Below are positions 1 to 64,000 of a DNA stretch of 64,000 bases, one piece after another. The stretch comes from Bacilli bacterium (GTDB taxonomy: Bacteria > Bacillota_I > Bacilli_A > RF39 > UBA660): positions 660,597-724,596 of the forward strand of contig JAFQSD010000002.1 in assembly GCA_017409785.1 (NCBI GenBank), read 5' to 3'. The first letter of the stretch is position 1. Every line of letters begins with the position of its first letter. The notes under the pieces are model-generated. The model saw only the letters and a list, made by a program, of their open reading frames with translations. It made no database searches and had not been told where the DNA came from. The position numbers were made by a program, and so were the translations under genes.

Positions 1-617
1 CTATCGTTTACAACGTAAACCACGAAACATTAACAGGAGATGAAAGAATTATTAGTGCTGCTTCATGTACTACTAACTGTTTAGCTCCAGTAGTTGATGT
101 TTTAGATAAAACATTTGGAATTAATAAAGGATTTATGACTACTGTTCATGCTTATACAAATGACCAAGCTTCACTTGATATCGCTCATAAAAAAGGTATT
201 AAAGCTCGTCGTGGTAGAGCATGTGCTGCAAACATTATTCCAGCATCAACAGGTGCTGCATCAGCAATTGGACTAGTTTGTCCAAACTTAGCTGGTAAAT
301 TAGATGGTACAGCAATGCGTGTTCCAGTACCAACTGGTTCAGTAGTAGACTTAACATTAGAACTAGGTAGAAATACAACTGCAGAAGAAATTAATGCTGC
401 ATTAAAAGCTGCTCAAAATGAAACACTTCAATATACAGAAGATCCAATCGTATCAAGCGATGTAATCGGAAGAAGATGTGGTTCATTAGTTGATGGACTT
501 TCAACTACAGTTCTTGATGTAGATGGACATCAATTAGTAAAAGTAGTTTCTTGGTATGACAATGAAATGAGTTATACTGCACAAATGGTAAGAACTGCTA
601 AATACTTAATGAAATAA
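1..617 (+). CDS. gap: Glyceraldehyde-3-phosphate dehydrogenase, 3' part
   Basis: Glycolytic enzyme that oxidises glyceraldehyde-3-phosphate to 1,3-bisphosphoglycerate with NAD. The frame is open from base 3, so the window starts inside the gene; about 130 N-terminal residues (most of the NAD-binding Rossmann half) lie upstream. Visible landmarks are the active-site cysteine in SCTTNC (Cys codon at 66-68), the HAYTNDQ segment, the phosphate-binding region with [10 protein letters not shown], and WYDNEMSYT near the C terminus. It is followed by a terminator and then pgk, the next enzyme of the pathway, so the two are adjacent but separately transcribable. Confidence 0.97.
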
Positions 618-633
618 TAAGTAAAGTAATGAC

Positions 634-658
634 AAAAAAGGAAGTAATTCCTTTTTTT
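634..658 (+). terminator. Rho-independent terminator after gap
   Basis: Stem AAAAAAGGAA (634-643), loop GTAA, and the complementary strand 648-657 running into a T tract. It separates gap from pgk. Confidence 0.8.
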
Positions 659-671
659 CAATTTAAATAAG

Positions 672-680
672 TGTTATACT
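672..680 (+). promoter_or_regulatory. Extended -10 promoter of pgk
   Basis: TGT followed by TATACT (675-680) is an extended -10 element about 25 bases upstream of the pgk start, just after the gap terminator. No good -35 is visible, as is usual for extended -10 promoters. The pgk ribosome site CAGGAGG is at 691-697. Confidence 0.55.
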
Positions 681-705
681 TTAGATAGGACAGGAGGATT
701 AGCCA

Positions 706-1878
706 ATGAAAACGCTAAAAGATTTAAATGTCGAAAACAAAAAAGTTATAATTCGTGTTGATTTCAATGTTCCAATAAAAGAAGGAAAAATTGTAGACGA
801 CACTAGAATAGTAGGAGCTTTACCAACAATTAAACATTGTTTAGAGCAAAATGCTAAGGTAATTCTATTATCACACTTAGGACGTGTAAAAGAAGAAGCT
901 GACCTTGCAAAAAATGATCTTGCACCAGTAGCTGTAAGATTAGAAGAATTATTAGGTAAAAAAGTAACATTTATAAACAAAACAAGAGGTGAAGAATTAG
1001 AAAATGCAGTAGCATCAATGCAACCACAAGATGTAGTTCTAGTTCAAAATACTCGTTATGAAGATTTAGATGGTAAAAAAGAAAGCAAAAATGATCCAGA
1101 ACTAGGTGCATATTGGGCATCTTTAGGGGATGTATTTGTAAATGATGCATTTGGAACAATCCATAGAGCACATGCGTCAAACTGTGGAGTAGCAGCTCAT
1201 TTACCATCTGCCTTTGGATTCTTAATTGAAAAAGAATTAACAGCACTAAGTTTATTAGATAACCCACCACATCCATTTGTAGTTGTATTAGGTGGAGCAA
1301 AAGTAGCTGATAAAATCGGAGTTATTGAAAACTTAGTTACTAAAGCAGATAAAATTCTTATCGGTGGAGGAATGGCATTTACATTCCTAAAAGCAGATGG
1401 AATTGAAATTGGTAAATCATTATTAGATGAAGAAAATGTTGAATTCTGTAAAAATGTTTTAGCATCTCACCGAAATAAAATTGTTTTACCAGTAGATACT
1501 GCCGTAACAAATGAATATACAAATGATGAAGAATACAGAGTTAAATCAGTAAATGAAATTTCTGAAGATGAAATGGGACTAGATATAGGACCAGAAACAA
1601 AAGAATTATTTGCTAGTTACTTAAAAGATGCATCTGTTGCTGTATGGAATGGTCCATTAGGTGTATATGAATTTTCAAAATACAAAAAACATACAGATGA
1701 ATTATTAGATTATATTGTAGAAAATAATATAAGAGCCATCCTAGGTGGAGGAGATATTGTAGCAGCAGCATCAACTGCGGGTTATAAAGATAAAGTATAT
1801 CATGCCTCAACTGGAGGAGGAGCAACATTAGAATATCTAGAAGGAAAAACACTTCCAGGTATTGAAGCAATAAAATAA
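706..1878 (+). CDS. pgk: Phosphoglycerate kinase
   Basis: Transfers the acyl phosphate of 1,3-bisphosphoglycerate to ADP (glycolysis, cytoplasm). The 390-aa length is normal for the family. The N-terminal RVDFNVP motif and the substrate-binding LSHLGR segment are followed by the N-domain sequence VFVNDAFGTIHRAHAS. The C-terminal nucleotide-binding domain shows VVLGGAKVADKI, WNGPLGVYE and the glycine-rich GGGDIVAA / STGGGATLEYLEG. The ATG is 8 bases after CAGGAGG. The next gene (TTG start) begins 15 bases after the stop, so pgk probably leads a pgk-GNAT-tpiA transcript. Confidence 0.98.
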   Translation: MKTLKDLNVENKKVIIRVDFNVPIKEGKIVDDTRIVGALPTIKHCLEQNAKVILLSHLGRVKEEADLAKNDLAPVAVRLEELLGKKVTFINKTRGEELENAVASMQPQDVVLVQNTRYEDLDGKKESKNDPELGAYWASLGDVFVNDAFGTIHRAHASNCGVAAHLPSAFGFLIEKELTALSLLDNPPHPFVVVLGGAKVADKIGVIENLVTKADKILIGGGMAFTFLKADGIEIGKSLLDEENVEFCKNVLASHRNKIVLPVDTAVTNEYTNDEEYRVKSVNEISEDEMGLDIGPETKELFASYLKDASVAVWNGPLGVYEFSKYKKHTDELLDYIVENNIRAILGGGDIVAAASTAGYKDKVYHASTGGGATLEYLEGKTLPGIEAIK

Positions 1879-1893
1879 AAGTAGGTGACTTAA

Positions 1894-2406
1894 TTGAGTA
1901 CAGAAAGATTTTTCATAGCTGACCCATATAACGATGAACACATAAGGCTAATTGCCGCTTTTGAAGAAGCGAATGGAATAACTACTGTTACCTCAACATT
2001 ACTAAGAAATATTCGCCAAACACGAACTGAAGAAAAGTATAAAGAAGAGGTAAAAGATAGTAACGAAATACATCAAAGTTTATTCCTTCAAGATGAAGAA
2101 GTGATTACCGACTCATGCCATATTCAAGCTGAAAAAGATATGAAATCATGTAGAATCTTTTTCGCTCCAATTTCAACAGGAAGAAATAGAAAACTAATAC
2201 CATTAGCAACAGATTATGCTTTTGATGTATTAGGTATGGAAGACGTGTTTGTTACAATAAATGCTTCTGGTTCAGAACAAGAACTAGCAGAAAACTTAGA
2301 ACACAATGGTTATGAAAGTTTAGGCGAAAATGATGGAAACATCATGTACTTAAAAGAAAAACAATTTATACAAGAACAAGAAAAAGGAAATGCTATGGCA
2401 GCATAG
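1894..2406 (+). CDS. Hypothetical GNAT-like protein
   Basis: 170 aa, TTG start preceded by AGGTG (1883-1887). The C-terminal half (LATDYAFDVLGMEDVFVTIN, then LAENLEHNGYESLGEN) has the pattern of the end of a GNAT acetyltransferase fold: a helix, a strand, then a helix before the 'gf' strand. The acetyl-CoA loop (Q/RxxGxG/A) is not clear; STGRNRKLIPLA is the nearest match. It sits between pgk and tpiA, probably co-transcribed, but nothing in it suggests a glycolytic role. The 3' end contains a GCAGC...GCTGC hairpin over the stop codon. Function unknown. Confidence 0.6.
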   Translation: MSTERFFIADPYNDEHIRLIAAFEEANGITTVTSTLLRNIRQTRTEEKYKEEVKDSNEIHQSLFLQDEEVITDSCHIQAEKDMKSCRIFFAPISTGRNRKLIPLATDYAFDVLGMEDVFVTINASGSEQELAENLEHNGYESLGENDGNIMYLKEKQFIQEQEKGNAMAA

Positions 2407-2442
2407 CTGCAAGTATTTCTTTTTTTATAAAAGGAGATTATT

Positions 2443-3144
2443 ATGATAGTAGCTTTAAATAACAAAAGTAATTTAACAAAAGAAGAATTCTTAAAATATC
2501 AAGAAGAACTAGGAACAATAAATGCAGCATCAACAATGATTTTATGTGCTAGTCCTCTAAATATTGCTAACTATAATTTAACTAATTGCCATTGGGGAAG
2601 CCAAAATGTTAGTAAAGATTTAGTAGGCGCTCATACTGGAGAAGTAGCAGCATCACAATTAAAATCATATGGAGTAGAATATTGTATTGTAGGACACTCT
2701 GAAAGAAGACAAGATCAAAAAGAAACAAATGAAGAAATAGCTAAAAAAATTCAAAATCTATATAGTGAAGGAATTAAGCCAATTCTTTGTGTAGGTGAAA
2801 CTCGTGAAGAAAGAGAACGAGGAAGAGTAAACGAAATCATTGAAGAAGAAATACTTGTTGCTACAGAAAACCTTACATCAGAAGAAAAAGATGAATTAAT
2901 AGTGGCTTATGAGCCAATCTGGTCAATTGGAACAGGCTTAATCCCAACAAATGAAGAAATTGAAGAAGTATTTAAGTTAATTAACAGTCTTCTACCAAAT
3001 ACAAAAGTATTATATGGTGGAAGTGCTAATGAAAAGAATATCGATGAATTAAAACAATGTTCATTAATAGAAGGATATCTTCTTGGTGGTTTAAGTCTTA
3101 AACCAGATAATTTAAAAGTATTCTTAGAAAAATTAGAAAACTAG
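2443..3144 (+). CDS. tpiA: Triosephosphate isomerase (short, divergent)
   Basis: Interconverts dihydroxyacetone phosphate and glyceraldehyde-3-phosphate. 233 aa against the usual ~250. The catalytic His is in VGHSERR, the catalytic Glu in AYEPIWSIGTG, and the phosphate-binding YGGSAN and LLGGLSL segments are present. The N terminus is unusual: the NWKMN motif is represented by NNKSN, keeping the Asn and Lys of the active site but losing Trp and Met. ATG follows AAAGGAG. It ends in a terminator whose loop holds a Spo0A-box-like sequence. Family assignment is firm. Confidence 0.95.
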   Translation: MIVALNNKSNLTKEEFLKYQEELGTINAASTMILCASPLNIANYNLTNCHWGSQNVSKDLVGAHTGEVAASQLKSYGVEYCIVGHSERRQDQKETNEEIAKKIQNLYSEGIKPILCVGETREERERGRVNEIIEEEILVATENLTSEEKDELIVAYEPIWSIGTGLIPTNEEIEEVFKLINSLLPNTKVLYGGSANEKNIDELKQCSLIEGYLLGGLSLKPDNLKVFLEKLEN

Positions 3145-3148
3145 ACAC

Positions 3149-3183
3149 AAAAAGACAGGTTCGACAAAACTTGTTCTTTTTTT
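3149..3183 (+). terminator. Terminator after tpiA
   Basis: A-rich arm 3149-3161 (ending GACAGGTT) pairs with AACTTGTTC plus a T tract at 3169-3183, with G-U pairs and a one-base bulge. The loop contains TTCGACA. Confidence 0.65.
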
Positions 3184-3203
3184 CTCTATCGTAATATGCC
3201 GAA
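3160..3203 (+). promoter_or_regulatory. Two candidate Spo0A boxes upstream of spo0A
   Basis: TTCGACA at 3160-3166 is the exact reverse complement of the 0A box TGTCGAA. TGCCGAA at 3197-3203 matches the accepted degenerate form TGNCGAA. Both lie within 55 bases of the spo0A -10 element, the second only 6 bases upstream of it. CG dinucleotides are rare in this DNA, so the pair is unlikely to be chance. Known biology: Spo0A~P regulates its own gene in Bacillus; conservation here is inference. Confidence 0.5.
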
Positions 3204-3209
3204 TTATTA

Positions 3210-3215
3210 TATAAT
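3210..3215 (+). promoter_or_regulatory. -10 element of the spo0A promoter
   Basis: TATAAT, 33 bases before the chosen ATG. No convincing -35 is seen, consistent with an activated or non-sigma-A promoter. A transcript starting about 3222 would barely include the alternative GTG at 3224. Confidence 0.5.
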
Positions 3216-3247
3216 TAAAATGCGTGCAGTATGATAAGGAGAGAAAA

Positions 3248-4024
3248 ATGACAAAAATAAATTTATTAGTAGTAGATGACAATAGAAGTCTAGTAGAAAT
3301 GATCAAGGAGTATTTTAATGATAACGCTGATATTAAAATAACTCATGAGGCATATGATGGCAGTGAAGCCATTAGACTCTTGGATTCTAAAGCAGAAGAA
3401 GTAGATATAGTGCTACTTGATTTAATAATGCCTAATAAAGATGGTATATGTGTATTAGAACACATGCAAAAGAAAAATATAAACAAAAAAACAATTGTTT
3501 TAACATCTTACAATACTCAAGAAATGATTAGAAAAGTCTCAGAACTTGGAGTAAGTTACTTTATGTTAAAACCATTTGAATTAAAAGACTTAGAAAAAAG
3601 AATAAAAGAAGTGTCTTCTGGAGTTAAATATGGAGGAGAATCAATAGATTTATATCATAATAATCTACAAGTCTCTATAACTAAAACACTTCACGAACTT
3701 GGTGTTCCATCACATATAAAAGGATATCAATATATCCGTGAAGGAATATCAATAGTTTATGAACGACCAGAAATTGTTGGCGGTATTACTAAAGAACTTT
3801 ATCCAGAAATATCAAAAAAATTCAATACAACGGTATCGCGAGTAGAACGAGCAATACGTCATGCTATAGAAATAAGTTGGAATAGAGGTAATTGGCAACT
3901 AATGGAAGATATCTTTGGTCATAGTGTTGATATTGATAAAGCTAAACCAACAAATTCAGAATTCATAGTTACTGTTGCTGATAAATTACGTTTAGAGTAT
4001 AACAAACCATTAATAACAAATTAA
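3248..4024 (+). CDS. spo0A: Stage 0 sporulation response regulator Spo0A
   Basis: Master regulator of entry into sporulation: a phosphorelay receiver that binds 0A boxes. 258 aa. The receiver domain (about 1-125) has the acidic pair in VVDDN, the phospho-acceptor Asp in VLLDLIMP, the Thr in VLTSYN and the Lys in LKPFE. The C-terminal DNA-binding domain (about 150-258) shows the Spo0A hallmark [33 protein letters not shown] and the recognition segment [13 protein letters not shown] chose ATG 3248 over an in-frame GTG at 3224 because AAGGAG (3236-3241) lies 6 bases upstream of the ATG. Its presence shows that at least the sporulation regulator is kept. Confidence 0.96.
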
Positions 4025-4042
4025 GACTTCGGTCTTTTTTTT
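4023..4042 (+). terminator. Terminator after spo0A
   Basis: AAGAC, a TTCG tetraloop, GTCTT and a T run. The stem overlaps the spo0A stop codon. Confidence 0.8.
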
Positions 4043-4053
4043 ATTCCACTTTA

Positions 4054-4082
4054 TTGACTTTATTGTTAGAAAAAAGTATACT
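4054..4082 (+). promoter_or_regulatory. Sigma-A type promoter for the DUF4143 ATPase gene
   Basis: TTGACT (4054-4059), a 17-base spacer, TATACT (4077-4082). It is one of the best consensus promoters in the window and gives the next gene (possibly with gpmI) its own transcript. Confidence 0.8.
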
Positions 4083-4115
4083 TAATTTATAAAATATGTA
4101 AGGAGAATACAGTTT

Positions 4116-5393
4116 ATGGAACGTAAAATAGAAAACTTTTTTCGAAAATGGCAAAAAGATATTATTAGAAAGCCCTTAATTCTTTATGGACCAAAGCAAG
4201 TTGGTAAAACTTTCTCAACTTTAGCATATGGATCCAAAGAGTATAAGAATGTAATTTATTTTAATACAGAAAATAATAAACAGTTAGAAGAACTATTTAC
4301 AAGAGAAAAATCAACTGAAAAACTTATTATTAATTTATCATTAATATCAGGAGAAACAATACTACCAGAAGACACTCTAATCATATTAGATAACTTAACA
4401 TCAATCGAAATAGTAAAAGGAATGAAATTATTTGGTAGTGAAGCCAGTAAGTATCATATTATTGGAATTACATCTAATAGAGAAAAACTTACAGAATTTA
4501 AAGGTGAAGAATTACAATTCAAAGCTATGAATGAAATGGATTTTGAAGAATACCTATGGGCTAAAGATGAAAAGTCATTAGCTGAACTTATCAAAGAATC
4601 ATATGCTAAGCACAAGACGTGCCCATTCCATAAAGTAGCTTTAGAATTATTCCAAGAATATTTAATGACAGGAGGATTTCCAGAAGCTGTTCAAGCTCAT
4701 ATAGATGGTAAAACAAACTTTGAACTTGACGCCATTCAACAAAAAATTCTAGACGTTTATAAAAAAGAAGTTGCTTTAAATAAAACATTAATTGATATTC
4801 CAAGAGGTATTGAAGTAATAAACTCAATTCCAGAACAATTGAAAAAGGAAAATAAAAAATTCCAATACGGATTGATGGGTACAGGTAAAAGAGCAAAAGA
4901 ATATGAAAGTACTATTAATTTCTTAATAAACAATCAACTTGTATATAGAAGTTTTAAGGTAAAAACAATTAAATCACCGCTAAGTAGCTGTCGTGAAACA
5001 GATAGTTTTAAATTATATATACCAGATGATGGTCTATTATTCTCAATGTTACATCTTAATTATAAACAATTTATTACAGACGAAAAATTAAAAGAAACAA
5101 TCTATGAGAATCACATCGCTAAGACATTAGTAGAAGCAGGATATGCATTATATTACTATCAATCTGAAGGAAAAGCAGAAGTTAACTTTGTAGTACAAAA
5201 TAGAATGGGGCAAATCATTCCAATTGAAATAGCTACAAAAACTATGTCTAAAGCAAAATCATTATCAGTATTTATGAAGAAATTCACAGTACAACAAGCA
5301 TATAGAATTACAGAAAATAATTTTTCAACTAAAAAGGATATTAGATATATCCCGATATACGCAGTATTTTGTCTAAATGAAACAAAAATATAG
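4116..5393 (+). CDS. AAA_14/DUF4143-type ATPase
   Basis: 425 aa. N-terminal AAA-type ATPase with P-loop GPKQVGKTF at about residues 25-33. The Walker B strand reads LIILDNL, so the usual Glu of this family (LDEIQ-like) is Asn. MTGGFPEA follows at about 187-194. The C-terminal DUF4143 region (about 240-410) carries a winged-helix-like middle and an ending resembling a nuclease fold (AEVNFVV, IPIEIA), as is common in this family. The role of such ATPases is poorly known. It has its own promoter and ends 9 bases before gpmI, so it may drive gpmI expression. Confidence 0.8.
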   Translation: MERKIENFFRKWQKDIIRKPLILYGPKQVGKTFSTLAYGSKEYKNVIYFNTENNKQLEELFTREKSTEKLIINLSLISGETILPEDTLIILDNLTSIEIVKGMKLFGSEASKYHIIGITSNREKLTEFKGEELQFKAMNEMDFEEYLWAKDEKSLAELIKESYAKHKTCPFHKVALELFQEYLMTGGFPEAVQAHIDGKTNFELDAIQQKILDVYKKEVALNKTLIDIPRGIEVINSIPEQLKKENKKFQYGLMGTGKRAKEYESTINFLINNQLVYRSFKVKTIKSPLSSCRETDSFKLYIPDDGLLFSMLHLNYKQFITDEKLKETIYENHIAKTLVEAGYALYYYQSEGKAEVNFVVQNRMGQIIPIEIATKTMSKAKSLSVFMKKFTVQQAYRITENNFSTKKDIRYIPIYAVFCLNETKI

Positions 5394-5402
5394 GAGGAAC
5401 AT

Positions 5403-6905
5403 ATGACAAAACCAATAGTTTTAACAATATTAGATGGATATGGACTAAGAGAAGAAACTCATGGAAATGCTGTTAAACTAGCAAACAATGAAATATTTAA
5501 TTTATTATGGGATAATTACCCACATACACAACTAGAAGCATCAGGACAACTTGTTGGTCTTCCAAAAGGACAAATGGGAAACAGTGAAGTTGGCCACATG
5601 AATATTGGTGCCGGAAGAATAGTTTACCAACCATTAGAATTAATAAACAAAAGTATTGAAGACAAAGATTTCTTCCAAAATGAGGAATTATTAAAAGTAA
5701 TAAATCATGTAAAAGAAAATAATTCAAAACTACATTTAATTGGATTAATAAGTGACGGAGGAGTTCATTCTCATATTGACCATTTAATGGCATTACTTGA
5801 TATGTGTAAAGAACAAAATGTAGAAAATTTATACTTACACTTATTTACTGATGGAAGAGATGTACTTCCACAAAGTGCATATACATATATCAAACAAGTA
5901 GAAGATAAATTACAAGAATTAGGAATTGGTTCTATCGCAACAATAGGTGGAAGATACTATGGAATGGATAGAGATAATAACTATGACCGATTAAAAAAAG
6001 CATATGATGCTATCGTAAATGGTATGGAAGAAACAACACTATCTATTAAAGAATACATAGAAGACAGTTATTCGAAAGAAATAATTGATGAATTTTTTGT
6101 TCCTACAGTATTTGATAACACAGGAATGTTAAAAGAAAACGATGGTATAATTGCTTTTAACTTTAGAAAAGATCGATTAAGAGAAATTCTAACTGCTATA
6201 ACAAATCCTAACTTTAATGATATGGAAGTTACAAAATTTACAAATGTAAAAACAGTAACGATGATGCCTGTAGTAGAATCGGTAATTGCAGAACACGCCT
6301 TTGATGATCCTAAATTAACAAATATTTTAGGAGAATATATAGAAAAACAAGGAAAGTCACAATTAAGAATTGCTGAAACAGAAAAGTATGCTCATGTTAC
6401 ATTCTTCTTTGATGGTGGAAAAGAAGTTGATTATCAAAATGAAAAGAAAGTATTAATACCATCACCAAAAGTAGCAACATACGACTTAAAACCAGAAATG
6501 AGTGTCTATGAAGTTACGGATGAATTATTAAATGAACTTGGAAACTTTGATTTAGTAATATTGAACTTTGCAAATGGAGATATGGTAGGACATACTGGAA
6601 TACTTGAAGCAGCTATAAAAGCTGTAGAAAGTGTTGATGAATGTCTAGGAAAAATATATCAAAAAGTTCAAGAACTTGGTGGAACAATGATTATTACCGC
6701 AGATCATGGAAACTGCGAAGAAATGTTAGATGAAAATGATAACGTTCTAACAGCACACACAACTAATCCAGTTCCATTTATTGTTACAAATAAAAATATC
6801 TCACTAGTTCCTGGTAAACTAGGAGATATTGCACCAACAATATTAGAATTAATGAATATAGAAAAACCAGCTGAGATGACTGGTGAATCACTAATAAAAA
6901 AATAA
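5403..6905 (+). CDS. gpmI: 2,3-bisphosphoglycerate-independent phosphoglycerate mutase
   Basis: Converts 3-phosphoglycerate to 2-phosphoglycerate using two Mn ions. 500 aa, slightly under the usual ~510. The alkaline-phosphatase-fold motifs are LTILDGYGLRE (metal Asp at the N terminus), the catalytic Ser in GQMGNSEVGHMNIG, RDVLP and GRYYGMDRD in the transferase domain, FNFRKDR, and the C-terminal metal ligands in FANGDMVGHTG and TADHGNCEEM. ATG follows AGGAGG with 6-base spacing. A hairpin terminator overlaps the stop and also serves the convergent xre gene. Confidence 0.97.
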   Translation: MTKPIVLTILDGYGLREETHGNAVKLANNEIFNLLWDNYPHTQLEASGQLVGLPKGQMGNSEVGHMNIGAGRIVYQPLELINKSIEDKDFFQNEELLKVINHVKENNSKLHLIGLISDGGVHSHIDHLMALLDMCKEQNVENLYLHLFTDGRDVLPQSAYTYIKQVEDKLQELGIGSIATIGGRYYGMDRDNNYDRLKKAYDAIVNGMEETTLSIKEYIEDSYSKEIIDEFFVPTVFDNTGMLKENDGIIAFNFRKDRLREILTAITNPNFNDMEVTKFTNVKTVTMMPVVESVIAEHAFDDPKLTNILGEYIEKQGKSQLRIAETEKYAHVTFFFDGGKEVDYQNEKKVLIPSPKVATYDLKPEMSVYEVTDELLNELGNFDLVILNFANGDMVGHTGILEAAIKAVESVDECLGKIYQKVQELGGTMIITADHGNCEEMLDENDNVLTAHTTNPVPFIVTNKNISLVPGKLGDIAPTILELMNIEKPAEMTGESLIKK

Positions 6906-6928
6906 CAGCACAACTGTTATTTTTTTTA
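6901..6928. terminator. Bidirectional terminator between gpmI and xre
   Basis: AATAACAG (6901-6908), loop CACAA, CTGTTATT (6914-6921), then a T tract. The A-rich left side can serve the minus-strand gene. Confidence 0.8.
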
Positions 6929-7177
6929 TATATTAACTACTTCATCCATATCAATTTCAAATAGCTTGCCTGGATCGACATCTAAAGCTAATGAAATTTT
7001 CCAAATAGTATCTACAGAAAATGTTTTTGCACCTTTCTTAGATTCAATTCTTCTAATAAATTCATGAGAAACTCCAACTCTTTCTGCTAAGACAGCTTGA
7101 GTAATCCCAATTTCTTTTCTATACTTTCTAATATTTCTTGCAATTTGCTCATATATATTAATTTCATATTTATTCAT
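6926..7177 (-). CDS. Xre-family HTH regulator
   Basis: 83 aa, a single helix-turn-helix domain. The sequence IGITQAVLAERVGVSHEFIRRIESKKG carries the HTH, and LALDVDPGKLFE is the usual fifth-helix ending. Start set at the ATG whose upstream AGCAGGTG is a good ribosome site; a longer TTG start lacks one. It diverges from the Y-family polymerase across 130 bases, so it may control that gene, but no operator repeat is obvious. Confidence 0.85.
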   Translation of the reverse strand: MNKYEINIYEQIARNIRKYRKEIGITQAVLAERVGVSHEFIRRIESKKGAKTFSVDTIWKISLALDVDPGKLFEIDMDEVVNI

Positions 7178-7261
7178 AATATCACCTGCTAACAATATTA
7201 TGTACCAAAAATCTTAAAATATATGTAAATTACAAGTGTACAAAAGAATAACCTTGTTCGA

Positions 7262-7290
7262 TTGAATCAACTAATAAAATATTTTATAAT
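7262..7290 (+). promoter_or_regulatory. Promoter of the Y-family polymerase gene
   Basis: TTGAAT (7262-7267), a 17-base spacer, TATAAT (7285-7290), then AGAGGTGG upstream of the ATG. No clear LexA box was seen overlapping it. Confidence 0.75.
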
Positions 7291-7308
7291 TAATTAAGAG
7301 GTGGTTTT

Positions 7309-8544
7309 ATGAAAGAAAGAATTGTTTTCCATATAGATGTTAATAATGCTTTTCTTTCATGGACTGCGGTATTACTTTTAAAACAAGGATATAAACAAGA
7401 TATAAGAAAAATACCATCAATTATAGGTGGAGATGAAAAGGAAAGAAGAGGAATTGTCTTAGCAAAGTCTCCAGTAGCAAAGAAATTTGGAGTAGTTACA
7501 GCTGAAACTATATATAGTGCTAAAAAGAAATGCCCATCATTACAAATGTTTCCTCCAAACTATGAATGGTATTCAAAGAACTCCAAAGCCTTGTTTAAAT
7601 ATTTATCACAATATTCACCTCAATTAGAACAATTTTCTATTGATGAATGTTTTATAGAGATGACCGGTACTTCGTATCTATATAAAGATTACAAGGAATT
7701 AGCTTACAAAATTAAGGAAGAAGTAAAAGCAATGTTTGGATTTACAGTAAATATTGGCATTGCAAATAATAAATTATGTGCCAAAATGGCATCAGACTTT
7801 GAAAAACCGGATAAAGTTCATACACTTTTTAAAGACGAGATAGAGGATAAATTATGGCCCCTTGACGTTGGCGAACTATTTATGATCGGAAAAAAATCTA
7901 AAGAAGCTTTAAATAAACTAAATATATATACAATAAAAGATTTAGCATTTGCCGATGATAAACTATTAGAAAGAAATTTTAAGTCTCAAGCAAGATACAT
8001 GAAAGAAGCTGCGTGGGGAATAGACAATTCAAAAGTTGAACCAAGAAGTAGTAAAAGAGATAGTATCAGTACAACAGAAACATTAAATCATGACTATACT
8101 GATGAAGAAAAATTAAAAGAAGTATTGTTTCGTCAAGCAGATGATGTATCAAGACAATTAAGAAAACAAGGCGAGTATGCATCAACCGTTGCAGTAATAT
8201 TTAAGAATAATCAATTTAGTAATTATTCGGCACAAGCAAAATTACCATCGCCAAGCAACAATACAAAAGATATATATGCACTAGCTGTTAAAATATTTGA
8301 TACTAATTATAAACATGACCCAATAAGATTAATTGGAATAAGGTTATCTTCATTTACAGATAGAAAAGAAGAACAGGTATCATTGTTTGATGAAGAAAAA
8401 TCCACAGAAACTGTGGAAAATGAGGAAATACAAAAGACAATTGACAAAATAAATAGTAAATTTGGAAAGTCAATAGTTAGTCCAGCATCATTAAAAATGA
8501 TAAATAAAAACCATAGTGAAAGAAAAAAACTAGATAAAAATTAA
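7309..8544 (+). CDS. dinB: Y-family DNA polymerase (DinB/Pol IV-like)
   Basis: Error-prone translesion polymerase, 411 aa. HIDVNNAFLSW at the N terminus holds the first catalytic Asp and takes the place of the steric-gate segment. QFSIDECFIEM holds the second acidic pair, and NIGIANNKLCAKMASDFEKPDKVH is the signature of the Y-family palm. VGELFMIGKKSKEALNKLNI is the HhH thumb-side motif, with a little-finger domain after about residue 240. The late segment QVSLFDEE looks like a beta-clamp-binding motif. It reads away from xre and ends before the ribosomal operon promoter. Confidence 0.93.
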   Translation: MKERIVFHIDVNNAFLSWTAVLLLKQGYKQDIRKIPSIIGGDEKERRGIVLAKSPVAKKFGVVTAETIYSAKKKCPSLQMFPPNYEWYSKNSKALFKYLSQYSPQLEQFSIDECFIEMTGTSYLYKDYKELAYKIKEEVKAMFGFTVNIGIANNKLCAKMASDFEKPDKVHTLFKDEIEDKLWPLDVGELFMIGKKSKEALNKLNIYTIKDLAFADDKLLERNFKSQARYMKEAAWGIDNSKVEPRSSKRDSISTTETLNHDYTDEEKLKEVLFRQADDVSRQLRKQGEYASTVAVIFKNNQFSNYSAQAKLPSPSNNTKDIYALAVKIFDTNYKHDPIRLIGIRLSSFTDRKEEQVSLFDEEKSTETVENEEIQKTIDKINSKFGKSIVSPASLKMINKNHSERKKLDKN

Positions 8545-8613
8545 AAAAGAGCAAACAAAAATTGTCAAAAATGAAAAATATGTTGAAAAATAAGAAAAAA
8601 AGCAAAAAAATGC

Positions 8614-8642
8614 TTGCAAAAGCTTGCAGGGGCTGTTATAAT
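8614..8642 (+). promoter_or_regulatory. Main promoter of the S10-spc-alpha operon
   Basis: TTGCAA (8614-8619), a 17-base spacer, TATAAT (8637-8642). The distance to rpsJ leaves a leader of about 115 nucleotides. Confidence 0.85.
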
Positions 8643-8649
8643 TATAACC

Positions 8650-8757
8650 GTGTGACTGCTTAGATGTGCGAGGTTGTCGATACACCGGGTTAAGTTGTTA
8701 ATCCGTTATTGGGTTATTCGCACGGAGCAAGTCTATACAAGATATAGGCGAAGGGAG
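8650..8757 (+). ncRNA. Structured 5' leader of the S10 operon, candidate autoregulatory RNA
   Basis: Several nested pairings can be read directly. GACTGCT (8654-8660) pairs with 8726-8733 with one bulge. GTGCGA (8666-8671) pairs with TCGCAC (8718-8723). Inside, GGTTGT pairs with ACACC (8672-8685), and CGGGTTA pairs with TAATCCG (8686-8705, one G-U). A separate hairpin GTCTATA/TATAGGC (8731-8749) sits just before the ribosome site AAGGGAG and shares 8731-8733 with the outer stem, so the two are mutually exclusive. Autoregulation of the S10 operon through such leaders is known in other bacteria; the ligand here is not known. Confidence 0.6.
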
Positions 8758-8765
8758 AATACAAA

Positions 8766-9077
8766 ATGTCAACAGAAAAAATTCGTATCAGAATTAAAGC
8801 GTACGATCACAGAGTACTTGATAATGCTGCTAAGAAAATTGTTGAAACAGTAAGAAGATCTGGTGGAGTTATCTCTGGTCCAGTACCACTTCCAACTGAA
8901 ATTGAAAAATTCACAATTTTAAGAGCTGTACACAAGTATAAAGATTCACGTGAACAATTCGAAATGCGTACACACAAAAGATTAATCGATATCAAAAATC
9001 CAAGTAAGGAAACAGTTGAAGCTTTAGCTCACTTAGACTTACCAAGTGGTGTAGACATCGAAATCAAAACAAAATAA
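8766..9077 (+). CDS. rpsJ: 30S ribosomal protein S10
   Basis: 103 aa, full length. Begins [21 protein letters not shown], the classic S10 opening, with [10 protein letters not shown]-like [11 protein letters not shown] and the [13 protein letters not shown] ending. First gene of the operon, as in Bacillus. S10 belongs to the 30S head and also acts in antitermination (NusE). ATG follows AAGGGAG after the leader hairpin. Confidence 0.98.
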
Positions 9078-9094
9078 TTTAGGAGGAAACAATA

Positions 9095-9817
9095 ATGAAA
9101 GGAATCTTAGGTAAGAAAATCGGAATGACTCAAGTATTTACTACAGAAGGTAAATTAATTCCGGTTACTGTTATTGAAGTTGAACCAAATGTGGTTACTC
9201 AAATCAAAACAGTAGAAAAAGATGGTTATGAAGCAGTACAACTTGCGACTGAAACAATCAGAGAAAATTTAAGCAACAAACCAGCTATGGGTCATACAAA
9301 CAAAGCTAATACAGCACCTAAGCGCTTCTTAAAAGAAATTAGAGGAGTTAACGTTAATGAATACTCATTAGGACAAACTATTGGAGTAGACATTTTCAGC
9401 GAAGGGGAAATGGTTGATGTTACTGGAACTAGTAAAGGTAAAGGTTTCCAAGGTGTTATTAAACGCCACAATCAATCAATCGGTCCAAAAGGACATGGTT
9501 CTCAATACCACAGAGGTGTTGGTTCATTAGGTACTCTTTTACCAATGCACGTTCTTAAAGGTAAAAAGATGCCAGGACAAATGGGTAATGTTCAAAGAAC
9601 AGTTCAAAATCTTGAAATCGTATCAGTAGATACAGAAAACAGTGTAATCTTAGTTAAAGGTAATGTTCCAGGTCCAAAGAAATCATTAGTTATGATTCGT
9701 ACTGCGGTTAAAAAACCTGATGTAAAAAAAGAAGCTGCTAACTTAGTTAGTTATGTAGAACCATCAATCGAAGAAGTTGTTGAAGAAACAGCTACTGAAG
9801 AAACAACAGTTGAATAA
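9095..9817 (+). CDS. rplC: 50S ribosomal protein L3
   Basis: 240 aa, longer than the usual ~210 because of an acidic C-terminal tail (from about residue 213, rich in Glu and Thr). Core motifs [10 protein letters not shown], the [11 protein letters not shown] loop, and [16 protein letters not shown], which reaches toward the peptidyl transferase centre. The MPGQMGN glutamine is in the position methylated in other bacteria. 17 bases after rpsJ. Confidence 0.97.
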
Positions 9818-9867
9818 TCATCACAATATATAATAAAGAAAGAAAATTATTAATTGAAATGTGATGA
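9818..9867 (+). other. Long-loop stem between rplC and rplD
   Basis: TCATCACA (9818-9825) is an exact reverse complement of TGTGATGA (9860-9867), with an AT-only loop holding AATAA/TTATT. The 3' arm ends right before AAGGAGG of rplD. At 65 bases this is one of the two widest gaps in the first part of the operon. Possible translational control of L4; inference only. Confidence 0.4.
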
Positions 9868-9882
9868 AAGGAGGAATCGTAA

Positions 9883-10509
9883 ATGAAAAAAGTAGAACTT
9901 TTAAATCTTAAAGGTGAAAAAGTAAAGGACATTAATTTAAACGAAGAAATTTTTGGAATTACCCCAAACAATGCTGTTTTACACGATGCAATCATTTTAA
10001 CAATGGCATCATTAAGACAAGGAACTCATAAAACAAAAAATCGTTCAGAAGTAAGTGGTGGAGGAAGAAAGCCATGGAGACAAAAAGGAACTGGACGTGC
10101 TCGTCAAGGATCTATTAGATCTGTACAATGGGTAGGTGGAGGAAACTATGGAACTCCAGTACCTAGAGACTATAGTATTAAACAAAATAGAAAAGAAAGA
10201 AGACTTGCTTTAAAATCAGCTTTAGCAGATAAGGCAAATGAAAAAGCAATCATCGTTTTAGATAACTTCAAAGTTGAAACACCAAAGACAAAAGAAATGA
10301 TGAACGTTCTTGAAAATTTAAAAGTTGCTGATAAGAAAGTATTATTAGTTGTAGATGCATTTGATGATAATATGATTTTAGCATCAAGAAACATTCAAAA
10401 CTTAGTATTAATCTTAGCAGAAGAAATCAACGTATTAGATGTAGTTGGAACTGATGTAATGTTAGTTACTGAAGCTGCATTAAAAAATATTGAGGAGGTG
10501 CTTAAATAA
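9883..10509 (+). CDS. rplD: 50S ribosomal protein L4
   Basis: 208 aa, normal length. Contains the extended internal loop (GGGRKPWRQKGTGRARQGSIRS region, about residues 60-85) that lines the exit tunnel. In several bacteria L4 also represses the S10 operon by binding its leader. Its TAA shares a base with the ATG of rplW (TAATG). Confidence 0.97.
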   Translation: MKKVELLNLKGEKVKDINLNEEIFGITPNNAVLHDAIILTMASLRQGTHKTKNRSEVSGGGRKPWRQKGTGRARQGSIRSVQWVGGGNYGTPVPRDYSIKQNRKERRLALKSALADKANEKAIIVLDNFKVETPKTKEMMNVLENLKVADKKVLLVVDAFDDNMILASRNIQNLVLILAEEINVLDVVGTDVMLVTEAALKNIEEVLK

Positions 10510-10793
10510 TGAAAGACACTAAATATTTAGAAATACTTAAAGCACCAGTTATTACTGAAAAATCACAAATTGCTAAAAGCGAAGGAAAATATACTTTTAA
10601 AGTAGCTCCAAAAGCAACAAAAACTGAAATTAAAGAAGCAATCGAAAAAATCTTTAATGTAAAAGTTACAGCAATTAGAACAATAAATGTAAAACCTAAG
10701 AAAAGAAGAGTTGGTCGTTATACAGGATTAACTACTCGTTATAAGAAAGCAATTGTTAGTCTTGCTGAAGGACAAACAATTGATCTTGGTTAG
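10509..10793 (+). CDS. rplW: 50S ribosomal protein L23
   Basis: 94 aa. Opens with LEILKAPVITEKS, the family signature, and has the basic KPKKRRVGRY loop. Sits at the exit of the peptide tunnel, where signal recognition particle and trigger factor dock. Overlaps rplD by one base. Confidence 0.97.
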   Translation: MKDTKYLEILKAPVITEKSQIAKSEGKYTFKVAPKATKTEIKEAIEKIFNVKVTAIRTINVKPKKRRVGRYTGLTTRYKKAIVSLAEGQTIDLG

Positions 10794-10810
10794 AAGGAGG
10801 AAATTAAATT

Positions 10811-11638
10811 ATGGCAATCAGAAATTATAAACCTACTACACCAGGACGTAGAAAAATGAGTACATTAGTAAATGAAGAAATCACTACTAACGTACCAGAA
10901 AAATCTCTTACAGTTACTATTAAGAAAAATGGTGGACGTAATAATCAAGGTAAGATAACAGTTCGTCACCACGGTGGTGGAGAAAAAAGAAAATATCGTA
11001 TCATTGATTTCAAAAGAAATAAATTAAACGTACCTGGATCAGTAGCATCAATCGAATACGATCCAAACAGAACTGCTAATATTGCATTAATCAATTACGC
11101 AGATGGAGAAAAAAGATATATCATCGCTCCAAAAGGTTTAACAGTTGGTATGACAGTTGAAGCTGGAGAAAATGCTGATATTAAAGTTGGTAACGCATTA
11201 CCAATTATGAATATTCCAGTTGGTACAATGATTCATAATATTGAACTTCGTCCAGGAAAAGGTGGAGAATTAGCAAGAAGTGCTGGTGCATCTGCTCAAA
11301 TCCTTGGTCGTGAAGACAATTATGTAATGATTCGTTTATCAAGCGGAGAACAAAGAAAAGTTCTTGGAACTTGTATGGCTACAGTTGGAGAAGTTGGAAA
11401 TGAAGACTCTTCATTAGTTAAAGTTGGAAAAGCAGGACGTAGCCGTCACATGGGAATTAGACCAACAGTTCGTGGTTCAGTTATGAACCCTAATGACCAC
11501 CCACATGGTGGAGGTGAAGGACGCGCTCCAGTTGGACGTAAAGCACCTATGACACCTTGGGGTAAACCTGCACTTGGATTAAAGACACGTAAGAAAAAAC
11601 AATCTGACAAGTTCATAGTACGTCGTCGTAGTAAATAA
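10811..11638 (+). CDS. rplB: 50S ribosomal protein L2
   Basis: 275 aa, normal. [13 protein letters not shown] start, the [16 protein letters not shown] rRNA-binding stretch, the OB and SH3-like centre, and the C-terminal [13 protein letters not shown] loop with the functionally important His. The end is strongly basic. 17 bases after rplW with GGAGG upstream. Confidence 0.98.
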
Positions 11639-11658
11639 TAGGAAAGGATGATTAAAAA

Positions 11659-11925
11659 ATGGCAAGAAGTTTAAAAAAAGGACCTTATGTATTCGAGAGA
11701 TTACTAAAAAGAGTTCAAGAATTAAATAAGTCTGGAAAAAAAGAAGTCATTAAAACATGGTCACGCCGTTCCACTATTTTTCCTGATTTTATAGGACACA
11801 CATTTGCAGTTCACAATGGTAAAGAATTTATTCCAGTTTATGTAACAGAAGACATGGTTGGACATAAATTAGGTGAATTCGCATTAACACGTAAATTCGG
11901 TGGACATGGTTCAGACAAAAAATAA
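11659..11925 (+). CDS. rpsS: 30S ribosomal protein S19
   Basis: 88 aa. [10 protein letters not shown] opening, [24 protein letters not shown] and the [14 protein letters not shown] ending are all standard. Part of the 30S head next to S13. Confidence 0.98.
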
Positions 11926-11949
11926 AAATAATGACTAGGAGGGAAATAT

Positions 11950-12285
11950 ATGGAAGCAAAAGCAATTGCTAAGGGACTTAGAATATCACCTATTAGAGCT
12001 CGTTTAGTAGCTGACCTAATCCGTGGTAAAAGTGTACAAGAAGCATTAACCATATTAAGTAATGTAAATAATAAGTCTTCAAGACTTACTAAAAAAGTTT
12101 TAGATTCTGCTATTGCTAACGCTGTTAACAACAATGGTGCAGATGCTGCAACACTTTATGTTAAAGAAGCAAGAGTAGATGCTGGTCCTGTTATGAAACG
12201 TCATATGTTTGATTCACGTTCTCATATTGGACACAAAGATCACAGAACTAGTCACATAGTTATAGCAGTGGCTACAAAAAACTAA
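11950..12285 (+). CDS. rplV: 50S ribosomal protein L22
   Basis: 111 aa. AIAKGLRISPIRARLVADLIRGKSV opening; the beta-hairpin reaching into the exit tunnel; the ending RTSHIVIAV. One of the tunnel proteins where macrolide resistance changes are known. Confidence 0.97.
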   Translation: MEAKAIAKGLRISPIRARLVADLIRGKSVQEALTILSNVNNKSSRLTKKVLDSAIANAVNNNGADAATLYVKEARVDAGPVMKRHMFDSRSHIGHKDHRTSHIVIAVATKN

Positions 12286-12300
12286 TAAGGAGGTTACAAA

Positions 12301-12951
12301 ATGGGACAAAAGGTTAATCCTAATGGACTTAGACTTGGAATCAATAAAGACTGGCAAGCAAAATGGTATGCTAAAGGTAAAGATTTTTCTAAGAACTTAG
12401 AAAAGGATGTTAAAATTCGTGAATATTTAACTGAAAACTTAAAGAATGCCGGAATTGCAAAAGTTGAAATTGAAAGAAATTCTAAGAGATGTGAAGTTGT
12501 AATTCATACTTCAAAACCTGGTGTTATGATTGGACACGGTGGAGAAGAAATTGAAAAATTAAAAACACAATTATCAAAGATTGCTGATGAAAACGTTCAA
12601 ATCTCAATCGTTGATATTAAAAAAGTAGATTTAGATGCTCAATTAGTTGCTGATTCAATCGCTAATCAAATTACTAACAGAGCTTCATTCCGTATGGCTC
12701 AAAAACGTGCAATTAGAAATGCTATGAAAGCTGGAGCTAAAGGAATTAAAACATCAGTTTCTGGACGTTTAGGTGGAGCTGATATGGCACGTAGTGAAGG
12801 ATACACTGAAGGAACAATTCCTCTACATACATTAAGAGCAGATGTTGATTATGCAACAGCTGAAGCTGATACAACATTCGGTAAGATTGGTGTAAAGGTT
12901 TGGATTTACAAAGGTGAAATCTTAAACAAAAAGGCAAAAGGAGGTAATTAA
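12301..12951 (+). CDS. rpsC: 30S ribosomal protein S3
   Basis: 216 aa, normal. [13 protein letters not shown] start, KH domain with [13 protein letters not shown] (the GxxG loop), and the C-terminal [20 protein letters not shown] segment. Forms the mRNA entry site with S4 and S5. Followed after one base by rplP. Confidence 0.98.
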
Positions 12952-12952
12952 T

Positions 12953-13384
12953 ATGTTAATACCGTCAAGAACTAAATATCGTCGTGTTCATAGATTACCT
13001 TACGAAGGAAGATCACGTGGAAATAGAGAATTAACATTCGGAGAATTCGGTCTTCAAGCAAAAGAAGGAGCTTGGATTACAGCAAATCAAATCGAAGCTG
13101 CTCGTATCGCCATGACTCGTTATATGAAACGTGGTGGAAAAGTTTGGATAAACATCTTCCCTCACTTACCATTAACTAAAAAACCTATCGGAACAAGACA
13201 AGGTAAAGGTAAAGGTAACGTTGAAGGATGGGTTGCAGTAGTTAAAGAAGGAAAGATCATGTTCGAAATCGCTGGAGTTACTGAAGAAGTTGCTCGTGAA
13301 GCATTAAGACTTGCATCTCATAAACTACCTATCGCAACTAAATTTGTTAAAAAAGAAAATGGTGGTGAAGTAAATGAAGGTTAA
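12953..13384 (+). CDS. rplP: 50S ribosomal protein L16
   Basis: 143 aa. [14 protein letters not shown] start, [14 protein letters not shown], and [19 protein letters not shown] near the peptidyl transferase centre. Overlaps rpmC by 11 bases, which suggests translational coupling. Confidence 0.98.
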
Positions 13385-13568
13385 AGAAATTAGAGAATTA
13401 ACAACAGAAGAAATCAACAAAAAATTAGTTGAAGCAAAAGAAGAATTATTTAACTTACGTTTCCAACAAGCAACAGGGAACCTAGAAAAACCATCTAGAA
13501 TTAAAGATTTAAGACATACAGTTGCAAGATTAAAAACCGTTCTAAGAGAACGTGAATTAAGCGAGTAG
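13374..13568 (+). CDS. rpmC: 50S ribosomal protein L29
   Basis: 64 aa, two-helix protein. [36 protein letters not shown] is typical. Starts inside the end of rplP. Confidence 0.97.
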
Positions 13569-13579
13569 GAGGGATTTAA

Positions 13580-13840
13580 GTGGAAAAGAAATTAAGTAAA
13601 GAATTAGTTGGTACAGTAGTTAGTTCAGCAAATGATAAAACAATCACTGTATTAGTAGAAACTTATAAAAACCATCCGTTATATCACAAAAGAGTTAAAA
13701 GCTCTAAGAAATATAGTGTACATGATGAAAAGAATATCGCTAAAGTTGGAGATGTAGTTCGTATCGTTGAAACTAGACCTATATCAAAAACTAAGCATTT
13801 CTATTTAAAAGAAATCGTAAAAGAAGCAGTTATTATTTAA
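13580..13840 (+). CDS. rpsQ: 30S ribosomal protein S17
   Basis: 86 aa, GTG start after GGAGGG. OB-fold protein with [19 protein letters not shown] and the [18 protein letters not shown] signature. Confidence 0.97.
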
Positions 13841-13868
13841 CGCTTAGATGAAGAAGGAGGAATAATCT

Positions 13869-14237
13869 ATGTTACAACAAGAAAGCCGTATGAAGGTTGC
13901 TGACAACTCTGGTGCACGTGAATTATTAGTAATCCGTGTATTAGGTGGAAGTAAAGTAAAAACAGGTAACATTGGTGACGTAGTAGTTGGAACAGTTAAG
14001 AGTGCAATTCCTAACTCACCAGTTAAAAAAGGAAAAGTTGTAAAAGCAGTTATCGTTCGTAGTCGTCAAGGCGTTCGTCGTGAAGATGGAAGTTACATTA
14101 AGTTCGATGACAATGCTTGTGTTATCATTCGTGATGACAAGAGTCCAGTAGGAACTCGTATTTTTGGACCAGTAGCAAGAGAACTTCGTGATAAAGATTA
14201 CATGAAAATTGTTTCTTTAGCAAAAGAAGTTTTATAA
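13869..14237 (+). CDS. rplN: 50S ribosomal protein L14
   Basis: 122 aa. [18 protein letters not shown] start and [13 protein letters not shown]; ends [16 protein letters not shown]. First gene of the classical spc operon, here only 28 bases after rpsQ with no terminator, so one transcript is likely. Confidence 0.98.
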
Positions 14238-14250
14238 GAGGAGGATAAAT

Positions 14251-14562
14251 ATGAACTTTAAAGTAGGAGATGAAGTTGTAGTTATCGCTGGTTCTGATAA
14301 AGGTAAAACAGGAAAAATTGTTAAAACATTAAGAGATGAAAATAAAGTTATAGTTGAAGGTGTTAATATTGTTAAAAAACATCAAAAAGCTACAGCACAA
14401 GAAACTGGTGGAATCGTAGAAATGGCTGCACCAATTCATGCATCAAATGTTATGATAGTTGATCCTAAAACTAAGAAAAGAACTAGAGTAGGACATACAA
14501 CTGATGAAAAAACAGGTAAAAAAATAAGAATCGCAAAAAAATCAAACGAGAAGATTGATTAA
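14251..14562 (+). CDS. rplX: 50S ribosomal protein L24
   Basis: 103 aa. KOW motif near the start ([19 protein letters not shown]), then [12 protein letters not shown]. Assembly initiator protein of the 50S subunit. Confidence 0.97.
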
Positions 14563-14579
14563 TTGGAAGGAGGGTAACT

Positions 14580-15119
14580 ATGAACCGCCTAAAAGAGAAA
14601 TACTTAAATGAAGTTGTTTCAAGTTTAATGAATAAATACAATTATAAGTCAGTAATGGAAGTACCAAAATTAGAAAAGATTGTTATCAATATGGGAGTTG
14701 GAGATGCAACTGGAAATTCTAAATTATTAGATGCTGCAGTAGCTGATTTAGCTAAAATCTCTGGACAAAAACCAGTAGTAACAAGAGCTAAAAAGTCAAT
14801 TGCTGGATTTAAAGTTAGAGAAAATCAAGCAATTGGTTGCAAAGTTACTTTAAGAGGAGATAATATGTATAACTTCTTAGATAAGTTAATATCTATCTCT
14901 CTACCTCAAGTAAGAGACTTCCGTGGTGTTAGTGCTAAAGCATTCGATGGTAGAGGTAACTACACTATGGGATTAAAAGAACAATTAATCTTTTCAGAAA
15001 TTAATTATGACGACGTTGTAAAAGTTCGCGGTATGGATATCGTGTTCGTAACAACAGCTAAAACAAATGAAGAATCATTCGACTTATTAAATGGACTTGG
15101 AATTCCTTTTAGAAAGTAA
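14580..15119 (+). CDS. rplE: 50S ribosomal protein L5
   Basis: 179 aa. [13 protein letters not shown], the [19 protein letters not shown] segment, and [21 protein letters not shown]. Binds 5S rRNA. Confidence 0.98.
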
Positions 15120-15135
15120 ATAATGGAGGAAAATT

Positions 15136-15321
15136 ATGGCAAAGAAAAGTATGATAATAAAAGCTAATAGACCACAAAAATTCAAAGTACGTGAATATAC
15201 AAGATGTACAAGATGTGGTCGTCCACACGCAGTTATGAGTAAATTCGGAATCTGCCGTATTTGCTTCCGTGAATTAGCTTATAAAGGACAAATACCAGGA
15301 ATTAAAAAATCAAGTTGGTAA
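15136..15321 (+). CDS. rpsN: 30S ribosomal protein S14, zinc type
   Basis: 61 aa, the short C+ (type Z) form with two CxxC pairs (CTRCGRPH and CRICFREL). This form is usual in Gram-positive spc operons. Confidence 0.98.
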
Positions 15322-15342
15322 TTGGAAAGGAGGAAAATTAAA

Positions 15343-15741
15343 ATGGCAGTAGTAACAGATACAATTGCAGATATGTTAACACGTATTCGTAATGCTAACC
15401 AAATGCGTTATGAAGAAGTAACAGTTCCTGCTTCAAACATCAAAAAAGAAATCGCAAGAATTCTTAAAGAAGAAGGATTTATTAAAGATTATAAAATTGT
15501 TAGTGATGACGCTCAAGGAACAATCGTTCTAACTTTAAAATATAACAAGAAAGAAAGAGTTATCACTGGTTTAAAAAGAATTTCCAAACCAGGACTTCGT
15601 GTATATGCTAAAAATGATGAAATTCCTAAAGTATTAAATGGATTAGGAATCGCAATCATTTCAACATCTAAAGGAATTATGACAGATAAAGAAGCTCGTA
15701 AAGAAAATATAGGTGGAGAAGTTCTAGCTTATATTTGGTAA
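15343..15741 (+). CDS. rpsH: 30S ribosomal protein S8
   Basis: 132 aa. Start set at ATG 15343 ([19 protein letters not shown]), 9 bases after AAAGGAGG; an in-frame TTG at 15322 would put the ribosome site inside the gene. C-terminal [20 protein letters not shown] is the rRNA-binding signature. Followed by the 69-base gap before rplF. Confidence 0.97.
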
Positions 15742-15810
15742 TTAAGACAAAGATAGTTTGAAACCCATGGAATCATGGTAAATTTAAAATGAGATATAGG
15801 AGGTGTCTAA
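15742..15810 (+). other. Wide gap in the spc region with a small hairpin
   Basis: The 69-base gap between rpsH and rplF holds CCATG-GAAT-CATGG, a 5-bp stem with a 4-base loop and no T tract. It is not a terminator. It could be an RNA-processing or protein-binding site; nothing decisive is visible. Confidence 0.3.
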
Positions 15811-16341
15811 ATGAGCCGTATAGGAAATCGTATAATTACAATTCCTGAAGGAGTTACTGTTGAATTAAACGATAACATCGTAACAGTAAAAGGACCTAAA
15901 GGACAATTAACTCAACCAATGTTAAAAGACATTACAATGAGACAAGAAGAAAATAACATTATTTTAGAACGTAAAAATGAAAATGCAAAAGCAATGCATG
16001 GAACAATGAACGCATTAATCGCAAACATGATTAAAGGTGTTAAAGAAGGATACGCTAAAACACTTGAAATCATCGGTGTTGGATATCGTTTCAATGTTCA
16101 AGGACAAAAATTAGTAATTAGTGCTGGATACTCACACCCAGTTAATATGGAAATTCCAGCAGGATTAACAGTTGAAGCTAACGGAAATACTGAAATCACT
16201 ATCAAAGGTATTGATAAAGTATTAGTTGGTGAATTCGCTGCAAAAGTTAGAGAAGTAAGACAACCTGAACCATACAAAGGTAAAGGAATTCGTTACAAAG
16301 ATGAACATATCGTTCGTAAAGAAGGAAAGAAAGCTGCTTAG
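15811..16341 (+). CDS. rplF: 50S ribosomal protein L6
   Basis: 176 aa, two repeated domains. SRIGNRIITIPEGVTVE start and EPYKGKGIRYKDEHIVRKEGKKA ending are diagnostic. AGGAGGTG lies 8 bases upstream of the ATG. Confidence 0.98.
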   Translation: MSRIGNRIITIPEGVTVELNDNIVTVKGPKGQLTQPMLKDITMRQEENNIILERKNENAKAMHGTMNALIANMIKGVKEGYAKTLEIIGVGYRFNVQGQKLVISAGYSHPVNMEIPAGLTVEANGNTEITIKGIDKVLVGEFAAKVREVRQPEPYKGKGIRYKDEHIVRKEGKKAA

Positions 16342-16363
16342 TCAGTAGGAAGGGAGAATTAAA

Positions 16364-16726
16364 ATGATAAAAAAAGAATCTCGTAATAGTATGCGTAAAG
16401 TACGTCATGAAAGAATTCGTAAGACAATCATGGGAACATGCGCAACTCCAAGATTATGTGTATTCCGTTCAAATACAGGAATTTATGCACAAATCATTGA
16501 TGACGAAACTAGAACTACTCTTGTATCTGCTTCCTCATTAGACAAAGAATTAAAACTAGAAAATGGTAGTAATGTAGAAGCAGCTAAAGTTGTTGGTAAA
16601 GCAATCGCTGAAAAAGCAACAAAAGCAAAAATCACAAAAGTAGTATTCGATAGAGGTGGATACCTTTATCACGGACGTGTAAAAGCTTTAGCTGAAGCTG
16701 CACGTGAAAACGGATTAGAATTCTAA
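16364..16726 (+). CDS. rplR: 50S ribosomal protein L18
   Basis: 120 aa. [24 protein letters not shown] and the ending [26 protein letters not shown] are typical. Binds 5S rRNA with L5. Confidence 0.97.
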
Positions 16727-16738
16727 TAGGAGGGTATT

Positions 16739-17248
16739 ATGCAAAAGAGAACTCAAGAACCTAAAGAAAAACTTTTAGAAGAATTAGTAATTGACGTAAA
16801 AAGCGTTGTTAAAGTTAACAAAGGTGGACGTCAAAGAAGATATTCTGCTATAGTTGTAGTAGGTGACCGTAAAGGTAAAGTTGGATTAGGTATTGGAAAA
16901 GCAAACGAAGTACCTGATGCAATCAAAAAGGCAATTCAAGATGCTAATAAGAAATTAATCACAATACCTCTAATCGATGGAAGAACAGTTGCTCATGAAG
17001 CAATTGGACACGCTGGAGCTGCTAGAGTAATCATTAAACCAGCTGCTGCTGGTACTGGTGTAATCGCTGGTGGATCAGTTCGTGCAATCTTAGAATTAGC
17101 AGGAATTCGTGATGTTGTCTCTAAATCACTAGGAGCAAGAACAAAATTAAATATGGCGACTGCTGCATTAAATGCATTAAAGTCAATTAAAACAGCTGAA
17201 CAAGTTGCAGCACTTCGTGGAAAATCAGTAGAGGAGATATTAGGATAA
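16739..17248 (+). CDS. rpsE: 30S ribosomal protein S5
   Basis: 169 aa. Double-stranded RNA-binding N domain ([33 protein letters not shown]) and C domain ([11 protein letters not shown]). Its stop shares a base with the rplO start (TAATG): the usual rpmD gene (L30) is absent from this position. Confidence 0.98.
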
Positions 17249-17691
17249 TGAAATTACATGAATTAGAAAGAAATATCGGAGCTACTCATGCTAAAAAACG
17301 TGTAGGACGTGGATCAGGTAGTGGTCTTGGTAAAACAAGTGGTCGCGGACAAAAAGGACAAAAAGCACGTAGTGGTGGTAGTATCAACCCAGTATTCGAA
17401 GGTGGACAATTACCATTATATAGAAGAATTCCAAAAAGAGGATTCTCAAATCATATGTTTAAAACAACTTACGCAGTTGTAAATTTAGATCAACTTAACG
17501 TTTTTGAAAACGGAACAGTTGTAACTCCTGCATTATTAAATGAAGCAGGAATCGTTAAAAATCAATTAGATGGAATTAAAGTACTTGGAAACGGAAAGTT
17601 AGAAAAGACATTAACTATTCAAGCTAATAAGTTTTCAACTAGTGCATTAGAAAAGATTAAAGAGTCAGGTAGCAAAGCTGAGGTGATCTAG
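17248..17691 (+). CDS. rplO: 50S ribosomal protein L15
   Basis: 147 aa. [20 protein letters not shown] start with the glycine-rich [23 protein letters not shown] tail in two parts, [11 protein letters not shown] after it. Directly coupled to rpsE and, one base after its stop, to secY. Confidence 0.98.
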
Positions 17692-17692
17692 A

Positions 17693-18973
17693 ATGCTTAC
17701 AACTATGAAGCAATTATTTACTTCAACGAATAAAGATTTAAGACACAGAATTTACTTTACTCTTGGAGCATTAATGATCTTCATATTGGGGACTTCAATA
17801 GTAGTTCCTAACACAAATGCTCTTGCTACAGACAGTCTAGGATTTTTAGAGTTGATAAATGTTATGGGTGGAGGTGCAATGCAAAATTTCTCAATTTTCG
17901 CATTAGGTGTAACTCCATACATTACAGCATCAATTATTATGCAATTACTACAAATGGATATAATTCCATATTTTACAGAATTAAGTAAACAAGGACCAAC
18001 AGGTCGTCAAAAAATTAATCAAATCACAAGATATCTAGGAATCTTCTTTGCATTCGTAGAAGGATATGTATTTGCATTTGCATTTTATCAAAATGCCGTT
18101 GGTACACCAGTAATGGAATATCTAAGAATTGCAATCATATTAACAGCAGGAACTGCTTTCCTTCTATGGTTAGGAGATCAAATTACACAAAAAGGAATTG
18201 GTAACGGATTAAGCTTAATTATTATGGCAGGTATCCTTGCTACATTACCTCAAATGTTCTTAGATGCTTTCAATGGATTAATATCATTTGATGGAACAGC
18301 ACAAGTTATAACACTTGGAATTATAAAATTCCTAATCTTTGTAGTAATTTACTTTGCAATAGTAATAGGAATGGTCTTCATTCAAGAATCAGAAAGAAGA
18401 GTTCCAATCCAATATGCAAACAAATCAACAAATGCATTTGGAAGTGCAGCACAAAGCTTTATGCCAATTAAAATTAATACAGCCGGAGTAATACCAGTAA
18501 TTTTCGCATCAAGTTTATTATCAATACCAAGTATTATTGCCAGTGTTATTAAGAATGACGCATTTACAGTGTTCGCACAAAAATATTTAGATTATACAAC
18601 TCCAGTAGGATTCCTACTATATGTAATCTTAATTTTCTTCTTTGCATACTTCTATACTTTTATACAAGTAAAGCCAGAAGAATTCTCAAAGAACTTACAA
18701 GAAAATGGTGGTTATATTCCTGGAATTAGACCTGGAGATGAAACAAAAAAATATATAAGTAAAGTGTTATCAAGACTTACAGTCTTAGGAGCAACTTTCT
18801 TAGTAATAATTGCTGGATTACCAATCCTATTTTCGAAAGTAACTAACTTACCTACATCAGTATCAATTGGTGGTACAGGATTATTAATTGTGGTAGGAGT
18901 TGCACTTGAAACTTACAAACAACTAGAAGGAAGCATTCTTTCTAGAAGTTATAAAAGAGGATATAGAAGGTAA
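17693..18973 (+). CDS. secY: Protein translocase subunit SecY
   Basis: 426 aa, the ten-helix channel of the Sec translocon. Contains the plug-side start, ALGVTPYITASIIMQLL (TM2), LWLGDQITQKGIGNGLSLIIMAGI, ESERRVPIQYANK with the conserved cytosolic loop, FMPIKINTAGVIPVIFASSLL, and the C-terminal loop GIRPGDETKKYI. One base after rplO. The channel serves general export, including the amidase-class and surface proteins that have signal peptides. Confidence 0.98.
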   Translation: MLTTMKQLFTSTNKDLRHRIYFTLGALMIFILGTSIVVPNTNALATDSLGFLELINVMGGGAMQNFSIFALGVTPYITASIIMQLLQMDIIPYFTELSKQGPTGRQKINQITRYLGIFFAFVEGYVFAFAFYQNAVGTPVMEYLRIAIILTAGTAFLLWLGDQITQKGIGNGLSLIIMAGILATLPQMFLDAFNGLISFDGTAQVITLGIIKFLIFVVIYFAIVIGMVFIQESERRVPIQYANKSTNAFGSAAQSFMPIKINTAGVIPVIFASSLLSIPSIIASVIKNDAFTVFAQKYLDYTTPVGFLLYVILIFFFAYFYTFIQVKPEEFSKNLQENGGYIPGIRPGDETKKYISKVLSRLTVLGATFLVIIAGLPILFSKVTNLPTSVSIGGTGLLIVVGVALETYKQLEGSILSRSYKRGYRR

Positions 18974-18976
18974 TTT

Positions 18977-19633
18977 ATGAAGAATATAATGTTTATAGCA
19001 CCACCTGCTGCAGGAAAAGGTACTCAAGCAGAAATAATTACTGCTAAATATAATATTCCACATATCTCAACTGGTGATATCTTAAGAGAAATTGCTAAAG
19101 AAGATAGTGAAATAGGAAATTATGTAGCTGAGACTATGGCAAGTGGTAAATTAGTAAAAGATGAAATAACATATCAATTAATTGAAGACAGATTAGCACG
19201 TGAAGATTGCAAAAATGGATTTATTATTGATGGCTTTCCAAGAAATCTTGATCAAGCAGTGGAATATGATAAAATTCTTGCAAAATTAGGCTATGAAGTT
19301 GGTAATGTCTTTTTACTAAACATTTCAACAAAAACACTTGAAAAAAGAATAACAGGAAGAAGAGTTTGTGAGGATTGCAATGCTATTTATAATATAAATG
19401 ACACTGCAAAAGCTCCAAAAGTTGAATCTGTATGTGATAAATGTGGTGGAAAGTTATATCAAAGAAAAGATGATAATCTTGAATCATTCCAAACTAGATT
19501 TGCAATGTATCAAGAAAAAACTGAACCAATCATTGAACACTATAGAAAACAAAATGTCTTACATGAAATCGATAGTAATAATGAATTCGATGAAGTGTTT
19601 AGACAAATAGATGAAATTATTAGCAAGAATTAA
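18977..19633 (+). CDS. adk: Adenylate kinase, zinc-lid type, with unusual P-loop
   Basis: Interconverts ATP+AMP and 2 ADP. 218 aa. The P-loop reads IAPPAAGKGTQ: the first Gly of the usual GPPGAGKGT and its fourth-position Gly are both Ala, while GKGT is kept. AMP-site motifs HISTGDILRE and DGFPRNLDQA are present. The LID carries CEDC...CDKC, four cysteines for zinc, normal in Gram-positives. Three bases after secY. Confidence 0.97.
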   Translation: MKNIMFIAPPAAGKGTQAEIITAKYNIPHISTGDILREIAKEDSEIGNYVAETMASGKLVKDEITYQLIEDRLAREDCKNGFIIDGFPRNLDQAVEYDKILAKLGYEVGNVFLLNISTKTLEKRITGRRVCEDCNAIYNINDTAKAPKVESVCDKCGGKLYQRKDDNLESFQTRFAMYQEKTEPIIEHYRKQNVLHEIDSNNEFDEVFRQIDEIISKN

Positions 19634-19649
19634 TGAGGGGAATGATTAG

Positions 19650-20402
19650 ATGATTACATTAAAAAGTAAACGCGAAATTGAACTCTTAGCAATTGCTGGT
19701 AATATTGTCTATCAAACACATAAGTATCTACAACCATACATAAAAGAAGGTATCAAAACTATTGAGTTAGATAAGTTAGCAGAAGATTTCATTAGAAGTA
19801 AAGATGCTACACCTTCTTTTAAGGGATACGAAGGTTTCCCTTATACATTATGCATTAGCGTTAACTCTGAAGTTGTTCATGGTTTTCCTAGTGATTATGT
19901 ATTAAAAAATGGTGATATCGTATCTATTGATATTGGCGCATGCTATAAAGGATATCATGGAGATTCAGCTTGGACTTACAAAGTAGGCGAAGTTGATAAA
20001 GAAGTTGAGTTCTTATTAGAACACACTGAAAAATCTTTATTTATTGGTCTTGAACAAATCAAACCAGGAAATAGAGTAGGTGACATTGGATACGCCATAG
20101 AACAATATGCAAAAGAACATAAACTTGGAGTAGTTAAAGAACTATGTGGACATGGAGTTGGAACTTCAGTACATGAAGATCCAGAAGTACCAAATTATGG
20201 TATACCAAACACAGGTGCAAGACTAAAAGAAGGAATGGTTATTGCAGTAGAACCAATGTTAACTTTAGGAAGTCCGAGAATTTTCATTCATGATAATGAT
20301 TGGACAATAGATACTGCAGACGGTCGTCCATCAGCTCATTTTGAACACACAGTTGTAGTAACTGCCGATGGATATAAAATCTTGACAGGGACAGGAGAGT
20401 GA
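19650..20402 (+). CDS. map: Methionine aminopeptidase type I
   Basis: Removes N-terminal Met. 250 aa. Metal ligands: Asp in [16 protein letters not shown] (two Asp), His in [18 protein letters not shown], Glu in AVEPML and Glu in FEHTVVV. Ends with TGA four bases before infA, which confirms TGA as a stop codon here. Confidence 0.97.
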
Positions 20403-20406
20403 AAAG

Positions 20407-20622
20407 ATGGCTAAAGAAGATACAATCGAAATAGAAGGTAAAGTTCTTGAAATAATCCCAGGTGGGAAATTCAAAGTTCAACTAGAAAATGGACACATTG
20501 TGGAAGCTCACGTTTCTGGTAAAATACGAATGAACTATATTCGCATCTTAGCAGGAGATACCGTAATGATAGAACTATCGCCTTATGACTTAACACGTGG
20601 GCGTATTACCTATCGTAAATAA
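20407..20622 (+). CDS. infA: Translation initiation factor IF-1
   Basis: 71 aa, single OB domain: [28 protein letters not shown] and the ending [12 protein letters not shown]. Located between map and rpmJ as in Bacillus. Confidence 0.98.
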
Positions 20623-20636
20623 TAGGAGGGAATAAA

Positions 20637-20750
20637 ATGAAAGTAAAAGCATCAGTAAAACCAATTTGCGAAAAATGTAAAATCGTTAAACGCAAAGGAA
20701 AAATAAGAGTAATTTGTGAAAATCCAAAACACAAACAAGTTCAAGGTTAA
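20637..20750 (+). CDS. rpmJ: 50S ribosomal protein L36, zinc type
   Basis: 37 aa, too short for most gene finders. Sequence starts [15 protein letters not shown] and ends NPKHKQVQG; Cys11, Cys14, Cys27 and His32 form the zinc site, so this is the C+ form. AGGAGGG is 7 bases upstream of the ATG. Confidence 0.97.
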
Positions 20751-20766
20751 TAGGAGGTGTACTTAA

Positions 20767-21135
20767 ATGGCACGTATTAAAGGTGTAGACATTCCAAATG
20801 ACAAGCATATTTGTATTTCATTAACATATATCTACGGAATTGGAAGAAGTCTAGCAAAACAAATTTTAAAGGAAGTAAATATTGATCCAACAACTAAGAC
20901 TAAAGATTTATCTCAAGATGACTTAATTGCAATTCGTGACGAAATCAACAAACATTTAACTGAAGGAGATTTACGTCGTGAAGTTAGTATGAACATCAAA
21001 ACTAAGATGGAAATCAATTCATACGAAGGAACACGTCATAAAAAAGGATTACCTGTAAGAGGACAAAGAACTAATCGTAATGCTCGTACTCGTAAGGGTA
21101 AAGGAAAAGTTGTAGCAAACAAGAAGAAAGTTTAG
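20767..21135 (+). CDS. rpsM: 30S ribosomal protein S13
   Basis: 122 aa. [25 protein letters not shown] start, HhH-type [15 protein letters not shown], and basic tail ending [21 protein letters not shown]. First gene of the alpha-type block. Confidence 0.98.
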
Positions 21136-21173
21136 TTTAAAACTTAGTTAATTTAAAAAAGGAGGTAAGACTT

Positions 21174-21557
21174 ATGGCTTATAAAACTAGAAAGAAAAAA
21201 GTTAAAAAGAATGTACCTGAAGGAATAGCTCATATTCATTCAACATTTAATAATACAATTACTACTATCACAGATAAAGATGGTAACGTAATTAGCTGGG
21301 CATCATCTGGTGCTATCGGTTTCAAAGGAAGTAAAAAATCAACTCCATTCGCTGCTGGAATGGCTGCTGAAGCTGCAGGAAAAGTTGCATTCGATGCTGG
21401 AATGAGAAAATTAGAAGTACGCGTTAAAGGTTTAGGACCAGGACGTGAAACTGCTATTCGTTCATTACAAACAGCAGGATTAGAAGTAACTGCAATTTCA
21501 GACGTTACACCAATTCCACATAACGGATGTCGTCCACCAAAACGTCCACGTGGATAA
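21174..21557 (+). CDS. rpsK: 30S ribosomal protein S11
   Basis: 127 aa. [31 protein letters not shown] and the C-terminal [13 protein letters not shown] are typical. Forms the mRNA exit platform with S7. Confidence 0.98.
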
Positions 21558-21603
21558 TTAAAAGGATAATTATAGTGGCAAAAAACAAAGGGAGGTTAGT
21601 TTC

Positions 21604-22554
21604 ATGTTACAATTTGAAAAACCAATTTATAAAATAACTGATTCAATAGAAAGCAATTTCTATGGAAGATTTGAATTAGAACCATTAGAAAGAGGATTTG
21701 GTACTACTATCGGTAATGCTTTAAGAAGAGTTATGTTATCTTCTTTACCAGGAAGCGCTATTAGTAGTGTTAAAATCGAAGGTGTTCTTCATGAGTTCCA
21801 AACAATTGATGGAGTATATGAAGACGTAACTACTATTATCTTAAATTTAAAAGGTATAGTATTTAAAAATCATTCAAATGAAACAAAAACAGTACGTATC
21901 AATGTTTCAAGAGAAGGAGAAGTAACTGCTGGAGATATCGAATGTGATGCTGATGTTGAAGTAATCAACAAAGATAAAGTAATTGCTACATTATCTAAAG
22001 GTGCTACTTTAAACATGGAAATGACTGTTACAAATGGTCGTGGTTATGTTAGAAGTGAAGAAAACAAAAGAATCCATGATATCAAAAAAGCTGGAGTTAT
22101 AGCTATTGACTCATTATATTCTCCAATTGAAAGAGTATCTTACGAAGTAGGAAATGCTCGTGTTGGACAAGATGAAAGCTATGATAAATTAATCTTAGAC
22201 GTATGGACAAATGGTTCAATTAAACCTGAAGAAGCAATCGCTTTAGCTTCTAGAATCTTAATTGAACACTTTACAATCCTTACTGATTTATCATCAATTG
22301 CTGATGTAAGTGGAATGATGATTGAAAAGACTGAAGATCCAAAAGTTAAAGCTTTAGAAACTTCAATCGAAGATTTAGATTTCTCTGTAAGAGCATATAA
22401 CTGCTTAAAGAGAGCTGGAATTCATACTTTACAAGACCTTGTTAACAAGAGTGAATCAGATATGATGAAAATACGTAATTTAGGTAAAAAATCTCTAAAA
22501 GAAGTTTTAGACAAAATTAGAGATATGGGTCTAATCTTACGTGATGATGACTAA
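21604..22554 (+). CDS. rpoA: RNA polymerase alpha subunit
   Basis: 316 aa, normal. N-terminal dimerisation domain with EPLERGFGTTIGNALRRVMLSSLPG, and C-terminal domain (from about 245) with SVRAYNCLKRAGIHTLQDLVNKSE, the DNA- and activator-binding part. A 46-base gap precedes it. Confidence 0.98.
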   Translation: MLQFEKPIYKITDSIESNFYGRFELEPLERGFGTTIGNALRRVMLSSLPGSAISSVKIEGVLHEFQTIDGVYEDVTTIILNLKGIVFKNHSNETKTVRINVSREGEVTAGDIECDADVEVINKDKVIATLSKGATLNMEMTVTNGRGYVRSEENKRIHDIKKAGVIAIDSLYSPIERVSYEVGNARVGQDESYDKLILDVWTNGSIKPEEAIALASRILIEHFTILTDLSSIADVSGMMIEKTEDPKVKALETSIEDLDFSVRAYNCLKRAGIHTLQDLVNKSESDMMKIRNLGKKSLKEVLDKIRDMGLILRDDD

Positions 22555-22573
22555 AATATAAGGAGGCAAAACT

Positions 22574-22975
22574 ATGGCATATAGAAAATTAGGAAGAGAT
22601 AATAAACATAGAAGAAGTATGCTTGCTACATTAACAAAACAAGTAGTTGAAAATGAAAGTATTACAACTACTGAAACTAGAGCCAAAGAAGTTCGTAAAT
22701 TCGTTGAAAAAATGATTACTTACGGAAAAAGAGCAGACCTAGTTTCTCGTCGTAAAGCATTAGCATTCTTACATAACGATACAGCTGCAGTTGATAAAAT
22801 CTTTAACGACTTAGCTAAACGTTATGAAAATCGTAATGGTGGATATACACAAATTTTAAAAGTAGCTGAAAGACGCGGAGATGACGCATTAATGGTTATT
22901 TTAAAATTAGTTGATGAAGCTAAACCAGTAGAAGAAAAGAAAACAACAAAGAAAGCAAAAGAAGAAGCTAAATAA
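22574..22975 (+). CDS. rplQ: 50S ribosomal protein L17
   Basis: 133 aa, with a Lys/Glu-rich C-terminal extension beyond the ~120-aa core. [22 protein letters not shown] start and [20 protein letters not shown]. Last gene of the long ribosomal transcript; a strong terminator follows. Confidence 0.98.
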
Positions 22976-22983
22976 TAGTAATT

Positions 22984-23007
22984 AAGACAGAATTATCTGT
23001 CTTTTTT
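22984..23007 (+). terminator. Terminator of the ribosomal operon
   Basis: AAGACAGA (22984-22991), loop ATTA, TCTGTCTT (22996-23003), then a T run. Confidence 0.9.
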
Positions 23008-23080
23008 ATTTTATAAATACAAATGCATAGAAAAAGAATAGATTTTTTGTTATAATAAAATTAGTAAATGAGGTGGTTGA

Positions 23081-23833
23081 ATGAAAGCATTAATAACTGG
23101 TGCATCATCAGGAATTGGATTAGATATGGCAAAATATCTTGCTACTATGAAATGTGAACTAATACTAGTGGCACGTGATAAAGAGAAATTAGAAAAAATT
23201 CAAGAGTCACTTCCAACCAAAGTAACAATTATAGTTGCAGATCTTTCAAATGAGCAAAAAGTAAAAGAACTATATGTTTTAACTAAAAATGAAAAGATTG
23301 ATATTCTAATTAATAATGCTGGATTTGGAGTATTTGGATATTTTACCGAAACTGACATTAATAAAGAATTAGAAATGATTGATACTAACATTAGAGCTGT
23401 TCATTTATTAACAAAGTTTTTTGTCAAAGATATGGAAAAAAATAATTTTGGATATATCCTTAATGTAGCATCATCAGCCGCTTTTCAACCAGGCCCTTTA
23501 ATGGCAACATATTATGCAACTAAATCATACGTGTATCAACTAACAGAAGCATTATATTATGAGCAAAAGAAAAAGAATACAAATGTTCACATTTCTGTAT
23601 TATGTCCAGGACCAGTTGATACTAACTTTAATAATGTAGCAGGTGTAAAATTCGGAGTTAAACCACTAAAAAGTAGTTATGTAGCAAAATATGCTATTGA
23701 TAAAATGTTTAAAAACAAAATGCTAATTATCCCGGGATTTACTATGAAATGTGCGAAATTCTTTGGAAGATTTGTATCAGACAAATTTATGCTTAGATTA
23801 GCATATAGAATACAAAAAAAGAAAATCAACTAA
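23081..23833 (+). CDS. Short-chain dehydrogenase/reductase
   Basis: 250 aa Rossmann-fold oxidoreductase. TGASSGIG cofactor loop at about 7-14, NNAGFG at about 78-83, catalytic Ser region NVASSAAF and YYATK (Tyr, Lys). The arginine after the first strand pair (VARDKEK) favours NADP. C terminus is hydrophobic and basic, like the 3-oxoacyl-reductase/ketosphinganine-type SDRs that touch membranes. Substrate unknown. A TATAAT at 23051-23056 precedes it. Confidence 0.9.
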   Translation: MKALITGASSGIGLDMAKYLATMKCELILVARDKEKLEKIQESLPTKVTIIVADLSNEQKVKELYVLTKNEKIDILINNAGFGVFGYFTETDINKELEMIDTNIRAVHLLTKFFVKDMEKNNFGYILNVASSAAFQPGPLMATYYATKSYVYQLTEALYYEQKKKNTNVHISVLCPGPVDTNFNNVAGVKFGVKPLKSSYVAKYAIDKMFKNKMLIIPGFTMKCAKFFGRFVSDKFMLRLAYRIQKKKIN

Positions 23834-23869
23834 ATGTTGATTTTTAATTAATGCAGGGGAGGTAGGTTT

Positions 23870-24664
23870 ATGAATAACAATTGTATAGAGATAATAGGCC
23901 TAAAATACTTAAATTTATTTGAGGATTTTAGTGTTGCCTTTGAAAAAGAAAAGTTCTTAACTATCTCAGGTTCAAATAATTGTGGAAAAACGTCATTTAT
24001 TAGAATAATTGATGGACAAGTACCAATTTTAAATACAATCCTTGTATATGGAAAAAAGTATGAGGACTATACTATTACAGAAATTAATACATTGATTAAA
24101 TCAGTTATACCTCTTGAGTTTACAAAAACACAAAATACAATAGAAGAAGAATTACTTTATCAGATTTCGTTTAATACAAAGAAAGAAATAAAGCAAAAAA
24201 GACTAAAAGAAATAGCAAAACAATTTAAATTAACTAAGTTTTTAACAAGAACTGTGGATAATTTATCTGATGAATTATTAATTCGTCTACAATTAGCTCT
24301 TGCTTTTATTTCATCTCCAAAAATAGTTTTAATTGATGACCTATCATCATATTTTTCGAAAAAAGATTTATTAGATATAACAAACTCTATAAAAGAAATT
24401 AATAAAAATGAAAAAATAACTATTATTATGATCACAAGTCAACTTGAATGCAATTTATTAAGTGATTATACCTATATTATTAGTAATGGAGAAATCGTTC
24501 TTGAAGGGAGTCCACTAGAAGTATTAGAAAAAGATAATATACTAAATAAGGCAGGATTAAACTTACCTTTTATGATGGACTTATCAGTAAAACTAAGAGA
24601 TTATGATCTGATAAAACAAATAGAATTAGATATGGATAGGTTGGTGGATACATTATGGAATTAA
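23870..24664 (+). CDS. EcfA1-like ATPase, partly degenerate
   Basis: 264 aa, in the place of ecfA1 after rplQ in Bacillus. P-loop GSNNCGKTS is intact. Other catalytic parts are altered: the ABC signature LSGGQ is LSDEL, the Walker B end is LIDD (Glu replaced by Asp), and the switch His region reads MITSQLE instead of ITHDL. The C-terminal region GLNLPFMMDLSVKLR ... DMDRLVDTLWN matches the EcfA1 tail that contacts EcfT, supporting the family call. GGGGAGG precedes the ATG. It overlaps the next gene by 10 bases. A vitamin-transport ATPase by descent, doubtful as an efficient enzyme. Confidence 0.75.
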   Translation: MNNNCIEIIGLKYLNLFEDFSVAFEKEKFLTISGSNNCGKTSFIRIIDGQVPILNTILVYGKKYEDYTITEINTLIKSVIPLEFTKTQNTIEEELLYQISFNTKKEIKQKRLKEIAKQFKLTKFLTRTVDNLSDELLIRLQLALAFISSPKIVLIDDLSSYFSKKDLLDITNSIKEINKNEKITIIMITSQLECNLLSDYTYIISNGEIVLEGSPLEVLEKDNILNKAGLNLPFMMDLSVKLRDYDLIKQIELDMDRLVDTLWN

Positions 24665-25440
24665 AATTTACCAACTACGAATTCAAGGAAAAAAAAATAT
24701 CATTTGAAATTGAAAAAGGAACAATTTATGGAGTTACTGGTCAAAATGGTAGAGACCTACTAGAAATAGTAGCCTTAAATAAGTTAAACAAGGGTATCTT
24801 AACAATTAATAATGAAAAAGTTACTAAAGACAATATAAATGAATATAGAAGAAGAATAAGTTTAATTGGACAAGACATTGAAACATCACAACATAAGCTA
24901 CTAAACATTATGATAGATCATATAAAAAGACATAATCTTACAATTAAAGATCCTATAAAGAAAATAAAAGATTCATTAAAAATTGTAGAATTGCCTGAGG
25001 ATATATTAAATAGAAATATTGAGACTATATCTTCATCAGAAAAGAAGTTATTTCAATTAGCATTAAGTCTACTGTCTAATCCAGACATAATTATTTTAGA
25101 CGAACCAATAAAATGCCTAGATAAAAGTAATGAGAAAAAACTTATTATGCTACTTCAACGTCTAAAAGAACAATTTTCTAAAACAATAATAATATCTTCA
25201 GATGATAGTAACACTTTATATAAATATACAAGTAACATGCTATTTATAAAGAATAATGATATTCTATTATCAGGACCAACAAACGAGCTTTACTTAAGAG
25301 TAGACTTTTTAAAAAGAAATAAGTTTGATATACCAGATATAATAGAATTTACATATATTGCTAAAAAGAAAAAACAAGTAAAAATAGATTATCATAAAGA
25401 TGTTCGGGACATAATAAAAGATATTTATAAACATATATAA
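24655..25440 (+). CDS. EcfA2-like ATPase lacking the P-loop lysine
   Basis: 261 aa, overlapping the EcfA1-like gene. The Walker A position reads VTGQNGRDLLE: the GKS/T of the P-loop is gone, so ATP binding at this site is doubtful. The signature is SSSEKK rather than SGGQK, and the switch His region is ISSDDS. Walker B LDEP is intact. The pattern is complementary to its partner, which keeps the P-loop but not the catalytic Glu. No ecfT follows: truA starts 13 bases after the stop. Confidence 0.7.
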   Translation: MELKFTNYEFKEKKISFEIEKGTIYGVTGQNGRDLLEIVALNKLNKGILTINNEKVTKDNINEYRRRISLIGQDIETSQHKLLNIMIDHIKRHNLTIKDPIKKIKDSLKIVELPEDILNRNIETISSSEKKLFQLALSLLSNPDIIILDEPIKCLDKSNEKKLIMLLQRLKEQFSKTIIISSDDSNTLYKYTSNMLFIKNNDILLSGPTNELYLRVDFLKRNKFDIPDIIEFTYIAKKKKQVKIDYHKDVRDIIKDIYKHI

Positions 25441-25453
25441 AAGGAGGGATATT

Positions 25454-26188
25454 ATGCGATTTTTAATAAAGTTCTCTTATGATGGAACCAATTATAGTGG
25501 ATTTCAAACTCAGCCTGGTTTAAATACCATTCAAGAAAAATTAGAAGAAGCTATAGCAATTATAAATAATGGTCAAAAAACTAACATAGTTGCAACAGGT
25601 AGAACTGATAAAGGTGTACACGCATTATGTCAATATGCACATGCAGATATTGATGTTGATATTACTGAATATAAATTAAAAAGAGCTATGAATAGTAACC
25701 TCCCAGATGATATACATGTTATTGAAACACATATTGTTCCAAATGATTTTCACGCAAGGTATTATGTTAAAAGTAAGGAATATAAGTATTATATTAACTT
25801 AGGTGAATATAATCCTCTAGAGAGAAATTATGTCTTTCAATATAATTACACACTTAATGTGGATAAAATGAAAGATGCTATTCAAGTATTTCTTGGAACA
25901 CATGATTTTAGAGCGTTTGTAACAGAAAGTAAAGAAAAAGAAAATTGTGTTAGAACAATAAATTATGTAAATGTAGAACAAGTAAATAATAAATTAATAA
26001 TAACTTTCCGTGGAGATGGCTTCTTACGTTATCAAGTAAGAAATATGGTGGGTATATTAATAAGAGTTGGAGAAAATAAAATATCCACAGAAGATGTGGA
26101 AAGAATACTAATGAGTAAGGATAGAACTACAACAGGAAAAACAGCTCCACCAGAAGGACTATACTTAACAAATGTGTCCTATGAATAA
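25454..26188 (+). CDS. truA: tRNA pseudouridine synthase A
   Basis: Makes pseudouridine at tRNA positions 38-40. 244 aa. Catalytic Asp in ATGRTDKGVHA, RFLIKFSYDGTNYSGFQTQPG at the start, and the FLRYQVRNMVGILIRVG motif late. Order truA-(three extra genes)-rplM-rpsI departs from Bacillus only by the insertion. Confidence 0.97.
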   Translation: MRFLIKFSYDGTNYSGFQTQPGLNTIQEKLEEAIAIINNGQKTNIVATGRTDKGVHALCQYAHADIDVDITEYKLKRAMNSNLPDDIHVIETHIVPNDFHARYYVKSKEYKYYINLGEYNPLERNYVFQYNYTLNVDKMKDAIQVFLGTHDFRAFVTESKEKENCVRTINYVNVEQVNNKLIITFRGDGFLRYQVRNMVGILIRVGENKISTEDVERILMSKDRTTTGKTAPPEGLYLTNVSYE

Positions 26189-26243
26189 CATTGAAAATTA
26201 ATATAAAATGTGATATATTATAATGCACTGAGGGGGAATGAAT

Positions 26244-26582
26244 ATGACAGCATTAGAGACATTAATTTATAATTCATTAGACCTAGCAACATTAGGTAGT
26301 GAACTATACTGTACAACAACATGTTTAGATGGAATGGATGATGAATCAAAGAGTACAACAATTGCTTGTTCTGTAACAACAGCTTTAAATAATATCCAAG
26401 TTCCAGACAGTGTAGTAATAGTAAGAGATGCACAAAGTTATGTTGAATCAATGTCAACAGAACAACTAATTGAGTTAGAACAACTATTAGCAGAAAAAGA
26501 ACTAACCTTTTCTGAAACTGATGCAGATAACGTTAAAGAACCTGCAAAAGTATATACTAAGACAAGTCCAAAGCAACAGTAA
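26244..26582 (+). CDS. Small protein with shared C-terminal helix motif (member 1 of 3)
   Basis: 112 aa, unrecognised. Start at ATG 26244, since GAGGGGG (26229-26235) is 8 bases upstream; an earlier ATG at 26238 is too close. N-terminal half is Leu/Thr rich (TALETLIYNSLDLATLGS). The C-terminal motif DAQSYVESMSTEQLIELEQLL recurs in the gene at 27423 (NAQAYVESLSEDRLAELAEML) and more loosely at 26648. No signal peptide. A terminator overlaps the 3' end. Function unknown. Confidence 0.65.
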   Translation: MTALETLIYNSLDLATLGSELYCTTTCLDGMDDESKSTTIACSVTTALNNIQVPDSVVIVRDAQSYVESMSTEQLIELEQLLAEKELTFSETDADNVKEPAKVYTKTSPKQQ

Positions 26583-26596
26583 TAGTTGCTTTTTTC
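26571..26596 (+). terminator. Terminator overlapping the 26244 gene end
   Basis: AAGCAAC (26571-26577), loop AGTAATA, GTTGCTT (26585-26591), then T tract. Confidence 0.8.
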
Positions 26597-26614
26597 ATTG
26601 CTTTATGGTATAAT
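26586..26614 (+). promoter_or_regulatory. Promoter for the 26648 gene
   Basis: TTGCTT (26586-26591), a 17-base spacer, TATAAT (26609-26614). The -35 lies in the 3' arm of the preceding terminator. Confidence 0.65.
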
Positions 26615-26647
26615 AAGAGCCGTTCAAAGAGAATAGGGGAAACGGTT

Positions 26648-27421
26648 ATGGAAGCAGTAGATTACAAAAAGAAAATTAAACTGTGTGAAAAACTTGGAGC
26701 CAATAAATTCCAAAAAGTTGTATTTAAGGTTGAAGAATTAAAATACAAGTTTATTAAAAAATTCATTCCTAAATACATAGAATGGTATGACAAAATATGC
26801 GATAGAAAAAGAAAAAAAGAACTAAAAAAAGCTAAAACGCCAGAAGAAAGAAAGTATATCGTAGAACATTATCGTCGTCAAAAAATGTTAATGCGAAAAG
26901 AATTTCACAGAGAGCAAAACAGAAACTATCATATGGATCCTAATAAGCCCACAGAAATATTAGAATATTTAAAATGGAATAAAGACATTCATATGAGAGG
27001 AATTATTAAAAATGCAATTGCAATACCATGCTTAGCAGTAGCAGCAGGATTTGGTCTTTGGCCAACAGTTGTAGTGCCATTCTTAGCATTAGAACTAGGG
27101 TCATTATTTATTAACTTCCAATGTGTAAATATTCAAAACTGTAATATATATCGATATAAACAACGTGAAGAAACAATGAAAAGACTTGAAGAAAGAAGAA
27201 CTAAAAAGAATGTTGAAGAATACAGCGAAGCTGGTGCAGCAATAAGTAGAAGTATGGCAAAAACAGATGATATTCCGTCACTAACAGAAGTAATCGATAG
27301 TATTCAAACAAAGGAAGAACTAGAACAATTGAGAAAACTAGTGCAAGTAACACTAGGTGCAAATAAAGCAGCATCAACAAGTCAAAATACGGATGCTAAA
27401 AGTTCAGGAGGGAAAAAGTAA
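26648..27421 (+). CDS. Membrane protein with basic N-terminal arm (member 2 of 3)
   Basis: 257 aa, unrecognised. Residues 1-110 are rich in Lys and Arg with no signal peptide. A hydrophobic pair spans about 117-158 (IKNAIAIPCLAVAAGFGLWPTVVV and FLALELGSLFINF) and could form a membrane hairpin. The C-terminal part ends with VIDSIQTKEELEQLRKLVQV, similar in pattern to the V-E-S-M/L-S...LxxLxxLL motif of its neighbours, then a Ser/Gly/Lys-rich tail. Overlapping ribosome site for the next gene (GGAGGG) is in its last codons. Confidence 0.6.
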   Translation: MEAVDYKKKIKLCEKLGANKFQKVVFKVEELKYKFIKKFIPKYIEWYDKICDRKRKKELKKAKTPEERKYIVEHYRRQKMLMRKEFHREQNRNYHMDPNKPTEILEYLKWNKDIHMRGIIKNAIAIPCLAVAAGFGLWPTVVVPFLALELGSLFINFQCVNIQNCNIYRYKQREETMKRLEERRTKKNVEEYSEAGAAISRSMAKTDDIPSLTEVIDSIQTKEELEQLRKLVQVTLGANKAASTSQNTDAKSSGGKK

Positions 27422-27422
27422 T

Positions 27423-27797
27423 ATGTTACAATCAACAACAATATTAGCAGAAACAGCAACAGTAGCAGGAGCTACAGGATTAACTGCAAAAACAGCAGTA
27501 AAATATGAAGTAGATGAAAAAGGAAACAAAACAGCAATTTTAGTTAACAAAAAAAGAGCAATAGTAGGAACAACTATAGGTTCTAGTGCAACAACAGCAA
27601 CTTATGGTTTTCAACAACAAAGCTTAAATAATACACTAAATAATGTTCATAACGCTCAAGCATACGTTGAATCATTAAGTGAAGATAGATTAGCTGAATT
27701 AGCAGAAATGCTTGATGCCAAAGGTGCAGAACTAGAATTAGTCGAACAAACAGCACTTGGAGAAATAGAAACAAAACAACCATATGTAAAAAAGTAA
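27423..27797 (+). CDS. Small protein with shared C-terminal helix motif (member 3 of 3)
   Basis: 124 aa. ATG 27423 is chosen because GGAGGG (27407-27412) lies 10 bases upstream; the frame is open further but without a site. N-terminal half is Ala/Thr rich with a glycine-containing hydrophobic stretch (IVGTTIGSSATTATYG). C-terminal motif NAQAYVESLSEDRLAELAEML is shared with the gene at 26244. Begins one base after the stop of the previous gene, so the two are coupled. Unknown function. Confidence 0.65.
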   Translation: MLQSTTILAETATVAGATGLTAKTAVKYEVDEKGNKTAILVNKKRAIVGTTIGSSATTATYGFQQQSLNNTLNNVHNAQAYVESLSEDRLAELAEMLDAKGAELELVEQTALGEIETKQPYVKK

Positions 27798-27847
27798 AAT
27801 TTATGTGCAAAAGTACCGAAAATCAAGAGAAATAATGATAAAAACTA

Positions 27848-27876
27848 TTGCAATTTAATACATTTTTTAGTATAAT
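27848..27876 (+). promoter_or_regulatory. Promoter of rplM-rpsI
   Basis: TTGCAA (27848-27853), a 17-base spacer, TATAAT (27871-27876): the same -35 and -10 as the S10 operon. Confidence 0.85.
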
Positions 27877-27883
27877 CATAATC

Positions 27884-27946
27884 GGTACATTCGAATATCC
27901 CCACATAAATTAGACCGTGGGAAAGTCTGATTTAAGTAAAAGGAGA
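27884..27946 (+). ncRNA. Probable L13 leader RNA
   Basis: Upstream of rplM, CCCAC (27900-27904) pairs with GTGGG (27917-27921). AGAC inside that loop (27912-27915) can pair with GTCT just downstream (27925-27928), giving a compact pseudoknot. AAAGGAG follows at 27940-27946. An L13-binding leader is known upstream of rplM in Firmicutes; I infer this is the equivalent from position and structure, not from a database match. Confidence 0.55.
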
Positions 27947-27952
27947 AAAAAT

Positions 27953-28384
27953 ATGACAAGTTATATGCAAAAAAAAGAAACTGTAGAACGTAAATGGTAT
28001 GTAATCGATGCTGAAGGAAAATCTTTAGGTCGTGTTGCTAGCTTAGCTGCTACATACTTACGTGGTAAACACAAACCAACTTATACTCCACATGTTGATT
28101 GCGGAGACAACATCATTATTGTTAATGCAGAAAAAGTTAATCTAACTGGAAACAAATTAGAAAACAAAATGTACTATGACCATTCTATGTATCAAGGTGG
28201 ATTAAGAGAAAGAACTGCTAAAGTAATGAGAGAACAATATCCAACTGAAATGATGGAAAGAGCTGTAAAAGGAATGCTTCCACATAACAGATTAGGAAGA
28301 CAAATGTATAAGAAATTATTCGTATACGCTGGAAATGAACACAAACATGAAGCACAAAAACCAGAAGTGCTTGAAGTTAAGTAG
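27953..28384 (+). CDS. rplM: 50S ribosomal protein L13
   Basis: 143 aa from ATG 27953, 6 bases after AAAGGAG. An in-frame start at 27917 would lie inside the leader pseudoknot and is rejected. [39 protein letters not shown] and [15 protein letters not shown] are typical. Confidence 0.97.
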
Positions 28385-28397
28385 GAGGGTTTAAGTT

Positions 28398-28823
28398 ATG
28401 GCAAAAGAAAAGAAAAATGTTTATACTGGAACTGGACATAGAAAAACTAGTGTAGCACGTGTTACATTAACTCCAGGAACAGGAAAAATTACTGTTAATG
28501 GTAAAGATGTTCATGACTACTTACCTTTCGAAGTATTAGTAATGGACTTATGTCAACCACTTGATGTTACAAACACAAGAGAAATGTTTGACGTAGATGC
28601 ACAAGTAAGCGGTGGAGGATTCTCTGGACAAACTGGAGCTATCCGTCACGGAATTACAAAAGCATTATTAGACTATGATAAAACAACACCAGCTGATTCA
28701 GAAAATAGTTTCAGAAAAACATTAAAAGTTGCTGGATTCATCACAAGAGATTCTCGTAAGAAAGAACGTAAGAAACCAGGACTTAAAAAAGCACGTCGTG
28801 CACCACAATTCTCAAAACGTTAA
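28398..28823 (+). CDS. rpsI: 30S ribosomal protein S9
   Basis: 141 aa. [14 protein letters not shown] start, [15 protein letters not shown] and the C-terminal [12 protein letters not shown] tail that reaches the P-site tRNA. 13 bases after rplM; terminator follows. Confidence 0.98.
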
Positions 28824-28836
28824 TTATACAGTTTAC

Positions 28837-28863
28837 AAAAGCTTGGAAAAACCAAGCTTTTTT
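28837..28863 (+). terminator. Terminator after rpsI
   Basis: Ten-bp perfect stem AAAAGCTTGG / CCAAGCTTTT with an AAAAA loop, followed by T's. Confidence 0.92.
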
Positions 28864-28941
28864 GCTGTCTAAATTTACATATTAAATTATTTTTATCATA
28901 GTCATATTAAACCTATATGCTATAATTAAAATGGTGATAAT

Positions 28942-29676
28942 ATGAAAAAGAAACTTCCAATTATCTTACTAATATTACTATTAATAATAATTGTGTTATT
29001 TGTAAGTCAAATCCTAAAGAAAGAATACGTTATAGACTACAATAAAAACTATATACAAAATTATATAACCGAAAATTATCAAGATTATAAACTAGTGAGT
29101 GTAAAGTACGAGTATTTAGATACATTCTGGAGTTCGTATTATGATATTGAAGAAGATGATGTAAACAAAGAAATTATCTGTAATGCAACTTTACAAAATA
29201 TGCAAACAGGAATGCATATTACAATACCATTCCATCACAATAAAAACAGCGTATTTACAGATACCCAATATGGTAGAAAAAATATAAAGAATATAGTTAA
29301 AGAGTATGAAAAGTATTGGGAATCAATTGATAAAATAAAAAGCAATTATAACACAGAAATAAAAATATCGAATGCACAAATAGAAGAGACAGATGGAAGT
29401 GACATTTATGAATTGTCTATTTACATAATCGATAATGTAAATGCAAAAGATATAATAACAAAAATAAACGATTTAAAAACACCAGTCGGAATAAGAAATG
29501 TTAATTATGTTGTCACAAATGAATTAATATATGAAAAATTAGATCCTTGGTTAGAACCAAACAAGTATCTATTAGTTCCAGATAATATGAAAAGTGTTGA
29601 TAAAGAATCAAATTTCTCATTATATATAGACAACTATGAAAATGGTAAATATAGATTTACTAACTATTATGCATAA
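28942..29676 (+). CDS. Membrane-anchored protein of unknown function
   Basis: 244 aa. One N-terminal hydrophobic helix (about residues 5-25, KLPIILLILLLIIIVLFV) with a positively charged start, then a soluble, probably extracytoplasmic part of about 215 residues rich in Tyr, Asn and Asp. No cleavage site is obvious and no known domain was recognised. GGTGAT precedes the ATG and TATAAT lies at 28921-28926. First gene of the uncharacterised run before EssC; any link to secretion is inference from position. Confidence 0.65.
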   Translation: MKKKLPIILLILLLIIIVLFVSQILKKEYVIDYNKNYIQNYITENYQDYKLVSVKYEYLDTFWSSYYDIEEDDVNKEIICNATLQNMQTGMHITIPFHHNKNSVFTDTQYGRKNIKNIVKEYEKYWESIDKIKSNYNTEIKISNAQIEETDGSDIYELSIYIIDNVNAKDIITKINDLKTPVGIRNVNYVVTNELIYEKLDPWLEPNKYLLVPDNMKSVDKESNFSLYIDNYENGKYRFTNYYA

Positions 29677-29706
29677 AACTCGAATTTTTCGAGTTTTTTA
29701 TTTTTT
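29676..29706 (+). terminator. Terminator after the 28942 gene
   Basis: AAACTCGAA (29676-29684), TTT loop, TTCGAGTTT (29688-29696) then a T-rich tract. Confidence 0.85.
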
Positions 29707-29712
29707 CTAATA

Positions 29713-29741
29713 TTGAAAAAAACACTAAAACTTGTTATTAT
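29713..29741 (+). promoter_or_regulatory. Promoter of the 590-aa protein gene
   Basis: TTGAAA (29713-29718), a 17-base spacer, TATTAT (29736-29741). Transcription would start near 29748, which excludes the in-frame start at 29732 and supports ATG 29771. Confidence 0.6.
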
Positions 29742-29770
29742 ATAAAGCAAAAATTACAGGTGACATAGTG

Positions 29771-31543
29771 ATGGAAAAATTTGAAGTATTAGGTTATTTA
29801 AAACTAATGAAAGACTATTTTGCTTTGAGAAAAACACCGTCTCTAACAAGGATAAAAGACTTTTTTAGAGAGTTTTATCATGTTGATAACATGCCTGAAA
29901 ACTTCTATGAGATGTTTCTTCAAAAATTAAAATCAAAACAAGTACTATTAAGTGTTATTAATCAAGATATATATCAACTAATAAGCTATCTAAAGTATAA
30001 TTCAGAAGAAACAGAAGAGATTAAAGATTATTTAACACCACAAGATTATTTTTCAATATCAAAAAAACATATTAAAAAATTAGAACAATTACTTCAAAAT
30101 ATGCCTAAAGACGAAAATGAACTTTCGTCAATTATATCTGAAGACTTAATATGGAAATTAAGAAGAAGACCAATACAAACTAATGAAGAATATCATGAAC
30201 TTGCTTATAAACTCTACCAAGTATTTGGATTTGATAATGCAAGTGAACTAATATTTAATAAATATGGGGCACTCAACTATGAGCAACTTCATTTCTTAAT
30301 AAAGAACTTAGAACCTAAACATTATTCACCAGAAGAAAGAGAAAGAGTAAATCGATACTTATTTGGAGACAAAAAAAGTTATAACATTCCAATTAGACAA
30401 ATGTTAAACGGAAGAATATTACCATTATTTTTAAACTTTGATTATTTTTATAATAATAATCAATACTTCGTTGAAAAATTAGGTAGAAAACTACCACTAG
30501 ATAAATTACGTCTTCTCCTTGAAGAAAGATATCTAACATCAGAACCAACTACACCAGAAATAACTGCTGAATTAAGAGAAGATATGCTATCTTCTTACTA
30601 TCATAAATATACAGAAACAGACACAAAACCAGATATAGTTATAGATAAAAATATTAGTTTATATACAGAAAAATTAAGAAATAAATATGCTTCGTCCATT
30701 CCACAAATAACCATACAAACAGATGATGAAGAAATAAAACCAGAACTATTAAATTTAAGTGACCCAAGAAATTTGACTCACGGATATCGCTCAGGTAATT
30801 GCTTTAGAGTAAATGGAGATGCAGCTATACTATTTTCTAAATTTCTAGAAAGCGAGCACATGAGAATACTAAGTTTTTCAACAGAAGAATACAAAGATTA
30901 CGCAATGGTATTACTGATGAGAAATGGTAATGTTTTAATAGCTCAAGGAATAGAAACTAGTAAGTGGGTTCCACCAGAATTAAAAGGAAAAAGATTATAT
31001 GATCTAACTCGTAACACACTAAAACAAGTAATGAATTATATGAACTCATGTGGTGATGAAGTAGTAGGAACAATAATTGGCGCTACAAATGAAAATGTAA
31101 CTTCCTATAACAATAATATATTACCGTTTATAGTATCACCAAACATAGAAAATAGTAGTAACTATTACAATGGAGTATCAACTTATCAATGTTTATTAGA
31201 TTTAGCCCCATCAAAAACAATTCATGATATGAAAGCCTATATACCTGAAAAAAGATACTATGATCAAAGAGAAGCAATTTTATCTAGAAAGAATAATTAT
31301 CCAGTTCAAGATATAGAAAGAAGAATAATCTCATTAAGATATCAAAGAACACAAACACAAGAGGGATATACCTTTTATGAACAAATGCTTAATAAACATG
31401 AACAAGAAACAATTTGTAATAAAGACTGGTACATAACACTATTTACAGATGGAACAGTTGACTCATTCCTTTCTGATACAAAAGATCCACGTGCTAAAGA
31501 GGAGTATCAGACACAATTAGCAAAGGTTTATCAAAAAAAATAA
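29771..31543 (+). CDS. Large uncharacterised cytoplasmic protein
   Basis: 590 aa from ATG 29771 (AGGTGA 7 bases upstream). No signal peptide or membrane helix. The N-terminal ~300 residues are helical and charged. Between about 330 and 480 comes a denser, probably enzymatic core: LTHGYRSGNCFRVNGDA, HMRILSFS, MVLLMRNGNVLIAQGIE and GDEVVGTIIGATNENV. The invariant-looking GNCxR with nearby Gly and Asn resembles a nucleophile loop, but I recognise no family. It lies upstream of the EssC genes with its own promoter. Function unknown; not an obvious EsaA or EssB. Confidence 0.6.
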   Translation: MEKFEVLGYLKLMKDYFALRKTPSLTRIKDFFREFYHVDNMPENFYEMFLQKLKSKQVLLSVINQDIYQLISYLKYNSEETEEIKDYLTPQDYFSISKKHIKKLEQLLQNMPKDENELSSIISEDLIWKLRRRPIQTNEEYHELAYKLYQVFGFDNASELIFNKYGALNYEQLHFLIKNLEPKHYSPEERERVNRYLFGDKKSYNIPIRQMLNGRILPLFLNFDYFYNNNQYFVEKLGRKLPLDKLRLLLEERYLTSEPTTPEITAELREDMLSSYYHKYTETDTKPDIVIDKNISLYTEKLRNKYASSIPQITIQTDDEEIKPELLNLSDPRNLTHGYRSGNCFRVNGDAAILFSKFLESEHMRILSFSTEEYKDYAMVLLMRNGNVLIAQGIETSKWVPPELKGKRLYDLTRNTLKQVMNYMNSCGDEVVGTIIGATNENVTSYNNNILPFIVSPNIENSSNYYNGVSTYQCLLDLAPSKTIHDMKAYIPEKRYYDQREAILSRKNNYPVQDIERRIISLRYQRTQTQEGYTFYEQMLNKHEQETICNKDWYITLFTDGTVDSFLSDTKDPRAKEEYQTQLAKVYQKK

Positions 31544-31585
31544 AATAATATGTTATAATAAAAAACATAAAAGAGGAGGTTCATT

Positions 31586-32167
31586 ATGAAAATATTAAAA
31601 GATAATAAACTTTATATACAAAAAAACGATATGGCTTATTTAAATAGTTCTGGATTAAGTATTCCAGCATCAATATTTCTAAAAGTATTTGGCCATGGAA
31701 TTACTATTATAGATAATAGTAATAGATATGAATTTATAGAATTTACGGATCCAAAAGAAATAGAATTCTTCCAAGGTCAAGACTGGATTGTAGATTACGA
31801 TACAGTTAAAGATTTAACAGAAGAAGAAATTTTACAGTTAGGACAAGAAGTAGCGGCAGAAAAGAATCGTCGAGCAGATGAGTTTAACGCTAAACCAAAG
31901 AAATATAGACAAGAAAACTATGAAAGTGTAATTGCTGAACTTGATCTATTAGACTTTAAGATGTATTCATTAAGAGATATTATTATGTTTAAAAGAGGAG
32001 AATTAGATTTTCCTTTACCAGCAGGAGTAGAAAGACCAGCACAATCAATTATTGATGTAGAGGGAGAAGTTGTTAAAGAAGATTCTCAAGTAGAATCAAT
32101 CCCAGCGTCTTCAAATGGAAAAAAGTCATTTTTTAAATCAATCTTTAGAAGAAGAAATAATAAGTAA
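31586..32167 (+). CDS. Hypothetical protein with basic C-terminal tail
   Basis: 193 aa, ATG 8 bases after AGAGGAGG, TATAAT-like sequence about 30 bases upstream. N-terminal part is a mixed alpha/beta domain (LYIQKNDMAYLNSSGLSIPASI, FIEFTDPKEIEFFQGQDWIVDY). A helix about 80-105, then SLRDIIMFKRGELDFPLPAGV, then a low-complexity linker and a strongly basic end (FFKSIFRRRNNK). The basic tail could touch membrane or nucleic acid. Not recognised. Confidence 0.6.
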   Translation: MKILKDNKLYIQKNDMAYLNSSGLSIPASIFLKVFGHGITIIDNSNRYEFIEFTDPKEIEFFQGQDWIVDYDTVKDLTEEEILQLGQEVAAEKNRRADEFNAKPKKYRQENYESVIAELDLLDFKMYSLRDIIMFKRGELDFPLPAGVERPAQSIIDVEGEVVKEDSQVESIPASSNGKKSFFKSIFRRRNNK

Positions 32168-32196
32168 CAACTTTACACTGCCTCACAATAAAATAA

Positions 32197-32226
32197 TTGT
32201 ATACTCTAGCAAATAAATGTTATACT
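32197..32226 (+). promoter_or_regulatory. Promoter of the LURP-like gene
   Basis: TTGTAT (32197-32202), an 18-base spacer, TATACT (32221-32226). Confidence 0.6.
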
Positions 32227-32245
32227 GACTATAGTAGGTGATTAT

Positions 32246-32704
32246 ATGAAATTAAAAATATCAGTAACAAAAGAAGGCGGTTTAGAACTATACATCACAA
32301 GAAATGAAACTAATGACCGTATATATGTCATGCGTGAAAGATACCTATTTCTAAAAAAAGAATTACAACTATATGATGCTCATAAAAAATATATTGCTGA
32401 AATAGTAACACCATTATTTGGAGCAAAAAAATTAACGTTCAAAGAAAATGATAGAGTAATTGATGAACTTAATCTTATCTCCAAAAAGATTAAACGTGAG
32501 TATCAGTTGGAACAAAACAAATGGCGTATTGAGGTAGATGTAACATTCACAGAATACAATATATGCGATGAAAATAATGAAATAATAGCAGAAGTAAAAT
32601 TCAATTTGCCAGAAAGAACTTGGTTAATAGATGTTAAGAAAACAAAAGATGTAACGTTATTAATGCTTATGATATTATCAGTAGTTTCAATAAGTCAAAG
32701 TTAA
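32246..32704 (+). CDS. Tubby/LURP-one-like domain protein
   Basis: 152 aa. Alternating short strands (IYVMRERYLFLKKELQLYDAHKKYIAEIV, WRIEVDVTFTEYNICDENNEIIAEV) followed by a C-terminal hydrophobic helix (about 132-150, VTLLMLMILSVVSIS) fit the twelve-strand barrel around a central helix of the LURP-one/tubby family. In the known fold the last helix fills the barrel rather than crossing a membrane. Family call is by pattern only. It has its own promoter and a terminator separates it from essC. Confidence 0.45.
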   Translation: MKLKISVTKEGGLELYITRNETNDRIYVMRERYLFLKKELQLYDAHKKYIAEIVTPLFGAKKLTFKENDRVIDELNLISKKIKREYQLEQNKWRIEVDVTFTEYNICDENNEIIAEVKFNLPERTWLIDVKKTKDVTLLMLMILSVVSISQS

Positions 32705-32726
32705 AGTACTAGTAATAGTACTTTTT
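32703..32726 (+). terminator. Terminator after the LURP-like gene
   Basis: AAAGTACTA, GTAA loop, TAGTACTTT (32716-32724) then T's. Confidence 0.75.
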
Positions 32727-32750
32727 ATTATGAGAAAAGAAAAATAAATA

Positions 32751-32779
32751 TTGTAAAAAAATAGAAAAAAAGATATAAT
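32751..32779 (+). promoter_or_regulatory. Promoter of the essC operon
   Basis: TTGTAA (32751-32756), a 17-base spacer, TATAAT (32774-32779), 38 bases before the GTG start of essC. Confidence 0.75.
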
Positions 32780-32817
32780 TACATATAGAATAGGAATAAT
32801 AACTGGGGTGATCTTAA

Positions 32818-35800
32818 GTGATCGTAAGATTGATTAAAAAAAGCAAAATTTATAATTTTACATTACCAACAAAAGTTGCTGGAAATTATTGGATCACAGA
32901 CAACGATTATCTCGGTAATGTAAGAAACCTAATTAACGTTGAAGAAGATAACGGTCAATGGAAAATAAAAAGTGACTTCGAAACTAAAATCATGAATGGA
33001 GATCACGAAATTGATTCGGCTATTCTTCAAGAATATAGCTTATATTTCTTAAAAATTAATACAGATAATGAATATGTTATTTTATATTGCTCACCAAGTA
33101 CAGAAAAAACAACACTAAAATTACGTTTAAAAGCACAAGGTGAAATAATAATAGGTAATGATGCTAATGCACACATTAGTTATGCCTATCCTTTAGTATC
33201 GAAACAACAAGCTAGATTAATATACAATGGTGGTACATGGGTTGTACAAGACCTAAATAGTAAATATGGTACCTATGTTAACAATGTAGCTGTAACAACT
33301 CAAACACTTGAATATGGAGATATAATTTTTATTATGGGATTAAAAATTATTGTAATGGACCAATCCCTAATTATTAATACAATAGGAAATTATATTAACT
33401 TTAATAGAGGTCTATTCGACATTGAAAGGCCATTAGTTCAAACACAAACACAAGAAGACAATCCTGATGAAGAAAGCATTGAATTCTTTAAAGAAGAAGA
33501 TTATTTCTATCGTGCTCCTCGTTTCAAAACAAGAATTGAAGAGGTAAACATCGGAATTGACCCACCTCCAGGAAAAGAAGCAGAGGATAAAACGCCACTT
33601 ATTTATACATTAGGGCCAATGATGACAATGGCAATGATGTCACTATCAACAGGAATAAGTGCATTTATGAGCGTAATCAATGGTTCAGTTGATATCAAAG
33701 ATGTTGCTTCAACATTATTAACATCTGGAGCCATGATGTGTACTATGATTGTTTGGCCAATCATGTCACAAAACTATCAAAAACGTCAACGCAAAAAACG
33801 TGAAAAAGAACGTTTAAAGAAATATAATGAATACGTTGAACAAAAACGTGAAAAGATTCAAGCAGAAATGAAGATTCAACGTCAAATTTTAATTGACAAC
33901 TATCTACCACTATCTGCTACAAAAGATATTATTTATGGTAAAAAGAGAAATTTATGGGAAAGAGAGATCGATCAAGAAGACTTCCTAGACTTAAGATTAG
34001 GTATCGGAACAACACCATTATTTGGTAACGTAAGTTTCCCAGAAGAAAGATTCTCTCTAGAAACAGATGAATTATTAAAAGAAGTATACAAATTAGGTGC
34101 AGAATCAAGAATGCTTGAAAACGTACCAGTATCATTATCATTTGTTCAAAAAAATATTTCTGCAATTATTGGAACATCAGCTAATAAACGTCAATTCATT
34201 GATGGATTAGTTCTTCAAATGTTAGCATATCATAGTTATGAAGACTTAAAGTTAGTTGTATTTACTAATGAAAAGAATGCTCCATATTGGGACTATTTAA
34301 AAGTATCTCCACACATTTGGAGTAATGATAAGAGTACAAGATATTTTGCTACAAACTTAGATGAAGCAAAAGAAATATCTTTAACATTAGAAAAAGCTTT
34401 CCAAGCAAGAAAATTCAAAGATAATAATGGTAAGATGGAACAAAGTGCAGTTGATTATAAGCACTATCAACCATATTATGTAATATTTACTGATGACTAT
34501 AAAGGAATCAGAGATATAGAAATTATTAAAGACGTTGCAGAATCAAACTTAAACTATGGATTTAGTTTAATCGTAGTAAGTCCAAGACTTATCAACATCC
34601 CTAATGAATGTAAAACTTTCATTAGTATCGGAGATAAAAAGTCAGGAGTATTCGAAAACGAACTTGTTTCAAATAAGCAAAAAGAATTCTTAGCAGATTT
34701 CGATCCAACATTAAATATGTATGAATGTTGTAAGATTCTAGCTAATATTCCAATTGATATAGCAAAAGAAAATCAATCATTACCAAATGCCCTTACATTC
34801 CTAGAAATGTATAACGTAGGTATGGTAGAACAATTAAATATCTTAAATAGATGGAAACAAAATGATCCTACTAAGTCATTACAAGCCCCAGTTGGTGTAG
34901 ATAAGACTAGAGAACTATTTAAGTTGGATTTACATGAAAAATTCCACGGACCACATGGTCTTATCGCTGGTATGACAGGTTCAGGTAAATCAGAATTTAT
35001 CATTAGTTATATTATGTCCATGGCATTAAACTACCACCCATACGAAGTATCATTCGTACTTATCGACTATAAAGGTGGAGGTTTAACAGGAGCCTTTGAA
35101 AACAGAGAAACAGGAATGAAACTTCCTCACTTAGCAGGAACAATTACCAACTTAGACACAAACGAAATGAACCGTTCCTTAGCATCAATTCAATCAGAAC
35201 TTCGTAAACGTCAAAGAATGTTTAATGAAGCAAGAGATAAATTAAATGAAAGTACAATCGATATTTACAAATATCAAGGTCTATATCGTAAAGGTTTAGT
35301 TGATAAACCAATTTCACATTTATTTATCATCAGTGATGAGTTCGCCGAATTAAAGGCGCAAAGACCAGAATTCATGGAACAATTAATTTCAACTGCCCGT
35401 ATCGGACGTTCCCTAGGAGTTCACTTAATCCTAGCAACACAAAAACCAGCCGGAGTAGTTAATGAACAAATTTGGTCAAACTCAAAATTCCGTGTCTGCT
35501 TAAAAGTTCAAGATAAAGCAGATAGTAATGATATGATTAGAGTTCCAGATGCTGCTAACTTAAAAGAAGCAGGACGCTTCTACCTACAAGTAGGTTATAA
35601 TGAGTTATTCGCAATGGGACAAGCTGCTTGGGCAGGGGCCAAATACTACCCAACAGAAAAACGTAAAAAGAAAGTAGACCAATCTATCAATATCATTGAT
35701 AATGTTGGTAACGTAATTAAAAATCTTGATACAAAACAAGATGACGTAGTTGTAGAAGCTAAAGGTGAAGAAATCACAAGTATTATTCAATATATTGTCG

Positions 35801-37401
35801 ATGAAGCAAAAGCAGAAAATATTGAAATTGAACAACTATGGTTAGATAAAATTCCAGATATAATCTTTGTTGAAGAATTAAAGAAAAAATATAACTATGA
35901 AATTAAGAAAAATGATATTAATCCAGTAATTGGTGAATACGATGATCCAGATAACCAACAACAACACTTATTAACACTTCCATTATCAAGAGATGGAAAT
36001 GCTATTATCTTTGGTTCTGGAGGTAGTGGTAAAGAATTAATGCTTACAAGTATTATTTATTCAACAATCACTACTCATGATTCATCAGAAGTTAACTTCT
36101 ATATCTTAGATTTTGGAGCAGAAACAATGACAATGTTCAAGAAAGCTCCACATGTTGGTGAGGTATTACTTGCCGCAGATAATGAAAAGATTGATAACTT
36201 ATTCAAGATGATCAATAAGATTATAGAAGACCGTAAACGTTTATTCGTAGACTACAATGGTTCATTTGATTTCTATATTAACCATGGTGGAAAACAACTT
36301 CCATTAATAATTGTAGTAATCAATAACGTTGAAGCATTTATGGAAACATATGGCGATTACGAAGAAATCTTAGGACAAATTACACGTGACTGTTTAAAAT
36401 ATGGAGTAGTCTTCATGTTTAGTACAAATGGTCCAAATACAGTAAGATATCGTATTAGACAAAACTTCCGTCAAAATGTTGTTTTACAATTCAACGATCC
36501 ATCAGATTACGCAAGTGTTCTTCCTGGTGTTAGAAAGAAAGAACCTTCTAAAGTATTTGGTCGTGGTATGATTGCCATAGATGCAATCTATGAATTCCAA
36601 ACAGCATACCCATATAAAGAAGAAAAAATGTCAGACTATATTAGAATAATCTGTAGTAAATTAAGTGAAATTTGTACAACAAAAGCTAAGAAAGTACCAA
36701 TCTTACCAGAAACAATTGGTCAAGAAGAAGTTGCAGAAGTGTTAGGAAACTTAAGAACACTTCCAGTTGGTATCGAAAAAGAATCACTAGAAATTGCTAC
36801 AATCAACCTAAAAGATTCTTACATTTACAATATCACTGGAGAAGATGTTACATCTCTACCAGAATTCTTACATGGCTTTGCCAGAAATGTTGTAAGAGTA
36901 CCAAATGCTAAATGTATTATCGTTGATGCTGCAAGTGCTCTATCTGGAGTAAAATTTGCTGAAGAATCTATCACATATGGTAGTGGAGCATGCAAAGAAG
37001 TTGTTCAACAAATCGTTGATATCTGTAATGCTAAGAAGGAAAATAACACTCCAGAAGAAGTTGTATGTATGTTAGTTGGATTAAATACATTATTCCAAAA
37101 AATGTCTGCTATTGAAAAAGGTAACTTAACAATGGCAATTCAAAATTCAAGTGGTTTAGGAACAATTCGTTTCGTAATAGTTGAAACAATTGATCATATT
37201 AAATCAATCAGTTACGAAGCTTGGTACAAAGCAAGTATCGACTTATCTGCAGGTATCTGGATTGGAAATGGAATTGCCAACCAATTCACACTTAAAGTTA
37301 CAACTAATGCTAGAACACTTCGTGCAGAAATCGATCCAAAATTCGGTTATGTTATTAAGAAAGGTAAAGCTACTTTAATTAAATTTATTTCTAATGAATA
37401 G
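32818..37401 (+). CDS. essC: Type VII secretion ATPase EssC
   Basis: 1527 aa FtsK/SpoIIIE-family motor that drives export in T7SSb. GTG start after GGGGTGAT. Order: an N-terminal EssC-type beta domain (1-90), then an FHA domain (about 95-180, IIIGNDANAHI, VSKQQARL, VQDLNSKYGTYVN). Two membrane helices follow at about 260-320, then a highly basic coil. ATPase 1 has Walker A GMTGSGKSE at about 717 and Walker B LFIISDEFAEL at about 836. ATPase 2 has GSGGSGKEL at about 1065, and a degenerate third ATPase lacks a P-loop. Length and domain order match staphylococcal and Bacillus EssC/YukBA. It begins an operon with EsaB-like and two small genes. Confidence 0.95.
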   Translation: MIVRLIKKSKIYNFTLPTKVAGNYWITDNDYLGNVRNLINVEEDNGQWKIKSDFETKIMNGDHEIDSAILQEYSLYFLKINTDNEYVILYCSPSTEKTTLKLRLKAQGEIIIGNDANAHISYAYPLVSKQQARLIYNGGTWVVQDLNSKYGTYVNNVAVTTQTLEYGDIIFIMGLKIIVMDQSLIINTIGNYINFNRGLFDIERPLVQTQTQEDNPDEESIEFFKEEDYFYRAPRFKTRIEEVNIGIDPPPGKEAEDKTPLIYTLGPMMTMAMMSLSTGISAFMSVINGSVDIKDVASTLLTSGAMMCTMIVWPIMSQNYQKRQRKKREKERLKKYNEYVEQKREKIQAEMKIQRQILIDNYLPLSATKDIIYGKKRNLWEREIDQEDFLDLRLGIGTTPLFGNVSFPEERFSLETDELLKEVYKLGAESRMLENVPVSLSFVQKNISAIIGTSANKRQFIDGLVLQMLAYHSYEDLKLVVFTNEKNAPYWDYLKVSPHIWSNDKSTRYFATNLDEAKEISLTLEKAFQARKFKDNNGKMEQSAVDYKHYQPYYVIFTDDYKGIRDIEIIKDVAESNLNYGFSLIVVSPRLINIPNECKTFISIGDKKSGVFENELVSNKQKEFLADFDPTLNMYECCKILANIPIDIAKENQSLPNALTFLEMYNVGMVEQLNILNRWKQNDPTKSLQAPVGVDKTRELFKLDLHEKFHGPHGLIAGMTGSGKSEFIISYIMSMALNYHPYEVSFVLIDYKGGGLTGAFENRETGMKLPHLAGTITNLDTNEMNRSLASIQSELRKRQRMFNEARDKLNESTIDIYKYQGLYRKGLVDKPISHLFIISDEFAELKAQRPEFMEQLISTARIGRSLGVHLILATQKPAGVVNEQIWSNSKFRVCLKVQDKADSNDMIRVPDAANLKEAGRFYLQVGYNELFAMGQAAWAGAKYYPTEKRKKKVDQSINIIDNVGNVIKNLDTKQDDVVVEAKGEEITSIIQYIVDEAKAENIEIEQLWLDKIPDIIFVEELKKKYNYEIKKNDINPVIGEYDDPDNQQQHLLTLPLSRDGNAIIFGSGGSGKELMLTSIIYSTITTHDSSEVNFYILDFGAETMTMFKKAPHVGEVLLAADNEKIDNLFKMINKIIEDRKRLFVDYNGSFDFYINHGGKQLPLIIVVINNVEAFMETYGDYEEILGQITRDCLKYGVVFMFSTNGPNTVRYRIRQNFRQNVVLQFNDPSDYASVLPGVRKKEPSKVFGRGMIAIDAIYEFQTAYPYKEEKMSDYIRIICSKLSEICTTKAKKVPILPETIGQEEVAEVLGNLRTLPVGIEKESLEIATINLKDSYIYNITGEDVTSLPEFLHGFARNVVRVPNAKCIIVDAASALSGVKFAEESITYGSGACKEVVQQIVDICNAKKENNTPEEVVCMLVGLNTLFQKMSAIEKGNLTMAIQNSSGLGTIRFVIVETIDHIKSISYEAWYKASIDLSAGIWIGNGIANQFTLKVTTNARTLRAEIDPKFGYVIKKGKATLIKFISNE

Positions 37402-37412
37402 GAGAAAATGAT

Positions 37413-37670
37413 ATGAATAAGAATAAAATATTAATAGAATTAGAAATTCCTCTAATTGAAAAGTCATATGATTTATATATACCTATTAATAAAAGAATAG
37501 GAACAATCAAAAAATTAATTGAACAAGCTTTAGTAGAAATAACCGAAGGTGCTTATGAAATGAAGTTAGATACTAATTTCTATAGTAAAGAAACTGGTCA
37601 AATATACGATGTAAATAAAAATGTTAGAGAAACAGACTTAAAAAATGGTTCAAGAATAATCTTAATATAG
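37413..37670 (+). CDS. esaB: EsaB/YukD-like ubiquitin-fold protein
   Basis: 85 aa, 11 bases after essC. Beta-grasp pattern: ILIELEIPLIEKSYDLYIP, a helix TIKKLIEQALVEI, and the diagnostic ending NVRETDLKNGSRIILI, matching YukD/EsaB. In known T7SSb this small cytoplasmic protein is required for or regulates secretion. Supports the T7SS call for the locus. Confidence 0.88.
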   Translation: MNKNKILIELEIPLIEKSYDLYIPINKRIGTIKKLIEQALVEITEGAYEMKLDTNFYSKETGQIYDVNKNVRETDLKNGSRIILI

Positions 37671-37679
37671 GAGGTAACT

Positions 37680-37931
37680 ATGTCAGATTATAATCAATTT
37701 GTAATGGCAGTTAATAAAATATTTGAAATTACTGCTAAAATCAAAGCTGGTTGGAAAGATCAAGATAATGTCAATATCGCTGATAGTATCGAAGATTCTA
37801 AAGCAACAGTAGTTGAAGCTGCAAAGTTATTCAATACTCAAGCACCAGCAAAACCACAAGCAACTCCTGCACCAGAAGCCGATTTAACACTAGAAGATGA
37901 AGATGAAGATACGGGGGCTGTTGAAGAATGA
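37680..37931 (+). CDS. Small helical protein in the T7SS operon
   Basis: 83 aa, 9 bases after esaB (AGGAGGT). Residues 1-50 form amphipathic helices with GWKDQDN near residue 26; the last third is an Ala/Pro then Glu/Asp-rich tail, probably disordered. There is no central WxG, so it is not a WXG100 protein by sequence, but size, helical nature and place match a secreted or chaperone-like partner. Its TGA overlaps the next ATG (ATGA). Confidence 0.6.
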   Translation: MSDYNQFVMAVNKIFEITAKIKAGWKDQDNVNIADSIEDSKATVVEAAKLFNTQAPAKPQATPAPEADLTLEDEDEDTGAVEE

Positions 37932-38146
37932 TAGGGAAATTTACTTATGAAGAAATTCTTCAGTTTGCTAAAGAATTAGCAGACAATGCAGATATCGTTG
38001 ATAAACTTGCTAAAAAACAAGATGCAGGAATGCTACAAACATTTATCTCTAACGTAGACTGGTATTCTACATTTCTAAAATCAACAGTAGAAATATATAA
38101 AGATGCCGATACCGTATTAAAACCATTAAAAGACAAAATAAAATAA
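37928..38146 (+). CDS. Second small helical protein in the T7SS operon
   Basis: 72 aa, start overlapping the previous stop. Predicted all-helical (FTYEEILQFAKELADNADIVDKLAKK, FISNVDWYSTFLKSTVEIY). The only Trp is in VDWYS, without a WxG. Tight coupling to the 37680 gene suggests a two-protein complex. Ends just before a bidirectional terminator, closing the essC operon. Not recognised. Confidence 0.6.
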   Translation: MIGKFTYEEILQFAKELADNADIVDKLAKKQDAGMLQTFISNVDWYSTFLKSTVEIYKDADTVLKPLKDKIK

Positions 38147-38148
38147 AC

Positions 38149-38177
38149 AAAAGAACTTTCACTACGAAAGTTCTTTT
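38149..38177. terminator. Bidirectional terminator, T7SS operon / SpoIID-like gene
   Basis: Twelve-bp perfect stem AAAAGAACTTTC / GAAAGTTCTTTT with loop ACTAC. The minus-strand stop codon lies in the loop. Confidence 0.92.
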
Positions 38178-39232
38178 ATATATTTATTAATTTTAACTTT
38201 AGGAAAATAGTATTTAATTATATTAGCAAAATCACAGCCATTAAGGGCCATTTCATTTGCCCCATATAAACTAAGACCATATCCATTTCCATAGCCCTTA
38301 CTAATAATTTTTAATTCTTCATTATTAACAATAATATTTATATTCATAGATTTTAATCCAAGTATTCTCTTAATTTCTTCACCAGTATAAACATTCTTAT
38401 CAATACTTAATTTCTTGACGTAATCACGACTATCAACATCCATAATAGTAAAAGTTGAGTCCTTAGAAATATTAAATCCTAATAAATTACTAAGAATATC
38501 ATATTTCCAACTTTTAACTTCTACATAATAAGGAGAACCTAAATCCCAAAGACTTTTAACAGAACTTAAGTAAGGGTAGTCTCTATGGTAAAAAGTCTTA
38601 CCAGTATTTGAATAATGTATAAAAGGCAAAATATAATTATCATTGTAAGTTATAAAGAGGCAATCAGTCTCTTTTATTGCTTTACTAAGTTGTTCTAAGA
38701 TCTCATCGTAATCAACAGTCCATACTAATTTAAAGTACGAAATAGGCTTATATAAAGCAAAGTCATTAAAAGCATCTACAAATTTATCAGTACTCATTTT
38801 ATAAAATGCATAAGTTCTATATAAAATACAAAGTGCTTTAATAACCTCAATATCAATTCCAACTATAGAATTAGTTGCTAAAACACCAAGTAAATATTCT
38901 TTTAAAGGTAATTCAACCATAGAATTATCTTGTAATTTAATAGATACTAAAAAATGTTCATTAGAATAATATAAACTATCTTTTAATATTTCAATAGGAT
39001 TACTTTCTAATGAAATATCTAATGTCTTTACAACAATACCATCAATTACTAAGTAAACTTTCTTACCAGTATAATTAATATTATTATTTCTAATAAAATT
39101 TCTAGCTCTTCTTGCTAAATCATCATCTTTAGAGTTTAAAACTAACTCTCTTGAAAATTCATAATTAATAGATAGGTATAAATATAAAACATCCTCAGTA
39201 CCATTATTTTTAATTTCATATTTATAAAACAT
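38162..39232 (-). CDS. SpoIID/LytB-domain protein with altered catalytic site
   Basis: 356 aa. SpoIID is a lytic transglycosylase acting in engulfment. The SpoIID core is visible: LPLKEYLLGVLATNS, then IKALCILYRTYAFYKMS, SNTGKTFYHRDYPYLSSVKSLWD, and GYGNGYGLSLYGANEMALNG with YYFPKVKI at the end. The catalytic Glu (family pattern ASEMP) is replaced, the alignment giving Asn in ATNSI; several His/Cys of the core are also missing. There is no N-terminal membrane helix. ATG 39232 is used because AGGTG is 6 bases upstream. Likely a non-enzymatic or cytoplasmic relative. Confidence 0.75.
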   Translation of the reverse strand: MFYKYEIKNNGTEDVLYLYLSINYEFSRELVLNSKDDDLARRARNFIRNNNINYTGKKVYLVIDGIVVKTLDISLESNPIEILKDSLYYSNEHFLVSIKLQDNSMVELPLKEYLLGVLATNSIVGIDIEVIKALCILYRTYAFYKMSTDKFVDAFNDFALYKPISYFKLVWTVDYDEILEQLSKAIKETDCLFITYNDNYILPFIHYSNTGKTFYHRDYPYLSSVKSLWDLGSPYYVEVKSWKYDILSNLLGFNISKDSTFTIMDVDSRDYVKKLSIDKNVYTGEEIKRILGLKSMNINIIVNNEELKIISKGYGNGYGLSLYGANEMALNGCDFANIIKYYFPKVKINKYIKELS

Positions 39233-39279
39233 CAGCATCACCTAAAAATAGTATGCGTAAGAGAATAAAAAACAATACA

Positions 39280-39315
39280 AAAAAAGAACTAAAATTCAAA
39301 ATATTTTAGTTCTTT
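39280..39315 (-). terminator. Terminator of the phospholipase C-like gene
   Basis: Thirteen-bp stem AAAGAACTAAAAT / ATTTTAGTTCTTT (39283-39295, 39303-39315); on the minus strand it is followed by a T run. It overlaps the end of the gene. Confidence 0.8.
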
Positions 39316-40260
39316 ATTTAAATTACAATCACGACCAGTAACATAACTAATATTAGTAAATATTTTTTCTAATTCAATATCTTTATTATTAATATAATCA
39401 AAACTAGCACATATTAATACTTTAGCAGTTTTAATAGATTTAACATATAAATCTACAAAAGACTCAGTACTTGTCATATTATAATTAGTTGGATTTCTCC
39501 ACAACGTATGATTAGAATTTAAATAATTATGTTTATCTTCTAACGGAACATGATAACTTATAGCCTCAAATCTAAAAACTCTTTTAGTAGTAAAAGTATC
39601 AACGATCTTATAAAAGAATTTCTTTATCCCATAAGGATCTCTTCTAAATAAGAATAATGAATTTTTCATTTGTTTAAGCGATTTATAGTATATATTTCCC
39701 ATATTTTCTAAACCAAATGTATCATAAAAACTATTATCAATAACATTCTTTAAATTACTTGAAAATTCTCTTGTGTTAAAACAAAATTCATCCATTCTAA
39801 ATTTATAAGGATTTACTTTTTCTCTTCTTTTAACTATATCATTATCAATGAATGTTTCCATAAACTCATGTACATGATTATATTTATAAGTATTTTTTCT
39901 TCTTTTATCAAATATACCAGTTTTATAAATAATATATGGATGAATATTTGAATCTAATACATAATGGCAAATCATACCTGCTAAATAAGAACAAACATCC
40001 ATATCATTAGTTAAATCATTATCTTTAATATAGTTAATTAAATTAACAAAGTAAGCTTGTGTCTCAGTTCTATGAAACTCACCACAGAAATTTCTAATTT
40101 TCTTTCCTGGTAAAATTGAAAATAAATTATAAAACATTAAGGCATCCATACTTTGACCAAACATCTTAATTCTACTGCAATCTATTATATTCTTAATATT
40201 ACTTGGTAAGATATCAAAAACATCTTTTGCAAAATAAGCATGAGTAATCGTTGCGGGCAT
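39289..40260 (-). CDS. Zinc-dependent phospholipase C-like protein
   Basis: 323 aa from an ATG after GAGGGAGGAAG (a longer in-frame start has no site). PATITHAYFAKDVF at the N terminus, MFGQSMDALMFY, CGEFHRTETQAYF, SYLAGMICHYVLDSNIHPYI and VHEFMETFID carry the scattered His/Asp residues typical of the zinc-dependent phospholipase C/S1-P1 nuclease superfamily. No signal peptide, so probably cytoplasmic; such uncharacterised members are common in Firmicutes. Substrate unknown. Confidence 0.75.
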   Translation of the reverse strand: MPATITHAYFAKDVFDILPSNIKNIIDCSRIKMFGQSMDALMFYNLFSILPGKKIRNFCGEFHRTETQAYFVNLINYIKDNDLTNDMDVCSYLAGMICHYVLDSNIHPYIIYKTGIFDKRRKNTYKYNHVHEFMETFIDNDIVKRREKVNPYKFRMDEFCFNTREFSSNLKNVIDNSFYDTFGLENMGNIYYKSLKQMKNSLFLFRRDPYGIKKFFYKIVDTFTTKRVFRFEAISYHVPLEDKHNYLNSNHTLWRNPTNYNMTSTESFVDLYVKSIKTAKVLICASFDYINNKDIELEKIFTNISYVTGRDCNLNKELKYFEF

Positions 40261-40397
40261 TTTACTTCCTCCCTCGTAACATAATATTAAAATACATACC
40301 TTCAAAAAATAAAGGTAATTAAATTATACCATTAAATTCACTAAATTTTCATACTTTTCTATAAATAATATGATATAATTTATACTAGGTGAGAATA

Positions 40398-41348
40398 ATG
40401 ATAGGGAAACAATTTAAAAACTTAGATGAACAAATTGAAATACTTAAACATAGAGGTATGATTATTAATGATGAAGACTATGCAAAAATAGTATTATTAC
40501 GTGAAAATTACTTCTTTTTAAATGGGTATCGCCACTTATTTTTGAAAAGAAGAGAAGATAATGACTATCTAGAAGGAACAACATTTGAAGAATTATATAG
40601 CTTATTCTTATTTGATCGTTCTATTAGAAATGTTTTATTTAAATATTTACTTGTAATTGAAAATAACTTAAAGTCTATTACATCATATCAATTATCTAAG
40701 AAGTATGGATATCGTGAACGTGATTATTTAAAACCAAAAAACTTTACACAACATCCAGATAAGCAACGTCAGTTAAATGACTTATTAAAGAAAATGAAAA
40801 GACAAATTCGTGTAAATGGTTCACAACATACTGCTACATTACACTATGTTTCAAACTATGGATATATTCCACTATGGATCTTAGTTAAAGTATTATCATT
40901 TGGTATTGTAAGTGAAATGTACTCTGTCTTAAAAGCAGAAGATCAAAGAGATATTGCTAGAACATACGGTATAGAACCAGATGACTTTCAAACATACTTA
41001 CCAATTTTAGCTAATTATCGTAATTTATGTGCTCATGAAGATATTCTTTTTGAAAATAAGACTCAAAAAGCTATAGATGACACAATTTATCATAAAATTT
41101 TAGATATTCCTAAATCAGAAGGAGAATATATTTATGGTAAGCATGATCTATTTGCCCTAGTAATAATTATGAAACAAATGCTACAAACCGAGGAATTCAA
41201 AAATATGACTATGGAATTAGAAAATATTATTCAAACATTGAATTACAACTTACATACAATAAAAATAGAAAAAGTATTCAATCGTATGGGATTCCCAATG
41301 AACTGGAAAGAGTTATCAAAAATTGAAAGGAGTTCGGATACAGAGTGA
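40398..41348 (+). CDS. Abi_2-family (AbiD/AbiF) HEPN protein
   Basis: 316 aa from ATG 40398 (AGGTGAG 5 bases upstream). Helical throughout; the HEPN RNase-type motif RNLCAHED (R-x4-H) sits at about residues 211-218, with the family opening FKNLDEQIEILKHRGMIINDEDYAKIVLLREN in two parts, YRHLFLKRRED after it. This family includes abortive-infection RNases of Lactococcus and shares the fold with Cas13 relatives. The stop overlaps the GTG of htrA (GTGA), so the two genes are translationally coupled. Confidence 0.85.
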   Translation: MIGKQFKNLDEQIEILKHRGMIINDEDYAKIVLLRENYFFLNGYRHLFLKRREDNDYLEGTTFEELYSLFLFDRSIRNVLFKYLLVIENNLKSITSYQLSKKYGYRERDYLKPKNFTQHPDKQRQLNDLLKKMKRQIRVNGSQHTATLHYVSNYGYIPLWILVKVLSFGIVSEMYSVLKAEDQRDIARTYGIEPDDFQTYLPILANYRNLCAHEDILFENKTQKAIDDTIYHKILDIPKSEGEYIYGKHDLFALVIIMKQMLQTEEFKNMTMELENIIQTLNYNLHTIKIEKVFNRMGFPMNWKELSKIERSSDTE

Positions 41349-42466
41349 AGAAAAAGCATGAAACCTTAAAAATGATGTTTATCGTTACTTTTTCCTTCGT
41401 AATAGGAGGAGTAGTAATGTTTGCCTTACTAAAATGGACACCAATTATTAGTGAAGTTTTAGGAACATCCGGTGGAGGAACAATTGTAACTAAAAATGAA
41501 ACACAAGTTTATGAGAAAGGTTCTTTAGCTGCCTCAGTAGAGAAAATATATGATGCTACTGCACTAGTAAGAACTTACAAAAAAGAACAAGTTGCTTCAA
41601 CTGGAACTGCATTTGTCTACAAAGCAGATGATAAATATGGATATTTATTAACAAACAATCATGTCGTTGCTGATGGAGATAAAATTTCTGTTGTAATGTC
41701 AAATGATGAAGAAGTAGAAGGTACAGTTTTAGGTGGAGATGAATATTTAGATTTAGCAGTAATTCGTATTGCTAGAGAAAAAGTATCATTAATTGCTAAT
41801 ATTGGTAGTAGTGAAAATATGAAATTAGGAGATACTGTTTTCACAGTAGGCTCTCCAATGGGATATGACTATCGTGGAAGTGTTACTTCAGGTATTCTTT
41901 CAGGAAAAGATAGAATGGTTTCAGTAAGCGTATCAAATTCATTAGGAAATGATTGGGTAATGCGTGTACTACAATTAGATGCTTCAATTAACCCAGGTAA
42001 TAGTGGTGGACCACTTCTAAATGTAAATGGAGAAGTAATTGGAATATGCTCTCTAAAACTAGTTGATGATGAAATAGAAGGAATGGGATTTGCGATTCCA
42101 ATTGAATATGCTATGAGTCATGTTGAAACACTAGAAGCAGGTAAAACAATCGAATGGCCATTATTAGGAATAGAAATGGCAAATGTAACAGATACATCAT
42201 TACTATATAGAAATAGAATTATCTTAGATGAAGATATAAAACAAGGTGTTGTTGTTATAAGTGCTGTAGACGGTTCTGGTGCTAAAGCAGCAGGATTAGA
42301 AAAAGGCGATGTAATTATAAAATTAGCTGGTAAAGAAGTTAAGGACTATGCTTATTTAAGATATGAATTGTATCAACATCAAGCAGGAGATACCGTTGAA
42401 ATTGTCTATATAAGAGACGGTAAAGAAAAAACAACAAAAGTTAAACTAGGTAAAAGTTCTGAATAA
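41345..42466 (+). CDS. htrA: HtrA/DegP-type serine protease
   Basis: 373 aa, GTG start with AAAGGAG 10 bases upstream, overlapping the Abi_2 stop. One N-terminal membrane helix (about 10-32), then a trypsin-like domain with catalytic His in LLTNNHVVADG, Asp in YLDLAVIRIA and Ser in NPGNSGGPLL, then one PDZ domain (about 285-370, VVVISAVDGSGAKAAGLEKGDVII). Membrane-anchored quality-control protease facing outward. The link to an Abi_2 protein is unusual. Confidence 0.95.
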   Translation: MKKKHETLKMMFIVTFSFVIGGVVMFALLKWTPIISEVLGTSGGGTIVTKNETQVYEKGSLAASVEKIYDATALVRTYKKEQVASTGTAFVYKADDKYGYLLTNNHVVADGDKISVVMSNDEEVEGTVLGGDEYLDLAVIRIAREKVSLIANIGSSENMKLGDTVFTVGSPMGYDYRGSVTSGILSGKDRMVSVSVSNSLGNDWVMRVLQLDASINPGNSGGPLLNVNGEVIGICSLKLVDDEIEGMGFAIPIEYAMSHVETLEAGKTIEWPLLGIEMANVTDTSLLYRNRIILDEDIKQGVVVISAVDGSGAKAAGLEKGDVIIKLAGKEVKDYAYLRYELYQHQAGDTVEIVYIRDGKEKTTKVKLGKSSE

Positions 42467-42480
42467 CAGAACTTTTTTCT
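42452..42480 (+). terminator. Terminator after htrA
   Basis: AAAAGTTCTG (42452-42461), loop AATAA, CAGAACTTTT, then T's; overlaps the stop codon. Confidence 0.88.
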
Positions 42481-42538
42481 TTATTTATAAAGTATAATAT
42501 GATATAATATGTCCACAGAAGAAAAGGAGTGAGGAAAA

Positions 42539-43474
42539 ATGTTAAAGATATTTAAAACTAATTCAGTTGACAAGGCACTTAAAAAAATAAAAAAACCAAC
42601 AGTTGATTGTTGGATGGAACTCACTACCCCGACAAACGACGAAATCGACAAAGTAGTTGCTAAAACACTTGTGGATAAAGACTTAATTACTAAGATGCTA
42701 GACGTAGAAGAGTTACCACGTATCGAAAGAAGTGGAAATTCAACACTTGTAGTTGTCGATACACCATATCTTGATGAAGACCATCAATATACAACTATAC
42801 CATTAGGTATTATTATAAGTGAAAATAATTATGTAATTACAGTATCACCAAAGAAAACAACAATCTTAAATGCATTTAAACAAGATAAAGTAAAAAACTT
42901 TAGAACTGCTAAGAAAACAAGATTTTTAATTCAAATTCTACTTCATACAGCAGCAACATATCTACGAGTATTAAAACAAGTAAGTAGAGATATTGATTTA
43001 AAAGAAGAAGAATTAAAAAAATCTACTAAAAATAAAGATTTAGTAGATATGTTAGAAATTGAAAAGACACTAGTTTACTTCATGACATCATTAAAATCAA
43101 ATGACGTTGTTTTAGGTAAACTGGCTAAAGGAAACGTTTTACCATTATATGAAAATGATGGCGAACTTTTAGAAGATGCAATCATTGAGTATAAACAAGC
43201 GATGGAAATGACTACAATTTATAAAGATATCTTATTATCAATAAAAGATACCTACTCAACAGTAGTATCAAACAACTTAAATATTGCAATGAAATTTCTA
43301 GCAGCAGCAACAATTGTATTATCAATTCCAACTATGATTTCATCATTCTTAGGAATGAATATCGATTTAGGAAAAATAACAACTATGGAAAACGCTTTTC
43401 CAATTGTAATTATTATTTCACTAATAACATCACTAGTAGTAGCCTTCTTATTAAAGAAAAAAGATATGTTTTAA
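42539..43474 (+). CDS. corA: CorA-family magnesium transporter
   Basis: 311 aa. N-terminal cytoplasmic alpha/beta domain, long helix about 140-240, then two C-terminal membrane helices. The selectivity motif GMN is in SSFLGMNIDLG at about 277, followed by the second helix and a Lys-rich end. Pentameric Mg2+/metal channel family. A TATAAT lies before the AGGAG ribosome site. Confidence 0.93.
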   Translation: MLKIFKTNSVDKALKKIKKPTVDCWMELTTPTNDEIDKVVAKTLVDKDLITKMLDVEELPRIERSGNSTLVVVDTPYLDEDHQYTTIPLGIIISENNYVITVSPKKTTILNAFKQDKVKNFRTAKKTRFLIQILLHTAATYLRVLKQVSRDIDLKEEELKKSTKNKDLVDMLEIEKTLVYFMTSLKSNDVVLGKLAKGNVLPLYENDGELLEDAIIEYKQAMEMTTIYKDILLSIKDTYSTVVSNNLNIAMKFLAAATIVLSIPTMISSFLGMNIDLGKITTMENAFPIVIIISLITSLVVAFLLKKKDMF

Positions 43475-43479
43475 AATCA

Positions 43480-43505
43480 GATTATACATTTTTGTATAAT
43501 CTTTT
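43480..43505 (+). terminator. Terminator after corA
   Basis: GATTATACA / TGTATAATC perfect 9-bp stem, TTTT loop, then T's. The next promoter TATAAT is at 43510-43515. Confidence 0.8.
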
Positions 43506-43534
43506 ATGTTATAATGAAGAAAATAGGAGGTCAT

Positions 43535-44029
43535 ATGGAATTATTAGATATTTATGATTCAACAGGTCTACCAACAGGAAAAACAATCGTCAGAGGCGAT
43601 AAAAATACCATTTTAGGGGATAATGAACATATCGCAGTAGGAGTAATCTTTATAGAAAATAGTAAAGGAGAATTTCTAATTCAAAAGACATCGATTGAAA
43701 AAGGAGGAGAATTTTCTTCCACAGGGGGACATATAACACATAATGAAACTCCACTAAGTTCAATTAAAAGAGAAGTAGAAGAAGAATTAGGTATAAATAT
43801 TGATAATGAAAATATTCAAGAATTAGGATTTATGTTATATGATAAACCACTAAGATATATGTTTTATCTAAAAAAAGATATAGATTTAAAAAATATAAAA
43901 CTCCAACAAGAAGAAGTTGAATACGTTAAATATATGACTATCGAAGAAATTAACAACTTAATAGAAACAAATCAAATAACTAAGTCCCATGGAATATTAT
44001 TTAAAGAAGTGTTAAAGAGAATAAAGTAG
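43535..44029 (+). CDS. Nudix hydrolase
   Basis: 164 aa from ATG 43535 (AGGAGGTC upstream). Nudix box complete: G-x5-E-x7-REVEEELGI starting at GGHITHNETP (about residues 64-86). The N-terminal segment ELLDIYDSTGLPTGKTIVRG resembles the IDI-like/YfcD subgroup of Nudix proteins. Substrate not predictable. Followed 8 bases later by a GNAT gene, probable operon. Confidence 0.9.
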   Translation: MELLDIYDSTGLPTGKTIVRGDKNTILGDNEHIAVGVIFIENSKGEFLIQKTSIEKGGEFSSTGGHITHNETPLSSIKREVEEELGINIDNENIQELGFMLYDKPLRYMFYLKKDIDLKNIKLQQEEVEYVKYMTIEEINNLIETNQITKSHGILFKEVLKRIK

Positions 44030-44037
44030 GAATGTGT

Positions 44038-44571
44038 ATGAAAAATAAATTATTTATTGAAAAATTACCCATAGAAACAGAAAGATTACTTATAAAGAAA
44101 ACAACAAAAGAAGATATAGAATTACTTTTAAAACTAGATAAACAAGAAACTACACAAAAATTTCTAGGTGGTATAAAAAACAAATCAAAAGAAGAAAGAC
44201 TAGAATTTTTAAATAAAAAAGAACAAAAATTTAAACAAGGAATAGCTTCATCATTAACGGTATATCTAAAAGAATCTAATATTCCAATTGGCTTTGTAGG
44301 AGCCAAAATATCAGAAGAGAATAACTCATCAGAAATATCATATATCTTTGATGAAGATTATACTAAGAAAGGTTATTGTACTGAAACAATGCTAAAAGTA
44401 ATTGAAATATGTTTTGACAAGGTAGGTTTATCAAAGATATATGCAGATACTGTGGAAAAAAACGAAAGTTCAAAAAAAGTATTATTAAGACTTGGCTTTA
44501 GTCACGTTGGAACAAAAATAGAAAATGATACAGTATTTGATGAATACGAACTATATAATAAAAATAAATAA
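44038..44571 (+). CDS. GNAT acetyltransferase, RimJ/RimL-like
   Basis: 177 aa from ATG 44038 (AGG 7 bases upstream). IETERLLIKKTTKEDIELLL start, ISYIFDEDYTKKGYCTETMLKVIEICFDKVGLSKIYADT (in two known motifs: acetyl-CoA loop TKKGYCTE and strand-helix), ENESSKKVLLRLGFSHVG ending. Transfers acetyl to an amine; substrate unknown. Confidence 0.9.
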   Translation: MKNKLFIEKLPIETERLLIKKTTKEDIELLLKLDKQETTQKFLGGIKNKSKEERLEFLNKKEQKFKQGIASSLTVYLKESNIPIGFVGAKISEENNSSEISYIFDEDYTKKGYCTETMLKVIEICFDKVGLSKIYADTVEKNESSKKVLLRLGFSHVGTKIENDTVFDEYELYNKNK

Positions 44572-44574
44572 AAC

Positions 44575-44605
44575 AAAATTTACAAATTATTTGTAAATTT
44601 TTTTG
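44575..44605 (+). terminator. Terminator after the GNAT gene
   Basis: AAAATTTACAAA / TTTGTAAATTTT 12-bp perfect stem, TTA loop, T's after. Confidence 0.85.
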
Positions 44606-44670
44606 TAATATAATTAAAAAAATTAGTCTTATAAATATAATTTGATATAATAAAATCAAGGGTGATAATA

Positions 44671-46089
44671 ATGTCAGTAGAGATGAGAAAAATACTAGAT
44701 AAATTTTTCTTACCATTCTTTTATGGTATATGTATATTAGGAGTAATAGTTGCAGCTTTCTTTTTTATGAATGTAAAAAGACAACAAAAAGAAGCTTTGC
44801 TTGCTTATGAAAAAAACTTAAATATTAATGGTACAAATGAAACATTAAGATTAGAGTCATCAGAAGGATTTAATAGTGAGGATTTACTATATTCATCTTC
44901 AGATGAATCTATAATTAAAGTTGATGAATCAGGAAATTTAATTTCTGTAGGAGAAGGTAGTGCCGTTCTTACTATTACAACAAAGGATCAAAAACAAACT
45001 CAAGCATTAGTAGTAAATGTAGGCCCTGATGCGATCAAAGAATATCTTGAAGATAATCCAAAAGATAACAAAGAAACTGCAAAAACAAAGCCTGTAGATA
45101 AATCATTACCTGAAGTGCAAGATGACAATAAAGCAACAAAAATTAAACCAAAAAGTATAACATTAGATAAAACAGATTTAACTTTTAACTTAAACACTGG
45201 TACAAAAACAGCTGCTATTAAGGCTACCATTTTACCAAAAACTGCAACAGATAAAAGAGTTACATGGTCAAGTAGTGATTCAAATATAGCAACTGTAACA
45301 GATGGTGTTATTACTGCCAAGAAGCCTGGAACAGTAACAATAACTGCTTCAACAAGTAATAATGAAGTTACTGCCACTGCAAAAGTAACAGTTACAAAAA
45401 GAGTGGTAATTATTATTGGAGCATCACAAGTAACTAGAATGGCTGATTATAAAACAAGTTATTCATCAAAAACAGTCACATATAAAACTGGAGACGGAAC
45501 ACTAGTATATGTAAATAAAAGTGGTTCTGGAATAGATTATCAAACAACTGATGGCTTTACTCAAGCCAAAAAGAAAATAGAGGAATATAGTCTTGCTAAA
45601 GCAGAAACAAAATTTGATATATTCTTCCCATTATCAGGAAATACAATTAAAGATTTTACTTGTGATGATATTTCTACAAGCAATCAAAATATTATTAATT
45701 ATGCAACTAATTATAATAATGCAATTGCTGAATTAAAAAATAGTGGATACAATGTTCAAGGATATGTAGTATCCATGCATCCAGTAAAACCAACTCAAGC
45801 AACTAATAATAAAACAGTAACTAATCAAAATAAAAATGCTTGTACAAAAGGGTATCGATCAAATTGGAAGTATTTCCAATTTAATAAAGCTATGAAATCA
45901 ATTGTAGAAAATAATTATCAAGCAAATCTACAATATGAATCATTATTTATAAAAATTATGGAAACAAATAATAATAAAAAGAATTTCTCATACAAGATAA
46001 TTTATAATACAACAGATGGAGTACATTGGGATAAAGACACAACAAACACATATGTAGATATGATGTTAAATTATAGTGGAAATTTATAG
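44671..46089 (+). CDS. Surface protein with Big2 domains and an SGNH-like domain
   Basis: 472 aa from ATG 44671. N-terminal membrane helix about 10-33. Two bacterial Ig-like (Big2) domains: a divergent one (about 45-115, ending LISVGEGSAVLTITT) and a clear one (about 155-240, WSSSDSNIATVTDGVITAKKPGTVTIT in two parts). C-terminal domain (about 244-472) opens VVIIIGASQVTRM, where Ser would be the SGNH nucleophile, and ends with TDGVHWDKDTTNTYVDMM, holding the DxxH pair. This looks like an anchored SGNH esterase acting on wall or glycan; the reaction is inferred. Confidence 0.75.
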   Translation: MSVEMRKILDKFFLPFFYGICILGVIVAAFFFMNVKRQQKEALLAYEKNLNINGTNETLRLESSEGFNSEDLLYSSSDESIIKVDESGNLISVGEGSAVLTITTKDQKQTQALVVNVGPDAIKEYLEDNPKDNKETAKTKPVDKSLPEVQDDNKATKIKPKSITLDKTDLTFNLNTGTKTAAIKATILPKTATDKRVTWSSSDSNIATVTDGVITAKKPGTVTITASTSNNEVTATAKVTVTKRVVIIIGASQVTRMADYKTSYSSKTVTYKTGDGTLVYVNKSGSGIDYQTTDGFTQAKKKIEEYSLAKAETKFDIFFPLSGNTIKDFTCDDISTSNQNIINYATNYNNAIAELKNSGYNVQGYVVSMHPVKPTQATNNKTVTNQNKNACTKGYRSNWKYFQFNKAMKSIVENNYQANLQYESLFIKIMETNNNKKNFSYKIIYNTTDGVHWDKDTTNTYVDMMLNYSGNL

Positions 46090-46098
46090 GAGGTTTGT

Positions 46099-46371
46099 AT
46101 GGAACAAGAAAAAGATTTCGAACAATATTTAGGTGGTGCACCTAAAGCTGTAGTAAAGGAGTTTCCGAAAGTTGGAGAATTATCAGAAGATGACTTAGAT
46201 TTTCCAATGGCAGGATATACAAGTACAACAGTAGCATCGGATTATCAATTTAATGATTTACAAAAAGAATCAGTTTTCAGAGAACAATCAGTTGCTGATG
46301 AAAAAGCTAGAATGTTGGCAGAACTAGACCAAGCTGCACAACAAGAAACATCAAATAAACATACTATGTAA
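46099..46371 (+). CDS. Small acidic hypothetical protein
   Basis: 90 aa, 9 bases after the surface protein gene with AGGAGGT upstream. Acidic, no membrane helix, no known motif (central stretch ELSEDDLDFPMAGYTSTTVASD; helical Ala/Gln-rich end). Probably in the same transcript as the Big2/SGNH gene. Unknown. Confidence 0.6.
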   Translation: MEQEKDFEQYLGGAPKAVVKEFPKVGELSEDDLDFPMAGYTSTTVASDYQFNDLQKESVFREQSVADEKARMLAELDQAAQQETSNKHTM

Positions 46372-46372
46372 T

Positions 46373-46398
46373 AAAAAGAACCATTTTGGTTCTTTTTT
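46373..46398 (+). terminator. Terminator before the split amidase gene
   Basis: AAAAAGAACCA / TGGTTCTTTTT with TTT loop. It isolates the amidase gene as its own unit. Confidence 0.9.
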
Positions 46399-46464
46399 CA
46401 TACCTTAATATAGGTGATTAATATGAATAATGATAATAACACAAAAGTAATTGTAGATGCTGGT

Positions 46465-46469
46465 CATGG
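46465..46469 (+). other. attL core
   Basis: CATGG, identical to the copy at 55267-55271. To the left is amidase coding sequence (GATGCTGGT), to the right the element. Removing one core and everything between restores the gene frame. Confidence 0.8.
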
Positions 46470-46478
46470 GAGATACTG

Positions 46479-46491
46479 TTATTCTACACAA
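46479..46491 (+). repeat. Left inverted arm of the attachment site
   Basis: TTATTCTACACAA, exact reverse complement of 55242-55254. Nine bases inside the left core. Confidence 0.85.
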
Positions 46492-46539
46492 TGAATAAGA
46501 ACTATCGGAACTAGTTGATTTACAAGGAAATTAAGCTTT

Positions 46540-46569
46540 AAAGAGATATTTGAAAAAGTATCTCTTTTT
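46540..46569 (+). terminator. Terminator near the left end of the element
   Basis: AAAGAGATA (46540-46548) / TATCTCTTT (46559-46567) with a 10-base loop and T's. It would stop transcription entering from the amidase promoter. Confidence 0.75.
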
Positions 46570-46593
46570 GCATATTTAAAAAGGGGGAATTAT

Positions 46594-47853
46594 ATGAGTT
46601 ATGCAATATTTAGAAGTCAACCAATAAATACACTACAAGATTTATCACAAATTGGTTCACACAATAAAAGAGAAAAAGATGCTTATAAAAGTAATCCAGA
46701 TATAAAATTAGATAGAATAAAAGATAATATAGAATTAGTAAGATGTGATGAAAAATATGTTAAAAAATTTTATGAAATAACTAAAGAATATAAAAAAGAA
46801 CATGAAGAAAGACAAAAGGTTGTAAGAGAAGATAGAAAGAAATCTTATTACAAAATGCTTAATGATGCTAAAAATGTAGTTGCAGATGAATTATTATTTA
46901 CTAGTGATAGTTCATTCTTTAAAGATAAAAGTAATGAAGAAATATTAAGGTGGGCTAATACCTGTATGGAATTTGTTTATAATGATTTAGGTTATACTAA
47001 AGAACAGATATTACATTCCACAATTCATATGGATGAAAAAACTCCACACATTCATTGTGTAGTAATTCCATTAGTTAAAAAATTGGATAAAAGAACAAAT
47101 ACCAAAAGATATACTATCTCAAAGAAGCAATATATCAAAAATAACGAGCATTTAAGCGAATTACAGGATAAATATCATAATAGACTAGTTAAGGCAGGTT
47201 TTGACTTAGAAAGAGGTTTAAAAGGCAGTGCTGCAGAGAATATTAATATAAGAGAATTTAAAAAAATGACTAGAAGATTAGATAAGTCATTAGAGAAGAG
47301 TACACTATTATTAAATGATGATTACAAAGAATTAAAAGGTAAATTAAATAAAAGCAAACCTACTATAACAGGTAAAGAAGTTAAAATAGATAAAGATACT
47401 TATCAAACATTAAATAAATTTATGAGTACTGCTAAAAGGGTAATAGAAGATATACCTAAAACACAATCAATGGTAAGAACTTTAGAAGAATATACTAAAA
47501 CTTTTAGAACTACACAAAGAGAAAATATTCAACTAAAGAAAGAAGTAAATAGACTTGAAGTAGAAAACGAAGAAATAAAACAAGAAAATAATAGACTAGA
47601 AAATTTCATATATAATTTACTTCAAGGGTTGAAAGATTTATTTAAAAAAATTCTTCATATAGGCACTGATAAAGAAAAAAATGATGTATCAGAGGAAATA
47701 AAGTATCATTATGATAATAATTATTATAATGATTTAGATTTATATTATATTTCGAAAGGAACAACCAAAGAAAGAGATATATTTGAACACATTGGTTATA
47801 TTAGGAAAGGTTATCATAAAGAAAAAGACGATGATTTTGATATAAGTAAATAA
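46594..47853 (+). CDS. mob: MobV-family relaxase (Mob/Pre)
   Basis: 419 aa, ATG after AAGGGGGAA. MobV motif I HNKRE with a Lys/Asn context at about residues 23-27, and the metal-binding motif HMDEKTPHIHCVVIP at about 145-159 (two-His after TP). C-terminal half is a long coiled coil (about 300-345, alternating Leu and Lys/Glu). It nicks oriT to start mobilization. A terminator follows it. Confidence 0.95.
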   Translation: MSYAIFRSQPINTLQDLSQIGSHNKREKDAYKSNPDIKLDRIKDNIELVRCDEKYVKKFYEITKEYKKEHEERQKVVREDRKKSYYKMLNDAKNVVADELLFTSDSSFFKDKSNEEILRWANTCMEFVYNDLGYTKEQILHSTIHMDEKTPHIHCVVIPLVKKLDKRTNTKRYTISKKQYIKNNEHLSELQDKYHNRLVKAGFDLERGLKGSAAENINIREFKKMTRRLDKSLEKSTLLLNDDYKELKGKLNKSKPTITGKEVKIDKDTYQTLNKFMSTAKRVIEDIPKTQSMVRTLEEYTKTFRTTQRENIQLKKEVNRLEVENEEIKQENNRLENFIYNLLQGLKDLFKKILHIGTDKEKNDVSEEIKYHYDNNYYNDLDLYYISKGTTKERDIFEHIGYIRKGYHKEKDDDFDISK

Positions 47854-47860
47854 ATTTTAA

Positions 47861-47904
47861 AAAAAGGAATTAGCACTCTAATAAAACATTGCTAATTCTT
47901 TTTA
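47861..47904 (+). terminator. Terminator after mob
   Basis: GAATTAGCA (47867-47875) / TGCTAATTC (47890-47898), A-rich left flank, T-rich right flank, 14-base loop. Confidence 0.8.
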
Positions 47905-48185
47905 TTTGTGATATATTCAACTTATAAGGAATATATGTCGAAATATATCGTGAAAATAAAAAAACATGCTACGAGAAAAGCATATTTCCTTATAATGGAT
48001 AGCGACCAACTTCCATTAAGATAAACAAACAACTTTTAAAAAAGAAATTTGGAGAACTGATTGAATGAATAGATAAATCAATTCCTATATTTATATTACA
48101 CAATTTTATGAAAATTGTCAAATGTAATGTTACATATGATGCATTTTGATTTACATTATTAGTTCCCAACTAGGAGGTAATCAAG
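47905..48185 (+). other. Non-coding stretch with hairpins upstream of the CBASS operon
   Basis: No gene longer than a few codons. A long imperfect hairpin joins 47921-47937 (TTATAAGGAA at 47922-47931) and 47981-47997 (TTCCTTATAA at 47986-47995) around a 43-base loop that itself holds ATGCT/AGCAT. A perfect 8-bp hairpin ACAATTTT-ATG-AAAATTGT is at 48100-48118 without a T tract. No convincing sigma-A promoter was found. The stretch may hold a small RNA, a replication or transfer site, or control elements for the operon. Confidence 0.4.
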
Positions 48186-48260
48186 ATGCATTTTTATTTG
48201 AAAGAATAAACCCAACATACAAGAAGTTGGTAGTTATCCTAATTTTAAATAATTAGGAGG
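48160..48260 (+). promoter_or_regulatory. Leader with alternating stems before the CD-NTase gene
   Basis: TAGTT/AACTA (48160-48172) forms a hairpin next to AGGAGG (48173-48178). CCAACT (48166-48171) can instead pair with AGTTGG (48225-48230), which also pairs with CCAAC (48212-48216). Finally TCCTAATT (48237-48244) pairs with AATTAGGA (48251-48258), covering half of the CD-NTase ribosome site. With the short peptide at 48186 this is the layout of a translational attenuator. Confidence 0.5.
48186..48209 (+). CDS. Possible seven-residue leader peptide
   Basis: MHFYLKE with AGGAGGT 7 bases upstream (48173-48179). Too short to be a protein; placed between alternative stems, it could act as a sensor of translation. 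Confidence 0.35.
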   Translation: MHFYLKE

Positions 48261-48265
48261 AGAAA

Positions 48266-49414
48266 ATGGCAGAATTAGAAAATTTAGAAAAAGAAAAAAT
48301 AAATGAAATGTATGAAGAGATAGCAGATGAGTTGAATATTTCGGATGCTGTATTCGATAGTGCAAATAAAAGTTACAAAGCACTAGGTGAATATTTAGAT
48401 AACAATTTAAAAGATTATAAGGTTACGATATTTCCGCAGGGATCCATGAATTTAGGGACTTTAATAAAGCCAATTAATCAAGATGATGATTATGATTTAG
48501 ATGCAGTTTGCAAGATTTATTATGAATTTGAATTTCCAGCTGATTTGAAAAATTTGATTGGTGATGTATTAAAGGAAAGTGATAGATATAGTAAATTATT
48601 GGTTAAAGAAGAAGGTAAAAGATGTTGGACGTTAAAATATAGTGAAGCTGCTAATTTCCATATGGATATTTTACCATCAATGCCAAATAATGGTGTAAAT
48701 AACAATTCTATAATAATAACACATAAAGAAGATGGGAATTATACTTTTATGGTATCAAATCCTGAAGATTATGCGACATGGTTTGATAAACTTCAAGAAA
48801 AAGAGAGACGAGTAATATTTGAAAGAAATAAAGATAAATTTTCAGCAGAAGTTGAGGATTTAAGAAAATATAAAATAAGGACAACGTTACAAAAAACAAT
48901 TCAAATTTTAAAGAGACATAGAGATATTAAATATAGTAACTTACCGGAAGAAGAAAAAGATAAAAAACCAATATCAATAATTATAACTACATTAGTCGGA
49001 TATATGTATACTGGAGAAGAGACTATATTGGACCTGATTTGTAAATTTGTAAATAATTTTCAAAAGTATATAGAGATTGATGAAAATGGAAAGTATATAA
49101 TTCGTAATCCTATTAATAAAGATGAAAATTTTGCTGACAAATGGGAAATTTATCCAGAAAGAAAAGCTGCTTTTTACTCTTGGGTGGAAGGCTTAAAAAA
49201 AGATTTGATAACTAATAATTTTATGATATTTGAAGATTTGGTGGACAAGGGGAACCATTTAAAAAAAGTTTTTGGAACAGCTGTTATTGAGTCTGTATTT
49301 GAGAAAAGAGCTAATGCAATGAGTAAAAAATATATTAAAACTGAAAATGTAGCAACATTAACTAGTGATGAAACAAAAACAGAAGTAAGGAAACATAATT
49401 TTTATGGCAACTAA
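48266..49414 (+). CDS. CBASS-type CD-NTase (cyclic oligonucleotide synthase)
   Basis: 382 aa, ATG 6 bases after AGGAGG. Pol-beta nucleotidyltransferase of the SMODS/CD-NTase type: FPQGSMNLGT (Gly59-Ser60 loop), metal Asp pair in DDDYDLDAV (Asp77, Asp79) and third Asp in FHMDILPS (Asp134). A helical second domain follows (TLQKTIQILKRHRD). On phage infection such enzymes make cyclic di- or trinucleotides that switch on an effector. The C terminus is a flexible tail ending VRKHNFYGN, the part modified by E1/E2-type partners in type II CBASS. It overlaps the next gene by 11 bases. Confidence 0.88.
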   Translation: MAELENLEKEKINEMYEEIADELNISDAVFDSANKSYKALGEYLDNNLKDYKVTIFPQGSMNLGTLIKPINQDDDYDLDAVCKIYYEFEFPADLKNLIGDVLKESDRYSKLLVKEEGKRCWTLKYSEAANFHMDILPSMPNNGVNNNSIIITHKEDGNYTFMVSNPEDYATWFDKLQEKERRVIFERNKDKFSAEVEDLRKYKIRTTLQKTIQILKRHRDIKYSNLPEEEKDKKPISIIITTLVGYMYTGEETILDLICKFVNNFQKYIEIDENGKYIIRNPINKDENFADKWEIYPERKAAFYSWVEGLKKDLITNNFMIFEDLVDKGNHLKKVFGTAVIESVFEKRANAMSKKYIKTENVATLTSDETKTEVRKHNFYGN

Positions 49415-49844
49415 ATTCTTTAATAAACCTAAAAATTTAGCAGAGCAACTTGTGAAATTAAAATCTAAATATAATTGGTTAGATTTTGGAATAACTAACA
49501 ATTGTTTAACGTGGAAGCAAAAGGTTAGACCAACGGACATGTCTAGAGAATATATTTTGACATTAAAGTATGACAAAAATAAACCGGAGGTATATTTAAT
49601 TAATCAAGGAATTATGAAGAATAAAGAAGATAAAATCCCCCATTGTTATAAAAGATATTATAAAGAAGAAAATAATGAGTTTGTTAAAATATGTTTATAT
49701 TATCCAAAATATAAGGAATGGACTAAGGATATGTATATATCCGATACAATCATTCCTTGGGCAATAGAATGGTTATACTATTATGAGCATTGGAGATTAA
49801 CAGGAAAATGGTTAGGAGGTGGAATTGAGCATGAAAAGGTTTAA
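49404..49844 (+). CDS. E2-like protein of short type II CBASS (Cap2-like)
   Basis: 146 aa. Starts inside the CD-NTase gene and overlaps the effector gene. The pattern PHCYKRYY...ICLYYPKYKEW...TIIPWAIEWLYYYEHWRLTGKWLGGG resembles the single-domain bacterial E2 proteins that stand next to CD-NTases in operons lacking E1. Cys97 in ICLYYP is the expected nucleophile; the ending IEH lies where E2s have a conserved tail. Proposed role: linking to or priming the CD-NTase C terminus. Recognition is by motif pattern and neighbourhood, not by search. Confidence 0.62.
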   Translation: MATKFFNKPKNLAEQLVKLKSKYNWLDFGITNNCLTWKQKVRPTDMSREYILTLKYDKNKPEVYLINQGIMKNKEDKIPHCYKRYYKEENNEFVKICLYYPKYKEWTKDMYISDTIIPWAIEWLYYYEHWRLTGKWLGGGIEHEKV

Positions 49845-50625
49845 AAGATTTGTTTATCCTATTACACATATAGTTGTTCCTTTTGTATTAATGATAATTA
49901 TTGCTATCAAATGTTCTGAAATTTTAGAATTGGTTGATTATAGTGCATATGGATTAGAATTTAATTTTTCTGAATTATCATTTAAGAATCCACAAGTAAT
50001 TTTAAGTATATTATTAGTGATAATACAATGGTTTATTGTAAGATTATTTGTTACAAAATATAAAGAATTTGCTAAAAGCGATTTTTATGGTGATTATCCT
50101 TTGATTGTATATACTTTAGCTTACTGGATTATGGGTTATAAAGTTGTTGACTTAAAAATGAAACCAATACCTCTTCAATTTCAACTATTACATCAAAATA
50201 TATTTAATTGTAAAGCAGAGGCTATAAAATCTAATAAAGAATTTAAATATAAAGTTGATAAAAACGATGGTTTGAATTACAGAGTTAAACAGATAAATAT
50301 AATAGTTGCAGATACTTTTGACATATTAGACGATAAGCTTCCAAATAATATTAAAGACAACTATACAATCAAGATTGATAGAATTGGAGAAAGAAGTATT
50401 AGGGTATCATCTCAGGAATTAGTAGATCTTATACATAGGGAGATACGAGATACACATTCATTTTGTGATGAGTATAATTTATTTTTAGCTACTCCGGCAT
50501 GGACTAATAAAGCTATATATGAACAAGTATTTAATACTAGAGATGGATTTATAATTAATATTTATCAGCAAGATAATCAAAATGGTTTTAAATTTAAGGA
50601 AAAACCAACAAAAATTAAGTGTTAA
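49831..50625 (+). CDS. Membrane protein, likely CBASS effector of unknown type
   Basis: 264 aa. ATG 49831 is taken (AGGAGG at 49814-49819; a TTG at 49825 is an alternative). Two clear membrane helices at about 10-30 and 55-75, a weaker third at about 90-106, then a soluble cytoplasmic domain of about 150 residues. That domain has INIIVADTFDIL, TIKIDRIGERSIRVSSQELVDLIHREI in two parts and FLATPAWTNKAIYEQVF. Third gene of the operon, so in the effector position. It does not look like S-2TM/Cap15, patatin, endonuclease-SAVED or TIR effectors. Expected action: membrane disruption on binding a cyclic nucleotide. Confidence 0.6.
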   Translation: MKRFKRFVYPITHIVVPFVLMIIIAIKCSEILELVDYSAYGLEFNFSELSFKNPQVILSILLVIIQWFIVRLFVTKYKEFAKSDFYGDYPLIVYTLAYWIMGYKVVDLKMKPIPLQFQLLHQNIFNCKAEAIKSNKEFKYKVDKNDGLNYRVKQINIIVADTFDILDDKLPNNIKDNYTIKIDRIGERSIRVSSQELVDLIHREIRDTHSFCDEYNLFLATPAWTNKAIYEQVFNTRDGFIINIYQQDNQNGFKFKEKPTKIKC

Positions 50626-50638
50626 AAACATTTTAGTA

Positions 50639-50756
50639 ACACACTACGATATTGACAGAGTCAATAACGATGTGTGCCAAGGGAATTGTCCCTTTGGAAA
50701 CCCTATTAGCTCTATCGCCACTTTCATTGCTAAAGCAACAAAACGTGCCACGAGCT
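50639..50756 (+). other. oriT-like structured site
   Basis: Non-coding. Hairpin 1: CACAC (50640-50644) with GTGTG (50672-50676) around ATTGAC-AGA-GTCAAT (50651-50665), with ACGAT repeated on both sides. Hairpin 2: CCAAGGGA (50677-50684) with TCCCTTTGG (50689-50697). A G+C-richer tail follows (50701-50755). Composition differs from the flanks. Two adjacent hairpins followed by a conserved-looking tail is typical of transfer origins of Firmicutes mobile elements. Assignment to the MobV relaxase is not proven. Confidence 0.45.
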
Positions 50757-50790
50757 AAAAAGACTGACAAAAATTAATTGTCAGTCTTTT
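50757..50790. terminator. Bidirectional terminator between oriT-like site and xre
   Basis: AAAAGACTGACAA / TTGTCAGTCTTTT, 13-bp perfect stem with a 7-base AT loop. Confidence 0.9.
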
Positions 50791-51028
50791 CTGATGGAAT
50801 ATCATCAAATAGTTGTCTAATGTCTATTCCTAAAGCATCAGCAAATTTACCTATGGTTTCTAATGTTGGAGTTTTATCAATGCTTAAGCATTCTAAATCT
50901 CGAACATATCCATGAGTCAGTTCAGTTAAATCAGCTAATTCTTGAAGTGTATAACCACGTATAAGTCTGTATTTTCGAATGTTTTTTCTAACTTGAATAG
51001 ATAAAATTGTTTTTGAATATCTTCCCAT
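50774..51028 (-). CDS. Small Xre-family regulator in the element
   Basis: 84 aa from an ATG with AGGAGGTG 10 bases upstream. HTH in IRGYTLQELADLTELTHGYVRDLE; ending LGIDIRQLFDDIPSE is typical of one-domain regulators. It diverges from the zinc-ribbon membrane protein. Target unknown. Confidence 0.85.
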   Translation of the reverse strand: MGRYSKTILSIQVRKNIRKYRLIRGYTLQELADLTELTHGYVRDLECLSIDKTPTLETIGKFADALGIDIRQLFDDIPSEKTDN

Positions 51029-51136
51029 AGAAGTTATACACCTCCTCACATTTAAATTATTTCATAAAAATTTTAAAAAATATGTCGCCTGGCAGAAGTT
51101 TTTGTGATATAATTAAAATGAAAGGAGAATGCTTTT

Positions 51137-51613
51137 ATGAAGAAATGCAAATATTGTCAAACTGAAATTGACTCAAAAGCAAAAATTTGCCCAAACTGTA
51201 AAAAGAAGCAAGGTAAACCAAAATGGTTAATAGCTTTAATTGTTATTATTGTAATAATGATTATTGCATCTGTTGCTGGAGGTAACGAAGAGAATGCTAA
51301 GGAAGGAAATGTTTCAAACGGAGGTAATAATCCAACAGAAAAATTTACTTATGAAGTAACAAAACAATATGCAGATGAATATGGTATGTCTTATTATATA
51401 GAAGGTAGTGTAAAAAATAATAAGGGTAAAGATTATTCATATGTTCAAATTGAATTTGTTTGCTATGATGCAGAAGGCAATAACCTTGGAACTGCTATTG
51501 ATAATACAAATAATTTACTAGGAAATCAGACTTGGAAATTTAAAGCAATGGCTATGTTTAGTGATGCTGAAACTGTTGATCATTGCGATTATCATGAAAT
51601 AACAAGCTGGTAA
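51137..51613 (+). CDS. Zinc-ribbon membrane protein with FxLYD-like domain
   Basis: 158 aa. N-terminal zinc ribbon CKYC...CPNC (residues 3-20), a Lys-rich hinge, one membrane helix about 29-48 (WLIALIVIIVIMIIASV), then an outer beta domain (about 70-158) with YYIEGSVKNNKGKDYSYVQIEFVCYDAEGN in two parts, the FxLYD pattern. Such proteins are common cargo of phages and integrative elements in Firmicutes and may act in superinfection exclusion or envelope signalling; inference. Confidence 0.8.
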   Translation: MKKCKYCQTEIDSKAKICPNCKKKQGKPKWLIALIVIIVIMIIASVAGGNEENAKEGNVSNGGNNPTEKFTYEVTKQYADEYGMSYYIEGSVKNNKGKDYSYVQIEFVCYDAEGNNLGTAIDNTNNLLGNQTWKFKAMAMFSDAETVDHCDYHEITSW

Positions 51614-51621
51614 AATAGTTG

Positions 51622-51645
51622 GAAGTCTTTTTAAGACTTCTTTTT
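51622..51645 (+). terminator. Terminator after the zinc-ribbon protein gene
   Basis: GAAGTCTT / AAGACTTC stem with TTT loop, then TTTTT. Confidence 0.85.
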
Positions 51646-51723
51646 GTTAGATATTTTTATCAAAATGGTCGTTTTATATTTGTTTTATGTTATAATAATA
51701 TTTAATGAAAAAATGGTGGTTTT

Positions 51724-52023
51724 ATGTATCAATTATTGAGTTTATTCAGTTTTCTTATTAGGGCATATTTGTGTTATTGCACAATAGATAATATTCCAAT
51801 ATTAGCTAATCCGATATTAAATAGTATTTTAGGGGAAGTAATATCCTTATATACTATTTTGTGGGCAATAAGTTATTTTGTTGTTGGAAGATTTTATGAT
51901 AAAGGTTCTAAACCCTTGTTAGGTGTTATTCTATATTTTATTGTATATGTTGTAATTCTGGGAATTACATATTTATTGTTGTTATTATTAACATATATTG
52001 GAGTTTTACCAATGGTTATATAA
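51724..52023 (+). CDS. Small three-helix membrane protein
   Basis: 99 aa, almost wholly hydrophobic with about three membrane helices (residues 5-22, 40-56 and 66-97) and a short charged loop FYDKGSKP. TATAAT-like sequence 30 bases upstream and its own terminator. Not recognised; could be an accessory of the element such as an exclusion or toxin-like protein. Confidence 0.6.
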   Translation: MYQLLSLFSFLIRAYLCYCTIDNIPILANPILNSILGEVISLYTILWAISYFVVGRFYDKGSKPLLGVILYFIVYVVILGITYLLLLLLTYIGVLPMVI

Positions 52024-52027
52024 ATAA

Positions 52028-52056
52028 AAAAACTTATCGTTGTGATAAGTTTTTAT
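52028..52056. terminator. Bidirectional terminator, membrane protein / xre repressor
   Basis: AAAAACTTATC / GATAAGTTTTT, loop GTTGT. Confidence 0.88.
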
Positions 52057-52592
52057 AGGTTTATTCTATCATCAGGTAATTTTGAGTAATCATATTTTTC
52101 AGCACACATTTCTAAATCTTCGTAAATAGAGGTTAATTGTGCTAATATTTTTTCGGGTGGAAGCAATTCTTTATAATAATCATAATCTTTAAGCAAAAGC
52201 ATCATTTGAAATATTCTTGTTCTGCAATCAGCAACTCTAGTTCTTTTCTCATAAGAATCTTCTAATAAATCCAATTGAGATTCTCTATATTGTTTTACTA
52301 ATTCCTTTATATTTTTAGGAGTTTTATGTTTTGAAGTATCTTTAAAACTATCTAAAATATCACTATAACCAGCAGTTGTTAAAAGAAATTCTAAACTTAT
52401 TTCTAATACTTCAGATAAGCTTCTTAACATATCTATATCTGGTTTTTTTATATTTCCTTTTTCAAGTTCATTATATGTAGAGTGATGTGTATTGATTAAA
52501 CGAGCTACTTTTCTTTGAGAGTAGCCTTTTTTCGTTCTAGCGATACTCAATATCTTACTTAATTCCTCAAGATTAGCATTATTATTTTCCAT
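52053..52592 (-). CDS. Xre-family repressor of the element
   Basis: 179 aa. N-terminal HTH (about 12-66, KKGYSQRKVARLINTHHSTYNELEKG in two parts) and a helical C-terminal half (about 90-179) likely for dimerisation or sensing; no S24 peptidase motif. GAGGTGG precedes the ATG. It diverges from the replication/recombinase genes across a control region with two matching operators, the layout of a phage- or ICE-type repressor. Its own promoter reads TTGCTT, 17 bases, TATTAT on the minus strand. Confidence 0.85.
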   Translation of the reverse strand: MENNNANLEELSKILSIARTKKGYSQRKVARLINTHHSTYNELEKGNIKKPDIDMLRSLSEVLEISLEFLLTTAGYSDILDSFKDTSKHKTPKNIKELVKQYRESQLDLLEDSYEKRTRVADCRTRIFQMMLLLKDYDYYKELLPPEKILAQLTSIYEDLEMCAEKYDYSKLPDDRINL

Positions 52593-52660
52593 TTAAACCA
52601 CCTCAAAAATGCTTTCTTCCAATAACATAATACCATAATGAAAATTAAAAAGCAATAATT

Positions 52661-52726
52661 TTGTCGGTTGTTCTTGACAAAATTATAATTACAATGTATA
52701 TTATAGTTGTCGGGCAATCTTGACAA
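52661..52726 (+). promoter_or_regulatory. Operator pair and rightward promoter
   Basis: Two 20-base sites, 52661-52680 and 52707-52726, share TTGTCGG, a variable stretch and TCTTGACAA; each is an inverted repeat TTGTC/GACAA. Between them lies a promoter: -35 TTGACA (52674-52679, within site 1), 17 bases, -10 TATATT (52697-52702), with site 2 over the start region. A repressor bound at both would block it fully. Confidence 0.75.
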
Positions 52727-52827
52727 AGTAAGAAAGGAGGATAGCAATAGAATAGATTGCCAATGCGACTAATGTTCTTTGAAAATTTACACAAGTCTTT
52801 AAAGGTTAATTAAAAGGGGGTGATAGC

Positions 52828-53331
52828 ATAACAGAATCTATAAAAGAGGGGTTTTGGATTATACCTGCAAAAGTAGGTATAGATGATGCACTCACATCGC
52901 AAGATAAATTACTGTACGCTCAAATCTTATCATTGACAAGACAAGATGGATTCTGTTTTGCTACTAATTCTTATCTATCTAATTTAAATAATGTTACTCC
53001 AAAAACAATTTCTAATAGTATTTCTAATCTTAAAAAAAATAATTATATACGAGTTGAATATCACAAGGAAAAAATAAATAAAGATAAAAGAAAAATATTT
53101 GTAACTGATAAGGGGGTATGGAAAATAAATTCTGGGGGTATAGAAAAAAATGTTAATACCGGTATGGAAGATAATTTCCAATATAATAATATAAAGAATA
53201 AAAAGATAAAAAAATATAATACCAATAATAATGTTCCTTGGTGGCTGGATAAAGAGATAAAAGAAAATCCTGCATCTCCGGAAGAACAAGCAGAGATGGA
53301 AGCTCTACTAGGTGAATTTAAAAAAGATTGA
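52828..53331 (+). CDS. HTH protein, replication-initiator-like N domain, apparent AUA start
   Basis: About 167 aa. The winged-helix sequence EGFWIIPAKVGIDDAL, DKLLYAQILSLTRQDGFCFATN and PKTISNSISNLKKNNYIRVEY is the pattern of helix-turn-helix proteins in plasmids, phages and integrative elements that begin replication or regulate. The conserved part starts well before the first TTG (52933). The frame opens at 52810 and has no ATG, GTG or TTG before it; ATA at 52828 is 7 bases after AAAAGGGGGTG. So I propose an AUA start; otherwise the gene has lost its start. The C-terminal half is Asn/Lys rich. Confidence 0.6.
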   Translation: MTESIKEGFWIIPAKVGIDDALTSQDKLLYAQILSLTRQDGFCFATNSYLSNLNNVTPKTISNSISNLKKNNYIRVEYHKEKINKDKRKIFVTDKGVWKINSGGIEKNVNTGMEDNFQYNNIKNKKIKKYNTNNNVPWWLDKEIKENPASPEEQAEMEALLGEFKKD

Positions 53332-53407
53332 AAAGGAGTTGGTTTTATAAATAAATACAAGACTAAATCATAAAATTTAATAAAAAGGAAAAGGGGGAAT
53401 TATAAGA

Positions 53408-53539
53408 ATGGAGGTAGTACTTAAGGCAAAACACACATTTAAAACTGATATATCAAACGAAGAATTATTTAGAGATAGATTTAATGAGATATTGTTAAAA
53501 GTTATATTGCATCTTGAACAAAATTACCAAAGTAGTTAA
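53408..53539 (+). CDS. 43-aa protein before the recombinase
   Basis: Begins MEVVLKAKHTFKTD and ends LHLEQNYQSS. ATG about 9 bases after AAGGGGGAA. Charged, helical, no known motif. Position immediately before a large serine recombinase gene suggests an excision helper (RDF) or a small control protein; pure inference. Confidence 0.5.
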   Translation: MEVVLKAKHTFKTDISNEELFRDRFNEILLKVILHLEQNYQSS

Positions 53540-53628
53540 AAATTATAAATAACTATCAAAAAGGGGTATAATATAAGTTGTAATCGATTTAGTTCTGATA
53601 GTTATACACAGAATTGGAGGATATAACT

Positions 53629-55224
53629 ATGAGACTAAGAGTTGGTATTTATGGGAGGTTATCACAAGAAGATATAGATAAGATAAACAAAGAAGATGAA
53701 AGTGAAAGTATCCAAAATCAAAAAAGAATGTTATTAGAGTATGCTTTAAAAAATGATTGGGATGTAGTTGATATTTATATTGATGAAGATTATTCAGGAG
53801 CCGGAGTTTATAGACCAGAATTTGAGAGGATGTTAAAAGATTGTGAAAATGGAAAACTAGATATAGTTTTATGTAAGAGTCAATCAAGATTCTCAAGAGA
53901 TATGGAAATAATTGAAAGATATATAAATAACAAATTTAAAGAATGGAATGTTAGATTTATTAGTTTAGTAGATAATATAGATACTGATAACAAATCTAAT
54001 AAAAAATCTATTCAAATATTAGGACTAACTAATGAATGGTATTTAGAAGATTTATCAGATAACATTAAAAGAACGATAAGGAATAAAAAAGAGTCTGGAC
54101 AATTTACTGGTTCATTTGCTCCTTATGGTTATTTAAGAAGTGAAGAAGATAAACACAAATTAGTTATTGATCCTATTGCTTCAATCATTGTTAAAAAGAT
54201 ATTTGAAATGTATAAACAAGGTAATGGTTATACTAAAATAGCAGCTTATTTGAATGATACTAATGTTCCTAGCCCTTATGAACACAAAAAAGCAAGTGGA
54301 AGCAAATTTGTATGTGGAAATGTTGGAAAGGAAAAATCGTATTGGTATTCAGATACAATCGCAAAAATCTTAAAAGATGAAGTATATATTGGTAATCTAG
54401 TCCAAGGAAAAACAAGACATATAAGTTATAAAAATAAAAAATCAGTTCCTGTTCCTAAAAAAGATTGGATAATTGTTAAAAATACACATGAACCTATAAT
54501 AGATGAAGATACTTGGAATATAGTTTCTGCTAAATTTAAAGGTAGGACAAAGCCAAGTAAATCAGGAGAAATTCATATGTTTACTAAAAAGGTTTATTGT
54601 GATTGTTGCAAAAAAATATTTTATAATGGTTATTCTAAATCAGGAAATGGGAACAAGCATTATTATTTAACTTGTAAGTCTAGAAAATCAGGGGTGTTTT
54701 GTGAAAATAATCTATCCATTAGAGTAGATAAATTAAAAGACTTTATCCTTAATGAGATTAATGAATATATCAAAGTTTATCATAATTCTAAAACTTTAAA
54801 TGAGAAATACCAAAAATTAAATACTAAGAATAATAAAAATGAGATTCAAGAACAAATAAAAACTTTGGAAAAACAACAAACTGAATTAGAGAAATTACAA
54901 AGCAAAAAGAATTCTTATTTAAGAAAATTATATGAAGATAGAATAGAGGGTTTCATTACTGATGAGCAATACAAAGCTTTTAGTAAAGACTATGATGATG
55001 AATTAAATGAATTGCAAAACAGAATTCAATTAATAAAAGATGAAATCACTCTCTTAAATCAAAGGCACAATGATATGATTGATAGAGATAAAATATTTAA
55101 TAAATATAAATCTATAAAGGAATTAGATAGAAGTATATTAGATGATTTTATAGAAAAAATATATATCGGTGCAGTAGATAAAGAAACGAATGAACGAGAA
55201 ATAAACATTGTATGGGCTATATAA
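53629..55224 (+). CDS. Large serine recombinase
   Basis: 531 aa from ATG 53629 (GGAGG 7 bases upstream; a TTG at 53614 is less likely). Resolvase domain (1-150) with nucleophile Ser12 in YGRLSQED, and SQSRFSRD carrying the catalytic Arg pair. Recombinase domain (about 165-300, with FAPYGYLRSEEDKHKLVID). Zinc ribbon about 323-362 (CDCC...CKSR...C), and a coiled coil about 400-470. Such enzymes integrate and excise between attP and attB without host repair. The gene ends 42 bases from the right core. Confidence 0.97.
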   Translation: MRLRVGIYGRLSQEDIDKINKEDESESIQNQKRMLLEYALKNDWDVVDIYIDEDYSGAGVYRPEFERMLKDCENGKLDIVLCKSQSRFSRDMEIIERYINNKFKEWNVRFISLVDNIDTDNKSNKKSIQILGLTNEWYLEDLSDNIKRTIRNKKESGQFTGSFAPYGYLRSEEDKHKLVIDPIASIIVKKIFEMYKQGNGYTKIAAYLNDTNVPSPYEHKKASGSKFVCGNVGKEKSYWYSDTIAKILKDEVYIGNLVQGKTRHISYKNKKSVPVPKKDWIIVKNTHEPIIDEDTWNIVSAKFKGRTKPSKSGEIHMFTKKVYCDCCKKIFYNGYSKSGNGNKHYYLTCKSRKSGVFCENNLSIRVDKLKDFILNEINEYIKVYHNSKTLNEKYQKLNTKNNKNEIQEQIKTLEKQQTELEKLQSKKNSYLRKLYEDRIEGFITDEQYKAFSKDYDDELNELQNRIQLIKDEITLLNQRHNDMIDRDKIFNKYKSIKELDRSILDDFIEKIYIGAVDKETNEREINIVWAI

Positions 55225-55241
55225 TTTAGTCCATACAGGAC

Positions 55242-55254
55242 TTGTGTAGAATAA
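55242..55254 (+). repeat. Right inverted arm of the attachment site
   Basis: TTGTGTAGAATAA, exact reverse complement of 46479-46491; 12 bases inside the right core. In the circular form the two arms would flank CATGG symmetrically. Confidence 0.85.
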
Positions 55255-55266
55255 ACATAACCTCCA

Positions 55267-55271
55267 CATGG
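55267..55271 (+). other. attR core
   Basis: CATGG; to the right is amidase coding sequence GTGGAAATGATCCAGG, in frame with the 5' fragment. Confidence 0.8.
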
Positions 55272-56430
55272 TGGAAATGATCCAGGCGCAGTAGGTAATA
55301 ACCTCCTAGAAAAAGACTTAAATCTTCGTGCAGCCCAATATATGTATAAGCGTCTTCAAGAATTAAATATTCCCTCAGTAATTATTCGTAATACAGATGA
55401 AACTCTACCAAAAAACGAACGTATAGAAAGAGTACTAAATGCTTATAATAATGCACCTAATACTATACTTATATCTAATCATATAAATGCTGGTGGAGGA
55501 GAAGGCGCAGAAATTGTCTATGCCCTAAGAAATGATGATACGCTTGCCAGAATGGCTCTTAATAATATTGGAGAAGCTGGACAAATAAAAAGAAGTATCT
55601 ATCAAAGAGTACTTCCAGAAGATCCTACAAGAGATTATTACTATATTCTAAGAGAAACAGGTAACACAGAACCATTATTAGTAGAGTATGGTTTTATTGA
55701 CAATGAAAAAGATGCAGCAAAACTAATTAATAATCTAGAAAGCTATGTTGAAGGAGTAGTAAAAGCAATTGCTGACTATGCAGGATATGAATATACACCA
55801 CCAACTACCATAAACTCTTATATTGTACAAAGAGGAGACACTTTATATAGTATAGCAAATAGATTTAATACAACGGTTTCTGAATTAAAAAGAATTAATA
55901 ATTTAACCACAGATGTCCTAACAATAGGTACTAAATTAATATTAAAAGAAACTCCACCAGAAGACCTAAATAATATCTATATTGTTAAGAAAGGTGATAC
56001 TCTTTATAGTATTGCAAATAATTTTAATACAACACCTAATATCATAAAAAATCTAAATAACTTAAATACAAATCTAATAACAGTAGGACAAAAATTACTA
56101 ATACCAACTACTACAATCCCAGAAGAAAAAGATGAAACAGAAATATACATAGTTAAAAAAGGCGATAGCTTGTGGTCAATATCAAAAAAGTATAATATTA
56201 CAGTAGATGAATTAATAGAACTAAATGATTTGACCACAATTAATCTTCAAATAGGTGATAAATTACTAGTACCAAAAACAACTAAAGAAGAAAACATTTA
56301 TACTGTTAAAAGAGGAGATACCTTATGGTCAATTGCTAGAGATAAAAATATAACAGTTCAGTCATTAAAAGAAAAAAATAATCTTACAAGTAATCTTTTA
56401 TCTATTGGGCAACAACTAATTATTCCATAA
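55272..56430 (+). pseudogene. Amidase gene, 3' fragment with four LysM repeats (split by the element)
   Basis: Continues the 46423 gene: after the core the frame reads GNDPGAVGNNLLEKDLNLRA (Glu zinc ligand), ISNHINAGGGEGAE (second zinc His) and LLVEYGFIDNEKDA (catalytic Glu), then four LysM domains of about 45 residues each, every one with the xYxVxxGDTLxSI pattern. Rejoined length is 401 aa. Removes stem peptides from peptidoglycan; LysM binds the wall. Similarity to CwlC (no signal peptide, GNDPGA/GNGLQEK-like opening) suggests mother-cell lysis, inferred. The first in-frame ATG in this fragment is 55342, but a product would lack the first zinc ligand. Confidence 0.9.
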
Positions 56431-56431
56431 A

Positions 56432-56456
56432 AAAAAGAAGTAGCACTTCTTTTTAA
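56432..56456. terminator. Bidirectional terminator after the amidase gene
   Basis: AAAAAGAAGT / ACTTCTTTTT stem with AGC loop. Confidence 0.85.
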
Positions 56457-57004
56457 TTTGTTTGTTTTCTTGCAACAACAACGCCAACAGTAACAAGTGC
56501 AACAACACCTACAAGAACTAATAATACTAAAACATCTCTTACAGTATTGTTTTCATCTTCTTGTCCATTAGCAGCTAAATCTACATAATCTAAAACATCA
56601 TATCTTTCGCTTGGTTCTGTTTCATATTCAGATTTTATTTTTGATAAAATTGTATCAACATATTCTTCAGAGAAACCATCAAAAGATTGGTTACCAATAA
56701 TGATATATGGAACACCATTTACTGTTTCTTTTCTAACTTCTGCAACATCATTCATTAATTGACTATTTGCAGCATCTTTCCAAACTTCATATTTAACAAG
56801 TTCAAACATGTGACCATATTCATCTTCAATAGATGCAAACCATGTTTTTGCTTTTTCACAGAAACCACAGCCATCTCCATAGAATAAATATACATTAACT
56901 TCTTTGCTTTCTTCAGTAACATCAGTTGCCTCTTCAGCAAAAACACCAAAAGGCACAATAAGTAAAACTGCTAAAACTAATAAAAGTACTTTTAACTTTT
57001 TCAT
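56453..57004 (-). CDS. Membrane-anchored thioredoxin-like protein
   Basis: 183 aa. Start at the second ATG, 8 bases from AGGAGG (the first is only 2 bases away). Signal peptide about 1-22, ending VFAEE, then a thioredoxin fold with redox motif GCGFCEKAK (CxxC) and cis-Pro in VNGVPYIII. A C-terminal membrane helix at about 157-178 and a basic tail follow. So both ends may be in or near the membrane, with the redox centre outside. Likely handles disulfides of exported proteins. Confidence 0.85.
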   Translation of the reverse strand: MKKLKVLLLVLAVLLIVPFGVFAEEATDVTEESKEVNVYLFYGDGCGFCEKAKTWFASIEDEYGHMFELVKYEVWKDAANSQLMNDVAEVRKETVNGVPYIIIGNQSFDGFSEEYVDTILSKIKSEYETEPSERYDVLDYVDLAANGQEDENNTVRDVLVLLVLVGVVALVTVGVVVARKQTN

Positions 57005-57103
57005 CTTCATAACCTCCTAAATTAATAATAACACAAATTAAAAAAATATAAAATAAAATGCAGAAATAATACGAAAAAAAGCCAAATTTCATCATTTTTT
57101 CAC

Positions 57104-57134
57104 AAAAAAAGAAGTTATTGTTCTAACTTCTTTT
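57104..57134 (-). terminator. Terminator of the minus-strand FTR-like operon
   Basis: AAAAGAAGTTA / TAACTTCTTTT stem with 6-base loop, followed on the minus strand by a T run. It overlaps the end of the FTR-like gene. Confidence 0.8.
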
Positions 57135-57333
57135 CTTCAATCATCTTTAAAGCTTCTTCTTCTGGAATATATAATTTGCATTTACAAACTCCAGAATTAA
57201 TAAATTCATCACATGGGCATAGAGTAGAATCATTAACATCTAATCTACATGGGCAATGCCCAGACTTTTTTTGTAATCCTTCCAATATAATATTAACATA
57301 TTTCTTATCAGGATTTATTCTAAAACCTTTCAT
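57115..57333 (-). CDS. Ferredoxin:thioredoxin reductase catalytic subunit-like protein
   Basis: 72 aa. Six cysteines in CPCR (27, 29), CPCDEF (39, 41) and CKCKLY (50, 52): the CPC...CPC...CxC layout of FTR beta subunits, which bind a [4Fe-4S] cluster next to an active disulfide. The first spacing (9 residues) is shorter than in plants (16). The ATG overlaps the kinase-like gene stop (ATGA). Electron donor and target unknown; the membrane thioredoxin next door is a candidate by position. Confidence 0.8.
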   Translation of the reverse strand: MKGFRINPDKKYVNIILEGLQKKSGHCPCRLDVNDSTLCPCDEFINSGVCKCKLYIPEEEALKMIEEKKLEQ

Positions 57334-58061
57334 AATAACACCTCACTCTTTTTATCAACATTTTGTTTTGCTAATATTTCATCAAAATATATAACTTCAT
57401 CTCGAGAGTCTAGTAATTTAAACACTTCTCCCTTAAAATCACTATCGTTAACTACAACATCAATTGCAGATTTTAAATCTGATATCTTCATAACTCCATG
57501 ATGCATAATATCTTCGAAATCCACGCCATAAAGTAATGATAATGCACAAACTGTAGTTTTAACATTATCGGTATAACAACTTTCTTCATCAATTAAAGTA
57601 CCATCTTCATCTATTTGTAACTTATAAGCAGTTTCAAATTTATGTGTATCATCTTCTATAAATCTCACTTCATCTAAATCAACAATATATCCATCTTGAC
57701 CATTAAACATAATATTTTGTGCATGCATATCTCCAACTAAAATATCACATTTATGTAGCAGCTTCAATTTAGCGAAAACGCCATTAATTGCTTTAAGTTT
57801 ATCCTCATAAGTATAACTTTCATCTCCAACAGCATCTTTAAAAGTAATACATCCAGGAATAAATTCCATAGAGTATCCTAATAAAATACTTCCAGAGTTA
57901 AAAGTATAATTAATTCTAGGAGAAAACATCGGATTTTCTCTAAAAAATTGTATATTTCTTTTCCTTTCTTCATTACAATTGTAATCAGTAAAAAACTTAT
58001 ATAGCGATCCATCTTTTGCTTCTAGTGTACTATTTGTTGCAACCATTGAATTTTTATCCAT
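57330..58061 (-). CDS. Protein-kinase-fold protein
   Basis: 243 aa. Kinase-like core: LLGYSMEFIPGCITFKDA hinge-like segment, catalytic loop ILVGDMHAQNIMF (Asp and Asn, with GDMHAQN in place of HRDxxxxN) and metal-binding VDLDEVRF in place of DFG. There is no glycine-rich loop of normal form; closest to aminoglycoside-phosphotransferase/lipopolysaccharide-kinase-like folds. AGGAGG precedes the ATG. Middle gene between radical SAM and FTR genes; substrate unknown. Confidence 0.65.
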   Translation of the reverse strand: MDKNSMVATNSTLEAKDGSLYKFFTDYNCNEERKRNIQFFRENPMFSPRINYTFNSGSILLGYSMEFIPGCITFKDAVGDESYTYEDKLKAINGVFAKLKLLHKCDILVGDMHAQNIMFNGQDGYIVDLDEVRFIEDDTHKFETAYKLQIDEDGTLIDEESCYTDNVKTTVCALSLLYGVDFEDIMHHGVMKISDLKSAIDVVVNDSDFKGEVFKLLDSRDEVIYFDEILAKQNVDKKSEVLL

Positions 58062-58073
58062 ATAATAATCCTC

Positions 58074-58964
58074 CTATACATTACTACAATCAAACTCAGG
58101 AATGAAACTTTCATCAGCGGTTTCACCCTCTTGAACAAAAGCATTTGTAACACCTAAATCACAAGCATAATTAATAACATCACAATATTCATTATCAGTT
58201 ACAGTCCAATTTAAATTCGGATATACAAGACTCTTTGTTACTGGAGTATATTGGTTCATTATACTAATAAAAACATTATCTTTATATTTATTATAAACAT
58301 ATTCAATTATTTTTTTAGCATCTTCTTTATGTCCTGGTAAAATTAATAATCTAACTATTAATCCTTTTTTCATCAAGTCATTTTCAAAAATAGGAGATCC
58401 AACTTGTCTATACATTTCATCAATAGCATTTGCAGCTACTTCAAAGTAATTCTTACAATTTGAATAGTTCATAGCTAATTCATTATCATAATATTTAAAA
58501 TCAGCCAAATAAATATCAACCAATCCATCCATCATCTTAATAGTTTCTACATTTTCATAACTACTTGTATTATAGACAACAGGTATTTTTAATTCATTTC
58601 CTTTTAATTTAGTTAAAACTTTTTTAATCTGTGGAGCATAATGAGTAGGGGTAACTAGATTAATATTATGAGCACCTCTTTCTTGAAGTTCTAAAAATAT
58701 CTCCCCAAGTCGTTTGTTTGTTATTTCTTTTCCGTATCCTCCGGTACTAATCTTTTTATTCTGGCAGAAAATACACTTTAAATTACAATGTGAGAAGAAA
58801 ACCGTCCCACTACCATTAGTTCCAGAAATGACAGGCTCTTCCCATTCGTGTAAACTGTAATGTGATACTTTAACTTTACTTCCTGCACCACATACACCAA
58901 CTTTTTCATATCTGTTTATGCCACAATTTCTAGGACATAATCTACATTCTTTTAATATATTCAT
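58074..58964 (-). CDS. Radical SAM protein, PflA-like
   Basis: 296 aa. N-terminal CRLCPRNCGINR and GVCGAG cysteines, then the radical SAM cluster motif CNLKCIFCQN (C-x3-C-x2-C) at about residues 60-67. Partial TIM barrel: NLVTPTHYAPQI, VYNTSSYEN, YLADFKYYDNELA, RLLILPGHKEDA. This layout belongs to the pyruvate-formate-lyase-activating-enzyme-like family of unknown target. It heads the operon with the kinase-like and FTR-like genes. Confidence 0.88.
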   Translation of the reverse strand: MNILKECRLCPRNCGINRYEKVGVCGAGSKVKVSHYSLHEWEEPVISGTNGSGTVFFSHCNLKCIFCQNKKISTGGYGKEITNKRLGEIFLELQERGAHNINLVTPTHYAPQIKKVLTKLKGNELKIPVVYNTSSYENVETIKMMDGLVDIYLADFKYYDNELAMNYSNCKNYFEVAANAIDEMYRQVGSPIFENDLMKKGLIVRLLILPGHKEDAKKIIEYVYNKYKDNVFISIMNQYTPVTKSLVYPNLNWTVTDNEYCDVINYACDLGVTNAFVQEGETADESFIPEFDCSNV

Positions 58965-58991
58965 AAATATAACCTCAAAATTATTTTATCA

Positions 58992-59028
58992 TAAAAGAAA
59001 AAAATAGACTACTTGTCTAATAGTCTAT
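58992..59028 (-). terminator. Terminator of the adenosine deaminase gene
   Basis: ATAGACTA / TAGTCTAT (59004-59011, 59021-59028) with T's on the minus strand; overlaps the 3' end of the gene. Confidence 0.75.
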
Positions 59029-59944
59029 CTCTTAATTCTTGTTTTTCAGTCTCACTAATAAAGGCAGCTTCAATAGCATTTAAATTAAAATTTAAAATAT
59101 CTTCATCTGTAAAACCTAAATATTTCTTTAATAAATTATATTCATTATCCAAACTTGTATTTGAAACAGTACGATTATCTGTACTAATAGTAACATTAAC
59201 TCCTAAATCAACCAATCCACGTATTGGATGATCTCCTATTGAATAAACTGCTTTTGTGTCTAAGTTACTATCTGGGCACACTTCTAAGAAAACTTTATGT
59301 TTTTTTAATTCATTAATCGTATTCATATCATCTATACTTCTAATTCCGTGCCCAATTCTCTTAGCACCAAACTTAATAGCCTCTAATACACTTTCATATG
59401 AACCAACTTCTCCAGCATGAATAGTAAATGGAATACCCCAATCTCTTGCAATCTCGAATAGTTCTTCAAAATATTTTGTTTGATAACTTGCTTCATCACC
59501 AACTAAATCAATTGCACAGCAACCATTTCCTAAATACTTTTTGGCAAGTTTAATAATCTCTAAATTCTCATCAAAAGTATAATTTCTTCTCATACAAAAG
59601 ATTAAATTTGTTTTAACGGTAGGAACTTTTGCCAAACCTTCTCTAATTCCAGTGATAACTCTATCAACTGAAATCTTCTTATTATGTGAAGTGGGGCAGA
59701 ATCTTATTTCTGCATAAATAACATCTTCTTTTTCTAATTGCTTTGCTAATCTATAAGAAAATTCCACAATAACATTATAGTCAGTCATAAGTTCATCTGG
59801 TAAATAAAATTTCTCTAAATATTGTGCAAGACTTCCATCGCGACTACTAACCATTTGATCATAGACATTTCTACCCGTAAGTTCCTTTGCATAATCAATA
59901 TCTAAAGAACCATCTAAATGTAAATGTAATTCAATCTTTTTCAT
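59009..59944 (-). CDS. add: Adenosine deaminase
   Basis: 311 aa from the ATG after AAGGTG (a longer in-frame extension has no site). Zn ligands in KIELHLHLDGSL (HxH), His in FTIHAGEVGS (with catalytic Glu), RIGHGIR, and the zinc Asp in ISTDNRTVS. Converts adenosine to inosine in purine salvage. Alone between the LysR gene and the radical SAM operon. Confidence 0.92.
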   Translation of the reverse strand: MKKIELHLHLDGSLDIDYAKELTGRNVYDQMVSSRDGSLAQYLEKFYLPDELMTDYNVIVEFSYRLAKQLEKEDVIYAEIRFCPTSHNKKISVDRVITGIREGLAKVPTVKTNLIFCMRRNYTFDENLEIIKLAKKYLGNGCCAIDLVGDEASYQTKYFEELFEIARDWGIPFTIHAGEVGSYESVLEAIKFGAKRIGHGIRSIDDMNTINELKKHKVFLEVCPDSNLDTKAVYSIGDHPIRGLVDLGVNVTISTDNRTVSNTSLDNEYNLLKKYLGFTDEDILNFNLNAIEAAFISETEKQELRDRLLDK

Positions 59945-60030
59945 ATAGTTCACCTTATTATAAGTATAGCACATAACTTTTTTGCACAAGATAAATCTAT
60001 TAAATAAAAATGTCCAATCTGTCAAACAAA

Positions 60031-60052
60031 AACAAGTATTAAAATACTTGTT
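60031..60052 (-). terminator. Terminator of the lysR gene
   Basis: AACAAGTATT / AATACTTGTT with AA loop; T run on the minus strand; overlaps the gene end. Confidence 0.75.
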
Positions 60053-60935
60053 TATTTAATATTATTTCAATTAATTTCTTAGTACAGAAACTTGGAATAT
60101 TTCTTTTTGAATAGGCAATGCCAATTTCTCTTTTTGGTATTTCTTCTACTATATCTAACTTATATAACTTCTTAGAATTAAGTTCGTCTTGAATATATTC
60201 TTCTGTTGCGTATCCAATACCAAACCCTATTTGTGTAAATTCAGTTACTAATGTAAATCCTGCTAAATCTAAATCAGGTTTAAAAACAATATCATGCGTC
60301 TTCGCAAACTCATCTAAAAATCTTCTAGTAGTTGAGCCATGTGCTTGAAAAACTAAAGGATATTTAGCTATTTCTTCTAACGTAAGCTTTTTATTAACTA
60401 ATTCTTTATAAGCATCTCCTACAATAAAACAATCATGAATATCTTTAACTTTAATTAGTTCTATATCATTTTCATCGTGATAGGGAAGATTAAGTATAAC
60501 AACATCTAATAACCCTTGTCTAAGTCTAGAAAGTAATACACCAGACATATGAGTTTCTATTTCAATTTTTATATGAGGGTATCTCTTATGAAATATTTCT
60601 AAATATGGTATTAAAAACTTTTTAGTAAGTGTTGTACTAGAGCCAATTCTAATAGTTCCAGTCTCTAAATGAATCATTTCTGAAAATTTACTTTCAGCAT
60701 TATTTATATACTCAATAGCTTGTTTAATGTAACGATAAAATTCTTTTCCTTCTTCAGTAAGCACAACACCACGTTTAGTTCTAATAAATAATTGTCCACC
60801 TAATTGTTCTTCTAATATCTTAATACATTTACTAATAGCAGGTTGACTAATCATTAATTCATCAGCTGCCTTTGTAATGTTTCCAGTTTTTGCAACCACA
60901 TAAAAGATTCTATAATATTCAAAACTAATATTCAT
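60039..60935 (-). CDS. LysR-family transcription regulator
   Basis: 298 aa. Start at the ATG after GGAGG; N-terminal winged HTH (FYVVAKTGNITKAADELMISQPAISKCIKILEEQL in standard LysR form), effector domain about 90-298 with GTIRIGSSTTLTKKFLIP. Divergent from coaE, so it may regulate it or itself; effector unknown. Confidence 0.93.
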   Translation of the reverse strand: MNISFEYYRIFYVVAKTGNITKAADELMISQPAISKCIKILEEQLGGQLFIRTKRGVVLTEEGKEFYRYIKQAIEYINNAESKFSEMIHLETGTIRIGSSTTLTKKFLIPYLEIFHKRYPHIKIEIETHMSGVLLSRLRQGLLDVVILNLPYHDENDIELIKVKDIHDCFIVGDAYKELVNKKLTLEEIAKYPLVFQAHGSTTRRFLDEFAKTHDIVFKPDLDLAGFTLVTEFTQIGFGIGYATEEYIQDELNSKKLYKLDIVEEIPKREIGIAYSKRNIPSFCTKKLIEIILNKQVF

Positions 60936-61025
60936 AAGATAACCTCCAGTTATGATAAACATAAATAATATATATTTTTATTATATAAGAAAAAGACCTA
61001 TAATTCAATTAGAGAGGTGATAAAA

Positions 61026-61613
61026 ATGATAATTTCAATCGTTGGAAAAAGTGGAAGTGGAAAAAGTACTATTTCTAAAACATTAGAAAGTCTAGATGAA
61101 AGAATGTTACATGTTGATATTGATCAAATATCACATCAAGTGCTTACATTTCCAGAAGTACAAGAACAATTACAAAAAAGTTTTTGTCCAGACGTAGTTA
61201 TGGACCATGAAGTACAAAGAAAGGTATTAGGAAGAATTGTATTTTCTTCTCCAGAACAAATGCAAAAATTAACTGATATAACTTGGTCACATATGGAAAG
61301 AATCATTGATCAAATTATTAAAAATAATCCAAATAAAATAATTCTTCTAGATTGGTTATTACTTCCAAAAACCAAATTTTTCAATCAAAGTGATTTAAGA
61401 ATTTGGGTGGACGCACCATTTACAGAAAGATTAGACAGAGTAGTAAAAAGATCAATTAGCGATCCAATAACACCAGATTATTTTAAAAAAAGAGATGATG
61501 CTGGAATTGACTATGAGGAAGGAAAGTATGATGTTGTAATAAATAATACAAATAAAGAAAAAACACAAAATGAGGTGAAACAAGTATATGAAAAAAGTAT
61601 TTTACGCAGGTAG
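61026..61613 (+). CDS. coaE: Dephospho-CoA kinase
   Basis: 195 aa from ATG 61026 (GAGAGGTG upstream). P-loop GKSGSGKST, HVDIDQISHQV, the lid region RLDRVVKRS and the final YDVVINN strand. Last step of CoA synthesis. Overlaps coaD by 26 bases, and the two enzymes are consecutive in the pathway. Confidence 0.92.
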   Translation: MIISIVGKSGSGKSTISKTLESLDERMLHVDIDQISHQVLTFPEVQEQLQKSFCPDVVMDHEVQRKVLGRIVFSSPEQMQKLTDITWSHMERIIDQIIKNNPNKIILLDWLLLPKTKFFNQSDLRIWVDAPFTERLDRVVKRSISDPITPDYFKKRDDAGIDYEEGKYDVVINNTNKEKTQNEVKQVYEKSILRR

Positions 61614-62073
61614 TTTTGATCCAATCACAAAAGGACATTTAAATGTAATTCATCAAGCAAGTAATTTATTTGATGAAGTAGTTGTTGCAGTAATGCAAAA
61701 TTCTGCAAAAAAGAATCCATTCTTTACTTTAGAAGAAAGAGTTGAATTAGTAAAGAAAACTGTAGAAGACTTAGATAATGTATCAGTAGTAACTGGACAA
61801 GGCGCAGCTTACAAATTAGCAAAGTTATACGAATGTCAGGCAATGATTAGAGGACTTCGTGGAGTAACAGACTTCGATTCAGAAATTCAGTTAGCAACAA
61901 CAAACAGAAAACTAAGTAATAGAGAACTAAGTACAATCTGTTTATTCCCAGATCAAGAATATCAATATATTTCATCATCTATTGTAAGAGAATTATTCTC
62001 TCTTGATGAACCCATCGATGATTATGTAGAACCTGTTGTAGAAGAGGCAATGGTAAAAAAATATAAAAGATAG
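61588..62073 (+). CDS. coaD: Phosphopantetheine adenylyltransferase
   Basis: 161 aa. YAGSFDPITKGHLNVI (the HxGH nucleotidyl-transferase motif as GHL), MIRGLRGVTDFDSE, and the C-terminal ISSSIVREL (the ISSTxxR motif). Makes dephospho-CoA, the substrate of CoaE. Start inside coaE with GAGGTG nearby. Confidence 0.97.
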   Translation: MKKVFYAGSFDPITKGHLNVIHQASNLFDEVVVAVMQNSAKKNPFFTLEERVELVKKTVEDLDNVSVVTGQGAAYKLAKLYECQAMIRGLRGVTDFDSEIQLATTNRKLSNRELSTICLFPDQEYQYISSSIVRELFSLDEPIDDYVEPVVEEAMVKKYKR

Positions 62074-62084
62074 GAGTGTTATTT

Positions 62085-62906
62085 ATGGAAATAAAAATCT
62101 TAGGTTCCGTATCTCCGTATTGTAAAGAAGATAAAAATTGTCCCGGTTATTTAGTGACTGAAGGTTCTTCAAAAGCATTACTTGATTGTGGAAATGGTAT
62201 TACAAGAAATCTAAAGTTACCAGAAGACTTAGAAAATTTAAATATTATTATTTCTCACTTACACAAAGACCATTATGGAGATTTATTATCTTTAGGATAT
62301 GCAACTTATGTTTTCCACAATCTTGGCTATTTGCCAAATAGAGTAAAAGTCTATATTCCAGAAGCTGATATGAGAAATGTAACAGAAGATTATAAAGATG
62401 CTGATGGTTGGGGAGCATCTCATATGGTAAAAAAACCAATTCTTGATTATGTATTTCTACAAGAATTTGGACCAGAACAGTTTTTTGAGTTTATTCCATA
62501 TAATGAGAAAACAAAGTTAGAGATAGGAAATATGAAAATAGAATTTTCAAAAAATCCTCATCAAGTAAATACTTATTCCACAAAAATTGTGGATAAAGAC
62601 AAAACATTTGTCTATAGTGGTGACACTGGTTATCAAGGTAATTCTTTAGTAAGACTGGCAGAAGATGCAGATATCTTACTTTGCGAAGCAACATTTCTAA
62701 GAGGCCAAACCAGACTTACAGATAACCATCTTTATGCATATGAAGCAGCAAAGATTGCTAAAGAAGCAAATGTAAGGAAACTAGTATTAACACACTTCTT
62801 CCCAGAAATAGACAAAGAACAATATGTTCAAGAAGCAAGAACTATATTTGAAAATACAGCTGCTGCCGAAGAAGGGAAAGTTTTAAAATTAGGAGGTATA
62901 AAATGA
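62085..62906 (+). CDS. Metallo-beta-lactamase fold hydrolase
   Basis: 273 aa from ATG 62085 (a GTG at 62076 is in frame but too near the AGGAG site). IISHLHKDHYGD supplies HxHxDH, then His in NPHQVNTYSTKI, Asp in YSGDTGYQG and His in LVLTHFFPEI. Resembles the RNase Z/phosphodiesterase-like branch without tRNA-specific arms. Stop overlaps the PHP gene ATG (ATGA). Substrate unknown. Confidence 0.9.
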   Translation: MEIKILGSVSPYCKEDKNCPGYLVTEGSSKALLDCGNGITRNLKLPEDLENLNIIISHLHKDHYGDLLSLGYATYVFHNLGYLPNRVKVYIPEADMRNVTEDYKDADGWGASHMVKKPILDYVFLQEFGPEQFFEFIPYNEKTKLEIGNMKIEFSKNPHQVNTYSTKIVDKDKTFVYSGDTGYQGNSLVRLAEDADILLCEATFLRGQTRLTDNHLYAYEAAKIAKEANVRKLVLTHFFPEIDKEQYVQEARTIFENTAAAEEGKVLKLGGIK

Positions 62907-63769
62907 GTAAATCAGGACTAATTGACATGCATACACATACTTGCTATTCAGATGGAGAATTAACTCCAAACGAACTTGTAGAAAAAGCCGATAGAGAAGG
63001 ACTAGACACAATCGCAATAACAGATCATGATACATTACTAGGAGTACAAAATATGACTATTCCTCAAAGTAAAAGAAAAACAAAAGTAATTAATGGAATA
63101 GAAATTTCAATTAAAGTTCCAGTTGGTAGAATGCACATTCTAGGACAAGATATCGACATTTGGGATAAAAGACTTAATGAAAAAATGAAGGATTTACATA
63201 CTAGAAGTATTTACTCAGTATCAGGAATCATATGCCAATTAAAAAAAGATTATGGAATAATCTTTTCATCAGATGAAATACTAAATATTTTAAATGCTCA
63301 AAGAAATATCGGAAGACCAGATGTTGCAAAACTACTTATAGAACATGGATATGCCTCAACCGTCCAAGAAGCTTTTGATAAATACTTAATAGAAGCTTAT
63401 AAAAAACTAGGTGATGTTGCTAAAGGAATTGAATTTCCAGAGTGTGCTGAATTAATTCATAATGCTAATGGATATGTAGTATTAGCTCATCCAGTATCAC
63501 TGGAACTAAGTAAAAGTGACCTTGAACGAAAAATAGAATATTTAGTTGATAATGGATTAGATGGAATAGAAGTATATCATAGTAATCACACTCAAGAAGA
63601 TGAAGAAGAATTTCTAAGACTTGCTGATAAATATAATCTCCTAATTAGTGGAGGAAGTGATTACCATGGACCTAATGTAAAACCTGATGTTGAATTAGGA
63701 ACTGGTAAGAAAAATGTCAAAGTAAAACAACTAACATTATTAGATGCTATAAATAGAAGACAAAAATAA
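62903..63769 (+). CDS. PHP-domain phosphoesterase
   Basis: 288 aa. Metal-binding motifs DMHTHTCYSDGELTP (HxH), ITDHDTL, His in NGIEIS/MHILGQ region, VVLAHPVSLE and GGSDYHGPN at the end. Similar to the RNase AM/TrpH (YciV-type) nucleotidase/exonuclease group. Coupled to the MBL-fold gene; a terminator follows. Confidence 0.9.
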   Translation: MSKSGLIDMHTHTCYSDGELTPNELVEKADREGLDTIAITDHDTLLGVQNMTIPQSKRKTKVINGIEISIKVPVGRMHILGQDIDIWDKRLNEKMKDLHTRSIYSVSGIICQLKKDYGIIFSSDEILNILNAQRNIGRPDVAKLLIEHGYASTVQEAFDKYLIEAYKKLGDVAKGIEFPECAELIHNANGYVVLAHPVSLELSKSDLERKIEYLVDNGLDGIEVYHSNHTQEDEEEFLRLADKYNLLISGGSDYHGPNVKPDVELGTGKKNVKVKQLTLLDAINRRQK

Positions 63770-63792
63770 AAAGAGTTTTAAACTCTTTTTTA
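63768..63792. terminator. Bidirectional terminator at the right end
   Basis: AAAAAGAGTT / AACTCTTTTT with TTA loop; serves the PHP gene and the minus-strand GNAT gene. Confidence 0.88.
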
Positions 63793-64000
63793 TTTTCTAC
63801 CAGTAACAGTCTCCAAATCAAAATAGAAACCATATTCTTTATAGTATTCATCACCAATCTTAGCATCTTTAGTTTCAACATTAACTCCACCAAGACCTTC
63901 ATAGAACTTAATAGCATTCTTATTATCAGATAAACACCAAACAATCATATTATGTTTACCTTGGTCTAACAATTCCTTAGCAGTTTCAATTAATAAGTTA
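63790..64000 (-). CDS. GNAT acetyltransferase, 3' part only
   Basis: C-terminal about 70 residues; the 5' part lies beyond the window end. LLDQGKHNMIVWCLSDNKNAIKFYEGLGG is the standard last third of a GNAT fold (the strand, then NxxAxxFYExxG). The open frame continues to the last bases of the window. Substrate cannot be told. Confidence 0.85.
   Translation of the reverse strand, partial: NLLIETAKELLDQGKHNMIVWCLSDNKNAIKFYEGLGGVNVETKDAKIGDEYYKEYGFYFDLETVTGRK

Follow-up and report, generated by a model that had tools for sequence, protein, structure and literature searches.

The window, by which we mean the whole 64,000-nucleotide stretch of DNA that was analysed, contains two overlapping genes directly followed by truA (Table 1), and these open reading frames bear out a sequence-only reading of the region, in which a pair of ecfA genes lacks ecfT and has truA at once behind it. 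On position and sequence, the two products are EcfA1/EcfA2 orthologs: the locus lies between rplQ/SDR and truA both in genomes with ecfT and in those without it, TIGR04520 (ECF_ATPase_1) and TIGR04521 (ECF_ATPase_2) are the best-matching profiles, and the same assignment follows from a joint ATPase tree. The profile scores are far below equivalog level, with 99.4 bits against a curated NCBIfam cut-off of 315 for EcfA1 and 95.5 bits against 330 for EcfA2; the gathering score of 25 of PF00005 (ABC_tran) is passed with 48.3 and 57.4 bits, respectively. AF2 single-chain models of EcfA1 and EcfA2 have a mean pLDDT of 94.5 and 93.6, and the top PDB matches of both are ECF/CbiO ATPases over nearly the whole length. 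Behind the nucleotide-binding domain, each protein possesses a C-terminal domain, marked by conserved residues 222-264 in EcfA1 and 240-260 in EcfA2. The two further genomes of the genus have the pair at the identical locus, as do most of the family genera read, so that chance is not at issue. Between truA and rplM (26238-27797 of the window) there are three ORFs of 114, 257 and 146 aa, with counterparts of similar size in the two other genomes of the genus; considered as candidate partners of the pair, they gave no convincing Pfam match.

Table 1. Positions in the window of the ecfA pair, its motifs and truA (T-less, genomes with the pair and no ecfT; full-T, genomes with full-length ecfT).
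Feature	Positions	Strand	Remarks
ecfA1-like gene, degenerate ECF ATPase 1 without EcfT	23870..24664	+	264 aa; TIGR04520 is the best NCBIfam match
ecfA2-like gene, degenerate ECF ATPase 2	24655..25440	+	261 aa; TIGR04521 is the best NCBIfam match
10-nt overlap of ecfA1 end and ecfA2 start	24655..24664	+	exactly 10 nt in 53/59 T-less and 40/43 full-T genomes
truA	25454..26188	+	directly downstream, in the place of ecfT in relatives; starts 13 nt after ecfA2
EcfA1 Walker A, intact GSNNCGKT	23969..23992	+	G34, N36, G39 and K40 do not vary among 50 aligned relatives
EcfA1 signature position, degenerate LSDEL (versus LSGGQ)	24263..24277	+	canonical-type in 7/59 T-less versus 30/42 full-T
EcfA1 Walker B Asp156 and Asp157 (catalytic Glu position)	24335..24340	+	Asp156 in 54/59 and Asp/Asn at 157 in 52/59 T-less; Glu in 32/42 full-T
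EcfA2 Walker A position, lost: GQNGRDLL	24739..24762	+	Walker A in 13/59 T-less versus 36/43 full-T
EcfA2 signature in altered form, ISSSE; would lie opposite the EcfA1 P-loop	25027..25041	+	S126 in 18/19, S128 in 17/19 and E129 in 18/19 of the T-less clade
EcfA2 Walker B with Glu, IILDEP	25090..25107	+	Asp kept in 31/59 and Glu in 18/59 T-less genomes
EcfA1 C-terminal domain, residues 222-264, most conserved part	24533..24661	+	ten invariant positions in 50 relatives; D222 in 70/70 and N226 in 69/70 T-less
EcfA2 C-terminal motif, residues 240-260	25372..25434	+	D249, D252, K255, D256 and Y258 invariant in 50 relatives

EcfA1 of the window has kept its P-loop and has lost LSGGQ as well as the switch His, as the sequence-only reading had stated; a Ser stands in place of the His. 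The catalytic Glu, counted there as lost, is not simply lost but is an Asp (IDD), a conservative change common to most T-less relatives. The description of EcfA2, with no GKS/T and with LDEP present, agrees with the sequence, and its switch His is replaced by Asp. In an ABC dimer, each ATP site is made up of the Walker A of one subunit and the signature of the other. The losses therefore fall most fully on one of the two composite sites, that of the EcfA2 Walker A and the EcfA1 signature, which lacks both elements. At the other site, the EcfA2 signature facing the intact EcfA1 Walker A retains its Ser and Glu in the altered form LSxSE within the window's clade. In the window pair, this site has an Asp where the catalytic Glu would be and lacks the switch His. 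Judged by motif, the window pair thus presents no consensus ABC site and no hydrolysis-competent one, and there is no transmembrane subunit at the locus.

EcfT was looked for in the window's genome, which is 93.8% complete, with three profiles: PF02361 gave no match, a profile of 30 EcfT proteins from the same family gave none at E ≤ 0.05, and a profile of 22 shortened or relic EcfT proteins gave none at E ≤ 0.1. In a class-wide sample, PF02361 matches 171 of 173 genomes outside the family versus 9 of 25 inside it; the profile therefore works in this class, and the loss of EcfT is, in this sample, peculiar to the family. The proposal that the pair serves a T component elsewhere is left unsupported for any homologous T component, since all three profiles are blank and the EcfA2 residues Q78 and E85, treated below, are gone as well. 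Two families of S components, PF12822 and PF07456, were searched, and neither has a match in the window's genome. PF12822 matches 15 of the 145 family genomes, mostly weakly; the six full-length PF12822 proteins that were fetched come from genomes that all match PF07456 too. PF07456 proteins, which we take to be putative S components working with the ECF module, occur in 31 of the 145 genomes, and 29 of these also have EcfT (family profile, E ≤ 1e-7), the two without an EcfT call at this threshold being G061, with a run of N after ecfA1, and G089, in which no truA was found. This co-occurrence supports PF07456 as a probable S component of this module. In G017, G003, G005, G065, G117 and G123 (L314-L319), the PF07456 protein is a membrane protein, and in several of them its neighbours resemble, by eye, an FMN-binding lipoprotein and lspA. 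Two family genomes (L134, G128:C13; L135, G094:C53) carry a second, separate ECF-like cluster, which encodes an S component of PF12822 and a short protein resembling EcfT.

EcfT has been lost repeatedly in the family. The locus was read in 127 family genomes, namely that of the window, the two further ones of its genus and 124 more; 19 of the 145 family genomes are outside this count. The order ecfA1-ecfA2-truA without ecfT was found in 59 of the 127, a scoring that itself requires open frames for the pair; 43 have a full-length ecfT (231 aa or more, with L131 and L234 as odd members of the group), 11 a shortened one and 2 a relic, while 9 have lost the pair (counting L230, though a 167-aa ORF stands in its gap) and 3 are unscorable (L095, L184 and L194). 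By profile, EcfT is detected in 51 of the 145 family genomes with PF02361 and in 72 with the family profile at E ≤ 0.05, of which 65 at E ≤ 1e-7. A further 79 named public loci, found by similarity to T-less EcfA1 and hence not a random sample, comprise 61 without T, 13 with a short T and 5 unscored, four of the last having T-like relics of 184-214 aa; the records are mostly of uncultured Bacilli or 'Tenericutes', largely from animal-gut samples as judged by their titles. Mapping the T-less label onto a quickly searched tree of seven marker proteins requires 18 changes, and well supported branches force no fewer than 9 of these; in the alignment behind the tree, 77 of 123 rows fill less than half of the retained columns, many of them with truA alone. 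In the ATPase tree, 19 of 22 T-less rows group together, with the shortened-T rows beside them.

The size of EcfT at the locus forms a series, from about 250 aa through shortened proteins of 194-228 aa and relics of 184-214 aa to none. In alignments viewed by eye, many of the shortened proteins still show the region of the second coupling motif (RFY-like), and the first is no longer seen. Six small membrane proteins in open frame, all at the exact place of EcfT and regarded as EcfT relics (L288:3897-4538, L290:6570-7136, L294:6576-7151, L308:6534-7085, L171:2925-3548 and L229:3834-4394), are 184-214 aa long and overlap the EcfA2 stop by 8 or 20-23 nt; the EcfT profile mostly misses them.

The erosion of the ATP sites in T-less pairs is ordered and asymmetric. 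Of the 59 T-less genomes, 51 have Walker A in EcfA1, 54 the Walker B Asp and 7 a signature of canonical type; the catalytic position is Glu in 3 and Asp or Asn in 52, and a single genome has the switch His. Among 42 full-T genomes, the numbers for Walker A, Walker B Asp, signature, Glu and His are 41, 42, 30, 32 and 28. In EcfA2, 13 of the 59 still have Walker A, 31 the Asp of Walker B, 6 a signature of canonical type, 18 the Glu and 4 the His, as compared with 36, 40, 34, 36 and 24 of 43 full-T genomes. The Fisher and sign tests run with the residue and dN/dS comparisons count related genomes as if independent, and no conclusion here rests on them. Walker A is found in EcfA1 only in 39 of the T-less genomes, in both proteins in 12, in neither in 7, and in EcfA2 only in one (L228), where the asymmetry is reversed. 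The 12 genomes with both motifs probably represent recent losses of T. In the most reduced genomes, EcfA1 is 149-165 aa long and has lost most of its P-loop lobe; the C-terminal parts persist there, and in most cases so does the 10-nt overlap.

Several such loci were viewed individually. EcfA1 has 149-172 aa in L190, L209, L224, L188 and L227, and EcfA2 mostly 181-191 aa (265 in L188), with the P-loops gone in the majority of these genomes and the C-terminal ends kept. In a deep clade, the genes upstream of ecfA1 (L124, L225 and L227), or upstream of truA where the pair is lost (L213), are by eye ksgA-, yabG-, veg-, spoVG-, yabP-, yabQ- and divIC-like genes and not ribosomal protein genes. Neighbours of the yabG/veg/spoVG type suggest sporulating members. 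As partners of the pair they were set aside, for they look like the local context of a deep clade of reduced pairs.

The C-terminal regions stand out in conservation, and with them a set of residues that distinguishes T-less from full-T proteins. Among 50 relatives, the invariant C-terminal positions of EcfA1 are G229, P233, F234, D237, L238, S239, K241, L242, Y245 and W263, and EcfA2 has M1, P143, D156 and P227 invariant outside its C-terminal motif. Trp263 was dropped as a functional mark, its invariance being probably forced by the overlapping ATG of ecfA2. The T-less alignment set (n=70) draws on both family genomes and named loci, each distinct protein being counted once. In this set, EcfA2 R251 is found in 68 of 70 (0 of 41 full-T), K259 in 66 of 70 (1 of 41) and Y191 in 63 of 70 (0 of 41), and EcfA1 D222 in all 70 versus 8 of 40 full-T proteins, 31 of which have Glu instead; part of this higher conservation comes from the T-less set being a shallower clade than the full-T set. 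The reverse is seen for EcfA2 E85, which drops from 41 of 41 full-T to 1 of 70 T-less proteins, and for Q78, which drops from 37 of 41 to 5 of 70. From their place beside the Q-loop, we infer that Q78 and E85 face EcfT. A figure legend of PMC4820897 has arginines of the EcfT coupling helices in contact with aspartates of EcfAA'.

T-less pairs are under purifying selection. In 12 disjoint T-less pairs of genomes, dN/dS of EcfA1 has a median of 0.10 (range 0.05-0.21) and that of EcfA2 one of 0.11 (range 0.04-0.26), next to medians of 0.08 for truA and 0.04 for the SDR gene in 12 disjoint pairs each; dS is near or above 1 in many pairs, which makes single dN/dS values rough. Within the window's genus, the three pairwise values are 0.33, 0.29 and 0.35 for EcfA1 and 0.24, 0.18 and 0.28 for EcfA2, with truA at about 0.08-0.10, and constraint is hence weaker there (0.18-0.35 for the two ATPases). 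In L211, L221 and L226, from which the pair is absent, the SDR gene overlaps truA by 1 nt in two cases and lies 1 nt apart from it in one. Such clean removal means that retention is not forced by the gene layout, and the loss of the locus in 9 of 127 genomes that its task is dispensable in some lineages. The earlier statement that the proteins are kept by selection thus holds for the T-less pairs at large, by their low dN/dS in 12 pairs and the residues invariant over 50 sequences, and has to be softened for the weaker constraint in the window's own genus and for those nine losses.

The interpretation that we favour, to which we give about an even chance, is that the window encodes a soluble EcfA1-EcfA2 heterodimer, held together C-terminally and around one nucleotide that is not turned over, with a scaffold or regulatory role independent of transport. 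The pair would be the half that remains of an ECF vitamin importer after loss of the membrane coupling subunit, EcfT, the motor having presumably turned in this family into a largely non-hydrolysing ABC heterodimer. EcfA1 and EcfA2 would be joined through their C-terminal domains, and in the window's lineage one nucleotide would probably be bound by Walker A and Walker B of EcfA1 together with the altered EcfA2 signature; the other composite site, of the EcfA2 Walker A and the EcfA1 signature, is predicted to be dead. Given an Asp at the catalytic position and the missing switch His, the nucleotide may act as glue or as a slow switch rather than as fuel. The task of the dimer would be most likely that of a scaffold or a nucleotide-responsive regulator of a partner. 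The sequence-only reading had likewise thought of a nucleotide-sensing or structural pair, which the retained EcfA1 P-loop and C-terminal domains would fit. According to PMC10368641, an ECF module no longer functions once either of its catalytic Glu residues is exchanged for Gln, and with both exchanged it forms a closed dimer with ATP bound. For degenerate sites of ABC exporters, PMC7756269 gives Glu to Asp as the second commonest change, reports slow hydrolysis and contains the authors' proposal of a stably bound ATP as a stationary hub. Both findings lend plausibility to a bound and hardly hydrolysed nucleotide. The EcfA1 P-loop is gone in 8 of the 59 T-less genomes, and nucleotide binding therefore does not suffice as an explanation for all of them. 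With somewhat less confidence, we propose for the family as a whole that a second, transport-independent function of EcfA1-EcfA2 predates the loss of the importer and alone stays selected after each loss of EcfT, the pair repeatedly becoming a pseudo-ATPase with one structural nucleotide and eventually little beyond a C-terminal dimer.

It is conceivable that EcfT was replaced and not lost, so that the pair still drives a membrane machine through a non-homologous or unrecognisably changed partner encoded elsewhere. We judge this unlikely, though it is the strongest rival: the stepwise shrinking of EcfT at the locus before it vanishes indicates that a partner can change beyond recognition, and purifying selection together with the kept EcfA1 P-loop is consistent with a working ATPase. 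However, no homologous T component is found in the genome even with the profile of shortened and relic EcfT, the EcfA2 positions fixed in the presence of T (E85 and Q78) are gone, and the catalytic Glu, the switch His and the second site have all been lost. A related explanation, to which we assign the lowest probability of all, is that EcfT is present and either absent from the assembly or too diverged to be detected. The incomplete genome would allow for it, as would the EcfT relics of relatives, which score below the general EcfT profile; yet all three genomes of the genus are without EcfT (G000 and G002 by the family and the short/relic profiles, G001 by the short/relic profile), the locus is fully assembled with truA in the place of EcfT, and many genera agree.

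The pair might also be the slowly decaying leftover of an importer without present function, which we regard as quite improbable. Stepwise erosion, shrinking proteins (EcfA1 down to 149 aa, EcfA2 down to 181 aa), nine complete losses and the relaxed constraint in the window's genus all speak for decay, and so does the occurrence of PF07456 almost only together with T, from which the importer as a whole appears to be gone. Against it stand two open frames in all 59 T-less genomes, which the scoring itself demands, the preservation of the 10-nt overlap in 53 of them, dN/dS values close to those of truA in the 12 disjoint pairs, and the invariant P-loop, C-terminal residues and derived fixed residues. 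The overlap of exactly 10 nt in those 53 genomes can itself be turned into an explanation, namely that the frames are kept for the translation of the operon, by coupling towards truA, and not for their products; the conservation of EcfA1 Trp263, explicable by the overlapping ATG of EcfA2, fits as well. We find this very improbable, because residues far from the junctions, such as those of the P-loop, are under selection and some pair-less genomes have truA directly behind the SDR gene.

ECF ATPases are the motors of vitamin and metal importers and are pursued as drug targets. The EcfA1/EcfA2 orthologs described here no longer meet the definition of an ECF transporter, and a caution follows that ecfA genes alone do not demonstrate vitamin uptake. 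That uncultured gut bacteria of a large family preserve the motor pair without its pump suggests a second job unrelated to transport. Its retention by selection in many lineages after the loss of the membrane subunit amounts to a natural experiment that separates transport from other roles of EcfA1-EcfA2, and the residues it offers for testing are the EcfA1 P-loop, D222, N226 and D237 of EcfA1, R251 and K259 of EcfA2, and the C-terminal helices. A text search of open-access papers, judged by titles and opening lines of abstracts, yielded no description of ECF ATPase pairs retained without EcfT.

The window pair resembles the group II ECF module EcfA1-EcfA2-EcfT (rplQ-ecfA1-ecfA2-ecfT-truA-rplM-rpsI) in gene order, in having orthologous ATPases and in the ECF-type C-terminal domain; unlike that module, it has no EcfT and no PF12822 or PF07456 S component, one of its ATP sites is dead by motif, the catalytic Glu is replaced and the switch His is lost. 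Soluble ABC ATPases without transmembrane domains are known in the SufC and ABCE1/ABCF types, to which the proposed pair would be alike in principle only, in having no membrane subunit. With the degenerate-site ABC exporters of the TAP, MRP1, TM287/288 and TmrAB types, as presented in PMC7756269, it shares asymmetrically altered composite sites and the change of the catalytic Glu to Asp. Those exporters, in contrast, keep one fully active site and their transmembrane domains, whereas in the window pair the second site is dead by motif, the remaining one has neither catalytic Glu nor switch His, and no gene for a transmembrane subunit lies alongside. The closest experimental picture comes from the L. 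delbrueckii ECF module in its ATP-locked EQ form (PDB 8bms), for which PMC10368641 gives bound ATP and no turnover; unlike the window pair, this mutant is engineered, has both sites occupied and is bound to EcfT.

What the first reader, a model, noticed from the sequence alone, without database searches (positions are those of the whole stretch)
28942..38146. Stripped-down T7SSb locus: EssC and EsaB without EsaA, EssA or EssB
EssC is full length with FHA and three ATPase domains, and EsaB is clear, yet none of the neighbours looks like EssB (pseudokinase with membrane helix), EssA or the many-helix EsaA. The genes upstream (membrane-anchored 244-aa, 590-aa, 193-aa, LURP-like) may be replacements. 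A membrane pore with so few parts would be a different architecture.
Basis: partly seen in the sequence, partly recalled or inferred. Interest (0 to 1): 0.68.

Follow-up and report, generated by a model that had tools for sequence, protein, structure and literature searches.

The report
Four-gene core-only type VII secretion locus
A family of uncultivated gut bacteria appears to run its type VII protein-export machine with only a motor protein, a small ubiquitin-like partner and two shrunken helper proteins, without the three membrane parts that the textbook Bacillota machine needs.

Summary
In detail: a full-length EssC with an FHA domain (32818-37401) and an EsaB-type gene (37413-37670) are present, and no EssB, EsaA or EssA was detected in the 1.5-Mb genome. 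Of 146 genomes of the same family, 67 carry EssC above cut-off and none carries EssB; the one EsaA hit examined is a YhgE/Pip protein. A sister family has the canonical EsxA-EssA-EsaB-EssB-EssC-EsaA set, so the searches can detect it.

The proposed replacements fail. The 244/603/193/152-aa genes are found at this site only within the window's own genus, are set off by a terminator-like hairpin, and the 603-aa family lives elsewhere unlinked to EssC.

The real unit is a four-gene cassette: essC-esaB-smA-smB. smA and smB (83 and 72 aa) look like miniaturised WXG100 proteins, present in 32 of 32 orthologous loci, under purifying selection, each matching only the WXG100 in the same position of related loci.

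T7SS variants without EsaA/EssA/EssB are already known (T7SSc-j, Garrett 2024), but each has further components. Here nothing beyond EssC, EsaB and WXG100-type proteins is broadly conserved. I call it a new, core-only variant of a known kind. Export itself is unproven.

The parts
32818..37401 (+). essC (TsxC-type): FtsK/SpoIIIE-like membrane ATPase, 1527 aa, degenerate FHA domain, D1 ATPase motifs intact
   Evidence: TIGR03928 1022 bits; FHA PF00498; D1 Walker A/B conserved 71/71, FHA phosphothreonine-contact positions N114 and Y150 instead of R and N; dN/dS 0.04-0.08
37413..37670 (+). esaB/tsxB: 85-aa ubiquitin-like small protein (assignment by family and position)
   Evidence: Family next to EssC in 52 of 60 loci; 97.6% profile-profile match to EsaB of T7SSe-like loci; no direct Pfam hit
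37680..37931 (+). smA: 83-aa mini WXG100 protein (first of the pair), acidic linker and short conserved C-terminal tail in relatives
   Evidence: 32/32 orthologous loci; matches only the first-position WXG100 (88.8% v 0.4%; 92.9% to the T7SSe-like first WXG100); dN/dS 0.12-0.19
37928..38146 (+). smB: 72-aa mini WXG100 protein (second of the pair), start overlaps smA stop (ATGA)
   Evidence: 32/32 loci; matches only the second-position WXG100 (93.0% v 0.6%); helical hairpin pLDDT 94, seven best PDB matches are the WXG100 protein EsxB, E 0.65 or worse; dN/dS 0.07-0.18
32751..32779 (+). promoter-like site TTGTAA-17-TATAAT just upstream of essC
   Evidence: 10 of 12 consensus positions; such matches are common by chance in this AT-rich region
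32703..32724 (+). terminator-like hairpin AAAGTACTA-GTAA-TAGTACTTT followed by T-rich tail, after the LURP-like gene
   Evidence: read from the sequence; few G-C pairs, not called by the scanner
38149..38177 (.). two-way terminator-like hairpin closing the operon
   Evidence: called on both strands

Best explanation
A complete but minimal type VII secretion locus: one operon of essC, esaB and two miniaturised WXG100-type genes, inherited vertically at a fixed chromosomal site. Shown: gene content, conservation, purifying selection, absence of detectable EssB/EsaA/EssA in genome and family. Inferred: EssC assembles in the membrane as a hexamer as EccC does, its own transmembrane helices form the conduit, EsaB docks on the ATPase, and the smA-smB pair, probably a small helical bundle, is the substrate and activator that binds the ATPase. 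The degenerate FHA domain and the absence of a linked kinase suggest it is not switched by phosphothreonine binding. The same genome carries a second EssC locus with ordinary WXG100-type genes, which looks like the variable, cargo-carrying copy.
For: EssC identity; cassette in 32/32 orthologous loci; fixed-site clade support 1.0; dN/dS 0.04-0.19 for three genes and at most 0.10 for esaB; smA and smB match only the WXG100 in the same position of related loci and of T7SSe-like loci for smA; smB found by profile in 9 of 146 genomes at E below 1e-19, in each next to the EssC; no EssB/EsaA/EssA with working controls in the canonical locus of a sister family; only EsaB, WXG100-type and one further small family recur around EssC in the 60 loci; second EssC locus.
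Against: No experiment shows secretion. Missing parts could be too divergent for profile searches or lie unlinked and unrecognised; EssA is short and its profile weak even in the canonical control (E 4e-4). smA/smB similarity to WXG100 is at 89-95% profile probability, smA models poorly (pLDDT 69), the PDB matches of smB have E of 0.65 or more. EsaB does not match the canonical EsaB of the sister family.
Confidence: 0.72

Rival explanations
1. The system has further membrane components encoded elsewhere in the genome that replace EssA, EssB and EsaA but are unrelated or too divergent to be recognised.
For: In the characterised T7SSb these three proteins are essential (stated in PMC11217815), and the other known variants have extra membrane components. 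Unlinked genes were not profiled across genomes.
Against: No membrane-protein family recurs near EssC in 60 loci, although T7SS parts normally cluster; EssB and EsaA profiles are clean negatives in the own genome.
Confidence: 0.2
2. A decaying relict: the machine lost its membrane parts and shrank its WXG100 partners, and no longer secretes.
For: smA and smB have lost much of the hinge and helices; WXG tryptophan absent in several smA sequences.
Against: Strong purifying selection on all four genes, complete open frames in 32 of 32 loci, intact D1 ATPase motifs.
Confidence: 0.05
3. EssC at this site has been repurposed for something other than protein export, for example membrane or envelope organisation, with smA/smB as regulators.
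For: Fixed site without cargo genes, next to conserved envelope-related genes: SpoIID-like and, in relatives, an amidase-like and an M23-type peptidase-like gene (inferred from the sequences).
Against: The ATPase is of ordinary T7SS type and relatives with the same core carry WXG100-type and large multi-domain candidates beside it.
Confidence: 0.08
4. One reading: the upstream 244/603/193/152-aa genes are substitute machine parts.
For: They lie next to essC in the same direction; the first has one transmembrane helix.
Against: Genus-only at this site, separable from essC in L099 and L100, 603-aa family unlinked to EssC elsewhere, hairpins between them and essC.
Confidence: 0.02

Closest known systems
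T7SSe (Bacillota; Garrett, Higginson and Palmer 2024, PMC11217815)
   Same: EssC-type ATPase, EsaB-type protein and a pair of WXG100 proteins; in a T7SSe-like locus of the same class (L173, L175) the order is the same: essC-esaB-WXG1-WXG2, and EsaB and both small proteins match those best.
   Different: No kinase, phosphatase, DUF6382-FHA protein, Ig-repeat envelope protein or small membrane proteins at the locus; FHA phosphothreonine residues lost; WXG100 pair reduced to 83 and 72 aa.
T7SSb (S. aureus, B. subtilis)
   Same: FHA-containing EssC passing the T7SSb profile; the family's EssCs split with the canonical EssC of a sister family from the T7SSe-like ones at 0.997.
   Different: No EsaA, EssA or EssB; two mini WXG100 genes after esaB instead of one EsxA. 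The control EssC is short and on a long branch, so this placement is not firm.
T7SSg (Acetivibrio, Paenibacillus; same paper)
   Same: Described there as relatively simple: ATPase, EsaB-type protein, two WXG100 proteins, no EssA/EssB/EsaA.
   Different: T7SSg has a beta-propeller protein, lies by Tad pilus genes, and its ATPase lacks FHA; sequences not compared here.

Membership tests
Type VII secretion system (broad) | EccC/EssC-type membrane ATPase | tested here: met
   TIGR03928 1022 bits over cut-off 778; D1 motifs intact
Type VII secretion system (broad) | WXG100-family partner encoded with the ATPase | tested here: met
   smA/smB match positional WXG100 at 88.8% and 93.0%, but no Pfam WXG100 hit in the window proteins: homology is remote
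Type VII secretion system (broad) | EsaB/YukD-type ubiquitin-like protein | tested here: met
   97.6% to EsaB of T7SSe-like loci; fold not solved or modelled
Type VII secretion system (broad) | ATPase-dependent export of the WXG100 proteins | not testable with these tools
   needs an experiment
T7SSb | EssB (pseudokinase with membrane helix) | tested here: not met
   own genome 0; family 0/146 above cut-off; control locus found
T7SSb | EsaA | tested here: not met
   own genome 0; family 11 sub-threshold hits, the one examined is YhgE/Pip
T7SSb | EssA | tested here: not met
   own genome 0; family only weak hits, mostly inside longer frames; profile is weak even in the control
T7SSe | paired WXG100 genes plus EsaB beside the ATPase | tested here: met
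T7SSe | linked Ser/Thr kinase and PPM phosphatase | tested here: not met
   none among neighbours; one 593-aa kinase elsewhere at C3:304257, nature not examined
T7SSe | DUF6382-FHA protein (TseJ) | tested here: inconclusive
   none at the locus; PF19909 silent in the own genome but also in all controls
T7SSe | Ig-repeat envelope protein (TseI) and small membrane proteins | tested here: not met
   absent from the orthologous loci; genome-wide search not done

The most novel reading that the evidence does not exclude
EssC, EsaB and a miniaturised Esx pair form a self-sufficient translocon: the ATPase supplies both motor and membrane conduit with no accessory membrane protein, as a vertically inherited housekeeping copy alongside variable, cargo-carrying copies in the same family.
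Probability: 0.4. Interest if true: 0.78.

Novelty: new variant of a known kind. Interest (0 to 1): 0.55.

Why it matters
Which parts of the type VII machine form the membrane channel is still debated in Bacillota. A lineage that keeps only the ATPase, the ubiquitin-like protein and two very small WXG100 proteins gives a natural test of what is dispensable, and a four-gene operon of about 5.4 kb is small enough to move into a laboratory host. It also extends the list of T7SS variants, built from RefSeq, into a family known from metagenomes.

Tried and rejected
Upstream genes as substitutes: rejected. EsaA-like hits in the family: the one examined is YhgE/Pip; partial EssB hits in six genomes are 17-27 bits, below cut-off. 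SpoIID-like, Abi_2 and HtrA-like neighbours: conserved in order but run convergently from, or lie beyond, the operon terminator; left out as machine parts. PDB sequence searches with EsaB and smA profiles gave only chance matches. Exact WXG100 C-terminal pattern HxxxD/ExxhxxxH (PMC3935865) does not fit smB cleanly by eye: not used as evidence. The tree position of the family relative to T7SSb and T7SSe is not settled: EssC leans to T7SSb, EsaB and the small pair to T7SSe. The phylum-level EssC tally scored only two candidates per genome and is a lower bound; I did not use it as a count.

Full report
What is there. The window lies in a 1.5-Mb, four-contig assembly, 93.8% complete. EssC (32818-37401, 1527 aa) passes the T7SSb EssC profile at 1022 bits and has an FHA domain. 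It is followed after 11 bases by an 85-aa gene, after 9 bases by an 83-aa gene (smA) and, with a 4-base ATGA overlap, by a 72-aa gene (smB). A two-way terminator-like hairpin follows (38149-38177). Upstream, a weak terminator-like hairpin (read from the sequence) and a promoter-like site separate essC from the 152-aa gene. I read this as one operon of four genes; the promoter and upstream hairpin are only suggestive.

The missing parts. EssB was not found in the own genome with two profiles, nor EsaA, nor EssA. In 146 genomes of the same family, 67 have EssC above cut-off and none has EssB or EsaA above cut-off. Eleven genomes have sub-threshold EsaA hits; the one I examined (L128) is a YhgE/Pip protein next to a TetR-like gene. 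EssA hits are weak, mostly inside longer frames. As positive control, genome G391 of another family in the same class shows, in order, a WXG100 protein, an EssA-like gene, an EsaB-size gene, EssB, EssC and an EsaA-like gene. So the method detects a canonical set when it is there.

Neighbours. Clustering of genes around EssC in 60 loci of the family finds EsaB in 52 and WXG100-type proteins in 46. Beyond these only a small family of about 100 aa and generic ABC ATPases recur in more than ten loci. At the window's own chromosomal site, 32 orthologous loci (window, six from the genome collection, 25 from named records titled Bacilli, Bacillales, Tenericutes or Firmicutes MAGs) all keep essC, smA and smB; esaB lies directly after essC in every one drawn. 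The upstream 603-, 193- and 152-aa genes appear only in the two nearest relatives, where other genes lie between them and essC; the 244-aa gene appears in none. The 603-aa family has 43-47% identical relatives in G117, G053 and G138, not adjacent to EssC, and G053 has no EssC above cut-off. These genes are therefore not machine parts.

The two small genes. smA matches the first WXG100 after esaB in related loci at 88.8% and the second at 0.4%; smB matches the second at 93.0% and the first at 0.6%. Among other families, those scoring above 77% in the same test look like WXG100-type proteins themselves and the rest stay at or below 22.5%. smA also matches the first WXG100 of T7SSe-like loci at 92.9%. 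smB is modelled as a helical hairpin at pLDDT 94, and its seven best PDB matches are EsxB, a WXG100 protein, at probability 0.93-0.98 but E of 0.65 or more, so this is supportive only. smA is modelled poorly (pLDDT 69). A profile of smB finds 9 of 146 genomes at E below 1e-19, each next to EssC; its weak further hits include WXG100-size genes beside EssC in G016 and G061. dN/dS is 0.04-0.08 for essC, up to 0.10 for esaB, 0.12-0.19 for smA and 0.07-0.18 for smB. smA sequences in relatives end in a short conserved tail, often MEELG or LEALG, after a variable linker; a C-terminal signal is a reasonable guess.

EssC itself. D1 Walker A and B are conserved in all 71 family sequences; D2 keeps Walker A but has NN where the acidic pair would be. 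The FHA residues that contact phosphothreonine (R and N in canonical FHA, general knowledge, and in three T7SSe-like loci) are N and Y in the fixed-site clade. All family EssCs group together (0.944), and the fixed-site clade has support 1.0. EssC leans to the canonical EssC of G391 (0.997), while EsaB and the small pair resemble T7SSe-like loci. The control EssC is short and long-branched, so the origin is left open.

How it most likely works. Inferred from EccC and EssC biology: EssC oligomerises in the membrane, its own helices line the path, EsaB sits on the ATPase, and the smA-smB pair is recognised by the ATPase, activates it and is exported. The same genome has a second EssC at C3:486481 with an EsaB gene, a lipoprotein-like gene and an oppositely oriented set of WXG100-type genes. 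This suggests a fixed, cargo-free copy and a variable copy. None of this has been shown to secrete.

What is known. Garrett and colleagues described T7SSc-T7SSj, which lack EssA, EssB and EsaA, and noted that B. anthracis secretes a WXG100 protein without them (PMC11217815). So the absence of the three proteins is not in itself new. Each of those systems has other components. The system here keeps none that I could find, and a full-text search for type VII secretion with RF39 found no description (that this family is RF39 is my guess, not tested). I file it as a new variant of a known kind.

Noticed in passing
L039 1-20000 and L040 1-600 (G000:C3:474000-494600): Second EssC locus in the same genome: EssC, EsaB, a 563-aa lipoprotein-like gene, then an oppositely oriented run of WXG100-type and partner-like genes.
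   Followed up: partly
window 26238-27797: Between truA and the ribosomal-protein pair: a 257-aa protein with one membrane helix flanked by two related small genes (114 and 146 aa); the 257-aa family recurs there in 14 loci. Function unknown.
   Followed up: no
window 38162-42466: Conserved order after the operon: SpoIID-like (convergent), zinc-dependent phospholipase C-like, Abi_2-family protein and HtrA-like protease, kept in most orthologous loci.
   Followed up: partly
window 29732-31543: 603-aa protein of unknown function with 43-47% identical relatives in three genomes away from EssC.
   Followed up: partly
L099 and L100, between the 152-aa gene and essC: In many orthologous loci a small two-helix membrane gene and an M23-like peptidase gene (holin/lysin-like pair, my reading) lie upstream of essC; missing from the window.
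   Followed up: no
L175 634-12774: A full T7SSe-like locus in the same class: DUF6382-FHA protein, phosphatase-like gene, kinase, Ig-repeat protein, EssC, EsaB-type and two WXG100 genes.
   Followed up: partly
L119 and L121: Two EssC genes in tandem next to one EsaB and a run of oppositely oriented genes of about 100 aa.
   Followed up: no
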